Position numbers and translations under genes: made by a program. The notes beneath the pieces were generated by a model, which was given only the letters and a program-made list of their open reading frames with translations, ran no database searches and was not told the origin of the DNA. From contig JAOHEK010000007.1 in NCBI GenBank assembly GCA_028097405.1, forward strand, positions 1-64,000: 64,000 nt of DNA, in the 5' to 3' direction. Source of the DNA: Paracoccaceae bacterium (lineage in GTDB: Bacteria > Pseudomonadota > Alphaproteobacteria > Rhodobacterales > Rhodobacteraceae). Below are positions 1 to 64,000 of the stretch, one piece after another; positions within the stretch are counted from its first letter, which is position 1; each line of letters begins with the position of its first letter.

Positions 1-268
1 CAGCCTGCTCATCATCGATGAACTCGGCTTTGTGCCGCTCAGCAAGACAGGCGCGGAACTGCTGTTCGAACTGATCTCGCAACGCTACGAGCGCGGATCA
101 ACACTCATCACCAGCAACCTGCCTTTCGAAGAGTGGACGGAAACCTTCGGCACAGAACGATTGACTGGCGCGCTCCTGGATCGGCTGACCCACCACGTGA
201 ACATTCTGGAAATGAACGGCGAAAGCTATCGGCTCAATCAGAGCAAGTCAAAACACGCCAAAACCTAA
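1..268 (+). CDS. istB: IstB-like ATPase, IS21 family (5' end outside window)
   Basis: C-terminal part of the AAA+ helper ATPase of an IS21-type transposon, which activates the IstA transposase on DNA. Reading frame 2 gives a Walker B stretch LLIIDELG right at the window edge, followed by the sensor-type STLITSNLPFEEW and the C-terminal LLDRLTHHVNILEMNGESY, all typical of IstB. The stop is TAA at 266-268. The N-terminal half with Walker A lies outside the window, so completeness cannot be judged. No istA is visible, because it would precede istB and fall left of position 1. It lies immediately upstream of the putative IS21 right end. Confidence 0.93.
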   Translation, partial: SLLIIDELGFVPLSKTGAELLFELISQRYERGSTLITSNLPFEEWTETFGTERLTGALLDRLTHHVNILEMNGESYRLNQSKSKHAKT

Positions 269-446
269 CACATCCTCAGATTGGCCTGATGGCCAACCAC
301 TGCCCGGCAGGCGCATGCATAGCATGCTGCCGAGAGGGGCGCCTTGGAACGTCCTTGCTACTTGAGGGCATCACGCCCCAAGGCGCGGCACCCAGTGGCC
401 GACTTTTACTCCGCCCCATTGGTCGGTTATTGCGCCGCCGTTGACA
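1..446 (+). mobile_element. Right end of an IS21-type insertion sequence
   Basis: The istB fragment is followed by about 180 bases of non-coding DNA ending in CGCCGTTGACA at 436-446. This matches the IS21-type habit of terminating in a TTGACA-like end (TGTCAA at the left tip). A GGCCGACTTTTACTCCGCC tract at 401-419 and the terminal TTGACA resemble the multiple terminal repeats of this family. The exact tip and the target duplication cannot be confirmed because the left end is outside the window. Confidence 0.6.
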
Positions 447-819
447 CCCGACCGAGGGCTCTTCGGTGCGATTAGTAAAACTTGACACCGAAACATTGGT
501 GTTTTCTACAAAGATGAAGCCGGTCGGAAAAGTTCTCGGAAATCTAGCAAGCAAGCCACGCGGTGTCGTAGCTGCGACAACAACCTCAGATTCTGGAACG
601 CTTGACGTTAAATACATGGGGCCAGAACCGGTAGCAGAGCTATTTAACTAACTCTATGTGGCGCACCCTGCGGGCCGAGCTGTCGTGAACCGAGTCTTTC
701 GTCTCGGCCTTATGGCTTCCATCTCTTGCGCTCAGAATGCCAGCCCAAGAGGCTGACTTTTCTCTTTGTTGAAGTAGGGCATCCAGACCCCAGAATATGA
801 AGACCTGAACGTCCTTTGG
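447..819. other. Gene-poor stretch between IS21 end and DUF2779 gene
   Basis: No gene is recognised here. A 61-codon plus-strand frame at 466-651 (ends in PEPVAELFN) has no family I recognise and no clear ribosome site. It may be the tail of a gene cut by the IS21 insertion. A hairpin is possible at 673-709 (GGCCGAG paired with CTCGGCC, with an alternative inner pairing CCGAG/CTCGG), which could act as a terminator or attenuator. The last part, 737-820, is one copy of a degenerate direct repeat. Confidence 0.5.
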
Positions 820-820
820 C
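737..820. repeat. Left copy of a degenerate direct repeat flanking DUF2779
   Basis: Starts with ATGCCAGCCC and continues to GACTTTTCTC. It aligns with 2366-2394 at about 26 of 29 positions. After a divergent middle the similarity resumes around CCCCAG and AAGACCTGAACGTCC (788-817) against 2418-2447. The copy ends almost exactly at the stop codon of the minus-strand DUF2779 gene, so the gene sits between two related sequences. Confidence 0.6.
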
Positions 821-2331
821 TATGAGCGATAAGCCAGTGACATCGATTGCAGAGTTCCGTGAATAGCCACCATCGCCCAGGTGTCACGCGTGCAATACTC
901 AATCAGATCAGCGTAGACTTTGTCACGTTCGGGTGTCTGCGGATTGGTCAGCGTGACCTCTTTCCAAAGGCGCGCTGCGCTTGCCCCTTCACGGATATCT
1001 AGGTCATCGTAAGAAAGTTCCGGCAGCAATGCGGGCAACACGGCCTTGATCGATGCGCTGCCATTGAATGCAGGGTCCATGATTGTCTCGTCTGCAAACG
1101 GCTTCATCAAGTCGATCACGCGCGCGTTCAAACCCTCCAAGAACGTGGCGTATTCCGGGAACGCCGCAGCCATCTCATTGTTGCGGGCTTTCTCAAACGC
1201 TTCATACCAAACGAGAACTGACCCCGTTTCACCGACGTCCTCTCGCAGTCTTTTGAGAAGCGTTAGAATCGGATTGCTGTCGTCGCGGTGCAGGTATTCC
1301 CGATGCTCGATTTCACCGCTTGGCTCTCGCTGGATATGCAGGGAATACTGGAAAGGCACTTGCTGATAGGGTCGTGTACCATCCCAAGGCGGCACTAAGC
1401 TCTGTGATGTTTCGTAGTCGAAGTAGTAGACCGGGTAAGTGATCTCGCTCAGGAAGCGATCCAGAGCGTCCTTGTCGACGGCACGCGTTCCTTGCGCCTT
1501 TGCGCTAAGATAACGCCGGGTTGATTTGCCCAGCACGGACGGGTCGTCAATCTTTTCGATAGTGGATACCCCCGCCTCGATCAGCGCTGTGGCTTTTTCT
1601 GCGCTCATGAACGGAAGGTGGTGGATGCTGTCAGCGGCAAGGGGCGGATCGAGCTTGTTACGGATTTTCAGCCACTCACTATAAGACTTGAGGCGAGCTC
1701 GTTCCGGAGCCGGATCAGGCATGGTGTTGCTGGCAACGACGCTCAAGGCGTGGTCAATCCGTGAGCGTGTTTTATCAATCTGAGCGGAAACGTTATCGGT
1801 GATGTCGGTAACGCCCACCAATCCTTGTGGATCGATCTCGCCATCTCTCACGTACTCACGATTGACGTGTGCCACTTCGCAGCGTGTGATTGGGAAACCA
1901 GCGCCTTCAAGGACAATGCGCTGGAAGGCAAGATCGAAGGTGTGCTCAGGCTTGGCAGAAGTGCCGCTCTTGATCTCCGTCAGAACGTATCCGTCACCAT
2001 CGCGGCTGACAATGTCAGAGATACATGTGATCGATCCATCTTCGTAGCGTCCTTGAGCAACGGCACTGGCTCCGTTTTGCCAGGTTTCAAGCGTCTGTGA
2101 CGTCAGAGCCTGATAGCCCGCAAAGTCCGAGAATCCTAGTCGAACCAAGTCCGGAAACAGAGCCTCAGCATACGGTTCAAAAGCATGCCCTTCATCAAAG
2201 CGGGCCTGTAGTGCAGCATTAATTGGCGGGAGAAGATGTTTGTCGTGCTTCTTTAGCCAAAGCCAGGTTGGGTGCTTTAAGAACAACATGTAGTCTGACT
2301 TCGAAAGCTGCATACCACATGCTGCCACCAA
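820..2331 (-). CDS. DUF2779 family protein, predicted nuclease
   Basis: A 503-residue protein with two nuclease-like halves. The first has a RecB/Cas4-type PD-(D/E)XK pattern: DIVSRDGDGYVLTEIKSGTS, followed by a DLAFQRIVLEGAG helix. The second begins with YPVYYFDYETSQSL, a D-x-E pair of the DEDD exonuclease fold, and ends with EYCTRDTWAM, where Y-x3-D fits the DEDDy type. This arrangement is characteristic of DUF2779. The cellular role is unknown; DNA or RNA processing in an accessory or defence setting is an inference. Translation may start at 2331 or, more in line with the family, at the Met at 2313 (MQLSKSDYML). It lies alone on the minus strand between degenerate direct repeats, which suggests a mobile cargo gene. 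Confidence 0.85.
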   Translation of the reverse strand: MVAACGMQLSKSDYMLFLKHPTWLWLKKHDKHLLPPINAALQARFDEGHAFEPYAEALFPDLVRLGFSDFAGYQALTSQTLETWQNGASAVAQGRYEDGSITCISDIVSRDGDGYVLTEIKSGTSAKPEHTFDLAFQRIVLEGAGFPITRCEVAHVNREYVRDGEIDPQGLVGVTDITDNVSAQIDKTRSRIDHALSVVASNTMPDPAPERARLKSYSEWLKIRNKLDPPLAADSIHHLPFMSAEKATALIEAGVSTIEKIDDPSVLGKSTRRYLSAKAQGTRAVDKDALDRFLSEITYPVYYFDYETSQSLVPPWDGTRPYQQVPFQYSLHIQREPSGEIEHREYLHRDDSNPILTLLKRLREDVGETGSVLVWYEAFEKARNNEMAAAFPEYATFLEGLNARVIDLMKPFADETIMDPAFNGSASIKAVLPALLPELSYDDLDIREGASAARLWKEVTLTNPQTPERDKVYADLIEYCTRDTWAMVAIHGTLQSMSLAYRS

Positions 2332-2365
2332 CCGTGCCCGGAGTAAACGAGTATGTTTTCAACGG

Positions 2366-2452
2366 ATGCCAGCCCTAAGGGGCCGACTTTTCTCCATCAA
2401 TTGAGAGGGGCCTGCGGCCCCCAGGCCATCAAGACCTAAACGCCCCTTCGGG
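2366..2452. repeat. Right copy of degenerate direct repeat, in ardC leader
   Basis: ATGCCAGCCCTAAGGGGCCG at 2366-2385 and the following GACTTTTCTC match the copy at 737-764 with one indel and two mismatches. Downstream, CCATCAAGACCTAAACGCCC matches the left copy more loosely. This copy belongs to the leader of ardC. The left copy may therefore be what remains of the original leader displaced by the DUF2779 insertion. Confidence 0.6.
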
Positions 2453-2592
2453 CGCGCACAGCGTGTATCTCCGTCCTTCCGCACTCCTTCGTCGTTTGTG
2501 CAGGGCGGGTGATCCCCCTCACGCCGTGCGGGGCTTGACCGCCATCCCCCGCTCATTGGCGCGGGCCTAGTCCCGGTTGCATGCGCAACCGG
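2407..2592 (+). promoter_or_regulatory. Hairpin-rich leader of ardC
   Basis: Three hairpins are visible upstream of ardC: GGGGCC-TGC-GGCCCC at 2407-2421, CGCCC-CTTC-GGGCG near 2441-2454, and CCGGTTGC-ATGC-GCAACCGG at 2573-2592. The last ends 22 bases before the ATG and just upstream of the AGGAAAGG ribosome site. In conjugative elements, anti-restriction genes are often expressed from folded single-stranded leaders during DNA entry. Whether this leader does that is an inference only. Confidence 0.45.
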
Positions 2593-2614
2593 CTATCTAG
2601 GAAAGGAAAAGCCA

Positions 2615-3514
2615 ATGAAAAAAGACATTTATCAGAAAGTCACCGACAAGATTATTACTGACTTGGAGCAAGGCGAGCTCACTTGGCTGAAGCCTTGGAG
2701 CTCTGCAAACACAGATGGGCGGATCATCAAGCCGCTACGTCATAACGGTTTGCCTTATAGCGGGATCAACATTTTGATGCTGTGGGGCGCAGCGATGGAA
2801 GGCGGTTATGCATCGCCGTACTGGATGACATTCAAACAGGCCAAGGCGTTTGACGCCCATGTCAAAAAAGGCGAGCGCGGCAATCTGGTCGTGTATGCCA
2901 ACACCATCACCAAGACCGAAGAGACCAGCGACGGCGGCGAGGAAGAGCGCAAAATCCCATTCATGAAAGGTTATTCAGTATTCAATGTTGAGCAGATCGA
3001 AGGCTTGCCCGATCACTACTATGCAGAGCCTCCAAAGGTCATTGATCCTGTTTTGCGGATCGATCATGCAGACAGCTTTTTTGCAAAAACGGGTGCAGAT
3101 GTTCGCCATGGCGGAAACCGCGCTTTTTACAGCGGTGGCAGTGACCATGTGCAGATGCCGTATTTTGAAAGCTTCCGCAGTCCTGAAGCCTACTATGCAA
3201 CTTTGGCGCATGAGCTGACCCACTGGACAAAGCACAAGAGCCGTCTTGATCGTGAATTTGGGCGCAAAAAGTGGGGCGATGAAGGCTATGCACGTGAAGA
3301 GCTGGTAGCAGAGCTTGGTGCAGCATTTCTTTGTGCTGATCTGGCTTTGACGCCGGAACCTGGCACCGATCATGCGGCCTATATTCAAAGCTGGCTCAAA
3401 ATGCTGAAAGACGACAAGCGTGCGATCTTCAGCGCGGCAGCGCATGCGCAACGCGCAGCGGATTTCTTGAACGGGTTTCAAGTTGAAGAGCAAAAAGTAG
3501 GAGTGGCGGCATAG
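2615..3514 (+). CDS. ardC: ArdC-type antirestriction / ssDNA-binding metallopeptidase-like protein
   Basis: A 299-residue protein with the ArdC layout. The N-terminal ssDNA-binding domain runs from about residue 1 to 125 (starts MKKDIYQKVTDKIITDLEQG and has the KPWSS and LPYSGINILML features). The zincin-like domain has the metal site HELTHWTKHKSRLDREFG and the third ligand in EELVAELGAAFLC. Proteins of this kind bind incoming single-stranded plasmid DNA and protect it from host restriction in the recipient cytoplasm. It is preceded by a good ribosome site (AGGAAAGG) and a hairpin-rich leader. Together with the relaxase and mobC downstream it marks this segment as part of a mobilisable element. 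The length is normal and no damage is visible. Confidence 0.93.
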   Translation: MKKDIYQKVTDKIITDLEQGELTWLKPWSSANTDGRIIKPLRHNGLPYSGINILMLWGAAMEGGYASPYWMTFKQAKAFDAHVKKGERGNLVVYANTITKTEETSDGGEEERKIPFMKGYSVFNVEQIEGLPDHYYAEPPKVIDPVLRIDHADSFFAKTGADVRHGGNRAFYSGGSDHVQMPYFESFRSPEAYYATLAHELTHWTKHKSRLDREFGRKKWGDEGYAREELVAELGAAFLCADLALTPEPGTDHAAYIQSWLKMLKDDKRAIFSAAAHAQRAADFLNGFQVEEQKVGVAA

Positions 3515-3544
3515 GCGTTCCTAGCAGCAATAGAAATTTGCGGC

Positions 3545-3558
3545 GGGCCTTTCGGCCC
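3545..3558 (+). terminator. GGGCC-TTTC-GGCCC hairpin after ardC
   Basis: A 5-bp GC stem with a 4-base loop lies 31 bases past the ardC stop. It has no U-tract, so intrinsic termination is uncertain. The identical 14-base hairpin recurs at 3788-3801, on the other side of the small minus-strand gene. Confidence 0.4.
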
Positions 3559-3570
3559 ACCGCGCGCGGC

Positions 3571-3750
3571 TCAGAGACATGGCATTCTTGATGCCAGCTC
3601 AGCCTCGATGTTTTCCAGTGAAGCTAGTGCATTCTGGCGCTCCTGCGAACCGCGCGGCGCGACAGAAAAAGCGTTGAATGCTTCTCTGAAAAGACCGTGC
3701 AATTGTGCAGTGCTGCGGGATGCTGCTTCAAATCGTGTGACGAGCTTCAT
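3571..3750 (-). CDS. Small conserved-looking protein of unknown function
   Basis: A 59-residue, mostly helical, slightly basic protein (MKLVTRFEAASRSTAQLHGL at the start, ESIEA-like acidic helix near the end, MPCL at the C terminus). I do not recognise a domain. The start was placed at 3750 rather than the upstream in-frame ATG at 3768, because GGAGGATCAA directly precedes this ATG with ideal ribosome-site spacing. It has no signal peptide or membrane segment. It lies between ardC and the relaxase and is flanked on both sides by the same GGGCCTTTCGGCCC hairpin. I recall similar small proteins on alphaproteobacterial mobile elements, but that is memory rather than proof. Confidence 0.6.
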   Translation of the reverse strand: MKLVTRFEAASRSTAQLHGLFREAFNAFSVAPRGSQERQNALASLENIEAELASRMPCL

Positions 3751-3787
3751 TTGATCCTCCATCGTCAAGGAGGCCCCAAACCACTTA

Positions 3788-3801
3788 GGGCCTTTCGGCC
3801 C
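3788..3801. repeat. Second GGGCCTTTCGGCCC hairpin
   Basis: Identical to the hairpin at 3545-3558. It is followed at 3810-3825 by another inverted repeat (CATCAA...TTGATG). The 190 bases between the small gene and the relaxase stop hold no recognisable gene. A transfer origin could be here, but no nic-like sequence could be identified. Confidence 0.45.
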
Positions 3802-3940
3802 ACACCCATCAAAGGCGCTTGATGGTTTGGTTGGTCTATTTTGCTTGGCTATGGCGGATCACGGGTGAACGGCATTCGTACTGATGCGGCTTCATGTAAC
3901 TGCACGAAAGGTTTCATGGTCTGATGAGAAGGTTCGCTTG

Positions 3941-5647
3941 TTATCTGTCGAGTTCTGGTCCGCGCGGCTTTCGTGTTTGCCCATCGCGAAGACGTTGAAG
4001 GCGATCTTTTGGTGAGACGGCGTCTCTTCCAGCTCTGCGCACCTGCAATGTTGGTTTTTGCTGCTGTTCCTCGCGCAGTTTTTCCAGGCGTTCTTGTGCC
4101 GTCTTTACGCGCTCAGCCGACATCTTGGTCTGGCTGTCGGCATAGGCCTGCTTCGCAGAACGAGTTCTGGTTTTAGTTTTCTCCGCCCCGAGAGCCGTTT
4201 GCGTCTTCGTATCTTTGGCAGGAGTCTTGTGTGGAACATTCTCACTCTGAGGCGGGATTGGCTTGGGCGATGCGCGCTCGCGCTTCGGACGCTCCGTCTC
4301 AAAGGTACGGGAGAGCGCCTTCACCTGCTGCTTGCCCAATTCAATGACAGGCTTTGAAGGCAGTTCGACTTTCTGGGCTGCATCGATCACCCGCTTCAAT
4401 GGGGAAAACGCTTTCTTCGCCAAGGGTTCCAATCCGCGCATCATCAAACGATAATTTGTCCGATCATGATGAAGTCCGCGTAGCACACCGGCATGGCGAT
4501 TGCGGGCAGCTCTGATCTCAATCTGAAGACTTTGCCGGTCCTTCAGTTGCGCCTCGATTAAGAGATGTCGTTGTTCACGGTCGCGCTGAAGCGACCAAAT
4601 GGCTTCCATTTGGTTCTGTTTTTCAAGCGCTGCTCGTTTACCAGTCACGCGGTCTAGCAGACCGCGCAAACCTTTGCGCATTCGGGCTGATCTTGCCACT
4701 ATTTCGGCATTGGCGCGCTCTTTCTGTCCAACATCCAGTTTAGCCCGTTCTGCCTGTTGCTGAACCTGCATTTCCTGGCGGCGAGTCTCAATTGCAGCTT
4801 TCTCTTTGTTTGTATCAGCCCGCGCCTTCTCAACATGCGAATTAAGTTTAGGCATGATCTCTTTGGCGATGCGCTGGCGGGTTTCGTCAACGCTATTCAG
4901 TTCCTGCGGCTTACCAAGACGCTCTGTTACATCTTTGGACTTCTTGCCGATGGCACGCGGGACCGAGATCACTTCGCCCTCAAATGTCACCGCGACATGA
5001 CCACGCCTATCACCACGTGCGAGGAAGAAGCCGCGTTCTTCCAACGCATGCGAAAAGCTGTTGCGGCTGTCGGAGATCGCCCAGGCCTCTTGAATATCTG
5101 CCTTAAGTTCTCCGGCGTGCCGTTCAATCCGCTTGGCTTGTTGCCATTCGGCCAGGGTAAAGTTGCGCGGATCGCGGTCCTTTGCGTTGGCGAGGCCTTT
5201 GGGCATCTGCCAGCCATGCTCAAGATAGAGCTGCTTTGATACCTCCATCAGCTTGTTTTTGAAGAAAGGGAGCGGCTTAGCCGTCATGGTTTCAGCATCG
5301 ATCCGGCTCCAGACGGCATGACAGTGCCGCCGTCCTTCTTTCTCATGAAAGACGACCACACGGGGTTGATCTGTCAGCCCATGCCTTTCTTCAATCGCCG
5401 CGAGGGCTTGCTCGAACGTCTCAATGCGGACGGATTCGGTCTCGGGCGGGTTGAGCGAGACCGAAAACAGAAACTGCCTGCACTTCGTACCTTTTGATAC
5501 AGCTTCAGCCTCACGCAGCGCACCGACGACATCATTAGTCATGAAACCCCTGACATCGTGGATTTCGACATGCTCATTCTCGGTGGTCTTCAATAGATGA
5601 AGTCCGAGCTGCTTTGCACCGCCACGCTGAGAGCCTTTCAGGATCAT
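3941..5647 (-). CDS. Relaxase/mobilization nuclease, MOBP-like
   Basis: A 568-residue relaxase. These enzymes nick one strand at oriT, stay covalently attached and pilot DNA through a conjugative pore. The metal-binding three-histidine motif is FHEKEGRRHCHAVWSRID (His101, His108, His110). The N-terminal catalytic domain spans roughly residues 1-170, and the rest is a long charged, coiled-coil and basic tail rich in Lys, Arg, Glu and Gln. No tyrosine occurs before residue 141, although relaxases usually have the nucleophile Tyr near the N terminus. His17 in GLHLL is the best-placed alternative. The gene overlaps mobC by 4 bases (ATGA), so the two are translationally coupled. No type IV secretion genes are in the window, so this is a mobilisable rather than self-transmissible module. 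Confidence 0.9.
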   Translation of the reverse strand: MILKGSQRGGAKQLGLHLLKTTENEHVEIHDVRGFMTNDVVGALREAEAVSKGTKCRQFLFSVSLNPPETESVRIETFEQALAAIEERHGLTDQPRVVVFHEKEGRRHCHAVWSRIDAETMTAKPLPFFKNKLMEVSKQLYLEHGWQMPKGLANAKDRDPRNFTLAEWQQAKRIERHAGELKADIQEAWAISDSRNSFSHALEERGFFLARGDRRGHVAVTFEGEVISVPRAIGKKSKDVTERLGKPQELNSVDETRQRIAKEIMPKLNSHVEKARADTNKEKAAIETRRQEMQVQQQAERAKLDVGQKERANAEIVARSARMRKGLRGLLDRVTGKRAALEKQNQMEAIWSLQRDREQRHLLIEAQLKDRQSLQIEIRAARNRHAGVLRGLHHDRTNYRLMMRGLEPLAKKAFSPLKRVIDAAQKVELPSKPVIELGKQQVKALSRTFETERPKRERASPKPIPPQSENVPHKTPAKDTKTQTALGAEKTKTRTRSAKQAYADSQTKMSAERVKTAQERLEKLREEQQQKPTLQVRRAGRDAVSPKDRLQRLRDGQTRKPRGPELDR

Positions 5648-6072
5648 GACGGCCCCAAATCGCTACGATTGCCCAATGCTCGCAAAAGCGTCTCCCGCAT
5701 CGCAGTAATATCCGCGCATGCACGACGAATGTCCTTCTCGGTTTCCTCGACAACAGGCAAAGCGCCGATATTTACAGCCTTAGCGAGTTGGTTAAGATTG
5801 TTCGCGATCCGAGAACCGCCAAGCAAAGCGAGGAGTTTCGCAAGGCTCGCATCATCTTTGATTGGGCGTCTTAACTTTGAACGTGCCCGCTTGTTGGACG
5901 TACCTTGCCCATCAAAGACCTTGCGCTTGATATAACTGCCTAAAGGTTCGTCACCAGCAAGCTCTTCAAGACGGGTGCGTTCCTCAAAAGTCAGGCGCAA
6001 CGAAAACGGCGCAGGTTTCTTCTTTGGCCGCTTTTTGGCTATAGCATTGAATTTATTGTCTGTTGTGCTCAT
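5644..6072 (-). CDS. mobC: MobC-like relaxosome accessory protein
   Basis: A 142-residue protein. It has a ribbon-helix-helix-like start (FSLRLTFEERTRLEELAG, then GSYIKRKVF). Its C-terminal helical region, LLGGSRIANNLNQLAKAVN followed by ACADITAMRETLLRALG, is the signature of the MobC family that opens DNA at oriT for the relaxase. It starts with an ATG preceded by TGAGGTGCGGCG, a fair ribosome site. Its first 20 bases overlap the 3' end of the upstream DJ-1/PfpI gene on the same strand. That is an unexpected neighbour for a mobilization gene and places an element boundary just upstream. Confidence 0.88.
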   Translation of the reverse strand: MSTTDNKFNAIAKKRPKKKPAPFSLRLTFEERTRLEELAGDEPLGSYIKRKVFDGQGTSNKRARSKLRRPIKDDASLAKLLALLGGSRIANNLNQLAKAVNIGALPVVEETEKDIRRACADITAMRETLLRALGNRSDLGPS

Positions 6073-6670
6073 CGCCGCACCTCAGATCACTTGGATCATG
6101 TTGTGCGAGATGGGCTTCCCATTCGAGAAGGGTATCAAAGAGAGAGTTCAAACTATCTCTCTCTAACTGCGCCATGGCCGCAAGCGCCATGTCCATTCCA
6201 GCCGATACGCCGGATGAGGTAAAAAACTTGCCGTCTTCAACCCATCTGGCCTCTTTCACCCAAGTTACATTCGGGGCGAGGTGCACGGTTTTGGTGAAGT
6301 CCAGCTTGTTGGTGGTGGCCTTGTGCCCATCAAGCACGCCGGTCATGCCCAACAGAATTGAGCCCGTACAGACCGTCATTACAAGTTCTGCCCGCGCCGA
6401 GACGTCTTGGATCCACTGAACAAGCTCGGGGTCTTTACCTTCGGCCAAAGCCGCGTCGCCGCCGGGGATGAACAACAGGTCGTAATCGGTGCTGTCGGAA
6501 ATTGCCCGATCGACGACGATCCTTTGGCCATGAACGCTTGGCACGGGATCATGGGTTTTTCCGACGGTGACAATGTCGGTCTGGGTGCCGTATCCACCCA
6601 GCATTTCGATGGGACCAAAGTAGTCAAGTGTCTCAAAGCCCGGGAATACCAGCGCGGCAAGTGACTTCAT
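6053..6670 (-). CDS. DJ-1/PfpI family protein
   Basis: A 205-residue class I glutamine-amidotransferase-like protein. The N terminus has AALVFPGFETLDYFGPIEML. The nucleophile elbow is VMTVCTGSILLGMTG with Cys near residue 101, and SSGVSAGMDMALA follows. This pattern is shared with isonitrile hydratase and related DJ-1 proteins; the actual substrate cannot be told. The C terminus (EWEAHLAQHDPSDLRCGDEH) departs from the WDPF-like ending I would expect. Its last codons run into the mobC ribosome site and start, so the true 3' end may have been replaced when the mobilization module joined here. The gene is divergent from sodB. Confidence 0.85.
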   Translation of the reverse strand: MKSLAALVFPGFETLDYFGPIEMLGGYGTQTDIVTVGKTHDPVPSVHGQRIVVDRAISDSTDYDLLFIPGGDAALAEGKDPELVQWIQDVSARAELVMTVCTGSILLGMTGVLDGHKATTNKLDFTKTVHLAPNVTWVKEARWVEDGKFFTSSGVSAGMDMALAAMAQLERDSLNSLFDTLLEWEAHLAQHDPSDLRCGDEHNRQ

Positions 6671-6807
6671 GGTCTGCCCTTTCCTAATGAGATGACGGTT
6701 AACCTAAGGCGTTTGGTCGGAGTTTAAAGCGGGAAAGACTTGACCCCGGCCGCTAACCGCCACAGGTAAGGTTACAGAATATTTCGCCAACTGAGAGGGC
6801 CCTAACA

Positions 6808-7407
6808 ATGGCATTTGATCTTCCTGATCTTCCCTACGCACATGACGCGCTTGCTGGCAAAGGCATGAGTGCTGAAACGCTCGAATATCACCATGACCTG
6901 CACCACAAAGCTTACGTCGATAACGGCAACAAGCTGATCGCAGGAACCGAGTGGGACGGCAAGTCTCTGGAAGACATCATCACGGGCACCTATGACGGTG
7001 GGGCCGTGGCGCAGAACGGTATCTTCAACAACATCAGCCAGCTTTGGAACCACAACCAATTCTGGGAGATGATGGGGCCGAATGGCACTGGCATGCCGGG
7101 CGAATTGGAAAGCGCGATTACCGAAAGCTTCGGGTCGGTCGATGAGTTCAAGTCGCAGTTTTCCGCTGCGGGTGCCGGTCAGTTCGGATCAGGCTGGGCG
7201 TGGCTGGTGAAAAAGGCTGATGGCGGTTTGGCTGTGACCAAGACCGAAAATGGCGTGAACCCGTTGTGCTTTGGCCAGACGGCGCTGTTGGGTTGCGATG
7301 TTTGGGAGCATTCCTATTACATCGACTTCCGCAACAAGCGTCCCGTTTATTTGTCCAACTTCCTAGACAACCTGGTGAATTGGGAAAACGTCGCCTCGCG
7401 GATGTAA
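6808..7407 (+). CDS. sodB: Superoxide dismutase, Fe/Mn family
   Basis: A 199-residue cytoplasmic enzyme converting superoxide to peroxide and oxygen. The metal ligands are His28 (EYHHDLHHKAYV), His82 (LWNHNQFW), Asp164 and His168 (CDVWEHSYYIDF). The Gln before the WNH motif (ISQLWNH) is the iron-type arrangement, so FeSOD is favoured, but cambialistic use of manganese cannot be excluded. The length is normal. A strong intrinsic terminator follows 19 bases after the stop, so it is a monocistronic gene with its own promoter in the 137-base gap to the divergent DJ-1 gene. Confidence 0.97.
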   Translation: MAFDLPDLPYAHDALAGKGMSAETLEYHHDLHHKAYVDNGNKLIAGTEWDGKSLEDIITGTYDGGAVAQNGIFNNISQLWNHNQFWEMMGPNGTGMPGELESAITESFGSVDEFKSQFSAAGAGQFGSGWAWLVKKADGGLAVTKTENGVNPLCFGQTALLGCDVWEHSYYIDFRNKRPVYLSNFLDNLVNWENVASRM

Positions 7408-7426
7408 GCGGGACAGACGAAACAGG

Positions 7427-7458
7427 AAAAGCCCGTCGGTCACCGGCGGGCTTTTTTG
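7427..7458 (+). terminator. Intrinsic terminator of sodB
   Basis: AAAAGCCCGTCGG, a TCA loop, then CCGGCGGGCTTTT, followed by further T residues. The stem is about 12 bp with one mismatch. The A-rich left side would also let it act weakly on the other strand. Confidence 0.9.
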
Positions 7459-7605
7459 TTTGGGGGGATGTCGGAATTAAGGCCGTACCGAGCGATGTGC
7501 TGTCCGTACGGATCTGCAATTTCATGCAATAAAATCACTAAGACGGTCAACGATTGGCGAAATGGTGCGTGACATCAAGGTGACCGAGCGGGTAGATATT
7601 TGTTC

Positions 7606-7782
7606 ATGAAACAGATTCCGAAAACAACAACAGATGATGCGCTTATTCAGGAGTTCCTGAACAAAGGCGGTAAGATCAGTGTCGGGAAAACCAAACCTTT
7701 GCCAAGTGAGTTGGGACTGAGCAACAATGCTTGGAACAACAAATTGACCAAGGAAGAAAAGGCCGCCCGGGACAAGAAGTGA
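7606..7782 (+). CDS. Small protein of unknown function
   Basis: A 58-residue, basic, Lys-rich protein (MKQIPKTTTDDALIQEFLNK at the start, TKEEKAARDKK at the end). It has no membrane segment or signal peptide. I do not recognise a named domain, but the composition and codon use look like a real gene. ATG at 7606 was preferred to a TTG two codons earlier. No strong ribosome site is visible. It sits alone between the sodB terminator and the fasciclin gene. Confidence 0.6.
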   Translation: MKQIPKTTTDDALIQEFLNKGGKISVGKTKPLPSELGLSNNAWNNKLTKEEKAARDKK

Positions 7783-7928
7783 TCTAACGGGGCGGGCCAG
7801 ATTTGTTCGCGATTGTAGTGCACGTCAGCTTAGGGGCCATGGTGTGGGCTACGCAAACGGTTCCCCCGATATGGTTTTTGGTGCACCTTTCACTGCTTAC
7901 CAATCATCTATGCTGTCGTCATGGCAAG

Positions 7929-7955
7929 AAAAAAGGGGCTGCGCATGACAGCCCC
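7929..7955 (-). terminator. Intrinsic terminator of the fasciclin gene
   Basis: Read on the minus strand, GGGGCTG, a 7-base loop and CAGCCCC are followed by six U residues (the A-tract at 7929-7934 on the plus strand). It lies 20 bases after the fasciclin stop codon. The 7-bp stem is perfect. Confidence 0.88.
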
Positions 7956-7974
7956 TTCGCGTGTTTCGAACCGC

Positions 7975-8451
7975 TTACGACGCAGGTAGGATCACTTTGT
8001 CGATGACGTGGATCACGCCGTTTGAGGCATCGACGTCGGCGGCGACGACGTTTGCGCCGTTCACTGTGACGCCACCCTCGGTCATGATTGTCACATCAGC
8101 ACCGTTGACTGTTGTGGCCGTCATTCCATTGGATAGATCGGTGGACATCACTTTGCCCGGCACGACGTGGAGGGTCAGGATCGTGGCCAATGTTTCTGGA
8201 TCGGCAAGCAGACCCTCGACTGTGCCGGCGGGCAGGGCGGCGAAAGCTTCATCCGTTGGGGCGAAGACTGTGAACGGACCTTCACCCTTCAGCGTGTCCA
8301 CAAGGCCTGCGGCCTGAACTGCGGCGACGAGCGTGGTGAATGTGCCGGCGTCGACGGCTGTGTCTACGATGTCCTTGCTATGGCCATCTGCGAAGGCTGA
8401 TGTTGCAATTGCTGCGGCTGCGGTTGCTGCAATAAATGTTCTGCGGATCAT
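7975..8451 (-). CDS. Secreted fasciclin (FAS1) domain protein
   Basis: A 158-residue exported protein. It has a signal peptide [19 protein letters not shown] ending in FADG. A single FAS1 domain follows, with the typical blocks [46 protein letters not shown] and [16 protein letters not shown]1 domains mediate adhesion; the bacterial ligand is unknown. The start at 8451 was chosen over an upstream in-frame start because GGAGACACAAT precedes it and the signal peptide begins exactly there. It is a single-gene unit with its own terminator. Confidence 0.93.
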
Positions 8452-8798
8452 ATTGTGTCTCCAAAATCGAACCATGCCGTTGTTGGCATCAAGGGGATTA
8501 CGCCACTAAGTCTGAATTGGATCAGCGGGGTTTTCCGCCTGTGCGGCTTGACGAAAATGTGCGGCGGGCTATGCCAGCGGCATTTTGGAAATCCAGTCAC
8601 GTTAACGTTTTATTTCGTAATAACCGGTTGGCCAATTCAGCACCCGCGTCGAATTGAGCACATGATGTCGCGGCCAGTGCTTTTACGTTAGTGTGGTGAA
8701 TAGTGAACATGGGGCAGACAGCTGAAAGGTGTCGCATAGCGTCCGCCCAGTTGCTTTGCGCTCTTTCATCGCCCCAGAGTTTCTGATCTTCAGCTTCC
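8452..8798. other. 347-base intergenic region between fasciclin and rarD
   Basis: This holds the divergent promoter areas of the fasciclin gene (minus) and the RarD-like gene (plus). No further gene, strong palindrome or RNA was recognised. Confidence 0.4.
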
Positions 8799-9705
8799 AT
8801 GATACAGTTTTCTGAACCCACCAAGGGCGTTTTGGCGATTGTAACGGCTGCGACCATTTGGGGGTTTCAGCCGATCTTTTATGGCTTCCTGCTGGATGTT
8901 CCGGCAGGCGACGTGGCGGCGCATCGGGTGTTTTGGTCGATGGTGTTTTTCACCGGACTTTTGGCGTTTCAGAGCAGACTTGGCGCGTTGAAATCTGCCG
9001 TCACAAACCGAGATCAGGTGGGCTGGACGTTTCTGGCCGCGGTATTGGTCAGCTTTAATTGGTTCTTTTTCGTCTATGCCATTCAAACCGGTCGACTGAC
9101 GGAATCAAGCCTTGGGTACTACATTTATCCGCTGGTCTCGGTCGGGTTTGGGTATCTATTTTACCGCGAACGGTTCCCGCGCCTGCAGTGGCTGGCATTG
9201 GGCATCATGATCATGGGTGTATTGACCCTGACGCTTGGTTTGGGCGTCGTGCCGCTGATCAGCCTGATTCTTGCGGCCACATTTTCGATGTACGGGATTG
9301 TTAAAAAAACGGGTTTCAACCGGGCCAATGGTATCGGTGACGGCAGAGGTCTGGATGGTGGCGCCATTTGCTTTGGGTTGGATTCTGTTCTTTTCGACAT
9401 CAAGCCAGTTGTCGATGGGGCAATGGGGATTGTTGATGTTAAGCGGTCCGCTGACAGGGTTGCCGCTGATCTTGTTCGCCTATGCATCGCAACGTCAAAA
9501 GCTGTCGACCGTGGGGCTGATTTCCTATCTGAACCCGACGTTACAATTTCTTGTCGCGGTGTTGGTCTTTGCTGAACCTGTCACCGGCTGGCATGGAGCT
9601 GCCTTGCTGCTGATCTGGGTGGCCTTGGGGCTTTATAGCATAAGCGCGTTTCGTCAAGAACGGGACAGGGTGGTTTCCAAAGTGTCGATGTCGGGGACGA
9701 TCTGA
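8799..9705 (+). pseudogene. rarD: RarD-like EamA permease, frameshifted at an A7 run
   Basis: Ten-helix drug/metabolite transporter of the RarD branch. The first frame reads GVLAIVTAATIWGFQPIFYG through FSMYGIVKK and then drifts into nonsense. From 9302 the +1-shifted frame continues the family sequence: KKRVSTGPMVSVTAEVWMVA, then FAYASQRQKLSTVGLISYLN, to a stop at 9705. The break is at TTAAAAAAAC (A run 9303-9309); six As would restore one frame of about 301 residues. The two halves together cover the whole family length, so the loss is recent, or it is a sequencing error, or slippage on the A run rescues it. The 3' end overlaps the convergent LOG gene by 52 bases. Confidence 0.85.
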
Positions 9706-10205
9706 AACAGGCGTTTCAGGTTCGCATCGGCAAACCCTTCGGTGATTACGTGGTCGATCAGCGCGTTAAGAGGCTGCCAGTATCCATTGATATCGATTAG
9801 AAATATCGGCTTGTCGTGCAAGCCTAGCTGCGCCCAAGTCAGAATCTCGAAGAACTCGTCTAATGATCCAGCACCGCCGGGCAGAACGGCAATGGCGTCG
9901 GCATTCATGAACATCACCTTCTTACGCTCGTGCATAGTCTCGGTGATGATCCGGTCGCCGAATAGTCCGCGTGGCGCTTCGCGGTTTAACAAATGGGTTG
10001 GAATGATCCCCAACGTGGGCGATCCACCAGCATGCGCGGCTTCGGCGACAGCGCCCATGATCCCGACGTCTCCGGCCCCGTAAACCAAGCGCCAGCCCTT
10101 CGCGGCAATAAGCGCACCGAGATCGTTCGCGGCTTTTAAGTAGACGGGGTTTACGCCTGGGCGGGCGCCGCAATAAACACAAAGCGAGAGGTTCGGCTGT
10201 GGCAT
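9654..10205 (-). CDS. LOG family protein (TIGR00730 type)
   Basis: A 183-residue Rossmann-fold protein of the Lonely Guy family, which cleaves nucleoside 5'-monophosphates to base and ribose phosphate; in plants and some bacteria this releases cytokinins. The active-site motif is PGGAGSLDEFFEILTWAQLG, matching PGGxGTxxE with Ser in place of Thr. The N terminus has SLCVYCGARPG and LVYGAGDVGIMG. The substrate in this organism is unknown. It converges with and overlaps the tail of the rarD-like gene. Confidence 0.93.
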   Translation of the reverse strand: MPQPNLSLCVYCGARPGVNPVYLKAANDLGALIAAKGWRLVYGAGDVGIMGAVAEAAHAGGSPTLGIIPTHLLNREAPRGLFGDRIITETMHERKKVMFMNADAIAVLPGGAGSLDEFFEILTWAQLGLHDKPIFLIDINGYWQPLNALIDHVITEGFADANLKRLFQIVPDIDTLETTLSRS

Positions 10206-10325
10206 CGGGGGACTGACTTCCGGAAATGGTGTTTTGACCCTTGTTATCGGTGTTGATAGGGTCTCTCAAGCGCCTGTGCTGGGCACGCGATTGACTGGGG
10301 TAAACCCAACCTGGGGAGACATGCT

Positions 10326-11816
10326 GTGAAGCCGTTATGGAAAGGCATCATTGCCGTTTTGATCTCAGCCGTTGTGCTGATCGTTTTCTGGCTGTCTCAG
10401 CAACCGGGGTCCGATGTCGCGCTTGCACCACCATCAGAAAATGCGCCTTCCGAAGACAAGGCCGCACCTGTGGTGGCGGTGTTGCCAGAGGCAGAATCAG
10501 AATTGCTTGAAGCTCAGACTGGATCCCAGACGGAACAGGCCGATGTCGCTGAAACCGTTGAGGAAGAGCTTGCGGACGAAGTTGAGAAAGAGCTTGCGGG
10601 CGAAATTGAGGAAAGCGTTGACCCGGGGCCTCTGCCCAGTGATGCCACTTTCGATATCGTGCGCGTCGAACCCGGTGGGTCTACCTTGATTGCCGGGAGC
10701 GGTGTTCCGGGTGCGGGTATCACGCTTTTCTTGAACGGCGAGGTTGCTGGTGAGACTGTATCAGACTCGACGGGTGGTTTTGTTCTTTTCGCGGAACTTG
10801 GGGCTTCGGATGCGCCTCGGGTTCTGACGTTGGCCGAGACGTGGGCGGACGGCACTGTTAGCGAAGCGCCTGTTTCGGTCATTCTTGCCCCTGTACCACC
10901 AGTTGTTATCGCCGAGGCGGACACCGAGGAGCAAACCGCCGATTTAAGCGAGAAAACCACGGATGAGACATCCGGCGAACAGGCATCCGCCTTAACCAGT
11001 AATACCGACCAGACAGACCTCGGCGATGTTGCTGTGGCCGCACTTGACGCAGGCATCGACAAACCCGAACAGCCGGGTGAAATCGAAATACCCGGCACAG
11101 ATATCGCGATCGACGACGCATTGGCGGAAGACACGAACGTGACCGCTGCTGAACCCGCCGCCGATATCGGCGCGCCGGCCTCGCCCGGGGATGTCGCCGC
11201 AGGAACCGCCCTAGCGGACGCGGTTGCAGCAACCGACACAGGCCCAGCCGTGGAGGCGCTTGATGCACCTCAGGCTCCGACCGTGCTTTTGGCGGATGAA
11301 GAGGGTGTTCGGGTATTGCAAAACGCAGGTGATCAGCCAGTGGCCCTGACGAATGTGTCGATTGATACGATCAGTTACGACGACCAAGGCGAAGTGTCTT
11401 TGTCGGGGCGCGCGACGGGTGTGGCTTCGGTTCGGGTGTATTTAAACAACAAGCCATTGTTGGATGCAGACGTCGACAAAGGTGGGTTGTGGCGGACCGA
11501 GCTGCCGGATGTGGACACGGGCACTTACACGCTTCGGGTGGATGAATTGAATGCGGAAGGCAACGTGGTTTCGCGCGCCGAGACCCCATTTCAACGGGAA
11601 TCCGTTGAAATGATCAAGGCGTTGGACACAGCCCCCAAGGCCGAGTTTGCGCCGGTGTCGTTGATCACCGTTCAACCCGGCAACACGCTTTGGCAGATCG
11701 CGCGCGAGAAATACGGCGATGGCCCGTTGTTTGTGCGCGTTTTCGAGGCGAACGCAGATCGCATCCGCGATCCTGACCTGATTTTCCCCGGTCAGATATT
11801 CTCGGTGCCTGACTGA
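10326..11816 (+). CDS. LysM-domain envelope protein with acidic Ala/Glu-rich linker
   Basis: A 496-residue protein anchored by an N-terminal hydrophobic segment (residues 6-24, GIIAVLISAVVLIVFWL). A Glu/Ala-rich stretch with short internal repeats (EELADEVEKELAGEIEE, about 77-95) follows. There are two Ig-like beta modules, at about 108-190 (STLIAGSGVPGAGITLFLNG) and 345-425 (GEVSLSGRATGVASVRVYLN), with a long acidic spacer between them. The C terminus is a LysM domain (VQPGNTLWQIAREKYGDG to FPGQIFSVPD). It probably binds peptidoglycan in the periplasm. The start is GTG, supported by GGGGAGA eight bases upstream; the ATG at 10321 is out of frame and stops at once. Confidence 0.88.
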   Translation: MKPLWKGIIAVLISAVVLIVFWLSQQPGSDVALAPPSENAPSEDKAAPVVAVLPEAESELLEAQTGSQTEQADVAETVEEELADEVEKELAGEIEESVDPGPLPSDATFDIVRVEPGGSTLIAGSGVPGAGITLFLNGEVAGETVSDSTGGFVLFAELGASDAPRVLTLAETWADGTVSEAPVSVILAPVPPVVIAEADTEEQTADLSEKTTDETSGEQASALTSNTDQTDLGDVAVAALDAGIDKPEQPGEIEIPGTDIAIDDALAEDTNVTAAEPAADIGAPASPGDVAAGTALADAVAATDTGPAVEALDAPQAPTVLLADEEGVRVLQNAGDQPVALTNVSIDTISYDDQGEVSLSGRATGVASVRVYLNNKPLLDADVDKGGLWRTELPDVDTGTYTLRVDELNAEGNVVSRAETPFQRESVEMIKALDTAPKAEFAPVSLITVQPGNTLWQIAREKYGDGPLFVRVFEANADRIRDPDLIFPGQIFSVPD

Positions 11817-11944
11817 TATTGGGCTGCCCAACTGACCAATTTATGCGCGTTCAGCGCAGGCTATTGGATTGATGGGTGCCAAGCCCTGACCTGGTTCTTT
11901 TGATCGACTGGTGTTCCGGGAAAGAAGCCCCTAACTAAGCATTT

Positions 11945-13756
11945 ATGAGTGACAGTTTCTCCCCCGAAGAGGCCCGCCGAAGTGGCCTGAATACCATTCG
12001 GAAAGTTGCCCCTTATCTTTGGCCCGACGACGAACCATGGGTAAAACGTCGGGTGGTTCTGGCGGTGTTCGCCTTGTTCCTTTCCAAGTTCATCGCCGTT
12101 GGCACGCCGTTTTTCTACAAATCTGCCGTCGATATTTTGTCTGGCGACACACCAAATACCGCTTGGGCACTTGGACTGGGCGCGATCGGGATTACCGTCG
12201 CTTATGGCTTTGCGCGCTTGATGAATGTGGGCTTTCAGCAGTTGCGTGATGTGATCTTTGCTGCTGTGGGTCAGCGCGCCTTGCGCAAGTTGGCATTAGA
12301 GACCTTCCGGCATATCCACGCTCTTTCGATGCGCTATCACATCACGCGAAAAACCGGCGGCTTGTCTCGGATTGTCGAACGGGGTGTGAAAGGCGTTGAG
12401 TTCCTATTGAGGTTCCTTTTGTTTTCCATAGGGCCGTTGATTCTTGAATTGTTGATGATCGCCGTTGTTTTGGCCGTGTTGTTCGACATCTGGTATCTTG
12501 TCGTCGTCGCGGTAACGATTGCATTTTATGTCTGGTTCACGTTCCGGGTCACGGAATGGCGGGTGAAAATCCGCAAAGAGATGAACGATCAGGACACCGA
12601 CGCCAATCAAAAGGCCATCGACAGTCTTTTAAACTTTGAAACGGTCAAGTATTTCGGCGCGGAAGACCGCGAAGCTGATCGTTACGACGGGGCGATGGAA
12701 CGCTATGTGGCCGCCGCCTTGAAAACCTCGTACACGCTGGCGTTCTTGAACTTTGGGCAGTCGGTTTTCATTACTGCCGGTCTGGTCGGCGTGATGGTGA
12801 TGGCGGCCATTGGTGTGTCAAATGGAACGCTGACAGTGGGCGATTTTGTGATGGTGAACGCCTATATGATACAGATCACCATGCCGCTGAATTTTCTGGG
12901 CACCGTTTATCGCGAAATCCGCCAAGCGCTGGTCGATATGGGCGAGATGTTTGATCTGCTCGAGCAACCTGCCGAGGTGAAAGATGCACCGAATGCGCCT
13001 GCTTTGAAGGTCAATGGTGGTGCGGTGCGGTTCGAGGATGTGCATTTCGGCTACGACGCTGCTCGGCCTATTTTGAAGGGCGTGACCTTGGATGTGCCTG
13101 CGGGTCAAACCGTGGCTATTGTCGGCCCTTCGGGGTCTGGTAAATCGACCATCGGCCGGTTGTTGTTCCGGTTCTACGACGTGGCGGGCGGGTCGTTGAA
13201 AATCGACGGTCAAGACGTGCGTGAGATCACGCAGAAAAGCCTGCATTCGTCGGTTGGCGTGGTACCGCAGGACACTGTGCTGTTCAATGACACCATCCAT
13301 TACAACATCGCTTACGGTCGTTCCGATGCTAGCGAAGCCGAGATCCGCGATGCCGCCAAAGCCGCAAAGATCCATGAGTTTATCCTAAGTCTGCCAGACG
13401 GCTACGACACAACCGTGGGCGAGCGTGGCTTGAAGCTGTCGGGCGGTGAAAAGCAGCGGGTCGGCATCGCGCGGACCTTGTTAAAGAATCCACCGATCCT
13501 GTTGTTGGACGAGGCGACAAGTGCGCTGGATACGGAAACCGAGGCTGAAATTCAGCACGAACTTCAAGCCATGGGCCAAGGGCGCACCGTTCTGACGATT
13601 GCGCACCGGTTGTCGACGGTGGCCCATGCGGACCGGATCGTGGTACTGGAAAAGGGCGTGATCGTCGAAGAAGGCACCCACGAAGGTTTGTTAGAGCAAC
13701 AGGGGCGCTATTCCACGCTTTGGCACATGCAGGCGTCAGAGGAAGACGCGGCCTGA
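11945..13756 (+). CDS. Atm1-type ABC exporter (permease fused to ATPase)
   Basis: A 603-residue half-transporter. Six membrane helices fill residues 35-320 (KFIAVGTPFFYKSAVDIL early on, and the Atm1/HMT1-like NFETVKYFGAEDREADRYDG). The ATPase domain has Walker A GPSGSGKST, signature LSGGEKQRVGIARTLL, Walker B ILLLDEATSALD and H-loop TIAHRLSTV. Family members export glutathione-linked compounds and link to iron-sulfur or heavy-metal handling; that role is from the family. It stands alone on its strand with a 128-base upstream gap. Confidence 0.93.
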   Translation: MSDSFSPEEARRSGLNTIRKVAPYLWPDDEPWVKRRVVLAVFALFLSKFIAVGTPFFYKSAVDILSGDTPNTAWALGLGAIGITVAYGFARLMNVGFQQLRDVIFAAVGQRALRKLALETFRHIHALSMRYHITRKTGGLSRIVERGVKGVEFLLRFLLFSIGPLILELLMIAVVLAVLFDIWYLVVVAVTIAFYVWFTFRVTEWRVKIRKEMNDQDTDANQKAIDSLLNFETVKYFGAEDREADRYDGAMERYVAAALKTSYTLAFLNFGQSVFITAGLVGVMVMAAIGVSNGTLTVGDFVMVNAYMIQITMPLNFLGTVYREIRQALVDMGEMFDLLEQPAEVKDAPNAPALKVNGGAVRFEDVHFGYDAARPILKGVTLDVPAGQTVAIVGPSGSGKSTIGRLLFRFYDVAGGSLKIDGQDVREITQKSLHSSVGVVPQDTVLFNDTIHYNIAYGRSDASEAEIRDAAKAAKIHEFILSLPDGYDTTVGERGLKLSGGEKQRVGIARTLLKNPPILLLDEATSALDTETEAEIQHELQAMGQGRTVLTIAHRLSTVAHADRIVVLEKGVIVEEGTHEGLLEQQGRYSTLWHMQASEEDAA

Positions 13757-13775
13757 GTGGGGCAGCAATCTGCGC

Positions 13776-14447
13776 TTAATTCAGTTCACGCATCCCTTCG
13801 ACAATGGCTTTGCGGCGACTTTCATCTTCGAAGTGAATAAGGTCTGGACGTTCGATGAAATCTGCTACGCGGCTCATGGAAAACATTTGTTCAATTCGCA
13901 CCATTTGATCCCGGATCGGTTCTTCGACTTTCTCAATCAACGCGTCACGCTGCGTCAGAAACGGTGCACCGGGACCTGCTTCGAAAAAGGCATACAACTC
14001 TGCATATTCGGGGGTCTCAGGATCGCCAGTCAGAAGGTTCTGGCCGTTTTCACTTCGATAGTAATTGGCCAAAGCAGTGATTTCGTCCGGAGTGAATAAC
14101 TCAAGATACGCGCTGCGATGATACTCTTTGATCGTAAGCAGGTAATCTTTCACGGAATCGCCAAAGAGCGCTTTGGTGAAGCGATCAGGATCGATAACTG
14201 TTCCGCCCAACTCCTCTATGCCTGAGCGAATACTGGCGCTAACCTCTTGGCTCATTTGGACTTCCGCAGCCAGATCTGCGCGATTTTTCTCGGTGACGAC
14301 ATAATTTAAGTCTGCCAGAAACTTCTCATGATCGACATCATCAAGTTCCGCTAGACCTTGGGGTTGATCTGATGGAGCTGCGCCCATGAAAACGATAACA
14401 ACAGCACCCAAAAAGGTGCAGATGGTCAGGATCAGAAACGACTTCAT
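13776..14447 (-). CDS. DUF2059-like exported or membrane-anchored protein
   Basis: A 223-residue protein that starts MKSFLILTICTFLGAVVIVF, a signal peptide or membrane anchor. The remainder is helical and acidic. The stretch YLELFTPDEITALANYYRSE followed by NGQNLL is what DUF2059 proteins show (FTxxEL...FYxSxxG). Function is unknown. The start was moved to 14447 because an upstream in-frame start would put 16 residues ahead of the hydrophobic segment. It lies downstream of the RND pump genes on the same strand, 64 bases after them. Confidence 0.7.
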   Translation of the reverse strand: MKSFLILTICTFLGAVVIVFMGAAPSDQPQGLAELDDVDHEKFLADLNYVVTEKNRADLAAEVQMSQEVSASIRSGIEELGGTVIDPDRFTKALFGDSVKDYLLTIKEYHRSAYLELFTPDEITALANYYRSENGQNLLTGDPETPEYAELYAFFEAGPGAPFLTQRDALIEKVEEPIRDQMVRIEQMFSMSRVADFIERPDLIHFEDESRRKAIVEGMRELN

Positions 14448-14510
14448 ACAACCAGCGATATTGATGGTTTTGGGCAGCAATATGGCTTGAGGCACGGCTG
14501 CGCGCCGGTT

Positions 14511-17500
14511 TTATTCGGCCACCTGCAAGGTGGGCGTTGCGCGCGGTGACGATGGGTCTGCATCCACGTCCCAGATCACCTCGGTCGCTTTTTGGTTTCG
14601 GGCCGCGCGACTAAGCGCCCAATCGCGCGCTGATGCGCTGCGTCGACCACCGGTTAGGGCAGACAGTGCGGTCAGCACAAATCCCAAGATCGACCAGCAC
14701 CAGATGCGCAGGGCCAGCATCGACGGTGTGAACACAAGTGTCAGCACCGTCGCGATGCCAAGGCCAAAGACCACTGCTGTCGCCAGTTGTTTCCACCAAA
14801 GCGCTGTCGGGCTGTCGACGGAATAGCCGCCTCCGATAAAGTCGAGGCTAAGGCCGAACATCATCGGCGAAAGACCCGCCATGGTGGTGATCGTGGTCAG
14901 CAGAACGGGGCGAATACGGGCTTCCGCAGTGCGAATAATCGCTTCGATCCTTGGCATGTACCTTGAGTATTCTTGATAGGTATCAATCAGGACAATGTTG
15001 TTGTTCACCACAATTCCCGCGAGCGCGACGATTCCTGTGCCTGTCATGATGATGGAAAATGGCTGGTCCATGACCAACATGCCGATCAGCACGCCTGCAG
15101 TCGACAGAACCACCGCCAGCAGCACCAGAACGGCGTTATAGACGCTGTTGAACTGGGCCAGAAGGATGATGAACATCAGCCCCAATGCCGCCGAGAAACC
15201 CGTTTGTAGGAAGGCGGCACTTTCGGCCTGATCTTCCTGATCGCCGGTCCATTCCCAATCGACATTGGGGAATGGGTCGGTGGTTTCGATCCACTGGGTC
15301 AGAACCTCAATCCGTTCGTTAGGGTTTACGGGCACGAAGCTAATACCTTCGCTCTGCACTGTTTCGACCAACGCAAGACGGTCGTTCGCAAAAACCGGAT
15401 CGTTCATCGAGAAGTTGCGATAAAAAGAACCATCCTTTTCGATAACTCGGGAGTCTCCGTTCTCGGCTGCCGCCTCTGTCGTTTCGCTGGCATAACCCAA
15501 GATTTCGTCGTCTTGCATGATCTTGACCATGCCCGGTTCCACACCCGCTTTCACATCGAAGAACCGTTTCTGATCAATGCGATTGATCTGGGAAAGCTGA
15601 GCCACCGGTTTGCGCGTGATGAAGTTCGACAAGGGGATCAAACCGTCTGGGGTGCGTACCTTCAGCGTATCCAAAGTGGCCAGCACCCGGTCGCTTTCGG
15701 GCAGGCGCACGCGGATTTCGACTTCCTCGTCCGAACTGTCGACGCGCATGGTGTCCAAGAAAATACCGCGCGTCACCAATTGCACCATACCGCCGACGAT
15801 GGCGACATCGGCGCCATATCGTCCGGCTTCTTCAACATCAACGTCGATCTGCCAGTCGATGCCGGGCAGGGGCAGGTTGTCTTCCTGAGCGATCAGCCCC
15901 GGCATTGTATCGAAGTAGGCGCGCGCTTTGGCGGTGGCGGCCTGAAGCGCGACCCAGTTGTCGGACTTTAAGCGCAGGTGCACAGGCTTGGCCGAAGCGG
16001 GGCCTTGGGCAAGGTTCAGAACTTCGTATTTGATGCCCGGAATGACGGCCAGCCTTGCCTCAAGGTCTGTGATCACGCGATTGCCGTCGAGGTCTTCCAG
16101 CGGGATGTCGTTTTCTGCGGCATAGGCCGGACGGTCGCCCCATGGGACCAGTTCGATCTGCACCTGACCAATGGCGTCATTGGGCCCCGAGGCGCCGCCA
16201 GTGTTCGAATTTAATCCACCTTCACCGGCAAAGGCAAAGGCGCTGTCGATGCCGGGGGTTTCCATGATGACGGCTTCGACGCGGCTGACCAGCGCATCCT
16301 TTTCAACCAGCCCCAAGTTGCCACGAGCGCGGACATAGACGATGGCCTGCTCTGGCTCGGTATCGACGAAGAATTCTACGCCGTTATTGTTTTCGCCGAA
16401 GTAGCCAAAGACGGTGACGACAAAAAACGCGACGGCGGCGATGGTGACCACGGGCATGATGGGATTGCCGACGATGAAGGCGATGAAATGGCCAAAGGGC
16501 GTGCGGTGGCCTTCGGTATTGATCCGGGTGCGTTTGCGTTCGATTCTTGCCGAACCAAGCACGATGGAAGACAAAATGGCCGCTGCAATGAACAGGACCG
16601 GGCCAAGCAGGAAGGGCAAGGGCGCCGCGCCGCCCGTCAGATAGCTTGGGTTGATTGTTTGCATGGCTGCGATGAACAAACCGTACAGCACAATGGGCAC
16701 GAGGGCCGCGCGTATCATCCATGGTAAGCGGCGTGTCAAAGCGGCCGAAGCGCCTTCAAAACTGCGGCTCATCCGGCCTGCGACACCGCCCATAACTGGC
16801 AGATAGATCAGCGCGACGACCAGTGACGCCGAAAGGACGAAGATCAGCGTTACAGGCAGCATGCCCATGAATTGTCCCGGCACGCCCGGCCAGAACAGCA
16901 TCGGCAGGAAGGCGCAAAGCGTCGTGGCCGTCGACGACACCACCGGCCAGAACATTCGCTTAGCGGCTTCGACATAGGCTTTCATCGGCCCGACGCCATC
17001 TTGGATACGTTTGTCGGCGTATTCGACCACCACGATGGCCCCATCAACCAACATGCCTACGGCTAGGATCAGGCCAAACATAACGATGTTCGAAATCGAG
17101 ATACCCATGACCGCCAAAAGCGCGAAACACAGCAAGAACGATGTCGGGATCGCGAAGCCGACCAATAGGGCCGAACGTGGACCCAAGGCTGCCAATACCA
17201 CAATCATCACCAGCGCAATGGCCGTCAAAACCGAGCCTTCCAACTGGCTGACCATCGAATTCACCGTGCGGGACTGATCGTTCGAGGTGCCGACCTTAAT
17301 GGCTTCTTGAAGCTCTGGCGGCCAAGTTGCCCTTTCAGCTTCGACCTCGGCGCGGATCAAATCGGCGGTGTCGATGATGTTGAAGCCTTTGCGCTTCACG
17401 ACCTGAAGTGCGACAGTTTTTTCCGTGTTAAATCGGGCGGTTCCGGCGCGATCTTCAAACGTCAGGCGTATTTCGGCGATATCGCCCATAGTCACAACCC

Positions 17501-18248
17501 GGTCGCCTTCGGTTTTGACGGGTAGGTTGTAAATGTCGATTGTGCCGTCGAAGGATGAAGGGATCTTGACCGCGAATGCTCCGCTGTCGGATTCCACTTC
17601 GCCTGCCGCGATCAACTGGTTGTTGTTGACGACCACATTGATCAGTTCGCCCGCAGTGACGTTGTAGGCCTCAAGCCGCAAAGGATCGACGATGACTTCG
17701 ACCATTTCGTCGCGGTGGCCTGTTAGGGCGGCCTCTAGAACCGCATCCAAGCTTTCAAGCCTGTCTTGTAAGTCTTTGGCGTAACGCAACAAAGTGCGCT
17801 CGGGCAGGGCGCCGGTCAGGTTCACAATGATGATCGGGAATTCCGAGAAGTTTAGCTCGTTGATCGAATATTGGTCGGCACCATTGGGAAAGTTCGCCTC
17901 GGCGTTGTTCATGGCGTCGCGAATGTCGGCAAGGATCTTGGTCTTGTCCCAGCCAAATTCGAACTCAAGCGCAACGGCGGCATAGTTTTCTGCTGCAGTG
18001 CCTTGGATGGATTTTAATCCGTCCAGATCGGCCAGTTCGGTTTCCATCGGTTTGACCAGAAGCTTTTCGCTGTCTTCGGCAGAGATGCCGGGGAAGGGCA
18101 CGCTGACAAAGATCGCCGGGATCTCGATGTCGGGTTCGCCTTCTTTTGGCAGTTGGACATAAGCAAATGCGCCCGCGAGGATCGAGAGCGCAACAAACGC
18201 GATGACCATCCGCGCACGCGATGCGGCCCAATCGACGATGCCGGTCAT
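14511..18248 (-). CDS. RND efflux permease (AcrB/CusA superfamily), unusually long
   Basis: A 1245-residue inner-membrane proton-driven pump. RND hallmarks are the N-terminal helix, the porter blocks, and TM4 with GMLVDGAIVVVEYADKRIQD, where one of the two AcrB-type aspartates is replaced by Gly. LAGIVVNNNIVLIDTYQEYS lies in TM10. It is about 200 residues longer than AcrB. The extra length lies in a segment between the two halves (hydrophobic stretches RAALVPIVLYGLFIAAM and FLLGPVLFIAAAILSSIV) and in the second periplasmic loop. It overlaps the adaptor gene by 4 bases. No outer-membrane TolC gene is adjacent. Substrates cannot be predicted. Confidence 0.93.
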   Translation of the reverse strand: MTGIVDWAASRARMVIAFVALSILAGAFAYVQLPKEGEPDIEIPAIFVSVPFPGISAEDSEKLLVKPMETELADLDGLKSIQGTAAENYAAVALEFEFGWDKTKILADIRDAMNNAEANFPNGADQYSINELNFSEFPIIIVNLTGALPERTLLRYAKDLQDRLESLDAVLEAALTGHRDEMVEVIVDPLRLEAYNVTAGELINVVVNNNQLIAAGEVESDSGAFAVKIPSSFDGTIDIYNLPVKTEGDRVVTMGDIAEIRLTFEDRAGTARFNTEKTVALQVVKRKGFNIIDTADLIRAEVEAERATWPPELQEAIKVGTSNDQSRTVNSMVSQLEGSVLTAIALVMIVVLAALGPRSALLVGFAIPTSFLLCFALLAVMGISISNIVMFGLILAVGMLVDGAIVVVEYADKRIQDGVGPMKAYVEAAKRMFWPVVSSTATTLCAFLPMLFWPGVPGQFMGMLPVTLIFVLSASLVVALIYLPVMGGVAGRMSRSFEGASAALTRRLPWMIRAALVPIVLYGLFIAAMQTINPSYLTGGAAPLPFLLGPVLFIAAAILSSIVLGSARIERKRTRINTEGHRTPFGHFIAFIVGNPIMPVVTIAAVAFFVVTVFGYFGENNNGVEFFVDTEPEQAIVYVRARGNLGLVEKDALVSRVEAVIMETPGIDSAFAFAGEGGLNSNTGGASGPNDAIGQVQIELVPWGDRPAYAAENDIPLEDLDGNRVITDLEARLAVIPGIKYEVLNLAQGPASAKPVHLRLKSDNWVALQAATAKARAYFDTMPGLIAQEDNLPLPGIDWQIDVDVEEAGRYGADVAIVGGMVQLVTRGIFLDTMRVDSSDEEVEIRVRLPESDRVLATLDTLKVRTPDGLIPLSNFITRKPVAQLSQINRIDQKRFFDVKAGVEPGMVKIMQDDEILGYASETTEAAAENGDSRVIEKDGSFYRNFSMNDPVFANDRLALVETVQSEGISFVPVNPNERIEVLTQWIETTDPFPNVDWEWTGDQEDQAESAAFLQTGFSAALGLMFIILLAQFNSVYNAVLVLLAVVLSTAGVLIGMLVMDQPFSIIMTGTGIVALAGIVVNNNIVLIDTYQEYSRYMPRIEAIIRTAEARIRPVLLTTITTMAGLSPMMFGLSLDFIGGGYSVDSPTALWWKQLATAVVFGLGIATVLTLVFTPSMLALRIWCWSILGFVLTALSALTGGRRSASARDWALSRAARNQKATEVIWDVDADPSSPRATPTLQVAE

Positions 18249-19489
18249 TGCGAGGCTTCCCGGTAGGTGGTTGCGACGGCGACGCCGTCGGTGACATATT
18301 CCTGACCGGTCACGATGACGTCCGCCACATCGTCAAGGCCAGAGACCCAAATGCCATCAGGGGTATCGCGTATGACGGCGATTTCGTTGAAGACAGCTTT
18401 GTTATCCTGAACGATCCGCACCCCCAGATCACCGTCATCGTTCAACGTCAGGGCGGATTGCGGTAAGATATGTGCCATTTGACCGTCAGATTGTATTGCG
18501 ATTTCAGCAGTTTGCCCGTCGCGGATGGCTAAGTCATCATTGGCCACATCGACATCAACCCGGAACGTTCGCGTGGTGGGGTCGGCTGCGCGCGATATGA
18601 AAGTGACTTGGCCCGTCACTTCGCGCCCAGATGATAGGCGCGCATTCGCAGTGGCCCCGATTTCGACCCGATCCACCAGAGTTTCGGGCACAAATCCTAC
18701 CAGTTTGATCGTCTCAAGCTGAATGATCGTGGCGCAAAGTCCGCCGGTTTGCATCAAGGTGCCCAGTTCTGCGGTGTCGCTTTCCAAAATGCCCGAGAAG
18801 GGTGCGCGAATTTCAAGTTTGCTGAGTTCGTTTTCAGCGGCTGCGACCGAGGCTTCGGCGGCTTGAATGCCTGATTTGGCGCTTTCAACGCCCGAGTTTG
18901 CCGCCTGTACGCCTGCGCGCGCGGCCTCCATCGATGCTTTTGTCTGGGCCACGCGTGTGTCGGTGGCAAAGCCGCCCTCAGACAACCGGCTTGCGGCGCG
19001 TTCGTTGATTTCTGCTTCGACCGATCGTGCGCGGGCTTCTAACAGTCGGGCTTCGGCTTCGGGGACGCGGGTGACCGCTTCGCGTAGCCGGGCTTGGGTT
19101 TCCACCAATGCGATCTGGCGCGTGCCGGGGTCCAGAACGCAGAGCAGATCGCCTTCGCTGACCATGGCGCCGCGCCGGGTGGGCGTGCTGATGATCCGAC
19201 CGATTGTCTCGGCGCGCAATTCGACCTGACGCGAGGCTTCGGTATTTCCGCGCAACACGACAGCCCCGTTCACAGTTTGAGCCGTCGATTGCATGGCAAC
19301 AACCGAAACGCCCTGAGGCAAGGCATCGGCTGAGGTTTTCGTCGCATCGGGGGTGGTTTCTGCGTCATCGCTTATGGCAGGCGCCGAAGCTTCGGCACCG
19401 GCGAATTCGAACAAGGCATCCCGCTCGAGCACAACAAAATACAGTACTGCGACCACCAAAATAGCAGTTATTACAGAAAACAGTCGCAT
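18245..19489 (-). CDS. RND periplasmic adaptor (membrane fusion protein)
   Basis: A 414-residue adaptor linking the inner-membrane pump to an outer-membrane channel. It has an N-terminal membrane anchor (MRLFSVITAILVVAVLYFVV). A lipoyl-like half motif ETIGRIISTPTRRGAMVSEG follows. A long Ala/Glu-rich coiled-coil hairpin covers about residues 125-215, the second lipoyl half is IRAPFSGILESDTAELG, and a beta-barrel domain completes it. ATG at 19489 is used, with GAGGACA upstream, in preference to a TTG ten codons earlier. It is the first gene of the two-gene pump operon and has palindromic elements just upstream. Confidence 0.93.
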   Translation of the reverse strand: MRLFSVITAILVVAVLYFVVLERDALFEFAGAEASAPAISDDAETTPDATKTSADALPQGVSVVAMQSTAQTVNGAVVLRGNTEASRQVELRAETIGRIISTPTRRGAMVSEGDLLCVLDPGTRQIALVETQARLREAVTRVPEAEARLLEARARSVEAEINERAASRLSEGGFATDTRVAQTKASMEAARAGVQAANSGVESAKSGIQAAEASVAAAENELSKLEIRAPFSGILESDTAELGTLMQTGGLCATIIQLETIKLVGFVPETLVDRVEIGATANARLSSGREVTGQVTFISRAADPTTRTFRVDVDVANDDLAIRDGQTAEIAIQSDGQMAHILPQSALTLNDDGDLGVRIVQDNKAVFNEIAVIRDTPDGIWVSGLDDVADVIVTGQEYVTDGVAVATTYREASQ

Positions 19490-19511
19490 GACTAAATTGT
19501 CCTCAATGTGA

Positions 19512-19568
19512 GCGGACAAAACTGTCCGCGCGTTCGTCTCACTGTTCTATACGCTGAACTGATCAGTT
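19512..19568 (-). promoter_or_regulatory. Palindromes upstream of the RND operon
   Basis: Two inverted repeats lie in front of the adaptor start: GCGGAC-AAAACT-GTCCGC at 19512-19529 and the perfect 12-bp palindrome AACTGATCAGTT at 19557-19568. Pump operons are commonly repressed by TetR or MarR proteins at such sites. No regulator gene is adjacent, so this is an inference. Confidence 0.45.
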
Positions 19569-19691
19569 TAGATTATACAAATCGTCACGTTCCTGCAAGA
19601 TTTCAACCCGAACTAAGCTTTGAGTTCTTTGCAATCCTGCCATGCACGCGCTAAGAGAACGCAGATTTGACAAACCGGGCGAGGAAACACG

Positions 19692-20345
19692 GTGTCTGAT
19701 ACAGATTCATTCGTCTCTGAAGTCTCGGAAGAGGTGCGCAAAGACAAGCTTTACAAGTTGATGCGCCGTTTTGGCTGGATACCGATCACGTTGATCGTTC
19801 TGGTGGTCGGTGGGGCGTCGTTTGTTGAATGGCAAAAGGCACAGGCGCGCAGTGCTGCAGAAGCAACGGGCGATGCGCTGATTTCCGCTTTGGCAGAAAA
19901 TACACCCGAGGCACGCGCTACAGCCTTTGAAAGCTATACACCAGATGGATCGCCCGAACAGCGCGCGGTTGTGGCTTTGTTGCGTGCGGCGGCCGAAACC
20001 GAAGCGGGTGAAGAGGCAAAAGCGCGCGACACATTGGATGGCGTTGCGGCCAGCGCTGACACTCCGGCGATTTACCGCGATTTGGCTATCCTGAAGTCCG
20101 TCATGTTGCCGGGGTCGGCCCCCGAAGCGCGGATCGAACAATTGGCGCCCTTGATGGTGGCAGGCAACCCATACCGGCTGCTGGCCATTGAACAGCGCGC
20201 CTTTGCCGAGATTGAACTGGGCGAGACGGAAACTGCCATCCAGACCTTGGAAGGCATAGTTGCGGATGCTGGTCGAACCGAGGCCTTGCGTCGTCGCGCC
20301 GGACAGTTAATTGTGGCTTTGGGTGGGACGCTTAGCGAAAGCTAG
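19692..20345 (+). CDS. YfgM-like membrane-anchored tetratricopeptide protein
   Basis: A 217-residue protein with a cytoplasmic N-tail rich in Ser and Glu (VSEVSEEVRKDKLYKLMRRF). One membrane helix (WIPITLIVLVVGGASFVEW, about 28-47) follows, and then periplasmic helical TPR-like repeats (ETEAGEEAKARDTLDGVA, IEQRAFAEIELGETETAIQT). YfgM works with the SecYEG/PpiD insertion site and periplasmic chaperones. The call is supported by the conserved order yfgM-bamB-der seen here. It starts with GTG. The last part of the gene lies shortly upstream of the bamB start. Confidence 0.85.
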   Translation: MSDTDSFVSEVSEEVRKDKLYKLMRRFGWIPITLIVLVVGGASFVEWQKAQARSAAEATGDALISALAENTPEARATAFESYTPDGSPEQRAVVALLRAAAETEAGEEAKARDTLDGVAASADTPAIYRDLAILKSVMLPGSAPEARIEQLAPLMVAGNPYRLLAIEQRAFAEIELGETETAIQTLEGIVADAGRTEALRRRAGQLIVALGGTLSES

Positions 20346-20376
20346 GACCGGATTGACGAAGGCTGAGGGGCTGTTT

Positions 20377-21675
20377 GTGAGACATCTTGGGTTTTCATTG
20401 GTGATCTTGGCCGCATTGGCGGCTTGTGGCGAACGCGAGGAAATCATTGCGGGCGAACGTCTGACGATCGAGGGCATCGCTGATCCTGAAATCGTCAATC
20501 GGGCTGATCCAATTGCCTTGCCGCCGCAACTGATCAACGCCAACTGGACTCATGTCAGCGGCAACAACAGTCACCGGATTGCGCACCCAGCGCTTGGCGC
20601 GTCGTTATCGCAAGCTTGGAGCGTCAACATCGGCCCCGGCAATGGTCGTAGACATCGCCTTACGGCGGATCCGGTTGTGTCGGATGGCCGGATTTACACG
20701 ATGGACAGCCAGTCTGGGGTTGCTGCGTTTTCAACCCGCGGTGGAACGCCGCTTTGGGCGCGGAACCTTACACCGGCAGCGGATGATCCAAAGGATTCGT
20801 CCAGCGGCGGTCTGGCCATTGGCGGCGGCAGCCTGTTTGCCACCACGGGCTTTGGCGAACTGACGGCGATGAACGCAACAAGCGGCGCGATCCAATGGGT
20901 TCAGAGCTTTGATAGTGCCGCCTCAGGCGCGCCGACCTATGCCGATGGTGTCGTGTATGTGGTGACGCGTAATTCGATTGGATGGGCGTTGGACGCCACG
21001 ACGGGGCGGATCCTGTGGCAAGCTTTGGGGGCGACAAGCCCGTCTGGGATCAATGGCGGTGCGGCTCCGGTGATTGCGGGCGAACAGGTGGTTTTTCCGC
21101 TGACCTCGGGCCAGCTTATCGCGGCCAACATCGCCACTGGCGACCAGACATGGGCTGCGAGTGTCGCAGGCCAACGTCCGGGGCGTGCCTTTAGTCGGTT
21201 TTCCGACCTTAGTGCGGATCCTGTCGTGGCCAATGGGGCCGTCTTTGTCGGTAATAACTCAGGTCGCGCCGGAGCCTTCAACGCTGCAAATGGCCAACGC
21301 ATTTGGCGTGTGAACCAAGGGGCCATCAGCCCTATGGCCATCGCGGGTGGTTCGGTCTTTCTGGTGACAGATGAAAACCGGTTTATGCGGTTGGATGCCG
21401 AAACGGGCGAGCCGATCTGGTCTAGCGATCTGCCGTTCTTCACCAATCGCAACATTCGGCGTCGCGAGAAAACCTTTGTCCACTTTGGGCCGGTTTTGGC
21501 AGGCGGGCGCTTAATCCTTGCCTCTGACGACGGCGTCTTGCGCCAGTTTGATCCGGTTTCGGGTCGTTTGATCGGTGCGGTCAATTTACCGGACGGTGCG
21601 GCACGTAACCCTGTTGTGGCCGGAGGCACTCTTTACATTGTTACCGAAAACGGTCAGCTACACGCCTTCCGCTAA
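20377..21675 (+). CDS. bamB: Outer membrane assembly lipoprotein BamB
   Basis: A 432-residue beta-propeller lipoprotein of the BAM complex that folds outer-membrane proteins. The signal VRHLGFSLVILAALAAC ends in the lipobox LAAC. PQQ-like blades follow (GVAAFSTRGGTPLWARNL, LTAMNATSGAIQW, GWALDATTGRILWQALGA, FNAANGQRIWRVNQG, RLDAETGEPIWSSDLPF). GTG at 20377 was chosen because it begins the lipoprotein signal and has GAGGGG upstream. A longer in-frame extension would bury the signal. Its neighbours yfgM and der support the assignment. Confidence 0.93.
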   Translation: MRHLGFSLVILAALAACGEREEIIAGERLTIEGIADPEIVNRADPIALPPQLINANWTHVSGNNSHRIAHPALGASLSQAWSVNIGPGNGRRHRLTADPVVSDGRIYTMDSQSGVAAFSTRGGTPLWARNLTPAADDPKDSSSGGLAIGGGSLFATTGFGELTAMNATSGAIQWVQSFDSAASGAPTYADGVVYVVTRNSIGWALDATTGRILWQALGATSPSGINGGAAPVIAGEQVVFPLTSGQLIAANIATGDQTWAASVAGQRPGRAFSRFSDLSADPVVANGAVFVGNNSGRAGAFNAANGQRIWRVNQGAISPMAIAGGSVFLVTDENRFMRLDAETGEPIWSSDLPFFTNRNIRRREKTFVHFGPVLAGGRLILASDDGVLRQFDPVSGRLIGAVNLPDGAARNPVVAGGTLYIVTENGQLHAFR

Positions 21676-21690
21676 TCTTCGGACTGCAAA

Positions 21691-23160
21691 ATGAGCTTCA
21701 CACTGGCAATCGTCGGACGCCCCAATGTGGGCAAGTCGACACTGTTTAACCGTTTGGTTGGCAAACGTTTGGCATTGGTCGATGACCAGCCGGGTGTTAC
21801 GCGTGATCTGCGTGAAGGGGCCGCGCGGTTAGGCGATTTAGATTTCACGGTGATTGACACTGCGGGTCTGGAAGAAGCCACCGACGAAAGCCTTGAAGGC
21901 CGGATGCGTCGGTTGACGGAACGCGCGGTGGAAATGGCTGATGCTTGTCTTTTCCTTGTTGATGCGCGCACGGGTATTCTGCCTGCGGATGAGATTTTCG
22001 CTGATATCCTGCGCCGCAAGTCCGCCCATGTGATTGTCGGGGCCAACAAGGCCGAAGGGCGCGCCGCCGAAGCCGGGATAATCGAGGCTTATTCTTTGGG
22101 CCTTGGTGATCCGATTGGCTTGTCTGCGGAACATGGCGAGGGCATGAGCGATTTGATCGCTGCCCTTTATCCCGTGGCCGAACTGGCCAAAGAAAAAGCC
22201 GACCGCGTGGCGGAAGCCGCACCTTTGACGAATGTGGATGTCTCGGACGACGATGGCGACACAAGCTTGCCCATGCCGACGCGTGACCGCCCGATGCAGA
22301 TCGCTGTCGTGGGGCGTCCGAACGCCGGAAAATCCACCCTGATCAATCAGCTGATCGGCGAGGATCGTCTGTTGACTGGCCCGGAACCGGGCATCACCCG
22401 CGACGCCATATCGTTGCCGTTTGCGTGGAACGACACACCGGTCCGCATCTTTGACACAGCGGGTATGCGTAAAAAGGCGCGTGTGCAGGAAAAGCTGGAA
22501 AAGCTGTCCGTCGCCGATGGATTGCGCGCAGTGAAGTTCGCCGAGGTCGTGATTGTATTGTTGGATGCGGCCATCCCGTTTGAACAACAAGACCTGCGTA
22601 TCGCCGATCTGGCCGAACGCGAAGGCCGCGCGGTGGTCGTCGCGGTGAACAAATGGGACATTGAAGATGCCAAACAGGAAAAGCTGCGCGACCTAAAGGA
22701 AAGCTTCGAGCGTCTGTTACCACAGTTGCGCGGCGCTCCGCTTGTGACGGTCTCGGCCAAAACGGGGCGTGGTATGGATCGCCTGCACGAAGCTGTCATT
22801 CAAGCCTATACCGTCTGGAACCGCCGCATCAGCACCTCGGCTATCAACCGCTGGCTTGCGGCCATGGTCGAAGCGCATCCGCCTCCCGCTCCGGGCGGGC
22901 GGCGCATCAAGCTGCGGTATGCAACCCAAGCCAAGACACGACCTCCGGGTTTTGTCGTGATGGCGTCTTTCCCCGATAAGCTGGCCGAAAGCTATAAGCG
23001 GTATCTGGTCAATGGGTTGCGCGAAGACTTCGACATGCCCGGCACACCAATCCGACTGACGTTTCGCGGCCAAGGCGACCAGAATCCTTACAAAAACAAG
23101 AAGAAACCGGGGCCGTCTAAGTTGCGCAAACACCTTGGCAAACCATCATTTAAGGACTGA
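21691..23160 (+). CDS. der: Ribosome biogenesis GTPase Der (EngA)
   Basis: A 489-residue double GTPase needed for 50S subunit maturation. The first G domain has [12 protein letters not shown] and DTAGLE; the second has [27 protein letters not shown] and NKWD. A KH-like domain closes the protein ([20 protein letters not shown]). In the first domain the usual NKxD reads NKAE, with Glu for Asp, which I believe recurs in alphaproteobacteria. A short acidic linker ([12 protein letters not shown]) joins the domains. It is the third gene of the yfgM-bamB-der unit, and the LRR gene follows 2 bases after its stop. Confidence 0.97.
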
Positions 23161-23162
23161 GC

Positions 23163-23834
23163 ATGGGGCGACTACTGATCGGATTGATCATGTTCGTCGT
23201 CATCCTTGGCGTCGGTGTTTTCGTGATCGCGACACCGGGCACCAGCGAGGCCTATGCCGAAGCTGAAAAGCGCATTGCAGCAGCGCGCGACGAAGACGCG
23301 CGTGTTCTGCGGTTGGATGATCTGGCGAACTTAGGGAGGCTACCGCCCGAGTTGGGCGAGATGACCGAACTGATCCAGATCAACCTTCGCGGCACCGCAA
23401 TCCACGACCTGACACCTCTGTCGGGGCTGAAGAACCTGCGCATCCTCAGCCTTCGCGATACCTTGGTGGAAGACCTAACACCGCTGTCCGATCTGCCCAA
23501 GCTTGACACGCTGGATATTTCGCACACTTGGGTGCACGATTTGTCGCCGCTGACTACAATACCCGCTCTTCGGCGGATCGATATTGGCGGGACATGGATC
23601 GCAAGCCTAGAACCCGCACTTGCCATGGCGCGCCTTGATTGGATCAACATGCACCAAGGGTATGCCTCGGACGGTTCTCAGCAGTATTACGACGCGCTGG
23701 CGACGAAAGGCGTGACCGTAAACAACGGACGTGCTTTTCAGGACGACTTTCGCCCCAGCGTCTGGTTTTTGACTAAGCTTCGGATCTCGCGGTCGATCAA
23801 ACGGGTGCGCTTGGGGCTGAAAGCGTTGGACTAG
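23163..23834 (+). CDS. Leucine-rich-repeat protein with N-terminal membrane anchor
   Basis: A 223-residue protein. A hydrophobic start (MGRLLIGLIMFVVILGVGVF) acts as signal anchor. About four 22-residue leucine-rich repeats of the form LxxLxxLxxLxIxxTxVxDLTPL follow (LTPLSGLKNLRILSLRDT, LTPLSDLPKLDTLDIS). The C terminus is basic. It probably faces the periplasm and binds a protein partner, which is unknown. It starts 2 bases after der and is therefore probably co-transcribed with it. It shares repeat style with the larger LRR protein at 26.4-27.6 kb. Confidence 0.85.
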   Translation: MGRLLIGLIMFVVILGVGVFVIATPGTSEAYAEAEKRIAAARDEDARVLRLDDLANLGRLPPELGEMTELIQINLRGTAIHDLTPLSGLKNLRILSLRDTLVEDLTPLSDLPKLDTLDISHTWVHDLSPLTTIPALRRIDIGGTWIASLEPALAMARLDWINMHQGYASDGSQQYYDALATKGVTVNNGRAFQDDFRPSVWFLTKLRISRSIKRVRLGLKALD

Positions 23835-23986
23835 GGACGTGCAGAGTTAATAGTGAACGCCAATTTGGGCGAGCCAAATGGCTGCTAGGTGGGGCGAAAC
23901 GGACCTTGACGACGCGCGCTTGAAAGTCGGCTAAGCTGAAAATCAATTCGATCAAATTGATTTTGGTGAAGGTGATATATGTAGAC

Positions 23987-24030
23987 TACGATTTTGGACC
24001 GGTGGTGGCCGGTCACTTACGATTTTGGAC
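23987..24030 (+). repeat. 13-base direct repeat, 31 bases apart
   Basis: TACGATTTTGGAC occurs at 23987-23999 and again at 24018-24030. The period of 31 is not a multiple of three. It sits exactly at the 5' end of the next gene, whose reading frame matches the second copy only. Confidence 0.75.
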
Positions 24031-24671
24031 TGATCAAATCGGACATCCACAGCGTTGCTGCCCTGCGTTCCGAAATGTACGAAGAGGCTGGCTTTAAGGC
24101 CACATCGGGTTGGTTAGATGACCCGCTGGAGCAATGCTTTTCCGTTCTTGAGCCACTGACCCCAGCCCCAACAAAAGAACTGTTTATCGCAACAACGTTT
24201 GGCTGGACCGCCTTTCTCTCGAATGGATGCCGCGGCTCGCACCCATTCCTCCCAATGTTCCAGTTGTCAAAGGCTCTTTACGTTCCTGCGCTTCGTGTCT
24301 GCCAATCTCCTGCCGCTGCGCGTTATCAGGCGGTGATCATGGAAGTCTATGATACGCCTCAATCTGGCGCAGACGAACGTGGATATCGCCGCAGCATAGC
24401 CGCGGCCAATGATGGCGGGCAGTGGGTCTTTGAACAATCCGGTTCACCATATCCATTTGAGGACTTGTCGAAGTATGAAGCGCGACTGAAACGCGATCGA
24501 TTCACCCCCGAAATGCTCTCCTTTTACCTCGAAAACTTGGGAATTCCGAAGTTCACTGACGGTACCCTTCAGCCAGATGGAATAAGCAAGAGCTTTGTGC
24601 TGGCGAAGGCAGAACACGGACATCTTCCCAGCTACTCACTTTGTGAAGCGAAAGCACTTTGGGTTTCTTGA
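23994..24671 (+). CDS. Unrecognised protein, 5' end uncertain
   Basis: A coherent 225-codon frame without a family I recognise. There are aromatic and proline-rich stretches (NGCRGSHPFLPMFQLSKALY, GGQWVFEQSGSPYPFEDLSK) and an ending CEAKALWVS. It lacks a signal peptide or clear membrane helix. It may resemble a small sensor or immunity-like cytoplasmic protein, but nothing supports a function. The only upstream start is TTG at 23994 (ATG first appears at 24079, MYEEAGF). The first codons lie inside a 31-base imperfect duplication. Without that duplication, GTG at 23972 would read VIYVDYDFG straight into DFGLIKSD. The gene may thus be damaged at its start. It is followed by an IS element 47 bases after its stop. 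Confidence 0.55.
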   Translation: MDRWWPVTYDFGLIKSDIHSVAALRSEMYEEAGFKATSGWLDDPLEQCFSVLEPLTPAPTKELFIATTFGWTAFLSNGCRGSHPFLPMFQLSKALYVPALRVCQSPAAARYQAVIMEVYDTPQSGADERGYRRSIAAANDGGQWVFEQSGSPYPFEDLSKYEARLKRDRFTPEMLSFYLENLGIPKFTDGTLQPDGISKSFVLAKAEHGHLPSYSLCEAKALWVS

Positions 24672-24718
24672 GCCAGAAAATCGGGCATTCGTGCGGCGTG
24701 CAGCAGTCGACGCTGTGG

Positions 24719-26310
24719 GCTGATTGTGTTGAAAAACTCTTCCTTGATCAACGCCCAATTGGCTGATTCAATTCCGTTATTGAAGGGGAGGATTTGCGAT
24801 GATGGGGCCAAGGCAGGAAGCGCAAGCGGCACTGTTCTACGAGTTCTCGTTGGAATATCATGTTCCTCAAGAACACTTTCTGCGGTCGATTGATCGTCAT
24901 CTCGATCTGAGCAGAATCCGAGGACATCTGGCAGATTTCTACAGCCACACGGGGCGTCCGTCGGTTGATCCGGAACTGATGATCCGCATGCTTGTGGTTG
25001 GATACTGTTTTAGCATCCGGTCTGAACGGCGTCTTTGTGAAGAGGTGCATCTGAACCTCGCATATCGGTGGTTTTGTCGTCTTGATCTTTCCGACCGCAT
25101 CCCAGACCACTCGACTTTCAGCAAAAACCGCCATGGTCGTTTTCGTGAAAGCGATTTGCTGCGCCATGTGTTCGAGACGACGGTTGCGCGTTGCATGAAG
25201 GAAGGCTTGGTTGGCGGTCAGGGCTTCGCAGTGGATGCCAGCCTGATCCATTGCCCGGCAGGCGATTACGAAGCAATCTACCGAGAGGGGGCAGATGTGC
25301 AGAAGCATAACTTTAGCAATCCTGAGGATTGGGCCGCTCGCGAGATTGACCCCACTGATGCGCCCCGCGCAGTGCGCGAATATCTCGACACCTTGGATAA
25401 CGAAGCCTTTGGGGCGGCGACAACAGCAAAACCTAAGTTCACTGCGCATGCTGACCCAGCAAGCCAATGGACAGCGGCGCGCAAAGGCCCTGCGTTCTTT
25501 GCGTATTCCGACAATTACCTCATCGATACGGACCACGGCATCATCATGGATGTGGATGCAAGCCGGTCGAATAAGACCGCTGAGGTCGGTGCGATGAGGA
25601 AGATGCTCGACCGGGCCGAAGAGCGTTTCGGCGTGAAGCCCGATTGGATCGCGGCAGATACGGCCTACGGGTCTTCCGACACTCTGGTCTGGCTGACTTT
25701 GAAGCGCCAAATCCTCCCCTTTATCCCAGTCTTCGACAAGGGTGAACGGACCGATAGAACCTTCTCACGCTCTGACTTCACATGGGACGATGAGAACGAC
25801 CGGTACATCTGCCCTGGCGGCAAAGAGATGCGGCATACATGGCGGACCTATTCTGATCCAAAACGGAATGCGCCAGTTTGGAAATCCAGAAACTATCGGG
25901 CACTGAAATCAGACTGCACAGGATGCGAGTTGAAAGCAAAGTGCTGCCCCAACGCTGAAACGCGTTCGGTCCATCGCGACAAATATGAGATCGTCAGAGA
26001 CTTTGCCCGCCAATGCACAGCTTCAGAGTTCAATCCAAAGGCTCAGGCGCGACGCAAGAAGGTCGAGATGCTCTTCGCCCATCTCAAACGCATCCTCGGC
26101 TTAGGTCGGCTCCGATTACGGGGCCCATGCGGCGTTCAAGACGAATTTACGCTCGCAGCCACCGCCCAAAACCTTCGGAAACTAGCCAAGCTCAAGCCAA
26201 TGGTCCCCGCCACCGGATGAAAGGTGATCAGGACTTCCACATCCAAAAGAAATCAAAGCGATAGCTCAAGCCGAAGCGCCAAAATCAGAAAGTTTTTCAA
26301 CGAAATCAGC
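24719..26310 (+). mobile_element. Complete IS1182-type insertion sequence, about 1.59 kb
   Basis: It is bounded by inverted repeats GCTGATTGTGTTGAAAAACT (24719-24738) and, at 26291-26310, AGTTTTTCAACGAAATCAGC. These agree at 18 of 20 positions when one is reversed. One intact transposase gene fills the element. No clear target-site duplication was found: the left flank ends GCTGTGG and the right flank begins TAGAAGCC, and the right tip lies beside a CTAG. The element separates the unrecognised gene from the second LRR gene. Confidence 0.85.
24799..26220 (+). CDS. IS1182/IS5-group DDE transposase
   Basis: A 473-residue transposase. The N-terminal DUF772 domain has SHTGRPSVDPELMIRMLVVG and SERRLCEEVHLNLAYRWFC. 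The DDE catalytic core includes GFAVDASLIHCP, DWIAADTAYGSSDTLVWL and the C-terminal KKVEMLFAHLKRILGLGRLR with the Glu. A Cys-rich patch (CTGCELKAKCCP) precedes the last block. It appears intact and full length, so the element may be active. The start ATG is preceded by GGGGAGG. The long opposite-strand frame in this region is a shadow. Confidence 0.92.
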   Translation: MMGPRQEAQAALFYEFSLEYHVPQEHFLRSIDRHLDLSRIRGHLADFYSHTGRPSVDPELMIRMLVVGYCFSIRSERRLCEEVHLNLAYRWFCRLDLSDRIPDHSTFSKNRHGRFRESDLLRHVFETTVARCMKEGLVGGQGFAVDASLIHCPAGDYEAIYREGADVQKHNFSNPEDWAAREIDPTDAPRAVREYLDTLDNEAFGAATTAKPKFTAHADPASQWTAARKGPAFFAYSDNYLIDTDHGIIMDVDASRSNKTAEVGAMRKMLDRAEERFGVKPDWIAADTAYGSSDTLVWLTLKRQILPFIPVFDKGERTDRTFSRSDFTWDDENDRYICPGGKEMRHTWRTYSDPKRNAPVWKSRNYRALKSDCTGCELKAKCCPNAETRSVHRDKYEIVRDFARQCTASEFNPKAQARRKKVEMLFAHLKRILGLGRLRLRGPCGVQDEFTLAATAQNLRKLAKLKPMVPATG

Positions 26311-26419
26311 TAGAAGCCGACCTTCGCTGCGCTCGGTACCGGTGACCGCTTTGCGGGACAGAACCGACCTTCGGCGCAAGTCCAACAATGTCCGGTCCGG
26401 CCAAACACCGTAGGCAGAC

Positions 26420-27610
26420 CTATCTTGTTTCCATGTACGCAGGCAAACTTTCCTTCGTAAGCATCTTTTGATCATCAACGATGAAAGCTTGTAACGCTGG
26501 CAACTCTAAAAGAGGCGAAAGATCATCTGCTAAGGTATCGTTTAACCACAACCCCTCGACACTTAACATTCCGGCAAGGGGCCTCAGGTCTTGTGCCGGA
26601 ATACGAGATAGGCTGAGTCTCTCGACGCTTGAGAGATTTCGCAATGGCGACAGATCAACAACCATCGTGTCGCTAAGGTCAAGTACTGTGAGGTTGGGAA
26701 ATGAACCACTGCCGAGGGGAGACAAATCCGCCATCGGGTTTTTTCGTAGATCAAGATGTTGAAGTCGGGATTTTCCAGACAGCGCCGCGATATTGGTGAT
26801 ACTTGCGTTTTCGAACAGTACGCGTTCAACGTTTATTGCTGTTTGCAATGCAGAAATGTCGCTTAGCGCACTGCCCGAACCCTGAACATGAACAAGGGAT
26901 GGACCAAGAGAGAGGCCCGTGAGCGACTTAATACTAGAGCCACCGATGTGCAGATGTGTAATCTCAGTGCTAGCACTAAGGGGCGATAGATATTTGATTT
27001 TGTCGCTGACCACAGTCACATTCGTAAGATTGAAGCTGGCGAGTGGTGTTAAGTCATCCACCGCAGTATTTGTAAGCACAATTCGTTTCAGTCTCTCAAG
27101 ACTCTCTATACCAGCAAGGGATTTTAGGTCTGAGTTGATAAGCGCAATGCTTATAAGGTTTTTCATGCTTTCCAGTGGAAGATCGGCGAACGTATCCAGT
27201 GCGTTGTTAAGCCTCAAATCTCTCAGCTCTTCCAAAGAAGCTGCAAAGCTATAGCTGAAAGGCCGGCTATCTTTGAGGTTTAGTGATCTCAGCGACTTGC
27301 CTTGAATATTACTAGCATCAAAGGAACCAAGGTTTTCCAGACTCAACATTTCCAGTTCTGGGAGATTTGCAACAAAGCTTAGGTCAAGTTCGTCCGTAAA
27401 GTCATCAGAACCAATAATAGTTACCCTTGTGATCCAAGGTGCTTTTGCGATTTCATTCAGCGCCACAAGATCGTCAGCACTTCGCATGATGATACCTTGT
27501 CTTGATGGTTTTTGGCATTGGGTGCCAATCTGTATGCAGTCTGCGCTCTGAGCAGCGGCCTGTTGTACAAAACAAAAAATTAGAACAAATATCGACCTTA
27601 AAATTGGCAT
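26420..27610 (-). CDS. Secreted leucine-rich-repeat protein
   Basis: A 396-residue protein with a signal peptide (MPILRSIFVLIFCFVQQAAA ending AQS). Two Cys in CIQIGTQC follow, and then about 13 short leucine-rich repeats of irregular length (LPELEMLSLENLGSFD, LERLKRIVLTNTAVDDLTPL, LTVLDLSDTMVVDLSPLRN, LSLSRIPAQDLRPLAG). It probably acts outside the cytoplasm in protein binding; the target is unknown. Its base composition looks lower in GC than its neighbours, which suggests transfer. It shares the TxVxDLTPL repeat style with the LRR protein at 23.2 kb and lies just beyond the IS1182-type element. Confidence 0.85.
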   Translation of the reverse strand: MPILRSIFVLIFCFVQQAAAQSADCIQIGTQCQKPSRQGIIMRSADDLVALNEIAKAPWITRVTIIGSDDFTDELDLSFVANLPELEMLSLENLGSFDASNIQGKSLRSLNLKDSRPFSYSFAASLEELRDLRLNNALDTFADLPLESMKNLISIALINSDLKSLAGIESLERLKRIVLTNTAVDDLTPLASFNLTNVTVVSDKIKYLSPLSASTEITHLHIGGSSIKSLTGLSLGPSLVHVQGSGSALSDISALQTAINVERVLFENASITNIAALSGKSRLQHLDLRKNPMADLSPLGSGSFPNLTVLDLSDTMVVDLSPLRNLSSVERLSLSRIPAQDLRPLAGMLSVEGLWLNDTLADDLSPLLELPALQAFIVDDQKMLTKESLPAYMETR

Positions 27611-28076
27611 TCTTGGATTCGCTTTTTCCGACTAAGTTGGTTATTGTTCGCCGTAATTACCTGTCAGAAAGAACAGGCGATGCGTTTATCTTGCACCTAA
27701 AAATGGGGCACTTTTAAGGCCCACGGTTAGCCGAAGCAGACTTTGGTGCATCGCAGAAAATTGTTTCTTTGAGCGGCGGTTTCAACCGGACCTTCGTTAC
27801 AGTTGCGAACAGCACGGGGCCTGTCGAACGTCCGCACTCCACCGCGCTCATCACATTCTTGCCGAATACGCTGATCCTGTTCGGCCAGTTCTGGCCGAGC
27901 CATCGCCACCGGCGTTTATCCGCAGGATGGGGGGCAGGGGAATGAGCGAAGCGTGGCGCATCCGCTCCGATTTGCAGGTCGTACATTGTTCGGGGTTTCC
28001 GGGCGGCCTACCTGTTCAGTCGAGGCTTCACAATGAAGCCCGGGCCCCGGGCTCCCTTCAACAGGAGACCAACGAT
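27611..28076. other. 466-base stretch between LRR and EF-hand genes
   Basis: No gene recognised. It starts with an AT-rich part that likely carries the promoter of the minus-strand LRR gene. A GC-richer part follows, with phrases such as CCGGACCTTCGTTACAG that loosely resemble the GACCTTCG sequences at 26314 and 26362 and may be degenerate intergenic repeats. A strong palindrome is at 28036-28052. Confidence 0.4.
28036..28052 (+). repeat. Perfect GC palindrome in the EF-hand leader
   Basis: AGCCCGGG-C-CCCGGGCT: 8-bp arms around one base. It ends 24 bases before the ATG of the EF-hand gene. The near-zero loop favours a protein-binding site or a larger RNA stem-loop opened in the middle over a terminator, and no U-tract follows. 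Confidence 0.6.
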
Positions 28077-28310
28077 ATGACACAGTGGAAGATCATTCTC
28101 GCGACCCTTTTGGGTCTTGGTGCAACGGCTGCGATAGCCGAGGTTCAGGACACGGACGGAGACGGCGTCTATTCTATGGAGGAAGTCAAAGCGACCTATC
28201 CTGACCTGACAGAAGATGTGTTCGCCCAGTTGGACGCCAACGGTGATGGCGCTTTGGACGTGGAAGAACTGGCTGTCGCGCAAAGCGCGGGCATCCTGAA
28301 AGCGGGCTAA
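28077..28310 (+). CDS. Small exported EF-hand protein
   Basis: A 77-residue protein with a signal peptide (MTQWKIILATLLGLGATAAIA) and two EF-hand calcium loops, DTDGDGVYSMEEV and DANGDGALDVEEL, both with Asp/Asn/Gly at the standard ligand positions. It probably binds calcium in the periplasm; partners are unknown. The start was chosen by its signal peptide and the AGGAGA ribosome site nine bases upstream; a longer upstream in-frame reading has neither. A strong GC palindrome lies in the leader. Confidence 0.9.
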   Translation: MTQWKIILATLLGLGATAAIAEVQDTDGDGVYSMEEVKATYPDLTEDVFAQLDANGDGALDVEELAVAQSAGILKAG

Positions 28311-28443
28311 CCCCTCCCGCTGCCCGGGGTCGCTTTCTAATGCCTTCCTACGAAGGCGGCCCCAATTTCCAAGTAAAGACCGACTGCGCTGCCAATTGGT
28401 GGCACAGTCTTAATCGCTATGAGTGTCATGCGTCGTAGGTGGG

Positions 28444-30513
28444 CTAGTTTCCGGGCTTTGATGTCCGATTCTTGCGCCTTGGCGTTTCCATTCCAGCTTT
28501 GGCGATTTGTCTGGCACGGTTCTTCTTGCTTGATGGCTTGCCTGCTGGCGTCTCTGGCTTCCCGGTTGACGCCGGTTTGCCGCCGGCTTTGTCAGGCGAC
28601 TTGCCACCGGTTTTCTCGGGCGGCTTTCCGGTGAATTTGGATTTTGGCTTCGTTTTGCGAGGCTTCCAAGGCTCGGCCTTTGGCGCTTCTGTCTTCGGCT
28701 CTTCGCGATGTTTTGCGGGCGCGCTGCTTTTTGGCTTTGTGCCAGGTTTTGCACCAGGTTTTGAATTGGGTTTTGCATTAGGCTTTGGCTTTTTGGCGCG
28801 CGGGGCCGGGTCATCGTTCCAATCAACTGGTTTGGTGGTTCCGGTTTCTTTGGCCGATGCTGGTGCCTTGTTTTGTGATGCCTTGGGTGCATAGGGTTTC
28901 TTGGTTCTTGGTGTAGGTTTACCTTTGCTGGGGCCGCGATCCAGATTTGGGGCTGCGTCCAATTGCGTAAGCGCGGCACCGTCTTCTAGTTCCATTTTGG
29001 GGCCAACAGCCTTCAGAAATCCTTCAACCGAGCTTTGCTTGATCTCGATAAACGACACCTTGCTTTGAATGCGAATGGCTCCGATGTCTTCGCGGCTGAG
29101 GTTTCCCATCTTGCAGACCATCGGCAGAATGCGACGCGGTTCTGCGGCCGCGGCGTGGCCACCTTCCAGCGTGAACCACGTGCTTGGCCCAAAGGCCGCG
29201 CGTGGTGGCGGGGCGGCCGAAATGTCGGACAGTTCTTCGGGGGCCGAGCGGCGTTCGCGGTACATTCGGATGTAGGCTGCAGCCAGTTGCTCGGCAGTAT
29301 AAGTCGCCGCCAGCTTGTCGACCGCTTCGCGGTTGGAGGCTTCTACCTCGGCGGTCCAATCAGAACTGGACATCATGCGTTCGTCGTCTTTTGCGCTGAC
29401 GTCTTCGGCGGATGGGGCTTCGGCCCATTCGGCTTTCAGCTTGGCCCAAGCCAACAGCCGGTGCGCCTTCTTTTGCGCAGCAGGTGGTACGATCAGCGCG
29501 CTGACACCTTTGCGCCCGGCGCGACCCGTCCGACCCGAGCGGTGCAACAGCGTGTCTTGGTTCGTGGGTAATTCGGCGTGGATCACCAGTTCGAGGTTCG
29601 GCAAATCGATGCCACGCGCGGCCACATCGGTCGCGACGCAGACCCGGGCACGACCGTCGCGCATGGATTGCAATGCGTGGGTACGTTCTTTCTGAGACAA
29701 TTCGCCCGACAGGGCCACGACGGAAAAGCCACGATTGGACAGGCGGGTGGTCAGACGGTTCACCATGGCGCGCGTGTTGCAGAACACGATGGCATTCGGG
29801 GCCTCATAGTACCGCAAGACGTTGATGATCGCGTTTTCCCCATCACGGGCCGAGACCTTCAGCGCGCGGTAATCAATGTCCGCGTGCTGGCTTGCGCCAC
29901 TTGTGGTGGAAATGCGTACAGCGTCTTTCTGATAGCTTTTGGCCAGTTTCGCGATGGTGGCCGGGACCGTGGCCGAGAACATCAGGGTCTGTCGCTTGGT
30001 CGGGGCTTGTTCTAGGATAAATTCTAGGTCTTCGCGAAAGCCTAAGTCCAGCATCTCGTCCGCTTCGTCCAGAACCACGGCTTTCAAGGCGCTAAGGTCG
30101 ATCGAGCCGCGCATGATGTGATCGCGCAAACGCCCCGGTGTCGCGACGACGATATGTGCGCCGCGTGCAAGGGCTCGGCGTTCGTCGCGCATATCCATGC
30201 CGCCGACGGTCGATGCCAGTGTCGCTTTGGCGTGCTCGAACAACCAAGCCAACTCCCGTTTGACTTGCAGGGCAAGCTCGCGCGTTGGAGTGATGACCAA
30301 GGCCAGAGGGGCCGAGGCGCGTTCAAAGGTTTCTGCATCGCCAAATAGGGCCGGTGCGATGGCCAATCCAAAGCCGAGCGTTTTACCGGAGCCGGTCTGT
30401 GCGGACACCAAAAGGTCTTTGCCCGTGACGTCTGGGTCGGTCACGGCCTCTTGCACGGCAGTCAGGGTTGTATACCCTTTGGCTTCAATAGCTTTTGCGA
30501 GAGCCTGCTTCAC
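28444..30513 (-). CDS. DEAD-box RNA helicase with DbpA-like domain and long basic tail
   Basis: A 689-residue ATP-dependent RNA helicase. Motifs are SAQTGSGKT, PTRELALQ, VLDEADEMLDLGF, SATVPATI and HRSGRTGRAGRKG. A DbpA-type RNA-binding domain follows (ILPMVCKMGNLSREDIGAIR, about 470-540). The last 140 residues are a low-complexity Lys/Pro/Ala tail (KPNAKPNSKPGAKPGTKPKS), probably disordered and RNA-binding. It likely helps ribosome assembly or RNA turnover. The family N terminus (KQALAKAIEAKGYTTLTAVQ) is reached from GTG at 30513. A longer frame back to 30660 lacks similarity. Confidence 0.92.
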   Translation of the reverse strand: MKQALAKAIEAKGYTTLTAVQEAVTDPDVTGKDLLVSAQTGSGKTLGFGLAIAPALFGDAETFERASAPLALVITPTRELALQVKRELAWLFEHAKATLASTVGGMDMRDERRALARGAHIVVATPGRLRDHIMRGSIDLSALKAVVLDEADEMLDLGFREDLEFILEQAPTKRQTLMFSATVPATIAKLAKSYQKDAVRISTTSGASQHADIDYRALKVSARDGENAIINVLRYYEAPNAIVFCNTRAMVNRLTTRLSNRGFSVVALSGELSQKERTHALQSMRDGRARVCVATDVAARGIDLPNLELVIHAELPTNQDTLLHRSGRTGRAGRKGVSALIVPPAAQKKAHRLLAWAKLKAEWAEAPSAEDVSAKDDERMMSSSDWTAEVEASNREAVDKLAATYTAEQLAAAYIRMYRERRSAPEELSDISAAPPPRAAFGPSTWFTLEGGHAAAAEPRRILPMVCKMGNLSREDIGAIRIQSKVSFIEIKQSSVEGFLKAVGPKMELEDGAALTQLDAAPNLDRGPSKGKPTPRTKKPYAPKASQNKAPASAKETGTTKPVDWNDDPAPRAKKPKPNAKPNSKPGAKPGTKPKSSAPAKHREEPKTEAPKAEPWKPRKTKPKSKFTGKPPEKTGGKSPDKAGGKPASTGKPETPAGKPSSKKNRARQIAKAGMETPRRKNRTSKPGN

Positions 30514-30686
30514 GTGGTGTCCACTTTCCGAAAAAAACAACGGTGCATGGGGTTCACGCGCCGACAAGAGACCGCGCCTATCGGCTTGCAAGACAGATGT
30601 ATAGACGAACGCGCAAATAAGTTCGGATCCTGCGAGAACTGTGGGGTTTGCGGCAGGCATCGACTGCCCGCCGCATCAGTATGGGT

Positions 30687-31976
30687 TTACGCCAGTGCGC
30701 CGTCGGGCGTGATCCGCGTTTTGCCGCCCAACCATGGCCCCATCCCTTGGGGCAGCACAACGCCACCGTCTGCCGTTTGGCCATTTTCTAGCACTGCAAT
30801 CAAGGCACGTCCGACCGCCAAACCTGATCCGTTCAGCGTGTGGACGAACTGAGGTTTGCCGTCACCGTCGCGAAACCGCGCGTTCATGCGGCGGGCTTGA
30901 AAGGCGCCGCAGGTCGAAACACTTGAAATCTCGCGGTAGGCGTTTTGCCCCGGCAACCAAACCTCGATGTCATAAGTTCGGTGTGCACCAAAGCCCAAAT
31001 CGCCGGTGCATAGCGATACTGTGCGATAAGCCAGACCTAGCCGTTCCAGCATGTCTTCGGCGCAGCGAAGCATCCGTTGCTGTTCTTCTTCCGACGCATC
31101 GGGATGGACCACAGACACCATCTCGACCTTTTCGAACTGGTGCTGGCGCAACATGCCAGAGGTGTCTTTGCCTGCAGAGCCAGCTTCCGAGCGGAAACAC
31201 TGGGTATGCGCACAAAGTCGGATCGGCAAAGCTTTGGCGTCCAATGTGCTTTCGCGGACCGAGTTGGTCAGGGTCACTTCCGACGTCGGAATCAGCCACA
31301 TGCCGTCCGTGGTCTGATAGCTGTCTTCGGCGAACTTCGGCAGTTGGTTGGTGCCGTACATGGCGTCTTCACGCACAAGGACGGGGGTGATCGCTTCGGT
31401 TAGCCCGTTTTCCGTGGTGTGCACGTCTAGCATCATCTGAGCGAGGGCTCGGTGAACCCGTGCGATGGCACCCTTCAGCATAACAAAGCGGCTACCCGAA
31501 AGTTTTGCGGCGGTCTCAAAGTCCATTCCTTGGGTGATGCCCTTGATGTCGTAGTGTTCGACAGGCGTGAAATCGAAGTTTGGAACCTGCCCCCAGGTGT
31601 GGACTTCGATGTTGTCCTCTTCGTCGGCTCCGTTGGGCACATCGTCGTGAGGTGTGTTTGGCAGGCCCAAAAGCAGGTCGCGCAGACGCACATCTTCCGC
31701 CTTTGCTTCGTCCTCAAGCCGCGCGATTTCCGATTTTTTCTCGGCGACCAACGCACGCAGACGTTCGAATTCAGCGTCATCGCCCTTGGCTTTTGCGGCA
31801 CCAACCTCTTTCGAGGCGGAATTCCGCTCAGCCTGAGCCGCCTCGGCTGCGGTGATTTTCGCACGCCGCGCTTCGTCCAAGGCCAAGACCTGTGACGACA
31901 CGCCCGACAGGCCCCGGCGCGCCATTGCGGCGTCAAAGGCATCGGGGTTTTCGCGGATTGCGCGGATGTCGTGCAT
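30687..31976 (-). CDS. serS: Seryl-tRNA synthetase
   Basis: A 429-residue class II synthetase that charges tRNA-Ser with serine. The N-terminal coiled-coil arm that contacts the tRNA covers about residues 28-105 ([20 protein letters not shown]). Motif 2 is [20 protein letters not shown], and motif 3 ([18 protein letters not shown]) is near the end. Translation starts at [18 protein letters not shown] with AGGAGAAG upstream. A 104-codon upstream extension in the same frame is not part of the family. It is divergent from the ppx-like gene. Confidence 0.97.
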
Positions 31977-32132
31977 CGGTCTTCTCCTTGGTTGAAGTGT
32001 CTTCGCGCGCGCTCTATCGCGCATTTTGGCCGCCGTGGGAAGATGCCACACTTGTGATGGCGCTGAAGTCCACACTTGCGTGACTTGCAATCCTTCCTTT
32101 ACGCTAGGTTTAACTAGACATCGGAGGGCGAT

Positions 32133-33248
32133 ATGCCGCCCAAGAGTCCAACGGTCGCCAACCCTTTCCCGCGTAAGGTCGTAGAGGGGGTGCCCGACAG
32201 ACCTGATCCAGCCGAGCTTTATGCCGCGCTGGACCTTGGCACGAACTCGTGCCGCATGCTGATTGCCCAGCCGAAGGGCAATCAATTTCATGTTGTGGAT
32301 AGCTTTTCAAAATCAGTGCAATTGGGGCAGGGGCTGGAAGCTTCGGGTCGATTGTCGCGCACAGCGATGCGTCGCACGGTGCAGGCCTTAAAGATTTGCC
32401 GGTCTAAGATTGAAAAGCACAATGTCAAACGTATGCGTCTTGTCGCGACCGAAGCCTGTCGGCGCGCCGAAAATGGCCCCGGATTCTTAGGCAATGTGAT
32501 CCGTGACACAGGGCTAAAGCTTGAGGTCATCAAACCCCAAGAAGAAGCACGGCTGGCGGTGATTTCATGCGCGCCATTGGTATCGCCGCGAACCGATCAG
32601 CTTTTGGTGGTCGATATAGGCGGTGGTTCGACTGAACTGGTCTGGATTGACATGAGCCGCGTGCCCAACATCGAACGCCCACGTGCTTTGATGCGGCTGA
32701 ACACAGGCTTTGCGCCGGATCCGAAATCGCCTTTTCCTGCAGCTCATGTGGTAGACTGGATTTCCGTGCCGCTTGGTGTCGCGACCTTGCGGGATCAGTT
32801 CAACGATGTGGAAAATGATGCAGCCCGTTTTGCCTTGATGAGCTGGCATTTCGAAGAACATCTGTCCGAATTTTCGCCCTATGGCGATGAGCAAACCCGC
32901 GAAGGGTTTCAGATCATCGGAACCTCGGGCACGGTCACAACGGTTGCGGCCAGTCACTTAGGGATCCGGCGGTATGACCGTTCAAAGGTGGATGGGCTTC
33001 GGATGACTTCGGATCAGATCGATAAGGTAATTCGCGATTATTTGGACCTTGGACCCGAGGGGCGCCGCGCCGATCCGCGTATTGGACGTGACCGGCATAC
33101 GCTGATTATGTCAGGGGCGGCGATTTTGCAGGCCTTGCTGAGGGTCTGGCCGACCGACCGGCTAACGGTTGCGGATCGCGGGCTGCGCGAAGGTCTGCTT
33201 TATGCGCAAATGTCGGCCGATGGTGTGCTTGAAGACGGTGTCTACTAA
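32133..33248 (+). CDS. Ppx/GppA family phosphatase (short form)
   Basis: A 371-residue enzyme of the exopolyphosphatase / pppGpp phosphatase family. The actin-like ATPase-fold motifs are [28 protein letters not shown] and [15 protein letters not shown]. It lacks the C-terminal HD domain of the 500-residue E. coli enzymes, as many alphaproteobacterial copies do. Whether polyphosphate or pppGpp is the main substrate is open. ATG has GGAGGGCG upstream. It shares a bidirectional terminator with the converging Bax-inhibitor-type gene. Confidence 0.9.
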
Positions 33249-33279
33249 GCTTTCGCCATCTGAACAAACCTCAAAAAGA

Positions 33280-33307
33280 AAAGGGCCGGCGCAATGGCCG
33301 ACCCTTT
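33280..33307. terminator. Bidirectional terminator between ppx-like and BI-1 genes
   Basis: AAAGGGCCGGC-GCAATG-GCCGACCCTTT, one mismatch in an 11-bp stem. It has T residues after it on the plus strand and an A-tract before it (Ts on the minus strand). It lies between two converging genes. Confidence 0.85.
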
Positions 33308-33328
33308 GTCTTATCTGGATAGGCGCGA

Positions 33329-34069
33329 TTATTCGCGGCTGCCCATGAACTGTAGCAGGAACATGAACAAGTTGATGAAGTCGAGATAGAGCATCAACGC
33401 GCCCATGATTGCAGACTTGGCCAGCCATTCATCGTCCATCGCGTGGGCGTGGGCCAGATAGTCAGTCTTGATCTTTTGGGTGTCATAGACCGTTAGGCCT
33501 GCGAAAATCAGGATACCGATCACCGAGATTGCGAACTGCATCGCGCTTGAGCCGATGAAAATGTTAATCACCATCGCAATGATCAGGCCGATCAGACCCA
33601 TCATCAGGAATTTACCCATACCCGACAAATCGCGGTTCGTCGTATAACCATATAGGCTAAGGCCTGCGAAACCAGCGGATGTGGCCACGAAGGTTGATGC
33701 GATCGACATGCCTGTGAAGGCTGCAAAGATCCACGCCATCGACAGACCCATGGCCGCTGCAAAGGCGTAAAAGAACGTTTGCGCGCCAGACGCCGACAAC
33801 CGGTTCATCATGCCGCCGAACATGAAAACCATTCCCAACGGCAGGAACATTGCAATCCAGCCAAGGATATTCGGCTGAAGCGTGATCGGGTCACGAAAGA
33901 TCGACAAAAGCGCCGGGCTGGAGCCAACGGCCCAAGCAACGCCTGCTGTCACCAACATGCCCACGGACATGATGCCGTAGACCTTGTTCATATGGGCGCG
34001 GAGGCCTGCGTCAATTTCAGCCGTCCTTACACCCGTCGTTGACCTGCGGATGGTGTCAAACTCAGCCAT
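33329..34069 (-). CDS. Bax inhibitor-1 / YccA family membrane protein
   Basis: A 246-residue protein with about seven membrane helices, including GILIFAGLTVYDTQKIKTDY and the C-terminal LYLDFINLFMFLLQFMG, both hallmarks of the YbhL/YccA family. Members act as calcium-leak channels or modulators of the FtsH protease; the role here is unknown. ATG has TAAGGAG upstream. An 11-bp perfect inverted repeat lies 39 bases upstream of the start and separates it from the DUF1127 gene on the same strand. Confidence 0.95.
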   Translation of the reverse strand: MAEFDTIRRSTTGVRTAEIDAGLRAHMNKVYGIMSVGMLVTAGVAWAVGSSPALLSIFRDPITLQPNILGWIAMFLPLGMVFMFGGMMNRLSASGAQTFFYAFAAAMGLSMAWIFAAFTGMSIASTFVATSAGFAGLSLYGYTTNRDLSGMGKFLMMGLIGLIIAMVINIFIGSSAMQFAISVIGILIFAGLTVYDTQKIKTDYLAHAHAMDDEWLAKSAIMGALMLYLDFINLFMFLLQFMGSRE

Positions 34070-34107
34070 GAATATATGCTCCTTACAGTCTCATAAGATC
34101 GGTACCC

Positions 34108-34140
34108 GACCATTCCTGACTAATATTGGCAGGAATGGTC
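34108..34140 (-). promoter_or_regulatory. Perfect 11-bp inverted repeat upstream of BI-1 gene
   Basis: GACCATTCCTG (34108-34118), an 11-base spacer (ACTAATATTGG), then CAGGAATGGTC (34130-34140). No U-tract follows on either strand, so an operator or a 5' leader stem-loop is more likely than an intrinsic terminator. Confidence 0.6.
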
Positions 34141-34196
34141 AGGTTTTCAACTGTCCGAGGCGGAAAAACGCTGAGTTTCGTTAACGTGTTGTGCCC

Positions 34197-34427
34197 TTAG
34201 CGCATCCAACGCTCGGGGGCGTCCCACGCAGGACGGCTTGCTTCGCGCGCGGCGTCGGTCTTTGTCAGGCCCATATCGGCCAAACGGTGGTGATCCATGG
34301 CGTTAAGGGCACGCCGTTCACGCCAGATCGCATGAACTGTTAGCATGCGCCGAAAAACACCTTGAAACCAACGGCTTGAATTCGTTTGGGCGCAAAGGCC
34401 TAGGTGCTGGCTGGTCGGGCTGATCAT
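34197..34427 (-). CDS. DUF1127 domain protein
   Basis: A 76-residue, Arg-rich small protein. The DUF1127 core is in the C-terminal half: MLTVHAIWRERRALNAMDHH, then RLADMGLTKTDAAREA and a terminal RPAWDAPERWMR. Such proteins in alphaproteobacteria bind RNA or affect phosphate and stress responses through small-RNA circuits; here this is inference. The start is placed at the Met following GGAAAGGA; an upstream TTG/ATG frame is unlikely. It is divergent from the LysR-type regulator with a 122-base gap, so it could be that regulator's target. Confidence 0.8.
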   Translation of the reverse strand: MISPTSQHLGLCAQTNSSRWFQGVFRRMLTVHAIWRERRALNAMDHHRLADMGLTKTDAAREASRPAWDAPERWMR

Positions 34428-34549
34428 AATGTATCCTTTCCGGTTTCGTATGGTTGGTGTGGCTTGCATCAATTCTCTTGATGGATATGGCGGAATGTTA
34501 TAAATAAGAAAAACGAATATATTTGACGATCAACATCACAGGATTTGAT

Positions 34550-35422
34550 ATGCCAAGAAATCTCGATCTGACCGCGTTGCGCTCGTTTGTCGCTGTTGCT
34601 GACACCGGCGGCGTGACAAAAGCCGCCGCCATTTTGAATTTGACGCAATCGGCTGTGTCGATGCAGCTGAAACGGCTGGAAGAAAACCTAGATCAGAATC
34701 TGTTGGACCGGTCCGGGCGGGGGATCGCTTTGACGGGGGCGGGCGAACAATTGCTAAGCTATGGTCGCAGGCTGTTGGCGCTGAACGACGAAGTATATAG
34801 TCGCATGACCCACAGCGCCTACGTGGGCGATCTGACATTGGGCGTGCCCCATGACATCGTCTATCCAGCCATTCCATACGTTTTGAAGATGTTCGCAGCA
34901 GAACACCCTCGGATGCGGGTTCAGCTGATCTCAAGCAGCACAAAACGTCTGGTGTCGTTGTTCGAGGCTGGCAAATGCGATCTGATCCTGACCACCGAAC
35001 GCGAGGGACGTCCCGGTGGCGAAACACTGGTGGAAAAACCGTTGATCTGGTTTGGCGCGCCCGGTGGCAAGGCTTGGCAAGAGCGGCCTTTGCCTTTGGC
35101 CTCGGAGCCCATTTGCGCGTTTCGACGCCCCATGCAGATCGCCTTAGACGAGGCGGGTATCCCTTGGCAAATGGCGGTAGAATCGGATTCAAGCCGTACG
35201 ATCGAGGCAACGGTTTCGGGCGATATCGCCGTGAATGCACAACTTGCGGGCAGCACAATCCCGCAGTTGGAGCCGATCCCGCATGGCGGGGCTTTGCCGG
35301 ATTTAGGCACGTTTTGCATCAACATGTACGTCGGCGATGCACCGAAGGGGGATGTGCTGGGCCACTTGGCAGATCTGGTCCGGCGGTCCTATTCGGCACC
35401 GGCGCTGGCGCTTACGGCGTAA
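34550..35422 (+). CDS. LysR-type transcriptional regulator
   Basis: A 290-residue regulator with an N-terminal winged helix (NLDLTALRSFVAVADTGGVT, AAILNLTQSAVSMQLKRLEE) and a C-terminal effector-binding domain (VGDLTLGVPHDIVYPAIPYV). ATG at 34550 follows AGGATTTGAT; nine upstream codons in frame are not needed. It is divergent from DUF1127 and its 3' end overlaps the convergent oxidoreductase by 11 bases. The effector is unknown. Confidence 0.93.
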   Translation: MPRNLDLTALRSFVAVADTGGVTKAAAILNLTQSAVSMQLKRLEENLDQNLLDRSGRGIALTGAGEQLLSYGRRLLALNDEVYSRMTHSAYVGDLTLGVPHDIVYPAIPYVLKMFAAEHPRMRVQLISSSTKRLVSLFEAGKCDLILTTEREGRPGGETLVEKPLIWFGAPGGKAWQERPLPLASEPICAFRRPMQIALDEAGIPWQMAVESDSSRTIEATVSGDIAVNAQLAGSTIPQLEPIPHGGALPDLGTFCINMYVGDAPKGDVLGHLADLVRRSYSAPALALTA

Positions 35423-36386
35423 TGACCACTTTGCCGGTCACGTTTCGATCTCGAAGCATGTCCAACCCTTCAAGCGTGCGCTCTAAGGGCAAAACCTGAC
35501 TGATCTGCGGGCGAATACGACCTGCGGCGTGCCAGATGAACAGCTTTTCAAGGCTGGCGGTAAAAAGATCGGGGCGAAAGGACATGTAGCCGCTTAGGTT
35601 TAACCCGATGACCGAGATGTTCTTGACCAAAAGATGGTTGGGTTTCAACTGGGGCTGCTTGCCGCTTGCGAAGCCTATCAACAGATACCGGCCTTCAGGG
35701 GCCAGCGTGCGCATGGCCGCGTCGCCAAGCGCGCCGCCGACGGCGTCATAGATCACATCTGTGCGCCCCTTACTCAGGATCGCGTCTCGCAGATCCGGGG
35801 TCTGGCTGCTGTCAATCAGAACTGAGGCTCCAGCGGCTTTGGCAGCTGCCAGTTTTTCGGGCCCCCGCGCCACGGCCGTGACGTGCGCCCCAAGGGCCGC
35901 GCCGATTTCAACGGCCGTCAACCCAACGCCGCCGCCCGCGCCCAACACCACCAAGCGTTCACCAACCTGCAAACCCGCCCGATGAGATAGCGCCAGATGT
36001 GATGTGCCATAAGCAATTGGGAAGGTTGCGCCGTGAATTGCATCGAGAGTGGCGGGCCGCAATAAACATCGATCGGCAGAGATCACAATATTGTCAGACA
36101 GTCCGCCATGGCCACAGAATGCAACAATCGAGTCGCCAATACTAAAATTGGTAATACCTGAGCCGATTTCAACAATGTCCCCGGCAATCTCCATTCCCGG
36201 GATCATCGGATATGACGGCATGTCCTGATATTTCCCCCCTATCATCAAAAGGTCGGAAAAATTCAATGCGCAGGCCTTAACGCGAACTCTGACTTGGCCG
36301 TGACCGACGTCTTTTTGGGCAAGTGTTTGAAGGCAAGGATTATTTCCGCGCGTTAAAACAACTATAGCGTGTATTGGATTATGCAT
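35412..36386 (-). CDS. Zinc-independent MDR family NADPH:quinone oxidoreductase
   Basis: A 324-residue medium-chain reductase. Blocks are ACALNFSDLLMIGGKYQDMP, MIPGMEIAGDIVEIGSG and the nucleotide-binding VVLGAGGGVGLTAVEIGAAL. It lacks the structural-zinc cysteines of alcohol dehydrogenases, so it is placed with quinone or enoyl reductases (QorA type); the substrate is not predictable. The gene is monocistronic. Its upstream region is AT-rich. Confidence 0.9.
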   Translation of the reverse strand: MHNPIHAIVVLTRGNNPCLQTLAQKDVGHGQVRVRVKACALNFSDLLMIGGKYQDMPSYPMIPGMEIAGDIVEIGSGITNFSIGDSIVAFCGHGGLSDNIVISADRCLLRPATLDAIHGATFPIAYGTSHLALSHRAGLQVGERLVVLGAGGGVGLTAVEIGAALGAHVTAVARGPEKLAAAKAAGASVLIDSSQTPDLRDAILSKGRTDVIYDAVGGALGDAAMRTLAPEGRYLLIGFASGKQPQLKPNHLLVKNISVIGLNLSGYMSFRPDLFTASLEKLFIWHAAGRIRPQISQVLPLERTLEGLDMLRDRNVTGKVVITP

Positions 36387-36633
36387 ATTTACATAAAATC
36401 CCTTCTATTTTGTCAATCGAGCACGGCCCATGGCGAGAAAGCTACTGTTGCGAAACACGTTATGAGGGAATAGGATGGATCTGGTAAAGATCATTATGGC
36501 GAGATGTGGTGAAGTTAACGTTCATGAAATATTTCTGCGATGCAAGTAAGCTATGCCTGCCCAAAAGGACAGCTTTTAAGTTGTCTCGGATTGGGGCATA
36601 TGCACTAGAGGTTGAATAATTGGGAGCAGAAAG
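36387..36633. other. AT-rich intergenic region
   Basis: Divergent promoter area of the oxidoreductase (minus) and the XRE regulator (plus). Its AT content is clearly higher than that of the neighbouring genes. No RNA gene or strong palindrome was recognised. Confidence 0.4.
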
Positions 36634-37011
36634 ATGAAGCACCCTGTAGACGTACACGTCGGAAAACGGGTTCGGCACCGTCGTTGGATGGTTGGAATGA
36701 CTCAACAACAACTCGCCGAAAAGGTTGGAATTAAATTTCAGCAAATTCAAAAGTATGAAACCGGAATGAATCGTGTATCTGCATCTCGTCTTTGGGATAT
36801 TGCAGCCGCACTCTCGGTTCCGGTCAGTTTTTTCTTCGAGGGTTTGTCAGAGGACAGTCAAGCTGACATAACTATTGAAGCCACGGATGTTCCGCTGGAC
36901 ATCTTGAAAGACAAAGAAGCACTTGAACTTGTACGGTCCTACTATGCAATTCCTGAAACACAGCGCCGGCGGTTGTTTGAACTGGCCCGTGTTCTAAGCG
37001 ACGTCGCATAA
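36634..37011 (+). CDS. XRE-family helix-turn-helix regulator
   Basis: A 125-residue protein with an N-terminal HTH (VGKRVRHRRWMVGMTQQQLA, VGIKFQQIQKYETGMNRVSA, LWDIAAALSVPVSFFFEG). A helical C-terminal part, ALELVRSYYAIPETQRRRLF, probably dimerises. This form is widely conserved in alphaproteobacteria and is not part of a toxin-antitoxin pair here, because the next gene (hisN) is unrelated. Targets are unknown. Codon use is slightly AT-rich. Confidence 0.92.
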   Translation: MKHPVDVHVGKRVRHRRWMVGMTQQQLAEKVGIKFQQIQKYETGMNRVSASRLWDIAAALSVPVSFFFEGLSEDSQADITIEATDVPLDILKDKEALELVRSYYAIPETQRRRLFELARVLSDVA

Positions 37012-37074
37012 GTGCCGACTTGACGTCATTCCACCCGCTGCCTAGGCCAAACATCAGGCCAAGGGAGAGGGTGG

Positions 37075-37866
37075 ATGTCAGATTCTGATATGGACTATGC
37101 AATGCTTTGGCCGGTGGCCGAACGGATGGCGGATGCAGCGCGTGATGTCACGTTGCGCTATTTCCGCACGGAAAACCTAAAAGCAGACAGCAAGCGGGTC
37201 GATTTCGATCCTGTCACCATTGCCGACCGCGAGGCTGAGCGTGCGATGCGCGATATTTTGGCTGATCTTAGACCCGATGACGCGATCCTAGGCGAAGAGT
37301 TTGAGGCTCAGGACGGAACCACCGGGCTGACTTGGGTCCTTGATCCGATTGATGGGACGCGCGGGTTTATCTCGGGTACCCCGACATGGGGCGTGTTGAT
37401 TGCCGTTGGTGATGATGATGGACCAAAGCTTGGGGTGATCGATCAACCTTATGTTGGTGAGCGGTTTATGGGCGGCGGCGGGCGGTCTGCGATGACCAGC
37501 CCGCTTGGCAATAAGCCACTTGGAGTTCGCACGGGGCGCGATTTGGCCGAAGCGACGCTGTTCACAACCTTTCCCGAAATTGGCTCGACAGACGAGCGCG
37601 CGGCGTTCGAACGGGTCGCGACCGAGGTGCAACTGACGCGGTATGGTGCGGATTGTTATGCCTACGCACTTTTGGCCGCCGGACAGATCGATCTGGTGAT
37701 CGAGGCGGGCTTAAACGCCTATGACATTCAAGCGCCGATTGCGGTGATCGAGGCGGCGGGCGGCATTGTGACCGACTGGAGGGGCGGGCCTGCGCACAGT
37801 GGCGGTCGCGCGATTGCTGCCGCGACGCCTGAATTGCACGCAAGCGCGATGGCTCTGCTGGCATGA
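37075..37866 (+). CDS. hisN: Histidinol-phosphatase, inositol monophosphatase type
   Basis: A 263-residue magnesium-dependent phosphatase. The metal motifs are GEEFEAQ, VLDPIDGTRGFISGTPTW and DIQAPIAVIEAAGG. The GTRGF form and the length fit the HisN subgroup that removes phosphate from histidinol phosphate in histidine synthesis; another sugar or nucleotide phosphatase role is possible. The start has AGGGAGAGGGTGG upstream. It overlaps the 8-oxoguanine deaminase by 4 bases, so the two are translationally coupled. Confidence 0.9.
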   Translation: MSDSDMDYAMLWPVAERMADAARDVTLRYFRTENLKADSKRVDFDPVTIADREAERAMRDILADLRPDDAILGEEFEAQDGTTGLTWVLDPIDGTRGFISGTPTWGVLIAVGDDDGPKLGVIDQPYVGERFMGGGGRSAMTSPLGNKPLGVRTGRDLAEATLFTTFPEIGSTDERAAFERVATEVQLTRYGADCYAYALLAAGQIDLVIEAGLNAYDIQAPIAVIEAAGGIVTDWRGGPAHSGGRAIAAATPELHASAMALLA

Positions 37867-39194
37867 CGCGGCATCTGTTGCGAAACGCCGACCATGTGTT
37901 GACGATGTCGGGGCCGGATTTGAAAGGCGCTGATATCCTGATCGAAGGCGGTGTCATCCACGAGGTGGGCGTGGGTCTTTCGGGGGACGGGGCCGAGGTG
38001 ACCGAACTTCAGGGCAGGGTGGTGACACCCGGTTTGGTGAACACGCACCATCATCTGTTCCAAACCCTGACGCGCGCCGTGCCGGGCGGGCAGGATGCTT
38101 TGCTGTTTGGCTGGCTCAAAACGCTTTATCCGATCTGGGCACGGTTTGGCCCGGATGAGACGCGTTTGTCGACCGAATTGGGGCTGGCTGAATTGGCGCT
38201 TTCGGGCTGTACGACAAGTTCGGATCATTTGTACCTGTTCCCGAACGGTGCACGTCTGGACGACACGATTGAGGCGGCCACCAACGTCGGGCTGCGCTTT
38301 CACCCCACCCGTGGGTCTATGTCTATCGGTGAAACAAAGGGCGGGCTGCCGCCCGACGCTTTGGTTGAAGAAGAGCCGGCAATTCTGGAAGATTGTCTGC
38401 GGGTGATCGACGCGTTTCATGATCCAAGTCCCGGTTCCATGTTGCGGGTTGGTGTCGCGCCGTGTTCGCCGTTTTCCGTCAGTCGCGAGTTGATGCGCGA
38501 TGCGGCTATTCTGGCGCGCGACAAGGGCGTTCAGTTGCACACCCATCTGGCTGAGAACGACGAAGATGTCGCGTATTCGCTGGAAACCTTCGGCTGTCGC
38601 CCCGGTCAATATGCCGAAGACTTGGGCTGGACGGGGGACGATGTTTGGCACGCCCATTGTGTGAAGCTGGACGCGCGCGAGATTAATTTGTTTGCGTCAA
38701 GTGGTACGGGCGTTGCCCATTGTCCTTGTTCGAACTGCCGGCTTGGATCGGGAATTGCGCCTTTACGGGCGATGCTGGATGCGGGTGTTCCCGTTGGATT
38801 TGGTGTCGATGGATCGGCGTCGAACGATCAAGCCTCGCTGATAGGGGAAGCGCGGCAGGCGATGTTGCTGCAACGGGTGAGCCTTGGGGCGGATGCTATG
38901 TCGGCGCGCGCAGCGCTTGAGGTGGCGACTTTGGGCGGTGCGCGGGTTCTTGGGCGCGATGACATCGGTCAAATCGCACCGGGCATGCGCGCTGATCTGG
39001 CGGTCTGGGATGTGCGCGGGATCGAAAGCGCGGGCAGTTGGGACCCGGCTTCCATTCTGCTGGCGGGTCCGCGCGTCGTGGATCAGTTGTATGTTGAAGG
39101 TCGTGCCGTTGTGAAAGACGGTCAGATCACGACTTTGGACCTGCCGATGAAGCTGGAAGCGGCAAAGCGCACCGTCGCCAAACTGGCGGGTTAA
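37863..39194 (+). CDS. 8-oxoguanine deaminase (amidohydrolase)
   Basis: A 443-residue TIM-barrel metal-dependent deaminase. Metal and active-site motifs are NTHHHLFQTLTRAVPG, HTHLAENDEDVAY, VWHAHCVKL and FGVDGSASNDQASL. The combination resembles the Pseudomonas 8-oxoguanine deaminase subgroup, which turns 8-oxoguanine to uric acid; guanine or hydroxyatrazine-like substrates are alternatives. Coupling to hisN and the nearby guanine deaminase suggests purine-base salvage or damage clean-up. Its last 4 bases overlap the end of the opposite-strand LysE gene. Confidence 0.85.
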   Translation: MTRHLLRNADHVLTMSGPDLKGADILIEGGVIHEVGVGLSGDGAEVTELQGRVVTPGLVNTHHHLFQTLTRAVPGGQDALLFGWLKTLYPIWARFGPDETRLSTELGLAELALSGCTTSSDHLYLFPNGARLDDTIEAATNVGLRFHPTRGSMSIGETKGGLPPDALVEEEPAILEDCLRVIDAFHDPSPGSMLRVGVAPCSPFSVSRELMRDAAILARDKGVQLHTHLAENDEDVAYSLETFGCRPGQYAEDLGWTGDDVWHAHCVKLDAREINLFASSGTGVAHCPCSNCRLGSGIAPLRAMLDAGVPVGFGVDGSASNDQASLIGEARQAMLLQRVSLGADAMSARAALEVATLGGARVLGRDDIGQIAPGMRADLAVWDVRGIESAGSWDPASILLAGPRVVDQLYVEGRAVVKDGQITTLDLPMKLEAAKRTVAKLAG

Positions 39195-39784
39195 GTCATA
39201 CTTCCAAGGCTTGCCATGGCAACGACGACCAGCATCGCCAAAGCCATGCCCACATTGATGGTGCGTTGTACTTTTGGCGCAAGGTTCATCCGTTGCAATG
39301 TGACGCCGACCCAAAGCCAGATGATGTGGATGCTGATCCATAGGACGTTCAGGATGATCAGCTTTGCTGTCATTTCCAAGGCCGGGTGATCGGCCCAGAA
39401 AACGAAGCCCGAAAATAGCGTTGTATTCACCACATAGGCTTTGGGATTGACCGCTTGCAGCAATAGGCCTCCGCGAATGCCGGGTGGTTCGGGGCGTTCG
39501 ATGAAGGCGATTTTTGCGCCTGCAAATGCGATCCGAAACGCCAGCCACAAAAGGTACCCCGCCGAGATCAAGGTAAGTGCTACGCGTATGCCGGGCTCGG
39601 CCAGCATCAGGGCAGCAAGGCCGGTGATCACGCCGAGGGCCACAACGTTGGTGCCGATGAACAACCCGATCAGATAGCGCACCCCGTGGCGATACCCAAA
39701 GGCCGCGCCCACACCCGCCAATGACAAAACACCGGGACCGGGGGTCGACAGCAAAAGGCAAACGGCAAGTATAAAGCTCCACAT
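39191..39784 (-). CDS. LysE family translocator
   Basis: A 197-residue membrane protein with about six helices. Typical blocks are LLLSTPGPGVLSLAGVGAAF near the start, YLIGLFIGTNVVALGVITGL, and a conserved GGLLLQAVNPKAYVVNTTLF. The family exports amino acids or related metabolites. It follows the guanine deaminase start-to-stop on the same strand with a 5-base gap, so the two probably form an operon and the substrate might be a purine product. That is inference. Confidence 0.9.
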   Translation of the reverse strand: MWSFILAVCLLLSTPGPGVLSLAGVGAAFGYRHGVRYLIGLFIGTNVVALGVITGLAALMLAEPGIRVALTLISAGYLLWLAFRIAFAGAKIAFIERPEPPGIRGGLLLQAVNPKAYVVNTTLFSGFVFWADHPALEMTAKLIILNVLWISIHIIWLWVGVTLQRMNLAPKVQRTINVGMALAMLVVVAMASLGSMT

Positions 39785-39789
39785 ATTGG

Positions 39790-41079
39790 TTACCCCTGAG
39801 GCGCGATGCGTTGGCCCATGATACGCACCTCGGCGATAGCGCGGTCATCGCCCATCATGATGGTTGGAAAAATCGCTTCCCAGATATCATTGGCCTGCGC
39901 TGCGCGTTGCGCAATGGCGGGGGTCGAGGCGAGGTTTAGCACGATCAGGTCGGCCTCATACTCCGGCGCAAGTCGTCCGATCTTGTCGTCCAAACGCAGG
40001 GCTTGAGCGGAACCGATTGTGGCCAGCCATAAAAGCTCGGCCGCTGATAAGGCGCGACCGCGCAATTGGGCCACCTCGTAAGCCGACGCCATGGTGCGCA
40101 GCATGGAAAACGATGAACCGCCACCTGTGTCCGTTGCCAATCCGACAGGCATTGGTGCCGATAAACCGCGATCCATGTCGAACAGGCCCGAGCCGATGAA
40201 GGCGTTCGAGGTTGGGCAGTGAACCAAGGCCCCGCCGACTTCGCCCATGCGCGACCACTCACGATCTGTCAGATGAATCGCGTGACCATAAAGCCCGCCG
40301 ACCCCCAACAAGCCTGCTGCCTCGTAGGTATCCAAGTAATCGCGCGCTTCGGGGAATAGTTCAGCGACCCACACGACTTCATCGGTCTGTTCGGCCAGAT
40401 GGGTTTGCATAGGGCAGGTGGGGTTCTCGGTCCAAAGCGTGCCCAAGGCCGACAGTTGGTCGCGGGTTGAGGTCGGCGAAAACCGGGGCGTGATGGCGTA
40501 TGATAGCCGGTCATGGCCATGCCAACGTTCTAACAAAGCGCGGCTGTCGTCATAGGCTGATTGAGGCGTGTCCATCAGCCCATCCGGCGCATTTCGGTCC
40601 ATGCAGGTTTTGCCTGCAACAGCCCGCAAGCCGCGAGCGGAGGCTTCCTCAAAGAATGCATCGACGCTGGCGGCATGCACCGTGCCGTAACTTGCCACCG
40701 TGGTCGTGCCATGGGCGAGGGACAAATCAAAGAAACGGCAGGCGATTTGGGCGGCATAGGCGGGGTCAGCGAATTTCATTTCTTCGGGGAAAGTATAGGT
40801 GTTCAGCCAGTCAATCAGCCGCTTGCCCCAACTGGCGATGATCGCGGTCTGCGGGTAGTGCACATGGGCGTCAATGAAACCGGGCAGGATCACGCCATCG
40901 CCGACATCGGTTACGGGAACATCTGGATGCGCGGCCTTCAATGTTTCGCCATGACCCACGGCTTCGATCACGCCATCACGGATCAAAACGCCGCCACGAC
41001 TGTCGTGTTCGGCGCGCGCTGGCAGCTTGGGTGCGAAAACCAGCGTCTGACCAATCAAAAGCTCTGTATTTTTTCCCAT
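39790..41079 (-). CDS. guaD: Guanine deaminase
   Basis: A 429-residue amidohydrolase converting guanine to xanthine and ammonia. Zinc motifs are PGFIDAHVHYPQTAIIASWG, QTHLAEQTDEV, LYGHAIHLTDREW and GLATDTGGGSSFSML, which match GuaD. ATG at 41079 was used, with AGGTGG just upstream; an extension of 12 codons to 41115 looks unneeded. The gene is divergent from mgtE and next to LysE. Confidence 0.92.
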   Translation of the reverse strand: MGKNTELLIGQTLVFAPKLPARAEHDSRGGVLIRDGVIEAVGHGETLKAAHPDVPVTDVGDGVILPGFIDAHVHYPQTAIIASWGKRLIDWLNTYTFPEEMKFADPAYAAQIACRFFDLSLAHGTTTVASYGTVHAASVDAFFEEASARGLRAVAGKTCMDRNAPDGLMDTPQSAYDDSRALLERWHGHDRLSYAITPRFSPTSTRDQLSALGTLWTENPTCPMQTHLAEQTDEVVWVAELFPEARDYLDTYEAAGLLGVGGLYGHAIHLTDREWSRMGEVGGALVHCPTSNAFIGSGLFDMDRGLSAPMPVGLATDTGGGSSFSMLRTMASAYEVAQLRGRALSAAELLWLATIGSAQALRLDDKIGRLAPEYEADLIVLNLASTPAIAQRAAQANDIWEAIFPTIMMGDDRAIAEVRIMGQRIAPQG

Positions 41080-41163
41080 TTTGCCACCTAATCGCCAGAG
41101 CTTTCGGTTGTCCATCCCGAACGAATGACTAAGGTGCGCGCGTGAGCATGCTGCGCTTCATCG

Positions 41164-41234
41164 GAAACTAAAGAACGCTGCCTTTCCCTTTGGTCAAACG
41201 CGTTTTTTGTTCCGCATTCGAAACTAAGGAACGC
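41164..41234 (+). repeat. Two 15-base direct repeats in the mgtE leader
   Basis: GAAACTAAAGAACGC at 41164-41178 and GAAACTAAGGAACGC at 41220-41234, 14 of 15 identical and 56 bases apart. They lie in the 185-base region between guaD and mgtE. Spacing of about five helical turns would suit paired protein-binding sites. Confidence 0.55.
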
Positions 41235-41264
41235 AACACGCTCTAAGCGACAGGAGCCGGTCCC

Positions 41265-42653
41265 ATGAGCAATCATACCCCATCGATTGAAGCCGACGAC
41301 GGCCACGAAGACGACTACGGGTTGGACAAAAGTCTTTCGTCGCAAGTGCTTTTGGCGCTGGCGACCGAAGACCGCGATCGTCTGGTCGAGCTGTTCGAGC
41401 CGCTTCACCCCGCGGACATCGCGGACCTTCTTGAACAGCTTGGCGATGCCCAGCGTAAAGAGCTGATCGAGCTTTCGGGGCCTTTGATCGACGGCGAAGT
41501 GCTGTCTGAGATCGATGAAGATATCCGCGAAAGCGTCATCGACATCATGCCCGACGCGCAAATAGCCGATGCCGTACGCAAGCTGGAATCTGACGATGTC
41601 GTCGACATTCTGGAAGACCTCGACAAGTCGCAACAAGCCACGATCCTAGACGCTTTGGACAGTACGGATCGTTTGGCGGTCGAACAGGCGCTAGCCTACC
41701 CGGAGTTTTCAGCCGGTCGATTGATGCAGCGCGAAGTTATTTCGATGCCCGAGCACTGGACGGTGGGCGATGCAATTCAGAATCTGCGCGAACAAGTCGA
41801 ACTGCCCGAGCAATTCTACCACGTCATTTTGGTCGATCCGCGCCACCATCCCATTGGTTATGTGACTTTGGGCCGCCTTATGTCGTCGGCGCCGGATACG
41901 TCCTTGAACACATTGACCGAACCTAGTTTTCGGAGTTTCCGTGTCGATGAAGACGAAGGTAATGTCGCTTATGCGTTCAATCAATATCACCTGATTTCGG
42001 CCCCTGTTGTGGATTCCGAAGGTCGGCTTTCTGGCGTGATAACGATCGATGACGCGATGGTTGTTCTGGACGAAGAGCACGAAGAAGATGTTTTGCGTTT
42101 GGCGGGCGTTGGTGGCGAACGATTGTCGAACTCGACCTTCCGGATTGTGAAACGCCGGTTTCCTTGGCTGGGCGTGAACCTTTTTACCTCTATTCTGGCG
42201 TCGCTTGTGATTGCTCAGTTTGAAGACGTGTTGACGGCCGTGGTCGCATTGGCCGTATTGATGCCGATTGTGGCCTCAATGGGGGGTAATGCGGCGACGC
42301 AATCCATGACCGTGGCGGTGCGCGCGTTGGCGACACGGGATTTAACCAGTTCGAACGTTTTGCGCGTCATTCGCCGTGAAAGCGTCGCAGGTTTGCTGAA
42401 CGGAGTGCTCTTTGCCCTTGTCATGGGCATCGTGTGTTACTTTTGGTTTGGCTCGGCTTTGCTCGGTGTGGTGATCGGCGTGGCGATGATTATCAACCTG
42501 CTGGTTGCGGGTTTTGCTGGGGTGCTGGTGCCTATCGCTTTGGACAAGATGGGCATTGATCCGGCGCTGGCGTCGGGCGCTTTTGTGACGACGGTAACGG
42601 ATGTGGTTGGGTTTTTCGCCTTCCTGGGCCTTGCGTCCGTGGTGCTGCTATGA
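41265..42653 (+). CDS. mgtE: Magnesium transporter MgtE
   Basis: A 462-residue channel. The N-terminal helical magnesium-sensing domain covers about 25-135 (LFEPLHPADIADLLEQLGDA). A CBS pair covers about 140-260 (MQREVISMPEHWTVGDAIQN, HLISAPVVDSEGRLSGVITI). The C-terminal part has five helices and the signature PIVASMGGNAATQSMTVAVR. Length and order are standard. It overlaps the 5-formyltetrahydrofolate cyclo-ligase gene by 4 bases. Direct repeats lie upstream; no magnesium riboswitch was recognised. Confidence 0.96.
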   Translation: MSNHTPSIEADDGHEDDYGLDKSLSSQVLLALATEDRDRLVELFEPLHPADIADLLEQLGDAQRKELIELSGPLIDGEVLSEIDEDIRESVIDIMPDAQIADAVRKLESDDVVDILEDLDKSQQATILDALDSTDRLAVEQALAYPEFSAGRLMQREVISMPEHWTVGDAIQNLREQVELPEQFYHVILVDPRHHPIGYVTLGRLMSSAPDTSLNTLTEPSFRSFRVDEDEGNVAYAFNQYHLISAPVVDSEGRLSGVITIDDAMVVLDEEHEEDVLRLAGVGGERLSNSTFRIVKRRFPWLGVNLFTSILASLVIAQFEDVLTAVVALAVLMPIVASMGGNAATQSMTVAVRALATRDLTSSNVLRVIRRESVAGLLNGVLFALVMGIVCYFWFGSALLGVVIGVAMIINLLVAGFAGVLVPIALDKMGIDPALASGAFVTTVTDVVGFFAFLGLASVVLL

Positions 42654-43195
42654 CCGATAAAAAGGCGCTGCGCACCGAAATGGCCGCGCGCCGGGCGGCG
42701 GTACATGGCAAGGTGGATGCTAGCCCCGCGCTTAAGAACCTGACCCGTGTCCTTGGGAGGGCGGATCATCCAATCTCGTTCTACTGGCCGATCCGCACGG
42801 AAATCGACCCGCGCCCGGTGCTAAAGGATTTCGCCACGAAAGGCCCAGTTTGTCTGCCTGTCACCACGGGCTACGCGCCACTTTTGTTCTGCCAGTGGAC
42901 ACCAGATGCTGCGATGGAAACCGACGGTTTCGGTGTTTCAGTTCCTGTCGCGACGCCCGAGATGTTGCCGCGCACCCTTGTCATCCCGTTGCTTTCCTTT
43001 GATCCCTTGGGTCAACGGCTGGGCTATGGGGCAGGGCACTATGATCGGACGTTGGAAAGGCTGCGCGCGTTGCATCCTGTCCGCGCTATCGGGTTTGCCT
43101 ATGCGGCTCAGCAATGCGCGCGCGTTCCGACGGAACCAACAGACCAGCCGCTTGATATGATTGTGACGGAAGCTGGCATCATTTCTGGCGCTTAG
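42650..43195 (+). CDS. 5-formyltetrahydrofolate cyclo-ligase
   Basis: A 181-residue enzyme that turns 5-formyl-THF to 5,10-methenyl-THF with ATP. The signature GQRLGYGAGHYDRTLERLRA lies at about 124-143, and the N-terminal basic DKKALRTEMAARRAAV region is typical. The start ATG overlaps the mgtE stop. In many bacteria the gene neighbours 6S RNA, but there is no room for one here. Confidence 0.93.
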   Translation: MTDKKALRTEMAARRAAVHGKVDASPALKNLTRVLGRADHPISFYWPIRTEIDPRPVLKDFATKGPVCLPVTTGYAPLLFCQWTPDAAMETDGFGVSVPVATPEMLPRTLVIPLLSFDPLGQRLGYGAGHYDRTLERLRALHPVRAIGFAYAAQQCARVPTEPTDQPLDMIVTEAGIISGA

Positions 43196-43253
43196 ACCTT
43201 ACAGATCACAACACGCGCTTGCCTTGCCCGGCCCGCGGGACTAGGCCAGAGAA

Positions 43254-44063
43254 ATGCGATTACTCTACCTCGGAGATGTGGTGGGCCGCTCTGGCCGCCA
43301 AGCGATAACGAAACGGCTCGGTGCATTGCGCAAGCGGCTTCGCGTCGATTTCGCCGTTGTGAATGGCGAAAACGCGACCTCGGGTATGGGACTTTCGCCG
43401 GAACATGGCGCCGCTCTTTTAGAGGCCGGCGCGGATGTGTTGACTTTGGGTGATCACGCCTTTGACCGTCGCGAGTTGATGGCAGCAATCGAAAAAGAAA
43501 CACGGATCATCCGCCCGCTTAACTTCTCGAAAGCCGCGCCCGGCGTCGGATCCCGCATCTTTGATGCACCGGGTGGTAAGAAAGTGTTGGTCGCGCAAGT
43601 GTTGGGGCAGGTCTTTATGAAGCGCCCCTTCGATGATCCATTTTCCGCTATCGAAACTATCTTTAAAACCAACCCCTTGGGAGGGCGCATTCATGCCAGC
43701 ATCGTCGACATCCATTGTGAAGCCACATCCGAAAAAATGGCCATGGGTCACTTTTGCGACGGGCGCGCGAGCCTTGTGGTTGGATCGCACACCCATGTTC
43801 CGACGGGCGATGCGATGATCCTTGCTCGCGGCACCGGTTATATGACCGATGCGGGTATGTGCGGTGATTACAATTCTGTCATCGGGATGGAAAAGGACGA
43901 GCCAATGCGCCGTTTCATCACCGGAATGGGCAACGGTCGTTTCCAACCGGCAAATGGCGAAGCAACGTTGTCGGGTGTCTTGGTTGAGACGGATGATAAA
44001 ACCGGCCTTGCGACACATATCGAACCGGTCCGCGAGGGCGGTAAACTGGCCTCGACACCCTGA
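43254..44063 (+). CDS. YmdB-like metallophosphoesterase (TIGR00282)
   Basis: A 269-residue two-metal phosphodiesterase. Metal motifs are LGDVVGRSGR (Asp8), VNGENATSGMGLSP (Glu39, Asn40), GDHAFDRREL, and GSHTHVPTGD near residue 180. The third motif has Asp where the Bacillus YmdB sequence has Asn (GNH). In Bacillus the protein hydrolyses cyclic nucleotides and influences RNase Y; here the role is unproven. It is part of the mgtE to SLC13 plus-strand run. Confidence 0.88.
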   Translation: MRLLYLGDVVGRSGRQAITKRLGALRKRLRVDFAVVNGENATSGMGLSPEHGAALLEAGADVLTLGDHAFDRRELMAAIEKETRIIRPLNFSKAAPGVGSRIFDAPGGKKVLVAQVLGQVFMKRPFDDPFSAIETIFKTNPLGGRIHASIVDIHCEATSEKMAMGHFCDGRASLVVGSHTHVPTGDAMILARGTGYMTDAGMCGDYNSVIGMEKDEPMRRFITGMGNGRFQPANGEATLSGVLVETDDKTGLATHIEPVREGGKLASTP

Positions 44064-44065
44064 TC

Positions 44066-44989
44066 GTGCCGCGCCAGACCCTTTTGTTGTTTTGTGTCCT
44101 TGGGGCAATGGGGGCTGGCTGGGGGCTGACGCAACCCCTTTCCAAAATCGCAGTGTCCGAAGGCTATCGCCACGCCGGGCTGATCTTTTGGCAAATGGCG
44201 ATCGGCGCGATTATTTTGGGCGTCGTGCAGCTGATCCGCCGGAAACGCCTGCGTCTGGATCGCTCTGCCGTTGCCATCTATCTGTTGATTGCCTTCGTGG
44301 GCACTCTGATCCCCAACACCGCCACCTACGAAGCGATCCGCCATCTGCCGTCTGGCCTGATTTCGATCTTTCTGGCGTTGGTCCCGATGTTTGCCTTTCC
44401 CATTGCCTTGGTCTTGGGCAACGAAACCTTCGAAATAAAACGCTTTCTGGGTCTGATCCTAGGATTGTTCGGTGTCTTATTGATCATCGGTCCCGAAGCC
44501 AGCCTGCCTGACCGGGCTTTGATTGTATTCGTGCCATTGGCCCTGGTCGCACCTTTCTTCTACGGGTTTGAAAGTAATGCGGTCGCCAAATGGGGGACTG
44601 CCGGATTGGACCCCGTCGAAGTCCTTTTCGGTGCCTCGTTGACAGGTGCAATCCTGTCGCTGCCGGTCGCCATCGCCACGGGTGAATTCATCAATCCGAT
44701 GCCGCCTTGGCACGGCCCCGATTTCGCGATCCTCGGTAGCGGATTGATTCATGTCGTCGTCTATTGCACCTACGTCTGGATGGTGGGGCGAGCAGGGGCG
44801 GTTTTTGCGGCGCAAGTCAGTTATCTGGTCACCGGGTTCGGGGTTCTTTGGGCGATGTTGATCCTTGGCGAGCGGTTCTCGGGCTGGGTTTGGGCGGCTA
44901 TGGGCGTGATGATGATCGGCATGTTTCTGGTGCAACCCCGTATCCGCGCCAAAGACCTTGAAGGCGCTTTAGAAACAGGTCAATCTTAG
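44066..44989 (+). CDS. EamA-type DMT family permease
   Basis: A 307-residue protein with ten predicted membrane helices in two EamA repeats (LFCVLGAMGAGWGLTQPLSK at the start, LVTGFGVLWAMLILGERFSG in the second half). Substrate unknown. It starts with GTG 2 bases after the ymdB-like stop, and the SLC13 gene begins 5 bases after its end, so the three genes are probably co-transcribed. Confidence 0.9.
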   Translation: MPRQTLLLFCVLGAMGAGWGLTQPLSKIAVSEGYRHAGLIFWQMAIGAIILGVVQLIRRKRLRLDRSAVAIYLLIAFVGTLIPNTATYEAIRHLPSGLISIFLALVPMFAFPIALVLGNETFEIKRFLGLILGLFGVLLIIGPEASLPDRALIVFVPLALVAPFFYGFESNAVAKWGTAGLDPVEVLFGASLTGAILSLPVAIATGEFINPMPPWHGPDFAILGSGLIHVVVYCTYVWMVGRAGAVFAAQVSYLVTGFGVLWAMLILGERFSGWVWAAMGVMMIGMFLVQPRIRAKDLEGALETGQS

Positions 44990-44994
44990 CGCCC

Positions 44995-46776
44995 ATGGCC
45001 GATCTCTTGTCCTTATCCTCTGACGCACGCGCGTTTCTTTCTTTGACAGTGGTCGGCGTGATGTTCGTGCTTTTTCTGCGCGAAACATATCCGCCCGAGG
45101 TAACAGCCATCGCTGCCGCCGCCGCCATGATGATCCTTGGGTTGCTGCCCTATGAGGTCGCCCTGCAGGTCTTGGCGAACCCGGCGCCATGGACGATTGC
45201 GGCGATGTTCATCGTTATGGGCGCATTGGTGCGCACGGGCGCCTTGCAATGGTTCACGCAATTGGCGGAAACGCGCGCGGAAACCAATCCGAAGCTCGCC
45301 ATCGCGATCCTGATGGTTCTGGTCGTCGTGGCTTCGGCCTTTGTGAACAACACACCCGTGGTTTTGGTCATGATCCCAGTTTTTGTACAACTGGCGCGCA
45401 AGATAGACATTTCGGTGTCCAAGCTTTTGATCCCACTGTCTTATGCCGCGATCCTTGGCGGAACTCTGACGCTGATCGGTACCTCAACCAATCTGCTGGT
45501 AGACGGTGTTGCGCGCGATCTGGGGTTAGAACCCTTTTCCATCTTTGAAGTCACGCCTTTGGCCATTATTCTGGTTGCTTGGGGCGCGATTTACCTGTCG
45601 TTCATCGCACCGCGCCTTTTGCCGGATCGTCCCAGCCTCGCAAGCCTGCTGTCCGATACCTCGACCCGCAGGTTCTTCACCGAGGTCGCATTACCCGAGG
45701 ACAGCACGCTGATCGGTCAGAAGGTCGTCGATGTTGAAATGTTCAAGCGCGATGGTGTTCGCGCGGTGGATGTTTTGCGCGGCGATCTTTCGCTGCGTCG
45801 TGACATGGGGGCGGTTTATCTTGAGGCTGGCGACCGTGTTGTTCTGCGCACCCGTATGGGCGAGCTTTTGGGCCTGCAAGACAACCCCGATGTGCGCATG
45901 GTCGACAAACTGTCATCGGTTGAAACCAACACCGTCGAGGTGCTGATCACGCCCGGTGCAACACTCGTTGGCCGCTCGCTTGGTCGCCTGCGTCTTAGGC
46001 GGCGTTATGGTGTTTATCCCATGGCTGTTCACCGGCGAAACGAAAACATCGGGCGGCAACTGGACGATGTGGTGATCGAAGTGGGTGACACGCTGCTTCT
46101 TGAAGGTTCGGCCGAAGATATTGCGCGTTTGGCCCGCGACACGGGCCTTGTAAACATCGCTGAACCAACTGAACGCGCCTTTCGTCGCAGTCATGCGCCT
46201 CTTGTTCTGATCGCACTTGCCGCGGTTGTTGTGTTGGCGGCTATTGGCGTGGCCCCAATTCTTGCTTTGGCCGCCGTTGCAGTTGCTTGTGTCTTTATCA
46301 CCCGCTGCATCGATGCCGACGAAGCGTTTTCGTCTATCGACATCCGCTTGCTTGCGCTGATCTTTGCGATGCTTTCAATCGGGGCGGCATTGCAGGAAAC
46401 CGGAGCCATCGCGTTGATCGTTGATTTTGCCGGGCCTTGGCTGTCGACCTTGCCACCTTGGGCCATCGTTTGGGCGATTTACCTTTTGACGTCTGTCCTG
46501 ACCGAAATGGTGTCGAACAATGCGGTCGCGGTTGTGGTCACGCCCTTGGCCATTGGTCTGGCCACAGCGCTTGGCCTTGATCCGCGCCCCCTGGTAATCG
46601 CTGTCATGATTGCAGCCTCTGCCGCTTTCTCGACCCCCATCGGGTATCAGACCAACATGCTGGTCTATGGCCCCGGCGGATATAAGTTTACCGACTTCCT
46701 GAAAGTTGGCCTGCCACTGAACCTGTCTATTGGCCTTTTGGCGGCACTATTGATCCCTGTGTTTTGGCCGCTTTAG
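44995..46776 (+). CDS. SLC13-type permease with two RCK-C (TrkA-C) domains
   Basis: A 593-residue divalent anion/sodium symporter-like protein. The membrane halves flank a central cytoplasmic part with two TrkA-C domains (DSTLIGQKVVDVEMFKRDGV, and ITPGATLVGRSLGRLRLRRR at about 315-335). The conserved FVNNTPVVLVMIPVFVQLAR and LIGTSTNLLVDGVARDL in half one match TEMVSNNAVAVVVTPLAIGL and GYQTNMLVYGPGGYKFTDF in half two. It may transport dicarboxylates, sulfate or similar; the regulator domain probably senses a nucleotide or ion. Confidence 0.92.
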   Translation: MADLLSLSSDARAFLSLTVVGVMFVLFLRETYPPEVTAIAAAAAMMILGLLPYEVALQVLANPAPWTIAAMFIVMGALVRTGALQWFTQLAETRAETNPKLAIAILMVLVVVASAFVNNTPVVLVMIPVFVQLARKIDISVSKLLIPLSYAAILGGTLTLIGTSTNLLVDGVARDLGLEPFSIFEVTPLAIILVAWGAIYLSFIAPRLLPDRPSLASLLSDTSTRRFFTEVALPEDSTLIGQKVVDVEMFKRDGVRAVDVLRGDLSLRRDMGAVYLEAGDRVVLRTRMGELLGLQDNPDVRMVDKLSSVETNTVEVLITPGATLVGRSLGRLRLRRRYGVYPMAVHRRNENIGRQLDDVVIEVGDTLLLEGSAEDIARLARDTGLVNIAEPTERAFRRSHAPLVLIALAAVVVLAAIGVAPILALAAVAVACVFITRCIDADEAFSSIDIRLLALIFAMLSIGAALQETGAIALIVDFAGPWLSTLPPWAIVWAIYLLTSVLTEMVSNNAVAVVVTPLAIGLATALGLDPRPLVIAVMIAASAAFSTPIGYQTNMLVYGPGGYKFTDFLKVGLPLNLSIGLLAALLIPVFWPL

Positions 46777-46900
46777 GGAACACGAATGTTTTAGAAGAAA
46801 GTCCGGACTTTTTAAGCCATAAAGCCGAAAACACCAAATTCGCCATACATCTATCCACCCAAACACTATCCCGCCAACCGCTATCCAGAACGGAGCCGTC

Positions 46901-47932
46901 ATGAACATCAAACTTCTTAAATCCTTATGTGAAACACCCGGCGTGCCCGGCCACGAAGAACGTGTACGCAAACTGATCGAAAAAGAAGCCAAGGGGATGT
47001 TTGACAGCATTTCGACCGATGCTATGGGCTCGCTCCATTGCGTTAAGAAGGGCAAGGGAAAGAACCCGCAAAAGATCATGCTGCTTTGTCATATGGACGA
47101 AATCGGCTTTATGGTCAGCCACATCACCGACAAGGGGTTTCTGTACTTGCAAACCGTTGGTGGTTTCGATCCCCGCAACCTGTTTTCGCGTCGCGTTTTG
47201 GTTTGTACCGATACGGGCGATTTGAAAGCCGTGATGAACCCAGCAGGTCGCCCTGTGCATATTGCCTCACCAGAGGATCGCAAACGCATCCCGCAGCCGC
47301 ATGAGTTTTTCGTGGACACAGGACTTGGCGCAAAGGCTAAGGACGTGGTGAAAATTGGCGATATGGTGGTGATGGACGAACCCTTCCTTGAGATGGGCGA
47401 CAAAGTTGTCTCGAAAGCACTGGATAACCGCATCGCCTGTTGGCTTGGGATCGAGGCGATCCGGGGCTTGGGCAAAGTCAAAACCAAATCGGAAATCCAC
47501 GTGGTGTTCACCACGCAGGAAGAAGTTGGCCTGCGTGGTGCGCGTACTGCGTCTTTCGCCGTCAAACCCGACATTGGTATCGGCATTGACACGACGCTTG
47601 CTTGCGACACTCCGGGCGTGCCGGAACAAGACCGCACAACCCAGCAAGGCGAAGGCTTTGGGCTTCACATCCGCGACGGCAGCTACATCGCCGATAAAGC
47701 GCTTGTGGCCGAAATTGCGGCTCTCGCTGAAAAGAAGAAAATCCCTTACCAACGCACCATGCTGCGCTCGGGTGGCCAAGACGGGGCTGCGGCCCAACAA
47801 GCCGCTGCTGGTGCCCGCGCAGTCGGTATCGTGGTCGGCACACGCTATATCCACACCGTCACCGAGATGATCGAGACGTCTGATCTGAAGGCGGCGAAAG
47901 ATATTCTGGTGGCGTACCTAAAGGCAAACTAG
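46901..47932 (+). CDS. M42 family metallopeptidase
   Basis: A 343-residue co-catalytic di-zinc aminopeptidase (FrvX/glutamyl aminopeptidase group). Ligand motifs are LLCHMDEIGFMVSHI (His), KALDNRIACWLGIEA (Asp), FTTQEEVGLRGARTA (catalytic Glu pair), GIDTTLACDTPG and YIHTVTEMIE. It starts with MNIKLLKSLCETPGVPGHEE. These peptidases assemble into large tetrahedral particles that trim peptides. It has its own 124-base leader, which contains the palindrome AAAGTCCGGACTTT at 46798-46811. Confidence 0.93.
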   Translation: MNIKLLKSLCETPGVPGHEERVRKLIEKEAKGMFDSISTDAMGSLHCVKKGKGKNPQKIMLLCHMDEIGFMVSHITDKGFLYLQTVGGFDPRNLFSRRVLVCTDTGDLKAVMNPAGRPVHIASPEDRKRIPQPHEFFVDTGLGAKAKDVVKIGDMVVMDEPFLEMGDKVVSKALDNRIACWLGIEAIRGLGKVKTKSEIHVVFTTQEEVGLRGARTASFAVKPDIGIGIDTTLACDTPGVPEQDRTTQQGEGFGLHIRDGSYIADKALVAEIAALAEKKKIPYQRTMLRSGGQDGAAAQQAAAGARAVGIVVGTRYIHTVTEMIETSDLKAAKDILVAYLKAN

Positions 47933-48227
47933 GCCGTTTGTTGCGCTGTTTTGACGACGCCCGCGGAAAAATTGGCCTTCGCTGAACGATCCTTTTGGGC
48001 ATTGCTTGCTGATCTTGGTATCGCTCAGTGGGGTGTCAGAAGGGTGATCGTCTTCGAAGTTGCGCGTCATGTCGCGATCATCTTGATGGCGAAGGCGTTT
48101 GCTTCGCATGTTCAAGTTGCATATGCCCTGTCGCAAAGGTTGGATCCAAAGGCGTTAAGTTCAGTTCAAAGCCTGAGTTCGGGCGCAATAAAATGATAGA
48201 TATAGATTAAACTACTGGGAGCTAGAT
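47933..48227. other. 295-base gap between M42 gene and dehydrogenase
   Basis: No gene or RNA recognised. The last 60 bases are AT-rich and probably contain the promoter of the dehydrogenase, with GGGAGC as its ribosome site. Confidence 0.4.
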
Positions 48228-49106
48228 ATGACAAACCCCGTAATTGGTTTCATCGGCCTTGGCCTTATGGGCGGCAACATGGCCGAGTGCCTGCAAGAGA
48301 ATGGGTTCAAGCTGAACGTCATGGGGCGCAACAAAGACGCGGTCGCCAAGGTGGTCGGGCGCGGTGGGGTCGAGGTGAACACACCCAAAGACGTTGCAGC
48401 GACCAGCGACATTGTCATGCTTTGCGTCACAACCTCGGATGTCGTCGAAAGCCTGATCTATGGCGATGACGGAATTCTCTCTGGTATCAAGCCCGGTGCC
48501 GTTGTGATTGATTTTGGCACGTCTATTCCCGCTTCGACTCAAAAAATTGGTGCTGATCTGGCCGCAAAAGGTGCGGGCATGATCGATGCCCCATTGGGCC
48601 GTACGCCAGCCCATGCCAAGGACGGCCTGCTGAACATTATGGCCGCCGGTGACAAGGAAACCTTTGAGAAGGTCAAGCCTGTCCTCGACGTTCAGGGCGA
48701 GAATGTTTTTCACGTGGGCGCGCTTGGGGCAGGGCACACGACAAAGCTGATCAACAATTTCATGGGCATGACCACGGCTGTTGCGATGAGCCAGGCCTTC
48801 GCGGTCGCTGACCGTGCCGGGATCAATCGCCAGCAGCTTTTTGACATTATGTCAGCGGGTCCATCCAACTCGCCGTTCATGAATTTCTGCAAAAACTACG
48901 CCGTGGATGGCGTCAGTGATCTGGGCTTTTCAATTGCGAACGCCAACAAAGACATCGGCTATTTTGTGAAAATGGTCGAAGACATGGGAACACGGGCCGC
49001 GATTGCAGAAGGCACATCCGCCAACCTTCAAGCCGCCGTCGATGCAGGCATGGGCGACGGAAACGTACCCGAGATCTTTGACTATTTCCACAAGCTGAAG
49101 GTGTAA
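48228..49106 (+). CDS. Beta-hydroxyacid dehydrogenase (3-hydroxyisobutyrate/YihU-like)
   Basis: A 292-residue NAD(P)-dependent enzyme. The Rossmann motif is IGFIGLGLMGGNMAECLQEN, the catalytic Lys is in GHTTKLINNFMGM, and the C-terminal domain is all-helical. The substrate loop DAPLGRTPAHAKDG carries a GRT motif like the sulfolactaldehyde reductase YihU rather than the SGG of 3-hydroxyisobutyrate dehydrogenase, so a related short hydroxyacid is likely. No pathway genes are adjacent. Confidence 0.88.
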   Translation: MTNPVIGFIGLGLMGGNMAECLQENGFKLNVMGRNKDAVAKVVGRGGVEVNTPKDVAATSDIVMLCVTTSDVVESLIYGDDGILSGIKPGAVVIDFGTSIPASTQKIGADLAAKGAGMIDAPLGRTPAHAKDGLLNIMAAGDKETFEKVKPVLDVQGENVFHVGALGAGHTTKLINNFMGMTTAVAMSQAFAVADRAGINRQQLFDIMSAGPSNSPFMNFCKNYAVDGVSDLGFSIANANKDIGYFVKMVEDMGTRAAIAEGTSANLQAAVDAGMGDGNVPEIFDYFHKLKV

Positions 49107-49133
49107 TTGCGCGACGTGGCCGCCGAACCAAAT

Positions 49134-49646
49134 TTATGCCCGGAAAGGCTCGATCCGATCTGCGGAGAGGGCATAGGAGATGGCAGCAAGCTGTGTCGAT
49201 GTCGACGAGACGCCAAACATGCCGATGACGTTTACAGGCTCGTATAGGCCCGCGCTCTCGTAAGGGTTTTCGGTCGTGACAAAAACCAACTGGTTCGCAG
49301 GTGGGGGTGGAACGTGCACGCAGGCGCCCGCGAAGGGCACAAGGATAAAAGCGGTGACGCCCGATCCTGAGTAGTCGATTGGGACAATAAACCCGGGCAG
49401 GCGGACGATCTGGCCGTTCCATTCCGAACGGACACCGCTCGAGACTGGCTGTTGGCTGGCCAGTGGGGCATTGTCGTGATCGATCATCAGACTTTGCAGC
49501 GCTTGCGGAATGACAAGCTGCCCTTCCGGCACAAGGTCTTTCCAGTCGAGATCAACATAGTCTTCGGCCCGTGCCAATTGGGGGGCAAGCCCGAAGGCCG
49601 CCATACTGGCCATCAGATTTCGGCGATTGACCGTTGAGGTCACCAT
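49134..49646 (-). CDS. DUF3299 protein, second copy (last gene of zinc-type operon)
   Basis: A 170-residue exported protein. The signal is MVTSTVNRRNLMASMAAFGL ending ARA, with a twin-arginine-like NRRNLM. The shared core is LPGFIVPIDYSGSGVTAF, then GACVHVPPPPANQLVFVTTE. The Cys and His directly before the proline run could bind metal. Start and upstream-paralogue stop overlap by 7 bases. Function is unknown. Both copies lie in the Zur-regulated-looking operon, which suggests a periplasmic metal-trafficking or lipoprotein-like role. Confidence 0.85.
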   Translation of the reverse strand: MVTSTVNRRNLMASMAAFGLAPQLARAEDYVDLDWKDLVPEGQLVIPQALQSLMIDHDNAPLASQQPVSSGVRSEWNGQIVRLPGFIVPIDYSGSGVTAFILVPFAGACVHVPPPPANQLVFVTTENPYESAGLYEPVNVIGMFGVSSTSTQLAAISYALSADRIEPFRA

Positions 49647-50143
49647 GTATAGATTTCCATGTCTTCAGCCGTCAGCGCATAGCCGGTTTCGGCGACTTCG
49701 GTCGATTTGATGTCGTGCTGCATCACGCCTGTCACCCAAACGGCGTCCCAAAGTTTATCACCGGGCCAGGGCGTCTCTGTTGTAACAAAAACCAGCTGAT
49801 TTGGCGGCGGCGGCGGCGTGTGAATGCAGGCGCCAACGTAAGGCACCAGTACAAAGCTGGTTACACCATCGGTCGAAAGATCAATCGGAATGATAAAACC
49901 CGGCATTTTGATAAAGGCGCCAGCAAGAGATGGGTTTAGCTTTTTCGCGTTGGCATCATAGATCGGCCGCCAGATATCATTGGCCTCATCCATTTCACCT
50001 TCGCCGATAATCTCAGCATAGGGCAAACCGGGTGGGATCAAATCTTCCCACGTTATTTCCGTGGGCGTTCTGGCAAATGCGGCTTGCGGTAGTGCCGCGC
50101 TTGCCATTGCGGTGCCGATTAGATGACGACGAGAAAACAACAT
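49640..50143 (-). CDS. DUF3299 protein, first copy
   Basis: A 167-residue paralogue of the next gene. It has a Tat-like signal MLFSRRHLIGTAMASAALPQ ending AFA. The core LPxxIIPIDxSTDGVTSF is followed by GACIHTPPPPPNQLVFVTTE, and there is an ITWEDLIPPG start to the mature part. The two copies share the central block almost residue for residue but differ at both ends, so they have diverged in role. It lies 18 bases after the permease stop. No enzymatic motif is recognised. Confidence 0.87.
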   Translation of the reverse strand: MLFSRRHLIGTAMASAALPQAAFARTPTEITWEDLIPPGLPYAEIIGEGEMDEANDIWRPIYDANAKKLNPSLAGAFIKMPGFIIPIDLSTDGVTSFVLVPYVGACIHTPPPPPNQLVFVTTETPWPGDKLWDAVWVTGVMQHDIKSTEVAETGYALTAEDMEIYTW

Positions 50144-50161
50144 TGCCTCAAACCTTTCGTC

Positions 50162-51412
50162 TCAGATGCGTACGATCATACCATCTGCAAGCGACATGCG
50201 ATAGGCGCGAACCGCTGGTACCATGCTCACAATCGCGCTAGCAGCGATTACGCCCAACAGAACCCAGACCTCGCGTAAGGTCGGTGGTTCAATCGGCAGC
50301 CAAAGGCCAAAAGCACTGTCTATAAGGGGCTGACCAATAAATAGTGCGACATACAACAGTCCCAAACCAAGGATTGCACCAAGCGCTGCCATCAAAATGG
50401 CCTCTAAGACAAGAAGGCCCAAGATCACGCGCGGTCGCGCACCCATGGCCCTGAAAATCGCCATCTCGCGGCGGCGTTCGTTAAGGCTGGAGAATATCGT
50501 CGCCATCATGCCTATCAGCGCCGTTACGACCACCATCGCGGATACTCCGACAAGGGCGGTTTCCGCTATCCCAACGATTTGCCATAGCTCTTGCAAGGCA
50601 ACGCCGGGCAGGATCGCGAGCAGGGGTTCTTCTGGGTATTCATTGATCGAACGCTGCAAACCAAAGACCTGAAGCCTTCCTTTGACGCCAACAAGGGCGG
50701 CGGTGACGGCTTGCGGCTCCAGTTCCATTTGGCGAAGGACATCAGCGGGCGTTGATTGGCCCGGTATCTGGGCCCCGCTTTGCCAATCCACATGGATCGC
50801 CTCAATGGCCTGCAGGCTGACAATAACGGTGCGATCTACCGGGGTGCCGGTCTTTTCCAGAATGGCCGAGACGCGAAAGGGCTGATCATCATGTTCGGTG
50901 AAGGATGCCAGACCATGGGCCACCACAATCGGATCGCCGACAGTGTACCCAAGTGTGGCGGCGACATCGGCCCCAATGACCGCATCGAACAGGTCGTTCA
51001 TGACCTGACCGTCTTGCAGTGCAAGGGATTGGCCGGACCGATACTTGTAGCGGTCAAAGAACTCGGGCGTTGTCCCCATCACGCGGAACTGGCGATGGCT
51101 GTCGCCCAACGAAACCGGCACGATCCAGTCGACTTCGGGGCGCGCTGCAATGTCTTGATAGCTTTCCCATGTCAGGTTGTTTGTCGCGCTTCCGATCCGA
51201 AAGACGGAATAAAGCAACAATTGTACCGACCCGGAGCGTGCGCCGACGATCAGGTCTGTGCCCGAGATCGTGTCTGCAAAACTGGCCTTGGCCCCGGTCC
51301 GCACTTTTTCGACCCCAAGGAACAATGCCACCGACAGAGCAATCGCAAGGATCGTCATACCGACCGTCAAAGCACGGGCCATCAACGATCCAAAGGCAAG
51401 CCGCAGGATCAT
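50162..51412 (-). CDS. ABC transporter permease, MacB/FtsX-like
   Basis: A 416-residue permease with an N-terminal helix (ALTVGMTILAIALSVALFLG). A large periplasmic domain follows (about 45-270, KASFADTISGTDLIVGARSG). Three C-terminal helices surround the FtsX-type block MATIFSSLNERRREMAIFRA then MGARPRVILGLL. This architecture belongs to mechanotransmitting or lipoprotein-type ABC systems, not to ZnuB-like importers. It overlaps the ATPase by 4 bases. The zinc context is inferred from the operon. Confidence 0.9.
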   Translation of the reverse strand: MILRLAFGSLMARALTVGMTILAIALSVALFLGVEKVRTGAKASFADTISGTDLIVGARSGSVQLLLYSVFRIGSATNNLTWESYQDIAARPEVDWIVPVSLGDSHRQFRVMGTTPEFFDRYKYRSGQSLALQDGQVMNDLFDAVIGADVAATLGYTVGDPIVVAHGLASFTEHDDQPFRVSAILEKTGTPVDRTVIVSLQAIEAIHVDWQSGAQIPGQSTPADVLRQMELEPQAVTAALVGVKGRLQVFGLQRSINEYPEEPLLAILPGVALQELWQIVGIAETALVGVSAMVVVTALIGMMATIFSSLNERRREMAIFRAMGARPRVILGLLVLEAILMAALGAILGLGLLYVALFIGQPLIDSAFGLWLPIEPPTLREVWVLLGVIAASAIVSMVPAVRAYRMSLADGMIVRI

Positions 51413-52137
51413 GTCGCACCTCGCTCGGATGTCGCGATGTCGGCCATGTTGATCACCCGGTCAAACTGGCTGGACAGTCGCGCGTCGTGGCTGACCATCA
51501 ACAGCGTGGTGCCATGGGCGCGCGATTGGGCGAACAGCAGTTCTAGAAACGTCGCTTGTGTGGCGGCATCCAGTGAAGAGGTGGGCTCATCTGCGATGAT
51601 CAACGGCGGTGTTCCGATCAGCGCCCGTGCCGCTGCGACGCGCTGCTGTTGACCGACGCTTAGTGCGCCAGCGCGCGCGGTCATGACGTCGTCGGGCAAA
51701 CCAAGGTGCTGACAAAGGCTCGTTGCCTCAACCTTCAGATCCGCCACGCGCTTGCGGCGTTCGGGTGCGAACTGCAAAGGCAGCAGGATATTGTCATGCA
51801 CACTGGCGAACGGCAGCAGGTTAAACTGTTGGAAAATAAGCCCGATCTGTTCTGCACGAAATCTGTCACGCGTGCCTGCTGACAGCGATGCGATATCCGT
51901 TCCCGCCACAGAAATACGACCGGTTTCTGCAATAATCGTGCCGCAGATCAGCGATAGCAGCGTGGATTTCCCCGACCCGCTTTCGCCAAGTAACAGGACG
52001 GTTTCGGACTTTGCCAAAGACAGGTCCGGGACATTCAACCCAAACGACGCCCGACCCGGCCAGCGGTATCGGACGTCTTTTAGATGCAGAATTGGGTTTG
52101 CTTCGGGCAAGAACCTAGAACGTTTCGCGCAGATCAA
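51409..52137 (-). CDS. ABC transporter ATP-binding protein (LolD/MacB-like)
   Basis: A 242-residue ATPase: Walker A GESGSGKSTLLSLICG, Q-loop FQQFNLLPFASVHDN, signature LSVGQQQRVAAARALIG, Walker B LIIADEPTSSLD. It pairs with the FtsX-like permease downstream. ATG at 52137 is given, which overlaps the DUF2796 gene by 23 bases; a TTG at 52110 (LPEANPILHLKD) would remove the overlap and is an alternative. It is part of the Zur-DUF2796-ABC-DUF3299 operon. Confidence 0.9.
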   Translation of the reverse strand: MICAKRSRFLPEANPILHLKDVRYRWPGRASFGLNVPDLSLAKSETVLLLGESGSGKSTLLSLICGTIIAETGRISVAGTDIASLSAGTRDRFRAEQIGLIFQQFNLLPFASVHDNILLPLQFAPERRKRVADLKVEATSLCQHLGLPDDVMTARAGALSVGQQQRVAAARALIGTPPLIIADEPTSSLDAATQATFLELLFAQSRAHGTTLLMVSHDARLSSQFDRVINMADIATSERGAT

Positions 52138-52732
52138 GCGTGGGCGCTTCGCGTTCGACTTCGAAGGACGTGGCTCCTGTGCCCGAGATCACTTGAACCA
52201 CGACCTCCATTGCATTTGAAAACGTGTCAAAATAGGCGAAGTTGATTTCATTCACCTTCGAGGTGTCAGCGCAGGTCAGTTCATATTGCGCATGAAATTC
52301 GGTGTGCCCAGCCTCGTCCTCATGATCGTCGTGCGCCTCTGCGTGGTCGTCATGGCCGTGTTCGTCCGCATGATCGTCGTGCGTTTCTGCATGGTCGTCA
52401 TGATCACCCACACCTGCGTGGGTTTCATGTTCGACAGAGGCCTGAGTGACACTGCAGCCCGCAGAAACGGGTACCGAAAAGAGGTCTAACGGTTTCGCCA
52501 AAGTCGCGACGGCCTCATCAATAGCAGCGCGATCTTCGACGCTTTTAGCGGCATATTCAAAGCCCACAATGTCGGCGCCGGGCGCTTCTAGTTCCATCGC
52601 GATTTTCGCGCCGTCGAATGCAATGTTCAACTGTCCTACACCATGTTCATGGGCATCAAGTTGACGGGTTTCTTCGGCAATTCCGGGGGTGGCGGCGATC
52701 GCTGCTACGGCGAGAAGGGGTAGGCATTTCAT
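52115..52732 (-). CDS. DUF2796 His-rich periplasmic zinc-binding-type protein
   Basis: A 205-residue exported protein. The signal MKCLPLLAVAAIAATPGIA is followed by the DUF2796 start QLDAHEHGVGQLNIAFDG. Residues 102-147 form a His/Asp/Glu loop with 13 His in repeated DDHAE/DDHE units (HDDHAETHDDHADEHGHDDH). Cys93 and Cys154 may pair. Such loops bind zinc with high capacity. ATG at 52732 has GGAG upstream, 29 bases after the Zur-like gene; a longer upstream frame lacks a signal. It resembles, from memory, ZrgA of Vibrio cholerae. Confidence 0.9.
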   Translation of the reverse strand: MKCLPLLAVAAIAATPGIAEETRQLDAHEHGVGQLNIAFDGAKIAMELEAPGADIVGFEYAAKSVEDRAAIDEAVATLAKPLDLFSVPVSAGCSVTQASVEHETHAGVGDHDDHAETHDDHADEHGHDDHAEAHDDHEDEAGHTEFHAQYELTCADTSKVNEINFAYFDTFSNAMEVVVQVISGTGATSFEVEREAPTLDLRETF

Positions 52733-52761
52733 GGGGCAGGCTCCTGAAAGATTGGGGACGT

Positions 52762-53148
52762 TTAATTTGAACAGCCGTCGCAACGACCGTGGATTTCGAC
52801 AATGTGACGGTTAGCAGTGAACGAGGATTGTGCTGAGATAGCAGTGAGTTCTTGCAACAAGCTCGTGCCATCGTGTTCCTCAACTGCTCCGCAATCCTCA
52901 CAGATGGCCAATACTGGAACGGCGGCGTCATGATTGCACCGGCATGGCACAAAAGCCTTGATCGATTCCAGCTTATGGGCACGTCCTTGATCCGTGAGCG
53001 CGGTAAGGGCGCGATACACAGTAGGTGCCGCAAGATCAGGTTCATCGACCTTCATTTGATCCAGAATTGCATATGCCGTCATGGGTTTATCATGTTCATT
53101 AAGAACACCCAGAACATCAGATTGTCGCACTGCGGCTTGTTTACGCAT
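52762..53148 (-). CDS. zur: Fur-family regulator, Zur-like
   Basis: A 128-residue metal-dependent repressor. The N-terminal winged helix includes PTVYRALTALTDQGRAHKLE with ESIKAFVPC, which is typical of Zur (where Fur has other residues). Structural zinc Cys pairs are CEDCG and CDGCS, and the sensor His residues lie in VEEHDG and NRHIVEIHG. ATG at 53148 has GAGGACA upstream. It is the first gene of the zinc-type operon and sits behind a near-perfect palindrome, so autoregulation is expected. Confidence 0.9.
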   Translation of the reverse strand: MRKQAAVRQSDVLGVLNEHDKPMTAYAILDQMKVDEPDLAAPTVYRALTALTDQGRAHKLESIKAFVPCRCNHDAAVPVLAICEDCGAVEEHDGTSLLQELTAISAQSSFTANRHIVEIHGRCDGCSN

Positions 53149-53175
53149 GGAGCTTGTCCTCGTCACTTCCAAGGT

Positions 53176-53197
53176 TTGTTATTTTATAAAGTAACAA
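53176..53197 (-). promoter_or_regulatory. Zur-box-like palindrome
   Basis: A 22-bp inverted repeat, TTGTTAT on the left, GTAACAA on the right, with an AT core; 20 of 22 positions agree with the reverse complement. It resembles the TGTTATNNTATAACA type of Zur site in Proteobacteria. It lies 27 bases upstream of the regulator's ATG and would let Zur switch off the whole operon at high zinc. Confidence 0.8.
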
Positions 53198-53298
53198 GTC
53201 GCAACCGCATTGTCGGAATTTCGGTTGGATCTTCGCGTATAAGGGCTTAGCTCGAATTTTTAATGCCGGTTAAACAGCAAACGCGACCGCAGGCGGTT

Positions 53299-54516
53299 TC
53301 ATTCAGCCGCGTGCAGTTGAGCAAGGGGGGCAGTCGCATCGCCGTCTCGGGTTTGCGGGGTTTTGATGCCAAGGACTGATCCGGCAATTTGCGTGCGCAG
53401 AATTTGCGCGGTTCCGCCGCCGATGGTGAACATGCGCACGTCGCGGTACATGCGTTCCAGCGGTTCTTTGTCGCCATAGCCCCGCGCGCCGAACATCTGA
53501 AGGGCATCGTCGACGACCTTGATTGCCATTTCAGAGGCAAAGAGTTTCGCGCGAGCGGCTTTGATCATGTCTGGGAATTGGCTGCCTTTCGGGCCAAGCG
53601 ATTGCGCTGCATCATGAAGCATAAGGCGGGCTGCGTGGATCTGTGTGTCCATGTCGGCGACCATCCATTGCAAGCCTTGGAATTCGGCAAGGGGGCGCCC
53701 GAACTGTTCGCGCCTCAACAGATAGGCCTTGGCGCGCTCGTAGGCTCCGGCGGCGACGCCCATGGCTATGGCGCCCGCGCCGACGCGTTGTGAGTTGTAG
53801 GCGTTCATCAAATCCGCAAATCCGTGCCGAAACCCCGACGGGGGGATCAGCGCCCATTTCTCGTCAATCACAAGGTTTTCGAACCTCAGTTCGGCCTCGG
53901 GCATACCGCAGAGGCCCATGGTCTTTTCGCGACCGGTAACTTTGAAGCCGTCTGGGGTGATGCCAGCTTTGGGGTCTACATGGACAATGAAGCCACCGAT
54001 CCCCAGATCATGACCGGCCTCGTTCAGAACACGGGCGAAAACCAGATGCAGTTTTGAGACGCCGCCGCCGGTGATCCAGTGTTTTCTGCCATTGATTACA
54101 TAAGTATTGCCGCGCTTCTGTGCCGTCGTTTGCAATTCGGTTGCGGCACTGCCTGCGTCGGGTTCTGTGATGCAGATCGCCGGTTTGTCGCCTGCCAACA
54201 CGATCGGCGCGCAGAACGCTTTTTGCTCTGGCGAGCCGTAAGCCATGACAGCGCTGATGCCGCCCAAGTTGCCCTCAACCACGATGCGGGCTGTCAATGT
54301 GCAGGCCTTGGCCACCTCTTCGACAACCTGAATGACGTCGAAATAGCTGGCACCTAAGCCGCCAAGGCTTTTAGGGATGCTCATTCCCATGATGCGCGCG
54401 TCGACCAAATCGGCGATGTTGTCCCAGCAGTATGTGCGTGTCGCATCCCATTTTGCGGCTCTGCCTGCGAAGATCGGGGCAAGATCTTGTGCGGCGGCGA
54501 CAGTTGGATGGGTCAT
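53299..54516 (-). CDS. Acyl-CoA dehydrogenase family protein
   Basis: A 405-residue flavoenzyme. Blocks are AICITEPDAGSAATELQTTA, YVINGRKHWITGGG, LRREQFGRPLAEFQGLQWMV and LERMYRDVRMFTIGGGTAQI in the C-terminal domain. Substrate chain type is unknown. It is divergent from the LysR-type gene with a 95-base gap containing a palindrome, so LysR control is plausible. It ends 101 bases before the Zur box. Confidence 0.92.
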   Translation of the reverse strand: MTHPTVAAAQDLAPIFAGRAAKWDATRTYCWDNIADLVDARIMGMSIPKSLGGLGASYFDVIQVVEEVAKACTLTARIVVEGNLGGISAVMAYGSPEQKAFCAPIVLAGDKPAICITEPDAGSAATELQTTAQKRGNTYVINGRKHWITGGGVSKLHLVFARVLNEAGHDLGIGGFIVHVDPKAGITPDGFKVTGREKTMGLCGMPEAELRFENLVIDEKWALIPPSGFRHGFADLMNAYNSQRVGAGAIAMGVAAGAYERAKAYLLRREQFGRPLAEFQGLQWMVADMDTQIHAARLMLHDAAQSLGPKGSQFPDMIKAARAKLFASEMAIKVVDDALQMFGARGYGDKEPLERMYRDVRMFTIGGGTAQILRTQIAGSVLGIKTPQTRDGDATAPLAQLHAAE

Positions 54517-54580
54517 GGACGAAACTCCGGTTGGCTCACAAATAGTTTACCGCTCAATTTCTTCATATCAATGTAATAAG

Positions 54581-54594
54581 ATTTGATATCAAAT
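54581..54594. promoter_or_regulatory. 14-bp palindrome ATTTGATATCAAAT
   Basis: A perfect palindrome centred between the divergent acyl-CoA dehydrogenase and LysR-type genes, ending 17 bases before the LysR start. It has the T-N11-A shape of LysR sites and is a good candidate operator of that regulator. Confidence 0.6.
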
Positions 54595-54611
54595 TCAGGA
54601 ATCGTGAAGTT

Positions 54612-55484
54612 ATGCAGGTACGCGCCCTTAGAAATCTTGTGAGAACGGCAAAGGTTGGCTCTTTCTTAGGGGCATCCGAACAGTTGAATATGACCTTGCC
54701 CGCGCTTTCGATGCAGATGAAAGCCTTGGAGGCTGAGCTTGGGGTTCAGTTGTTCGACCGCTCGGTCAGGCCACCGCGGCTGACGGCGATTGGGCGTGCC
54801 GTTGTTGATAAGGCAATTGACGTTGTCGCGCGGGAAGATGCTTTGCTTGAACTTTGCGTGCCCGATGATGATTTGGTCGGTAAGTTCAGGGTCGGTTTTG
54901 TCACGACGGCGGCGGCTCGCCTGCTGCCTGACTTTTTGAAGAATACGCAGGCAGGCATGAAGCGCGCAACTTTCGTGTTTGAAACTGGCTTGTCCAAGTC
55001 GTTGCAGGACAGGGTGCGGACTGGAAACCTAGACGCCGCCGTGGTGACGGGGACCAAAGGAAATTTGCACGAATTAAGCCAGATTGAGTTGCGTCGAGAA
55101 CCCTTTGTTTTTACGTCTCATTCATCTATCGCAGGCGATGGTTTAAAGCCCCTGATTGCCCGTCACTCATTCTTTCACTTCATGCCACAAACGGGCATTG
55201 GTCAGTTGATCGCGGATGCCATGAAACCGATCGAGCGCCCGGAAAACGCACCGACTGTGATGCTGGATAATCTTGAAGCGATCATGGGCTGTGTCAAAGC
55301 GGGGCTTGGTTTTACGCTGCTTCCAGCACCTGACGTGAAAAGATATGCCGATGGTGATTTGGTCGAGTTTGCAGCGCCCGCAGGTATTCACCGTTCGCTT
55401 ATGCTGGTGACGCGGATGGGGGATTTTGTGGGGCGGCGGTTGGACCTGCTGACGGCTCAGTTTGATCCGAATATCGCTGTTTGA
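54612..55484 (+). CDS. LysR-type transcriptional regulator
   Basis: A 290-residue regulator. The winged helix has MQVRALRNLVRTAKVGSFLG, ASEQLNMTLPALSMQMKALE and ELGVQLFDRSVRPPRLTAIG. The effector domain follows from about residue 90 (KFRVGFVTTAAARLLPDFLK). It is divergent from the acyl-CoA dehydrogenase and upstream of the TAXI-TRAP genes, either of which may be its target. It is preceded by a perfect palindrome. Confidence 0.93.
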   Translation: MQVRALRNLVRTAKVGSFLGASEQLNMTLPALSMQMKALEAELGVQLFDRSVRPPRLTAIGRAVVDKAIDVVAREDALLELCVPDDDLVGKFRVGFVTTAAARLLPDFLKNTQAGMKRATFVFETGLSKSLQDRVRTGNLDAAVVTGTKGNLHELSQIELRREPFVFTSHSSIAGDGLKPLIARHSFFHFMPQTGIGQLIADAMKPIERPENAPTVMLDNLEAIMGCVKAGLGFTLLPAPDVKRYADGDLVEFAAPAGIHRSLMLVTRMGDFVGRRLDLLTAQFDPNIAV

Positions 55485-55652
55485 CGTCTGAGACTTTGCG
55501 CTGATTGCAAGAACCCTACAAAAGACGGTGGTTATTATATTGCGAATTCCCGCGTCAGCCCTATCATCTCACTTGTTGGGTTTCGAGAATTCGTCGCCCT
55601 CAAAAATGCTGACCCCTTAAGGGTCGGACGAAAAACAGGGGAGGACACTCTT

Positions 55653-56639
55653 ATGAAGATGATTGGAACTTTTGCAGCGACGGCTGTTGCCGCAACGACT
55701 GCCTTTGCGGATGGACATCAGGACCGGACCGGCTGGCCTGAGAGCTTTACCGTCGCGACTGCATCGCAGGGCGGCACATATTTTGCCTACGGTTCAGGCT
55801 GGGCGAACTTGGTTGCCGAAGAATTGGGTCTGACGGGGGGCGGCGAAGTGACTGGTGGTCCGGGTCAGAATATGGCGCTGGTCCACACGGGCGACGCACA
55901 GTTTGGCATGACGACAATGGGCCCTGCTGCCGAAGCGATTGCGGGCCTAAGCCCTATCGCTCCGGGCCTTCAAATGACTAACGCTTGCGCGATGTTCCCG
56001 ATGTATCAGACACCCTTCTCGGTGACGGCGCTGTCGTCTTCGGGCATCACTACTGTCGCGGATATTCCCGCAGGTTCGCGGATCGGTTTTGGCCCTGCGG
56101 GGTCGACATCTGACACGTATTTCCCACGCATGATGGAAACGCTTGGTGTTGAATTTGAACGTCGCAACGGTTCGTGGACTGACCTTGGCAGTCAGCTTCA
56201 GGATGGTCTGATCGACGTTATTGCCTTTGCGGCCGGTGTGCCGGTTCCTGCGGTGAGCCAGCTTGAAGTGCAGACCGACGTGAACATCATCGAGTTCACC
56301 GAGGCCGAGCAGGCGACGATCATGGAAGCCTTCCCTGTCGCGCCTTTCGACATTGCGTCCAGCACATATACGACGCTGGAAGATGATGCGCGTTCGGTGT
56401 CGATGTGGAACTTTGCCATCGCAAACTGCGATCTGCCTGACAGCATGGTCAATGCGGTTGTCGATATCATCATGTCCGACAACGAGCGGATGATGACCAT
56501 CCACAAAGCGGCGCGGTCGACTTTGCCCGAGAACTGGGACAAAAATGGCGGCGTGATCGCTTGGCATCCGGGCGCGGCGCAGTGGTTTATCGATAACGCT
56601 GGCGCTGATATTCCTGCGGATCAAATCCACAGCAAGTAA
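55653..56639 (+). CDS. TAXI family TRAP solute-binding protein
   Basis: A 328-residue periplasmic receptor. The signal peptide is MKMIGTFAATAVAATTAFA. TAXI features are FTVATASQGGTYFAYGSGWA, TGGPGQNMALVHTGDAQFGM and GVEFERRNGSWTDLGSQLQD. It captures a small organic acid or amino acid and passes it to the fused permease downstream; the ligand is unknown. The leader has the palindrome CCCTTAAGGG (55614-55623). An intrinsic terminator separates it from the permease, so the receptor can be made in excess. Confidence 0.93.
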   Translation: MKMIGTFAATAVAATTAFADGHQDRTGWPESFTVATASQGGTYFAYGSGWANLVAEELGLTGGGEVTGGPGQNMALVHTGDAQFGMTTMGPAAEAIAGLSPIAPGLQMTNACAMFPMYQTPFSVTALSSSGITTVADIPAGSRIGFGPAGSTSDTYFPRMMETLGVEFERRNGSWTDLGSQLQDGLIDVIAFAAGVPVPAVSQLEVQTDVNIIEFTEAEQATIMEAFPVAPFDIASSTYTTLEDDARSVSMWNFAIANCDLPDSMVNAVVDIIMSDNERMMTIHKAARSTLPENWDKNGGVIAWHPGAAQWFIDNAGADIPADQIHSK

Positions 56640-56646
56640 GCCTTTG

Positions 56647-56683
56647 GCGGTGACCACAACTACTTATGTGGTCACCGCTTTTT
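56647..56683 (+). terminator. Intrinsic terminator between TAXI receptor and permease
   Basis: GCGGTGACCACA, loop ACTACTTA, TGTGGTCACCGC: a perfect 12-bp stem followed by five T residues. It lies 7 bases after the receptor stop and 76 bases before the permease, and would lower permease expression relative to the receptor. Confidence 0.92.
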
Positions 56684-56759
56684 CCTGATATATGATGACA
56701 AAGAACCGCAGAAGACCGCTGCAGGCAATTACGCGCGTGCAGTACATGGGAGACGGACA

Positions 56760-59174
56760 ATGACCAACGACGCCCAGCAGGATGACCTGTCCGATGGTCC
56801 GATCCCCGATGGTCCGATAAATGTCGAAGGTGTTGACGACGAACCGATTGAGCATAATCGGCGGATCTTTGATGGTCGGGCCTATCTGGCAATTGCAACG
56901 ATTTCAGGGCTTTATGCAATTTTTCACATGGCGGTTTTAAATGGCTGGTCTATTCGCTCGTGGACGGGCGTTGATATTCCCGGTCTGCCGGTTTTCCCGA
57001 TGGAGACGTGGAATTTCCGCATTGTGCATATTGCGGGCGCTTTGATCCTTGGTTTTCTGCTTTATTCTGCGCGGGCCTTTCCGGACCAAGACACCGATCA
57101 AAACAGGGGTGGCAAGCATCCGTTGGATATGGTCGCCTATCTGGCTTTGCTGCCTGCCTTATACGCCTGTTACACGGCGATAAGTTTTGCCAACCAGATT
57201 GCCGGCGGAGTGATGTGGAACGGCGTTGATGCGGGCATCCGCGCTGCCGAGACGTGGCATTATGGCGTACCTTTGCTTGTGGCGACTACGATTGGCATTG
57301 TTGTTGGCTGGATGCGCCCGCGTGTACGCGGTTCGATTGCCTCGGCTGATCTTGTGCTGATCGTGTGTTCGTTGGGTGTTGCGATCTATCTGATCACCAT
57401 CTTTGGCACATTGATGCGCAACGCGACCGGCACGCCTTTCGCGCCCATCGGGATGAGCCTTGCGGCTGTGGCTGGAACCGCACTTATCATGGAGATGACG
57501 CGCCGTGTTGCGGGGCTTGCCTTGATCGTGATTGCGGGGATTTTTCTGGTCTATGTGTTTGTCGGTGATCTTTTGCCCGGCTTCCTGAATGCGCCCGACA
57601 TTGCGTGGCAGCGGTTCTTTAGTCAGGTCTATACCGACGCTGGTATCTTGGGGCCGACAACGGCTGTTTCTTCGACTTATATCATCTTGTTCATCATCTT
57701 TGCCGCCTTCCTGCAGGCCTCGAAAGTTGGTGAATACTTCGTCAACTTTGCCTTTGCCGCTGCTGGGCGTGCGCGTGGTGGTCCGGCGAAAGTGTCGATC
57801 TTTGCCAGTGGTTTGATGGGTATGATCAACGGCACCTCAGCGGGTAATGTGGTGGCGACAGGTTCGCTGACCATTCCGCTGATGAAGAAGGTCGGCTACA
57901 GGCCAACAACTGCAGGAGCGGTTGAAGCCGCAGCTTCGACAGGCGGGCAGATCATGCCGCCGATCATGGGGGCAGGGGCCTTCATCATGGCCGAGATCAC
58001 AGGCATTCCTTACACCGACATTGCACTTGCTGCGATCATCCCGGCGATTCTTTATTTCGTGTCGATCTATTTCATGGTCGACTTTGAGGCGGCCAAACTG
58101 GGTATGCGCGGTATGCGCGAAGACGAGCTGCCAAAGTTTAGGGACATGGCGCGCCGGATCTTCCTTTTCTTGCCAATTGTCATTCTGATCGCAGCGCTTT
58201 TCATGGGCTATTCCGTGATCCGGGCGGGCACATTGGCGACGGCGGCTGCAGCCGTGGTTAGCTGGGTTCAGCCGACGCGGGTGGGGTATGCGGTGACCGC
58301 GATCCTGCTGGCCGTGCTTGCGGTTGCGGTGACTGTTCCCGACGCGCTTGACGCGGTGACGGGCTTGCTAAGCACATGGGTGCTGCTGGCTATGTTGCTA
58401 GCGGGCCTTGCCTACTGGGTGTTTGGGTATCGCGGCGAGGGCATGGGGCCTGCTAAAGTGGCCAAGGCTTTTGAGATGGCAGGCATTATGTCGATCCAGA
58501 TCATTGCAGTCTGCGCCTGTGCGGGCATCATCGTCGGGGTCATCTCGCTAACTGGCGTGGGCGCGCGGTTCTCATCCGTGTTGCTTAATATTGCCGACGC
58601 AAACCAATTGCTGGCCTTGTTCTTTGCGATGTGTATTTCGATCCTGCTGGGCATGGGGATGCCGACAACTGCGGCCTATGCGGTTGCGGCAAGTGTCGTC
58701 GCGCCGGGGTTGATACAACTAGGAATACCTCCGCTGACGGCCCATTTCTTTGTGTTCTATTTCGCCGTTGTGTCGGCCATCACGCCGCCTGTGGCACTTG
58801 CCAGTTATGCGGCGGCGGGCATTTCGGGCGCCAATCCGATGGAAACCTCGGTGGCGTCGTTCAAGATCGGCATCTCGGCGTTCATCGTGCCGTTCATGTT
58901 CTTTTACAACTCGGCGCTGCTGATGGACGGAACTTGGTTCGAGGTGCTGCGTGCGGGCGCAACGGCGGTCTTCGGTGTCTTCTTATTGTCGTCGGGCGTG
59001 CAAGGGTGGTGGGCCGCGAACCGGGCAGGTTGGCCAATCCGTATCGGGCTAATCGTTGTGGCGCTGTTCATGATTGAAGGCGGTCTGGTTTCAGATCTGA
59101 TCGGGATCGGAGGGGCAGCCGTGCTGTTTTTCTTGTCACGCGCGACACGCAGAAAAACGGCGGCACCTCTTTAA
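56760..59174 (+). CDS. TRAP transporter permease, fused DctQM type
   Basis: An 804-residue protein with about 19 membrane helices. A small DctQ-like part lies at the N-terminal side and the DctM part follows (FASGLMGMINGTSAGNVVAT, AAASTGGQIMPPIMGAGAFI, LLGMGMPTTAAYAVAASVVA, FVFYFAVVSAITPPVALASY). The N terminus is acidic (DGPIPDGPINVEGVDDEPIE). It uses an ion gradient to import the ligand delivered by the TAXI receptor just upstream. Length and order fit the fused TAXI-TRAP permeases. Confidence 0.94.
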   Translation: MTNDAQQDDLSDGPIPDGPINVEGVDDEPIEHNRRIFDGRAYLAIATISGLYAIFHMAVLNGWSIRSWTGVDIPGLPVFPMETWNFRIVHIAGALILGFLLYSARAFPDQDTDQNRGGKHPLDMVAYLALLPALYACYTAISFANQIAGGVMWNGVDAGIRAAETWHYGVPLLVATTIGIVVGWMRPRVRGSIASADLVLIVCSLGVAIYLITIFGTLMRNATGTPFAPIGMSLAAVAGTALIMEMTRRVAGLALIVIAGIFLVYVFVGDLLPGFLNAPDIAWQRFFSQVYTDAGILGPTTAVSSTYIILFIIFAAFLQASKVGEYFVNFAFAAAGRARGGPAKVSIFASGLMGMINGTSAGNVVATGSLTIPLMKKVGYRPTTAGAVEAAASTGGQIMPPIMGAGAFIMAEITGIPYTDIALAAIIPAILYFVSIYFMVDFEAAKLGMRGMREDELPKFRDMARRIFLFLPIVILIAALFMGYSVIRAGTLATAAAAVVSWVQPTRVGYAVTAILLAVLAVAVTVPDALDAVTGLLSTWVLLAMLLAGLAYWVFGYRGEGMGPAKVAKAFEMAGIMSIQIIAVCACAGIIVGVISLTGVGARFSSVLLNIADANQLLALFFAMCISILLGMGMPTTAAYAVAASVVAPGLIQLGIPPLTAHFFVFYFAVVSAITPPVALASYAAAGISGANPMETSVASFKIGISAFIVPFMFFYNSALLMDGTWFEVLRAGATAVFGVFLLSSGVQGWWAANRAGWPIRIGLIVVALFMIEGGLVSDLIGIGGAAVLFFLSRATRRKTAAPL

Positions 59175-59291
59175 GCGATCTGACTCCCAAAAATGAAAAA
59201 TTCTTGACTAAATCTATCGATTACACTTGCACTTCGGCAAATCTGGTGCAGGTCTAGCAATACCAAAGGCCAAAAAGACCAAGGGGTTCGC

Positions 59292-62171
59292 GTGTCACTC
59301 TTCTTTATCGTTGCGCTTCCGTTTTTTGGTGCGCTCCTGCCGGGTTTGATGAATTCCGCGGGGCGGGCTGCTTGTGCCGGGGTGACGTTTACCGTGTCGC
59401 TGGCGGCCTTCATTGGTTTGCTGACCAACTTGCCCTCTGTGCTGGCAGGCGACGTCGTGACGGCCCGGATCGACTGGTTGCCATTGCTGGGTCTGAATTT
59501 CACGCTGATGCTGGACGGGTTGGGCTTTTTCTTTGCGCTTTTGATTCTTGGCATCGGCCTTTTGATCATCGCCTATGCGCGCCATTATCTTAGCCGCGAT
59601 GACAACATGGGTGAGTTCTTTACTTATTTGCTACTGTTTCAGGGCGCGATGGTGGGCATCGTTCTAAGTGACAACATCCTGCTTTTGCTGGTTTTTTGGG
59701 AGCTGACGTCGCTGTCGTCCTTCTTGCTGATCGGCTATTGGAAGCATCTACCCGAAGGCCGCCAAGGCGCGCGAATGGCACTGGCTGTCACTGGCATGGG
59801 TGGCCTTGCGATGATTGGCGGCATGCTGATCTTAGGCCAGATCGTGGGCAGTTATGATCTAAGCGTGATCCTACAGAACCGCGACCTTATTCAAGCCGAT
59901 CCGCTTTATGTGCCCGCCTTGATACTGATCCTACTGGGCTGTTTCACAAAATCAGCGCAGTTCCCGTTCCACTTCTGGCTGCCGCACGCAATGGCCGCTC
60001 CGACGCCGGTGTCGGCCTACCTGCATTCGGCGACAATGGTGAAGGCCGGTATCTTCCTGATGGCTCGCATGTGGCCGGTGCTGTCAGGCACACCCGAGTG
60101 GTTCGTGATCGTGACGAGCGCCGGTCTGATAACAATGGTGTTGGGCGCTGTAATTGCACTGTTCAAGCATGACCTGAAGGCGCTTTTGGCGTTTTCCACG
60201 GTCAGTCATTTGGGCCTGATCACCATGCTTTTGGGCACAGGTACTGCCTTTGGTGCGATGGCTGCCGTATTTCACATCCTGAACCATGCGACGTTCAAAG
60301 CAGCACTTTTCATGTCCGCCGGGATCATTGATCATGAAGCCCATACCCGTGACATCCGCCGCTTAGGCGGTTTGCGTAAGCTGATGCCGGTGACCTTCGT
60401 TATCGCGACGCTGGCCGCGCTGTCGATGGCGGGGATTCCATTACTGAACGGGTTCTTGTCCAAGGAAATGGTGCTGGAAGAGGCAACCCGTACAGTTCTG
60501 TTTAACGCACCTTGGTTGGTTCCCGCCCTTGCGACGTTTGGATCGCTGTTCTCGGCGGCCTATTGCTTTCGTCTGATCGGGCATGTGTTCTTGGGACCCG
60601 TGCGCGATGATTACCCCGCCAAGCCCCATGATCCGGGTTCCGGCCTTTGGCTGCCACCTGCCATTCTTGTGGTCTTGGTGGTGATGATCGGCGTGGCCCC
60701 GTTCTTGGCGGAACCGTTTGTAAAGCTTGTCACGGCTTCGGTGCTGGGCGACGCTGCAGACGTTCCGAAAGCATATTTCAAGATTTGGCATGGGTTAGTG
60801 CCTGCGCTTTACCTGTCGATCATTGCCGTCGTCGGCGGTTTGCTGGTGTTGGGCGTCTTCAAACCCTTGCTGCGTCTTTGGGAGGCGACACCACGCCCCG
60901 AAGCAAAGGCGATTTTCGAGGCCATCGTCGCAGGCACAGTTCGCACGGCACAAAATCTGATCCTGCCGCTGCACAATGGCGCATTCTCGCGCTATGCCGC
61001 CATCGGGTCTGTCGCAATAATTGCCGCAGGGTTCCACGCTTGGACGACGGGAACTGTCGGAGCACCCACGCGAGAGATGCAGGCCGCAGGTCCGGTGCCA
61101 ATCGCAGGCTGGCTCATGTTGGTGGCGGCCACAGGTGGATTGGTGTTCTTACATCGCAACCGCTTTTTATCGCTGATCCTGATCGGCATCGTGGGTCTTA
61201 TGGTGTCGGTCGGGTTTGTCTTTTTCAGCGCCCCTGATCTGGCGATGACGCAGTTCACGGTTGAGGTCGTTACGATCATCCTTCTGCTTCTGGCACTGAA
61301 CTTTCTGCCGAATAAAACGCCCGTGGAAAGCACTGTCTTGCGCCGTGTCCGCGACACAGGTGTGGCTGTTGCCGGCGGTCTGGCCACTTTCGCGCTGGCT
61401 TATCACTATCTTCTGCGTGATGCGGTCAGTACCCCGATATCCGAGTTCCATCTTGCCAACTCCTATAAAGGTGGAGGCGGCACCAATGTGGTTAATGTGA
61501 TCCTTGTCGACTTCCGGGGCTTTGACACCTACGGCGAAATCATCGTTTTGGGGATCGCAGCGCTTTTGATCTATGCGCTGACCGAGACTCTGCTGAGCGG
61601 GCCGGTGCGGGCCCAGCTTTTGAACCGCAAGCCCGATCAACCACGTGCAGGCAACATGCATCCAATGATGATGGTGGTTATGACACGGGTTATCATGCCT
61701 GTGGTCCTGTTGGTCGGGTTCTACATCTTTTTGCGCGGCCATAACGAACCCGGTGGCGGCTTTATCGCGGGGCTTATCGTGTCGATTGGCGTTGTGATGC
61801 AGTATATGGCCAGCGGCTTTGGCTGGGCGTCGGCGCGTCTTAGGTATCCCTATCATGGGGTGATCGGCGCGGGCGTTCTGATCGCCGGATTGACCGGCAT
61901 TGGGTCATGGTTCGTGGGCAAACCATTCCTCACATCCGACTTCACCTATGTCCGCATCCCGCCGTTCCAAGAGTTCGAACTGGCCACAGCCGCGCTGTTT
62001 GACTTGGGCGTGTTCCTTGCGGTTGTCGGCGCGGTGATGCTGTCGCTTGAGAGCTTCTCGCGCCTTGCACAGCGCCCAAAGGCGTCGGAAAGCGACTATC
62101 CGATGGACATCGACCCGTCCCGAGACGATCCGCCAGCCGATGATGCCGCGCCAGAAAGCGAGGGGGTGTAG
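59292..62171 (+). CDS. mrpA: Mrp/Pha antiporter subunit A fused with B (PhaAB type)
   Basis: A 959-residue subunit. The NuoL-like body has LLLVFWELTSLSSFLLIGYW (Glu in TM5), CFTKSAQFPFHFWLPHAMAA (Lys) and PVSAYLHSATMVKAGIFLMA. From about residue 780 an MnhB-type domain is fused (VVLLVGFYIFLRGHNEPGGG, FIAGLIVSIGVVMQYMASGF). The complex exchanges Na+ or K+ for protons in the inner membrane and supports alkali and salt tolerance. It starts with GTG or a near position at 59292 after an AAGGGG-like site. It is the first gene of the operon. Confidence 0.92.
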   Translation: MSLFFIVALPFFGALLPGLMNSAGRAACAGVTFTVSLAAFIGLLTNLPSVLAGDVVTARIDWLPLLGLNFTLMLDGLGFFFALLILGIGLLIIAYARHYLSRDDNMGEFFTYLLLFQGAMVGIVLSDNILLLLVFWELTSLSSFLLIGYWKHLPEGRQGARMALAVTGMGGLAMIGGMLILGQIVGSYDLSVILQNRDLIQADPLYVPALILILLGCFTKSAQFPFHFWLPHAMAAPTPVSAYLHSATMVKAGIFLMARMWPVLSGTPEWFVIVTSAGLITMVLGAVIALFKHDLKALLAFSTVSHLGLITMLLGTGTAFGAMAAVFHILNHATFKAALFMSAGIIDHEAHTRDIRRLGGLRKLMPVTFVIATLAALSMAGIPLLNGFLSKEMVLEEATRTVLFNAPWLVPALATFGSLFSAAYCFRLIGHVFLGPVRDDYPAKPHDPGSGLWLPPAILVVLVVMIGVAPFLAEPFVKLVTASVLGDAADVPKAYFKIWHGLVPALYLSIIAVVGGLLVLGVFKPLLRLWEATPRPEAKAIFEAIVAGTVRTAQNLILPLHNGAFSRYAAIGSVAIIAAGFHAWTTGTVGAPTREMQAAGPVPIAGWLMLVAATGGLVFLHRNRFLSLILIGIVGLMVSVGFVFFSAPDLAMTQFTVEVVTIILLLLALNFLPNKTPVESTVLRRVRDTGVAVAGGLATFALAYHYLLRDAVSTPISEFHLANSYKGGGGTNVVNVILVDFRGFDTYGEIIVLGIAALLIYALTETLLSGPVRAQLLNRKPDQPRAGNMHPMMMVVMTRVIMPVVLLVGFYIFLRGHNEPGGGFIAGLIVSIGVVMQYMASGFGWASARLRYPYHGVIGAGVLIAGLTGIGSWFVGKPFLTSDFTYVRIPPFQEFELATAALFDLGVFLAVVGAVMLSLESFSRLAQRPKASESDYPMDIDPSRDDPPADDAAPESEGV

Positions 62172-62173
62172 AC

Positions 62174-62530
62174 ATGGAACTGCTCGTCGCCTCTGCCATC
62201 GGTATCATGACTGCCGGCGGGCTTTATCTTGTCCTGCGTCTTCGGACCTTTCCGGTCATCTTAGGCATTTCGCTGCTGACCTATGCCGTCAATGTCTTCC
62301 TCTTTGCCTCTGGCAGGTTGACGATCGGAGCCGCGCCCGTGTTGCGCGACAACCTGACGGTCTATGCCGATCCTTTGCCACAGGCGTTGGTGCTGACGGC
62401 CATCGTGATCTCGTTTGGGATGACGGCCGTCGTGGTGATGATCGGCCTTGGTGCATTTCTTGGATCGAACGACGACCATGTGGATGATCAGCCCGAAGGC
62501 CACGAAGATCGGGCGGAGGACAAGCCATGA
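62174..62530 (+). CDS. mrpC: Mrp/Pha antiporter subunit C
   Basis: A 118-residue NuoK-like subunit with three membrane helices (ASAIGIMTAGGLYLVLRL, FPVILGISLLTYAVNVFLFA, TAIVISFGMTAVVVMIGLGA). The conserved DPLPQALVLTAIVISFG is present. The C-terminal tail is acidic (DDHVDDQPEGHEDRAEDKP). It starts 2 bases after subunit A and overlaps subunit D by 4 bases. Confidence 0.94.
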   Translation: MELLVASAIGIMTAGGLYLVLRLRTFPVILGISLLTYAVNVFLFASGRLTIGAAPVLRDNLTVYADPLPQALVLTAIVISFGMTAVVVMIGLGAFLGSNDDHVDDQPEGHEDRAEDKP

Positions 62531-64000
62531 GCCATTGGATCATCGTCCCCGTTGTCCTTCCCGCCTTGCTTGCGCCGTTCATCGTTCTGGCCGCGCGGTA
62601 TCACATCGGAATTCAGCGCGCCTTTTCCTTAGGTGGCGTTCTTGCGTTGATTGCCTGCGCGGCGGGGCTCGCATTGCAGGCGTCTGATGGAACGATCATG
62701 CTTTACCAGTTGGGAGATTGGGCGGCGCCCTTCGGCATTGTTTTGGTCGGCGACCGTCTTTCAACCTTGATGGTTCTTTTGACAGCGGTGCTTGCGCTGT
62801 TCGTATTGCTTTACGCCATAGGCTCGGGATGGGACGATCGTGGGCGGCACTTCCATGCCTTACTCCAATTCCAGTTGATGGGGATCATGGGCGCGTTTCT
62901 TACGGGCGATTTGTTCAACCTTTTCGTCTTCTTTGAGGTGTTGTTGATCGCCTCTTACGGGCTGATGATCCACGCAGGCGGCAATGCGCGGCTTCGTGCG
63001 GGCGTGCAATATGTGCTGTTCAACCTGATCGGATCAACGCTGTTCTTGTTCGCCTTAGGTTCGATCTATGCCGAGACTGGCACGCTGAACATGGCCGATC
63101 TGGCGGTGCGCGTCGCGATGATAACCCCGGACGAAACTGTAGGTATCCGGGTTGCCGCCGTGCTGTTGCTGTTGGTTTTCGCGATCAAGGCCGCCATCGT
63201 GCCGCTGCACTTCTGGCTGCCATCCAGCTATGCCGAGGCACCGGCCCCAGTCGCAGCCCTATTCGCTATTATGACGAAGGTGGGCGCCTATGCGATCATC
63301 CGGGTGTATACGATGATCTTCCCGCCCGACCTTGAAGTCACCGCAGGCCTGCATGATCTGTGGCTCCAGCCTGCCGCGCTGATATCACTGGCCATTGGGA
63401 TGGTCGGCGTGCTGGCCGCCCGGCGTCTTGACAGGCTTGTCGCGTTTTCCGTCATCGGATCGATGGGCATGGTGATGGTGACGATCTCGCTTTTCACGCC
63501 CACAGGGATCGCGGCAGCACTTTATTACATCGTGCATTCAACTTTGGCGGGTGCGGCACTGTTCCTGATTTCTGATCTGGTGCGCTCGGGGCGCGGGGAT
63601 CTGGAACTGACACCACAGACGGCCATGGCTGGAACCGCCCTTACCGCAGCTCTGTTTTTTGTGGGCGCAATCGCAATGGCGGGCTTGCCTCCGCTTTCGG
63701 GCTTTCTTGGCAAGTTGCTGGTTCTGGATGCGGCGTTCGGAACTGATCTTATGGTATGGATCTGGGTGATTGTGCTGGCGTCCAGCCTGATCAGCATCGT
63801 CGGCTTTGCCCGTGCAGGCAGCGTTCTGTTTTGGAAAGCCCACAGCGTTGAGCCCTCTGACGAGGCCTTTGAGGCACAGCGTCCCGCCGCCTTGTCCTAT
63901 GTGGCGGTTGGTGGTCTGATTTCGCTTTTGGCGGCGCATACGATCTTTGCCGGACCGATGCATGGCTATACGACAACCATCGCTGATCAATTGTTCGCGC
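62527..64000 (+). CDS. mrpD: Mrp/Pha antiporter subunit D (3' end outside window)
   Basis: An open frame of at least 491 codons running off the window. It is NuoN/NuoM-like: SHWIIVPVVLPALLAPFIVL, then GAFLTGDLFNLFVFFEVLLI, AIKAAIVPLHFWLPSSYAEA and AMAGLPPLSGFLGKLLVLDA. Lys and Glu at the expected helix positions indicate a working proton path. The ATG overlaps the subunit C stop. Subunits E, F and G should follow to the right. Confidence 0.93.
   Translation, partial: MSHWIIVPVVLPALLAPFIVLAARYHIGIQRAFSLGGVLALIACAAGLALQASDGTIMLYQLGDWAAPFGIVLVGDRLSTLMVLLTAVLALFVLLYAIGSGWDDRGRHFHALLQFQLMGIMGAFLTGDLFNLFVFFEVLLIASYGLMIHAGGNARLRAGVQYVLFNLIGSTLFLFALGSIYAETGTLNMADLAVRVAMITPDETVGIRVAAVLLLLVFAIKAAIVPLHFWLPSSYAEAPAPVAALFAIMTKVGAYAIIRVYTMIFPPDLEVTAGLHDLWLQPAALISLAIGMVGVLAARRLDRLVAFSVIGSMGMVMVTISLFTPTGIAAALYYIVHSTLAGAALFLISDLVRSGRGDLELTPQTAMAGTALTAALFFVGAIAMAGLPPLSGFLGKLLVLDAAFGTDLMVWIWVIVLASSLISIVGFARAGSVLFWKAHSVEPSDEAFEAQRPAALSYVAVGGLISLLAAHTIFAGPMHGYTTTIADQLFA

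Follow-up and report, generated by a model that had tools for sequence, protein, structure and literature searches.

Two ZrgE (DUF3299) copies with Tat-like leaders and a candidate metal-ligand motif in a zrg zinc-starvation operon of Rhodobacteraceae

Why would a bacterium keep two adjoining copies of a small DUF3299 protein, and what might be the role of the Cys-His and polyproline block that both copies share? The question arises from two open reading frames, here called E1 and E2, in the window, that is, the whole stretch of 64,000 nucleotides analysed from contig JAOHEK010000007.1 of a Paracoccaceae bacterium (Table 1). A preliminary description had claimed a tandem pair of DUF3299 paralogues at this place, with a common motif and Tat-like leaders on both proteins. 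These claims held: the two frames lie exactly where they had been put and overlap by 7 bases, both on the minus strand, which the description had left unstated; they are 39% identical (64 of 164 positions); and both match PF11736 far above its cut-off of 22 bits, E1 with 124.6 bits over model positions 1–138 and E2 with 128.3 bits over positions 1–139, of 139. Both also contain the block GAC-x-H-x-PPPP-x-NQLVFVTTE, as described. What that description missed is the setting of the pair, a zrg zinc-starvation operon. The window's assembly, which is 62.6% complete, holds no third DUF3299 match. A phage origin was also considered for the pair and rejected, as neither protein matched PHROGs.

Table 1. 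Features of the zrg operon in the window (positions in the 64,000-nucleotide stretch)
Feature	Positions	Strand	Evidence or remark
E1, DUF3299 / ZrgE paralogue 1, 167 aa	49640-50143	minus	PF11736, E 3.9e-36
E2, DUF3299 / ZrgE paralogue 2, 170 aa	49134-49646	minus	PF11736, E 2.9e-37
E1 twin-arginine leader SRRHLIGTAMASAALPQAAFA (SRRHLI...AFA)	50069-50143	minus	sequence; 57/57 E1
E2 twin-arginine leader NRRNLMASMAAFGLAPQLARA (NRRNLM...ARA)	49566-49646	minus	sequence; 49/50 E2
E1 motif GACIHTPPPPPNQLVFVTTE, C106 and H108	49775-49834	minus	sequence; conserved in family
E2 motif GACVHVPPPPANQLVFVTTE, C109 and H111	49269-49328	minus	sequence; conserved in family
MacB-type permease (ZrgB-like)	50162-51412	minus	PF12704 1.3e-15, PF02687 1.2e-14
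ABC ATPase of the LolD/FtsE/MacB kind (ZrgC-like)	51409-52137 (start per ORF list)	minus	PF00005 9.6e-30
ZrgA, His-rich zinc uptake protein	52115-52732, ATG at 52732	minus	PF10986 7.7e-49
Fur-family regulator, Zur-like	52762-53148, ATG at 53148	minus	PF01475 2.2e-8
Zur-box-like 20-bp palindrome TGTTACTTTATAAAATAACA	53177-53196	minus	28 bases upstream of the zur-like ATG

The order of transcription on the minus strand is zur-like gene, zrgA, ABC ATPase, MacB-type permease, E1 and E2, so that a ZrgA gene, an ABC ATPase and a permease of the MacB type adjoin the zrgE genes on one strand. The permease consists of MacB_PCD and FtsX domains. ZrgA matches the equivalog model NF047873 with 197.8 bits (cut-off 185), the ATPase matches DevA, FtsE and LolD, each under its NCBIfam cut-off, and the best NCBIfam match of the Fur-family regulator is Zur PRK11639, at 83.4 bits and thus below the 167-bit cut-off. 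The palindrome ahead of the regulator gene occurs at one place in the window, both strands considered, where 0.01 matches would be expected at up to 3 mismatches. At no more than 2 mismatches, one further place turns up in the assembled genome; a ZnuA gene (PF01297, E 3.1e-53) flanks it on one side. Among homologous operons of Rhodobacteraceae, 35 fronts were gathered, 2 of them too short to use, and the palindrome heads 19 of the remaining 33 at up to 3 mismatches, compared with 5 of 330 segments drawn at random from those loci, some of which may overlap the site itself. It is a putative Zur control site of the window operon.

The other flank of the second palindrome site, read from translations only, holds a Fur-family frame followed by znuC and znuB. 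By this reading, the genome carries a pair of Zur-like Fur-family genes, one at the head of the zrg operon and one next to znuA (genome G000, contig C108, L217), and each has the same kind of palindrome.

Because of these operon families, together with a palindrome whose only other near copy adjoins znuA, the window operon is identified as the zinc-starvation system zrg known from Vibrio and Pseudomonas, and E1 and E2 are almost certainly a duplicated ZrgE, the protein known as PA4066 in P. aeruginosa (PDB 4hsp, OB fold). Like ZrgE/PA4066 of the Vibrio zrgABCDE and Pseudomonas PA4063-PA4066 operons, they belong to PF11736 and have the OB fold; they stand last, after MacB-type permease, ATPase and ZrgA, with a Zur-box-like site in front; and 4hsp carries the GACIHVPPPP corresponding to their motif. 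The match to the 4hsp sequence is strong for both (E1 E 1.7e-24, E2 E 6.1e-27). An AlphaFold2 model of mature E1 is predicted to be an OB fold (pLDDT 90.8) and comes closest in structure to 4hsp (Z 17.8, rmsd 2.5 over 128 residues), with other OB-fold proteins next at Z 8.7 and less; the same fold is therefore likely for E1 by its model and for E2 by sequence alone. A further OB-fold protein, CcmE, is a periplasmic haem chaperone, and its ligand is unlike that proposed below for E1 and E2. It is a low-ranking Foldseek match (8ce8_E, E 7e-3) and has another motif; the likeness is an analogy at the level of fold only.

The window operon also departs from its known counterparts. It has two diverged E copies in place of one, twin-arginine leaders on both, and a Zur-like gene at its head, and among the window genes scanned there is no zrgD (DUF2607) of the Vibrio operon, a gene reported to be absent from two Vibrionaceae species as well (PMC9817125). 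Its permease, with MacB_PCD and FtsX domains and a separate ATPase, is like those of the type VII ABC systems, for which the periplasmic partners of MacAB-TolC, LolCDE-LolA, FtsEX-EnvC and YbbAP-TesA have been described (PMC12646458); its own neighbours, in contrast, are ZrgA and the DUF3299 proteins, and MacA is not among the genes scanned. A gene list for Vibrio vulnificus lineage L4 likewise has permease, ATPase, DUF3299 and DUF3299 in a row (PMC12777771). That likeness comes from the gene list and not from sequence, and the listed pair differs in that its genes are larger (705 and 726 bp), amidohydrolase-type genes are near, and ZrgA is absent from the part of the list available.

Published work, as far as the accessible parts of the reports go, connects these operons with zinc limitation. 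The zrgE gene of V. parahaemolyticus, annotated as DUF3299, was 76-fold up under Zn limitation, and the rest of its operon rose with it (PMC9817125). According to PMC9820375, which cites earlier work, V. cholerae without zrgABCDE fared very slightly worse than V. cholerae without zrgABC; the same report states that growth with chelators was unaffected by single zrgE knockouts and that ZrgE could not replace ZrgA. PA4063-PA4066 of P. aeruginosa are Zur-regulated and have been read either as an importer or as an exporter of pyochelin (PMC11481552, PMC8561739, PMC4542158, PMC11761036). For PA4066 itself, a resemblance to the OB fold has already been published (PMC8561739), the protein is possibly tetrameric and a Zn-binding ability is called not evident in the available text of PMC11481552, and the monomer is said to have too few His for Zn in that of PMC4542158.

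The P. aeruginosa results suggest one alternative for the window as well, in which the transporter would expel a metallophore and the Cys-His loop would strip or hold the metal-chelator complex. When the permease PA4065 is lost from a strain deprived of other zinc uptake, pyochelin and cobalt inside the cells rise (PMC11481552), and the window permease is of the MacB type. On the other hand, none of the nine window genes scanned was recognised as a chelator biosynthesis gene, and the V. cholerae work reads the zrg operon as an importer (PMC9820375). An exporter of this kind is rather improbable here.

The age of the duplication was approached with a collection of 252 unique DUF3299 rows from 215 loci. 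Of these rows, 157 came from HMM-fetched loci, namely two samples of 248 and 398 genomes and regions picked from their lists; since weak matches were picked on purpose, the shares of locus types are not population frequencies. In a FastTree of 248 rows, which gives local supports only and has long branches among distant rows, E1 of the window falls in a clade of 58 rows (support 97) and E2 in a clade of 51 (support 95), 50 of which entered later counts. A recent local duplication was rejected on account of these separate clades. Loci with either copy number 62: 44 have both, 13 have E1 only and 5 have E2 only, and in the pattern-fetched subset both copies occur in 25 of 36. All of the E1-only loci except L059, which is too short, have at least 1.4 kb downstream, so that a neighbouring second copy is truly absent from those 12. 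The copies differ at 19 positions, each at least 70% constant within its copy and 15 of them before E1 residue 86; an example is D63 of E1 (58 of 58) against Q66 of E2 (50 of 50). E1 and E2 are thus two anciently diverged ZrgE copies, and their long joint retention suggests either two jobs or a heteromer. Individual loci have altered first copies: genome G013 has a second zrg operon (L008/L178) whose first DUF3299 copy is split over two frames, and in G200 (L012) it retains GACIH and is shorter downstream of it.

A second trait of the pair is its export signal. Leaders were classed by a crude rule: RR, at most 3 residues, and then at least 11 residues without D, E, K or R. Beyond the near-universal presence in the two clades (Table 1; the 58th E1 row is truncated), such leaders occur in 9 of 40 other homologues from the same bacterial family, Rhodobacteraceae, and in 17 of 100 outside it, many of the latter being MRR-type, strongly hydrophobic and Sec-like on reading. 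ZrgA of the same operons served as a control, and a twin-arginine leader was found in 1 of 36, upstream of the apparent start, with 2 of the 36 segments having no readable leader. The rule is imperfect in both directions: L080, L134 and L148, from outside the family, have RR-class leaders resembling real Tat signals, and at least three rows classed as lacking RR (L078, L182, L211) do carry RR and possibly Tat signals. Exclusivity to Rhodobacteraceae is for this reason not claimed. A Sec signal in homologues had been named beforehand as evidence against Tat export, and outside the clade this largely came true. Tat-like leaders are typical of the Rhodobacteraceae zrg-type proteins, but not of DUF3299 at large, where 78 of the 100 homologues outside the family fell into the class lacking a twin-arginine leader and 5 into the lipobox class. 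The Tat-like leader is therefore characteristic of DUF3299 in these operons, where nearly all members of the two clades have it, while few other homologues do, and its conservation predicts export of E1 and E2 by Tat.

The motif itself is conserved far more widely. A lack of conservation of its Cys and His in the family had been named in advance as refuting the proposed metal-binding or docking site, and no such lack was found in the readable rows. Because a peptide-pattern fetch (PYVGACIH) favours rows with the motif, the counts rest on the HMM-fetched rows, and the pattern-fetched ones, with C-x-H in 95 of 95, were set aside. Three of the 157 HMM-fetched rows lack the motif: they are the C-terminal parts of split or broken copies, and the other part of each was counted. 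In the 154 readable rows the Cys is constant, and a His follows at +2 in 141; in the remaining 13, position +3 holds Cys (8 rows) or His (5 rows), in the pattern C-[APF]-[FY]-[CH], and all of these are distant rows from L141-L151. Among the 141 C-x-H rows, each of the four prolines is kept in 128–141, and Asn and Gln in 139. Such conservation in homologues fetched by HMM rules out a chance motif. An exchange of His for Cys combined with a shift by one residue is a pattern that metal ligands show, though it is not claimed as proof; the Cys and the His or Cys at +2 or +3 are thus candidate metal ligands, an idea strengthened by the comparison. A third ligand was also sought in H57 of E2, which is conserved in 49 of 50 rows within a D-H stretch that several single-copy homologues also have. 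E1 is without it, so that it is not general, and the claim was dropped.

Alternatively, the constant Cys might have a redox role, joining E subunits to each other or pairing with partner proteins in mixed disulfides, with the His tuning the thiol. Only one Cys occurs in the mature part of 54 of 58 E1 and 49 of 50 E2 rows, which rules out an internal disulfide in those rows and would suit a thiol acting between proteins, and C-x-[FY]-C occurs in the 8 distant rows with a second Cys. Yet the other 5 of the 13 have His at +3, the 141 closer rows have it at +2, and a trade of Cys for His is unexpected of a thiol-disulfide motif, which makes a redox role very unlikely.

The reading that we prefer, although tentatively and as something short of probable, is that E1 and E2 are metal hand-off subunits acting between ZrgA and the permease by means of the Cys-His loop. 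Both proteins would fold in the cytoplasm, exit by Tat and assemble into hetero-oligomers in the periplasm. There, projecting Cys-x-His-x-PPPP loops would hold zinc transiently, for example in a Cys2His2 site between two subunits, and zinc would be passed between ZrgA and the periplasmic domain of the permease, with the polyproline and Asn-Gln possibly forming a rigid docking edge. Export by Tat would deliver the lone free Cys in a folded protein, shielded from oxidation or from the wrong metal. The hand-off is supported by the operon and its Zur-box-like site, by the constant Cys with its exchangeable His or Cys, by the single Cys of nearly all mature E1 and E2 chains, by the low confidence of the E1 model at the motif block, as expected for a loop that is ordered by a partner, by the twin arginines of E1 and E2, which ZrgA of the same operons does not have, by the joint presence of both copies in most loci together with their copy-specific fixed residues, and by the induction of zrgE in V. 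parahaemolyticus and the slightly worse effect of losing zrgABCDE (PMC9817125, PMC9820375). It is weakened by the remarks on PA4066 and Zn (PMC11481552, PMC4542158), by the loci with a single copy, in which the pair is evidently not obligatory, by the inability of ZrgE to replace ZrgA (PMC9820375), by the absence of Zur-box-like sites from the amidohydrolase, amidohydrolase-plus-ABC and distant loci scanned, and by the proposal that the P. aeruginosa transporter exports pyochelin and does not import zinc (PMC11481552).

The main rival to metal hand-off is pure docking, in which the Cys-His-polyproline edge would plug into the periplasmic domain of the permease and ZrgE would be a mechanical partner without metal, much like MacA, EnvC or TesA. 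Periplasmic partners do exist in other type VII systems (PMC12646458), Zn binding by PA4066 is called not evident in the text available (PMC11481552), and the lowest confidence in the E1 model falls on the motif block, model residues 81-90 with Cys 82 and His 84 (mean pLDDT 69). No more than 1.5 kb separates DUF3299 from a permease of the window type in 52 of 61 HMM-sample loci, which have short flanks, in 60 of 74 pattern-fetched loci and in 44 of 80 chosen regions. Even among the 11 distant loci (L141-L151), a MacB-type permease overlaps the DUF3299 gene or lies no more than 400 bases away in 9, the type being absent from the stretch examined at L141 and L145. The distant permeases also fit the hand-off, as do the amidohydrolase-linked clade described below and a CobW-like gene recognised by motif at 3 of the 11 (by Pfam, CobW was found in 2 of 65 neighbours scanned). 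The lack of a growth effect of single zrgE deletions (PMC9820375) weakens hand-off and docking alike. Docking alone, in turn, does not predict the exchange of His for Cys with its shift to +3, and it has to account for relatives that keep the motif at loci of another kind. We regard it as a serious but doubtful possibility.

Those relatives make up an amidohydrolase-linked clade (15 rows, 12 genomes, support 99). In 14 of the 15, amidohydrolase and DUF3299 genes lie on one strand and at most 300 bases apart, and in the 15th (L164) the distance is 516 bases. The amidohydrolases have an H-x-H motif and leaders that read as Sec, and a PDB search with one of them gave matches to prolidase and zinc-dependent carboxypeptidase entries. 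An OprB-type porin is also found in many of the operons. The clade keeps the Cys, the His and the prolines, and one of its genomes, G043, which is rated 100% complete and carries the amidohydrolase operon L168, has no match to the window permease. This argues against docking as the sole function, and it departs from the remark that the association of DUF3299 with MacB-like genes is invariable (PMC11481552). Operons of the amidohydrolase-DUF3299 type were seen at L140, L154, L156, L157, L159, L164-L170, L172-L174, L181 and L193 and sometimes include a MacB-type ABC transporter without ZrgA. At three other loci (L061, L083, L202), zrgA is directly followed by DUF3299, and such ABC genes were not found in the stretch examined.

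Metal hand-off could conceivably extend to the whole of DUF3299, which would then be a periplasmic zinc hand-off family serving both transporters and exported zinc amidohydrolases, with a Tat-exported heteromeric pair as its Rhodobacteraceae form; we consider this wider reading unlikely. Its members would share the Cys-[His/Cys] polyproline loop, its customers would be the Zur-controlled type VII ABC transporters (zrg) and the exported enzymes of the amidohydrolase-DUF3299-OprB operons, which can be present where a genome lacks that transporter, and the Rhodobacteraceae pair would be folded, and perhaps metal-loaded, prior to export. A link of the other operons to zinc through Zur was sought with a 15-base form of the site, one mismatch being allowed. 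The zrg loci gave 15 matches in 401 kb (0.2 expected); the amidohydrolase loci (181.5 kb), the ABC-type loci without ZrgA (123.3 kb) and the distant loci (96.7 kb) gave none. The proposed link through Zur was rejected for the amidohydrolase and distant operons on account of this absence, which also weakens the wider reading.

Another protein, of about 350 aa, accompanies some of these genes. It was seen between E1 and E2, between the permease and E, or near them, at 15 listed loci (L005, L010, L015, L025, L029, L043, L047, L069, L070, L073, L078, L095, L175, L176 and L179), of which L005, L043 and L176 are apparently one locus. None of 3 tested had a Pfam family, and 5 of 7 aligned start with C-x-F-H after the leader. 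One was modelled (pLDDT 87.6) as mainly helical, and a fold search with the model gave nothing at E 0.001 or better, armadillo-like repeats topping the list; that other families do not appear in the fold lists is not taken to mean anything. The window's genome gave no match to it, in an assembly that is 62.6% complete and by a search run without a positive control.

Parts of this picture were already known, namely the zrg operon, the ZrgE family and the OB fold of PA4066. The old duplication into E1 and E2, the Tat-like leaders and the amidohydrolase operons would be new: in the open-licence literature, as far as its accessible parts go, the tandem pair of Rhodobacteraceae, its Tat-like leaders and the amidohydrolase operons were not found described. 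For ZrgE, which has a crystal structure and a Zur-controlled operon, the comparison provides a concrete candidate site, the Cys and the His or Cys two to three residues on. Moreover, DUF3299 relatives exist without a MacB-type transporter, adjoining apparently exported enzymes of the zinc type. Finally, the question why a small periplasmic protein should need to fold before its export has a natural experiment in the Tat-like leaders of Rhodobacteraceae.
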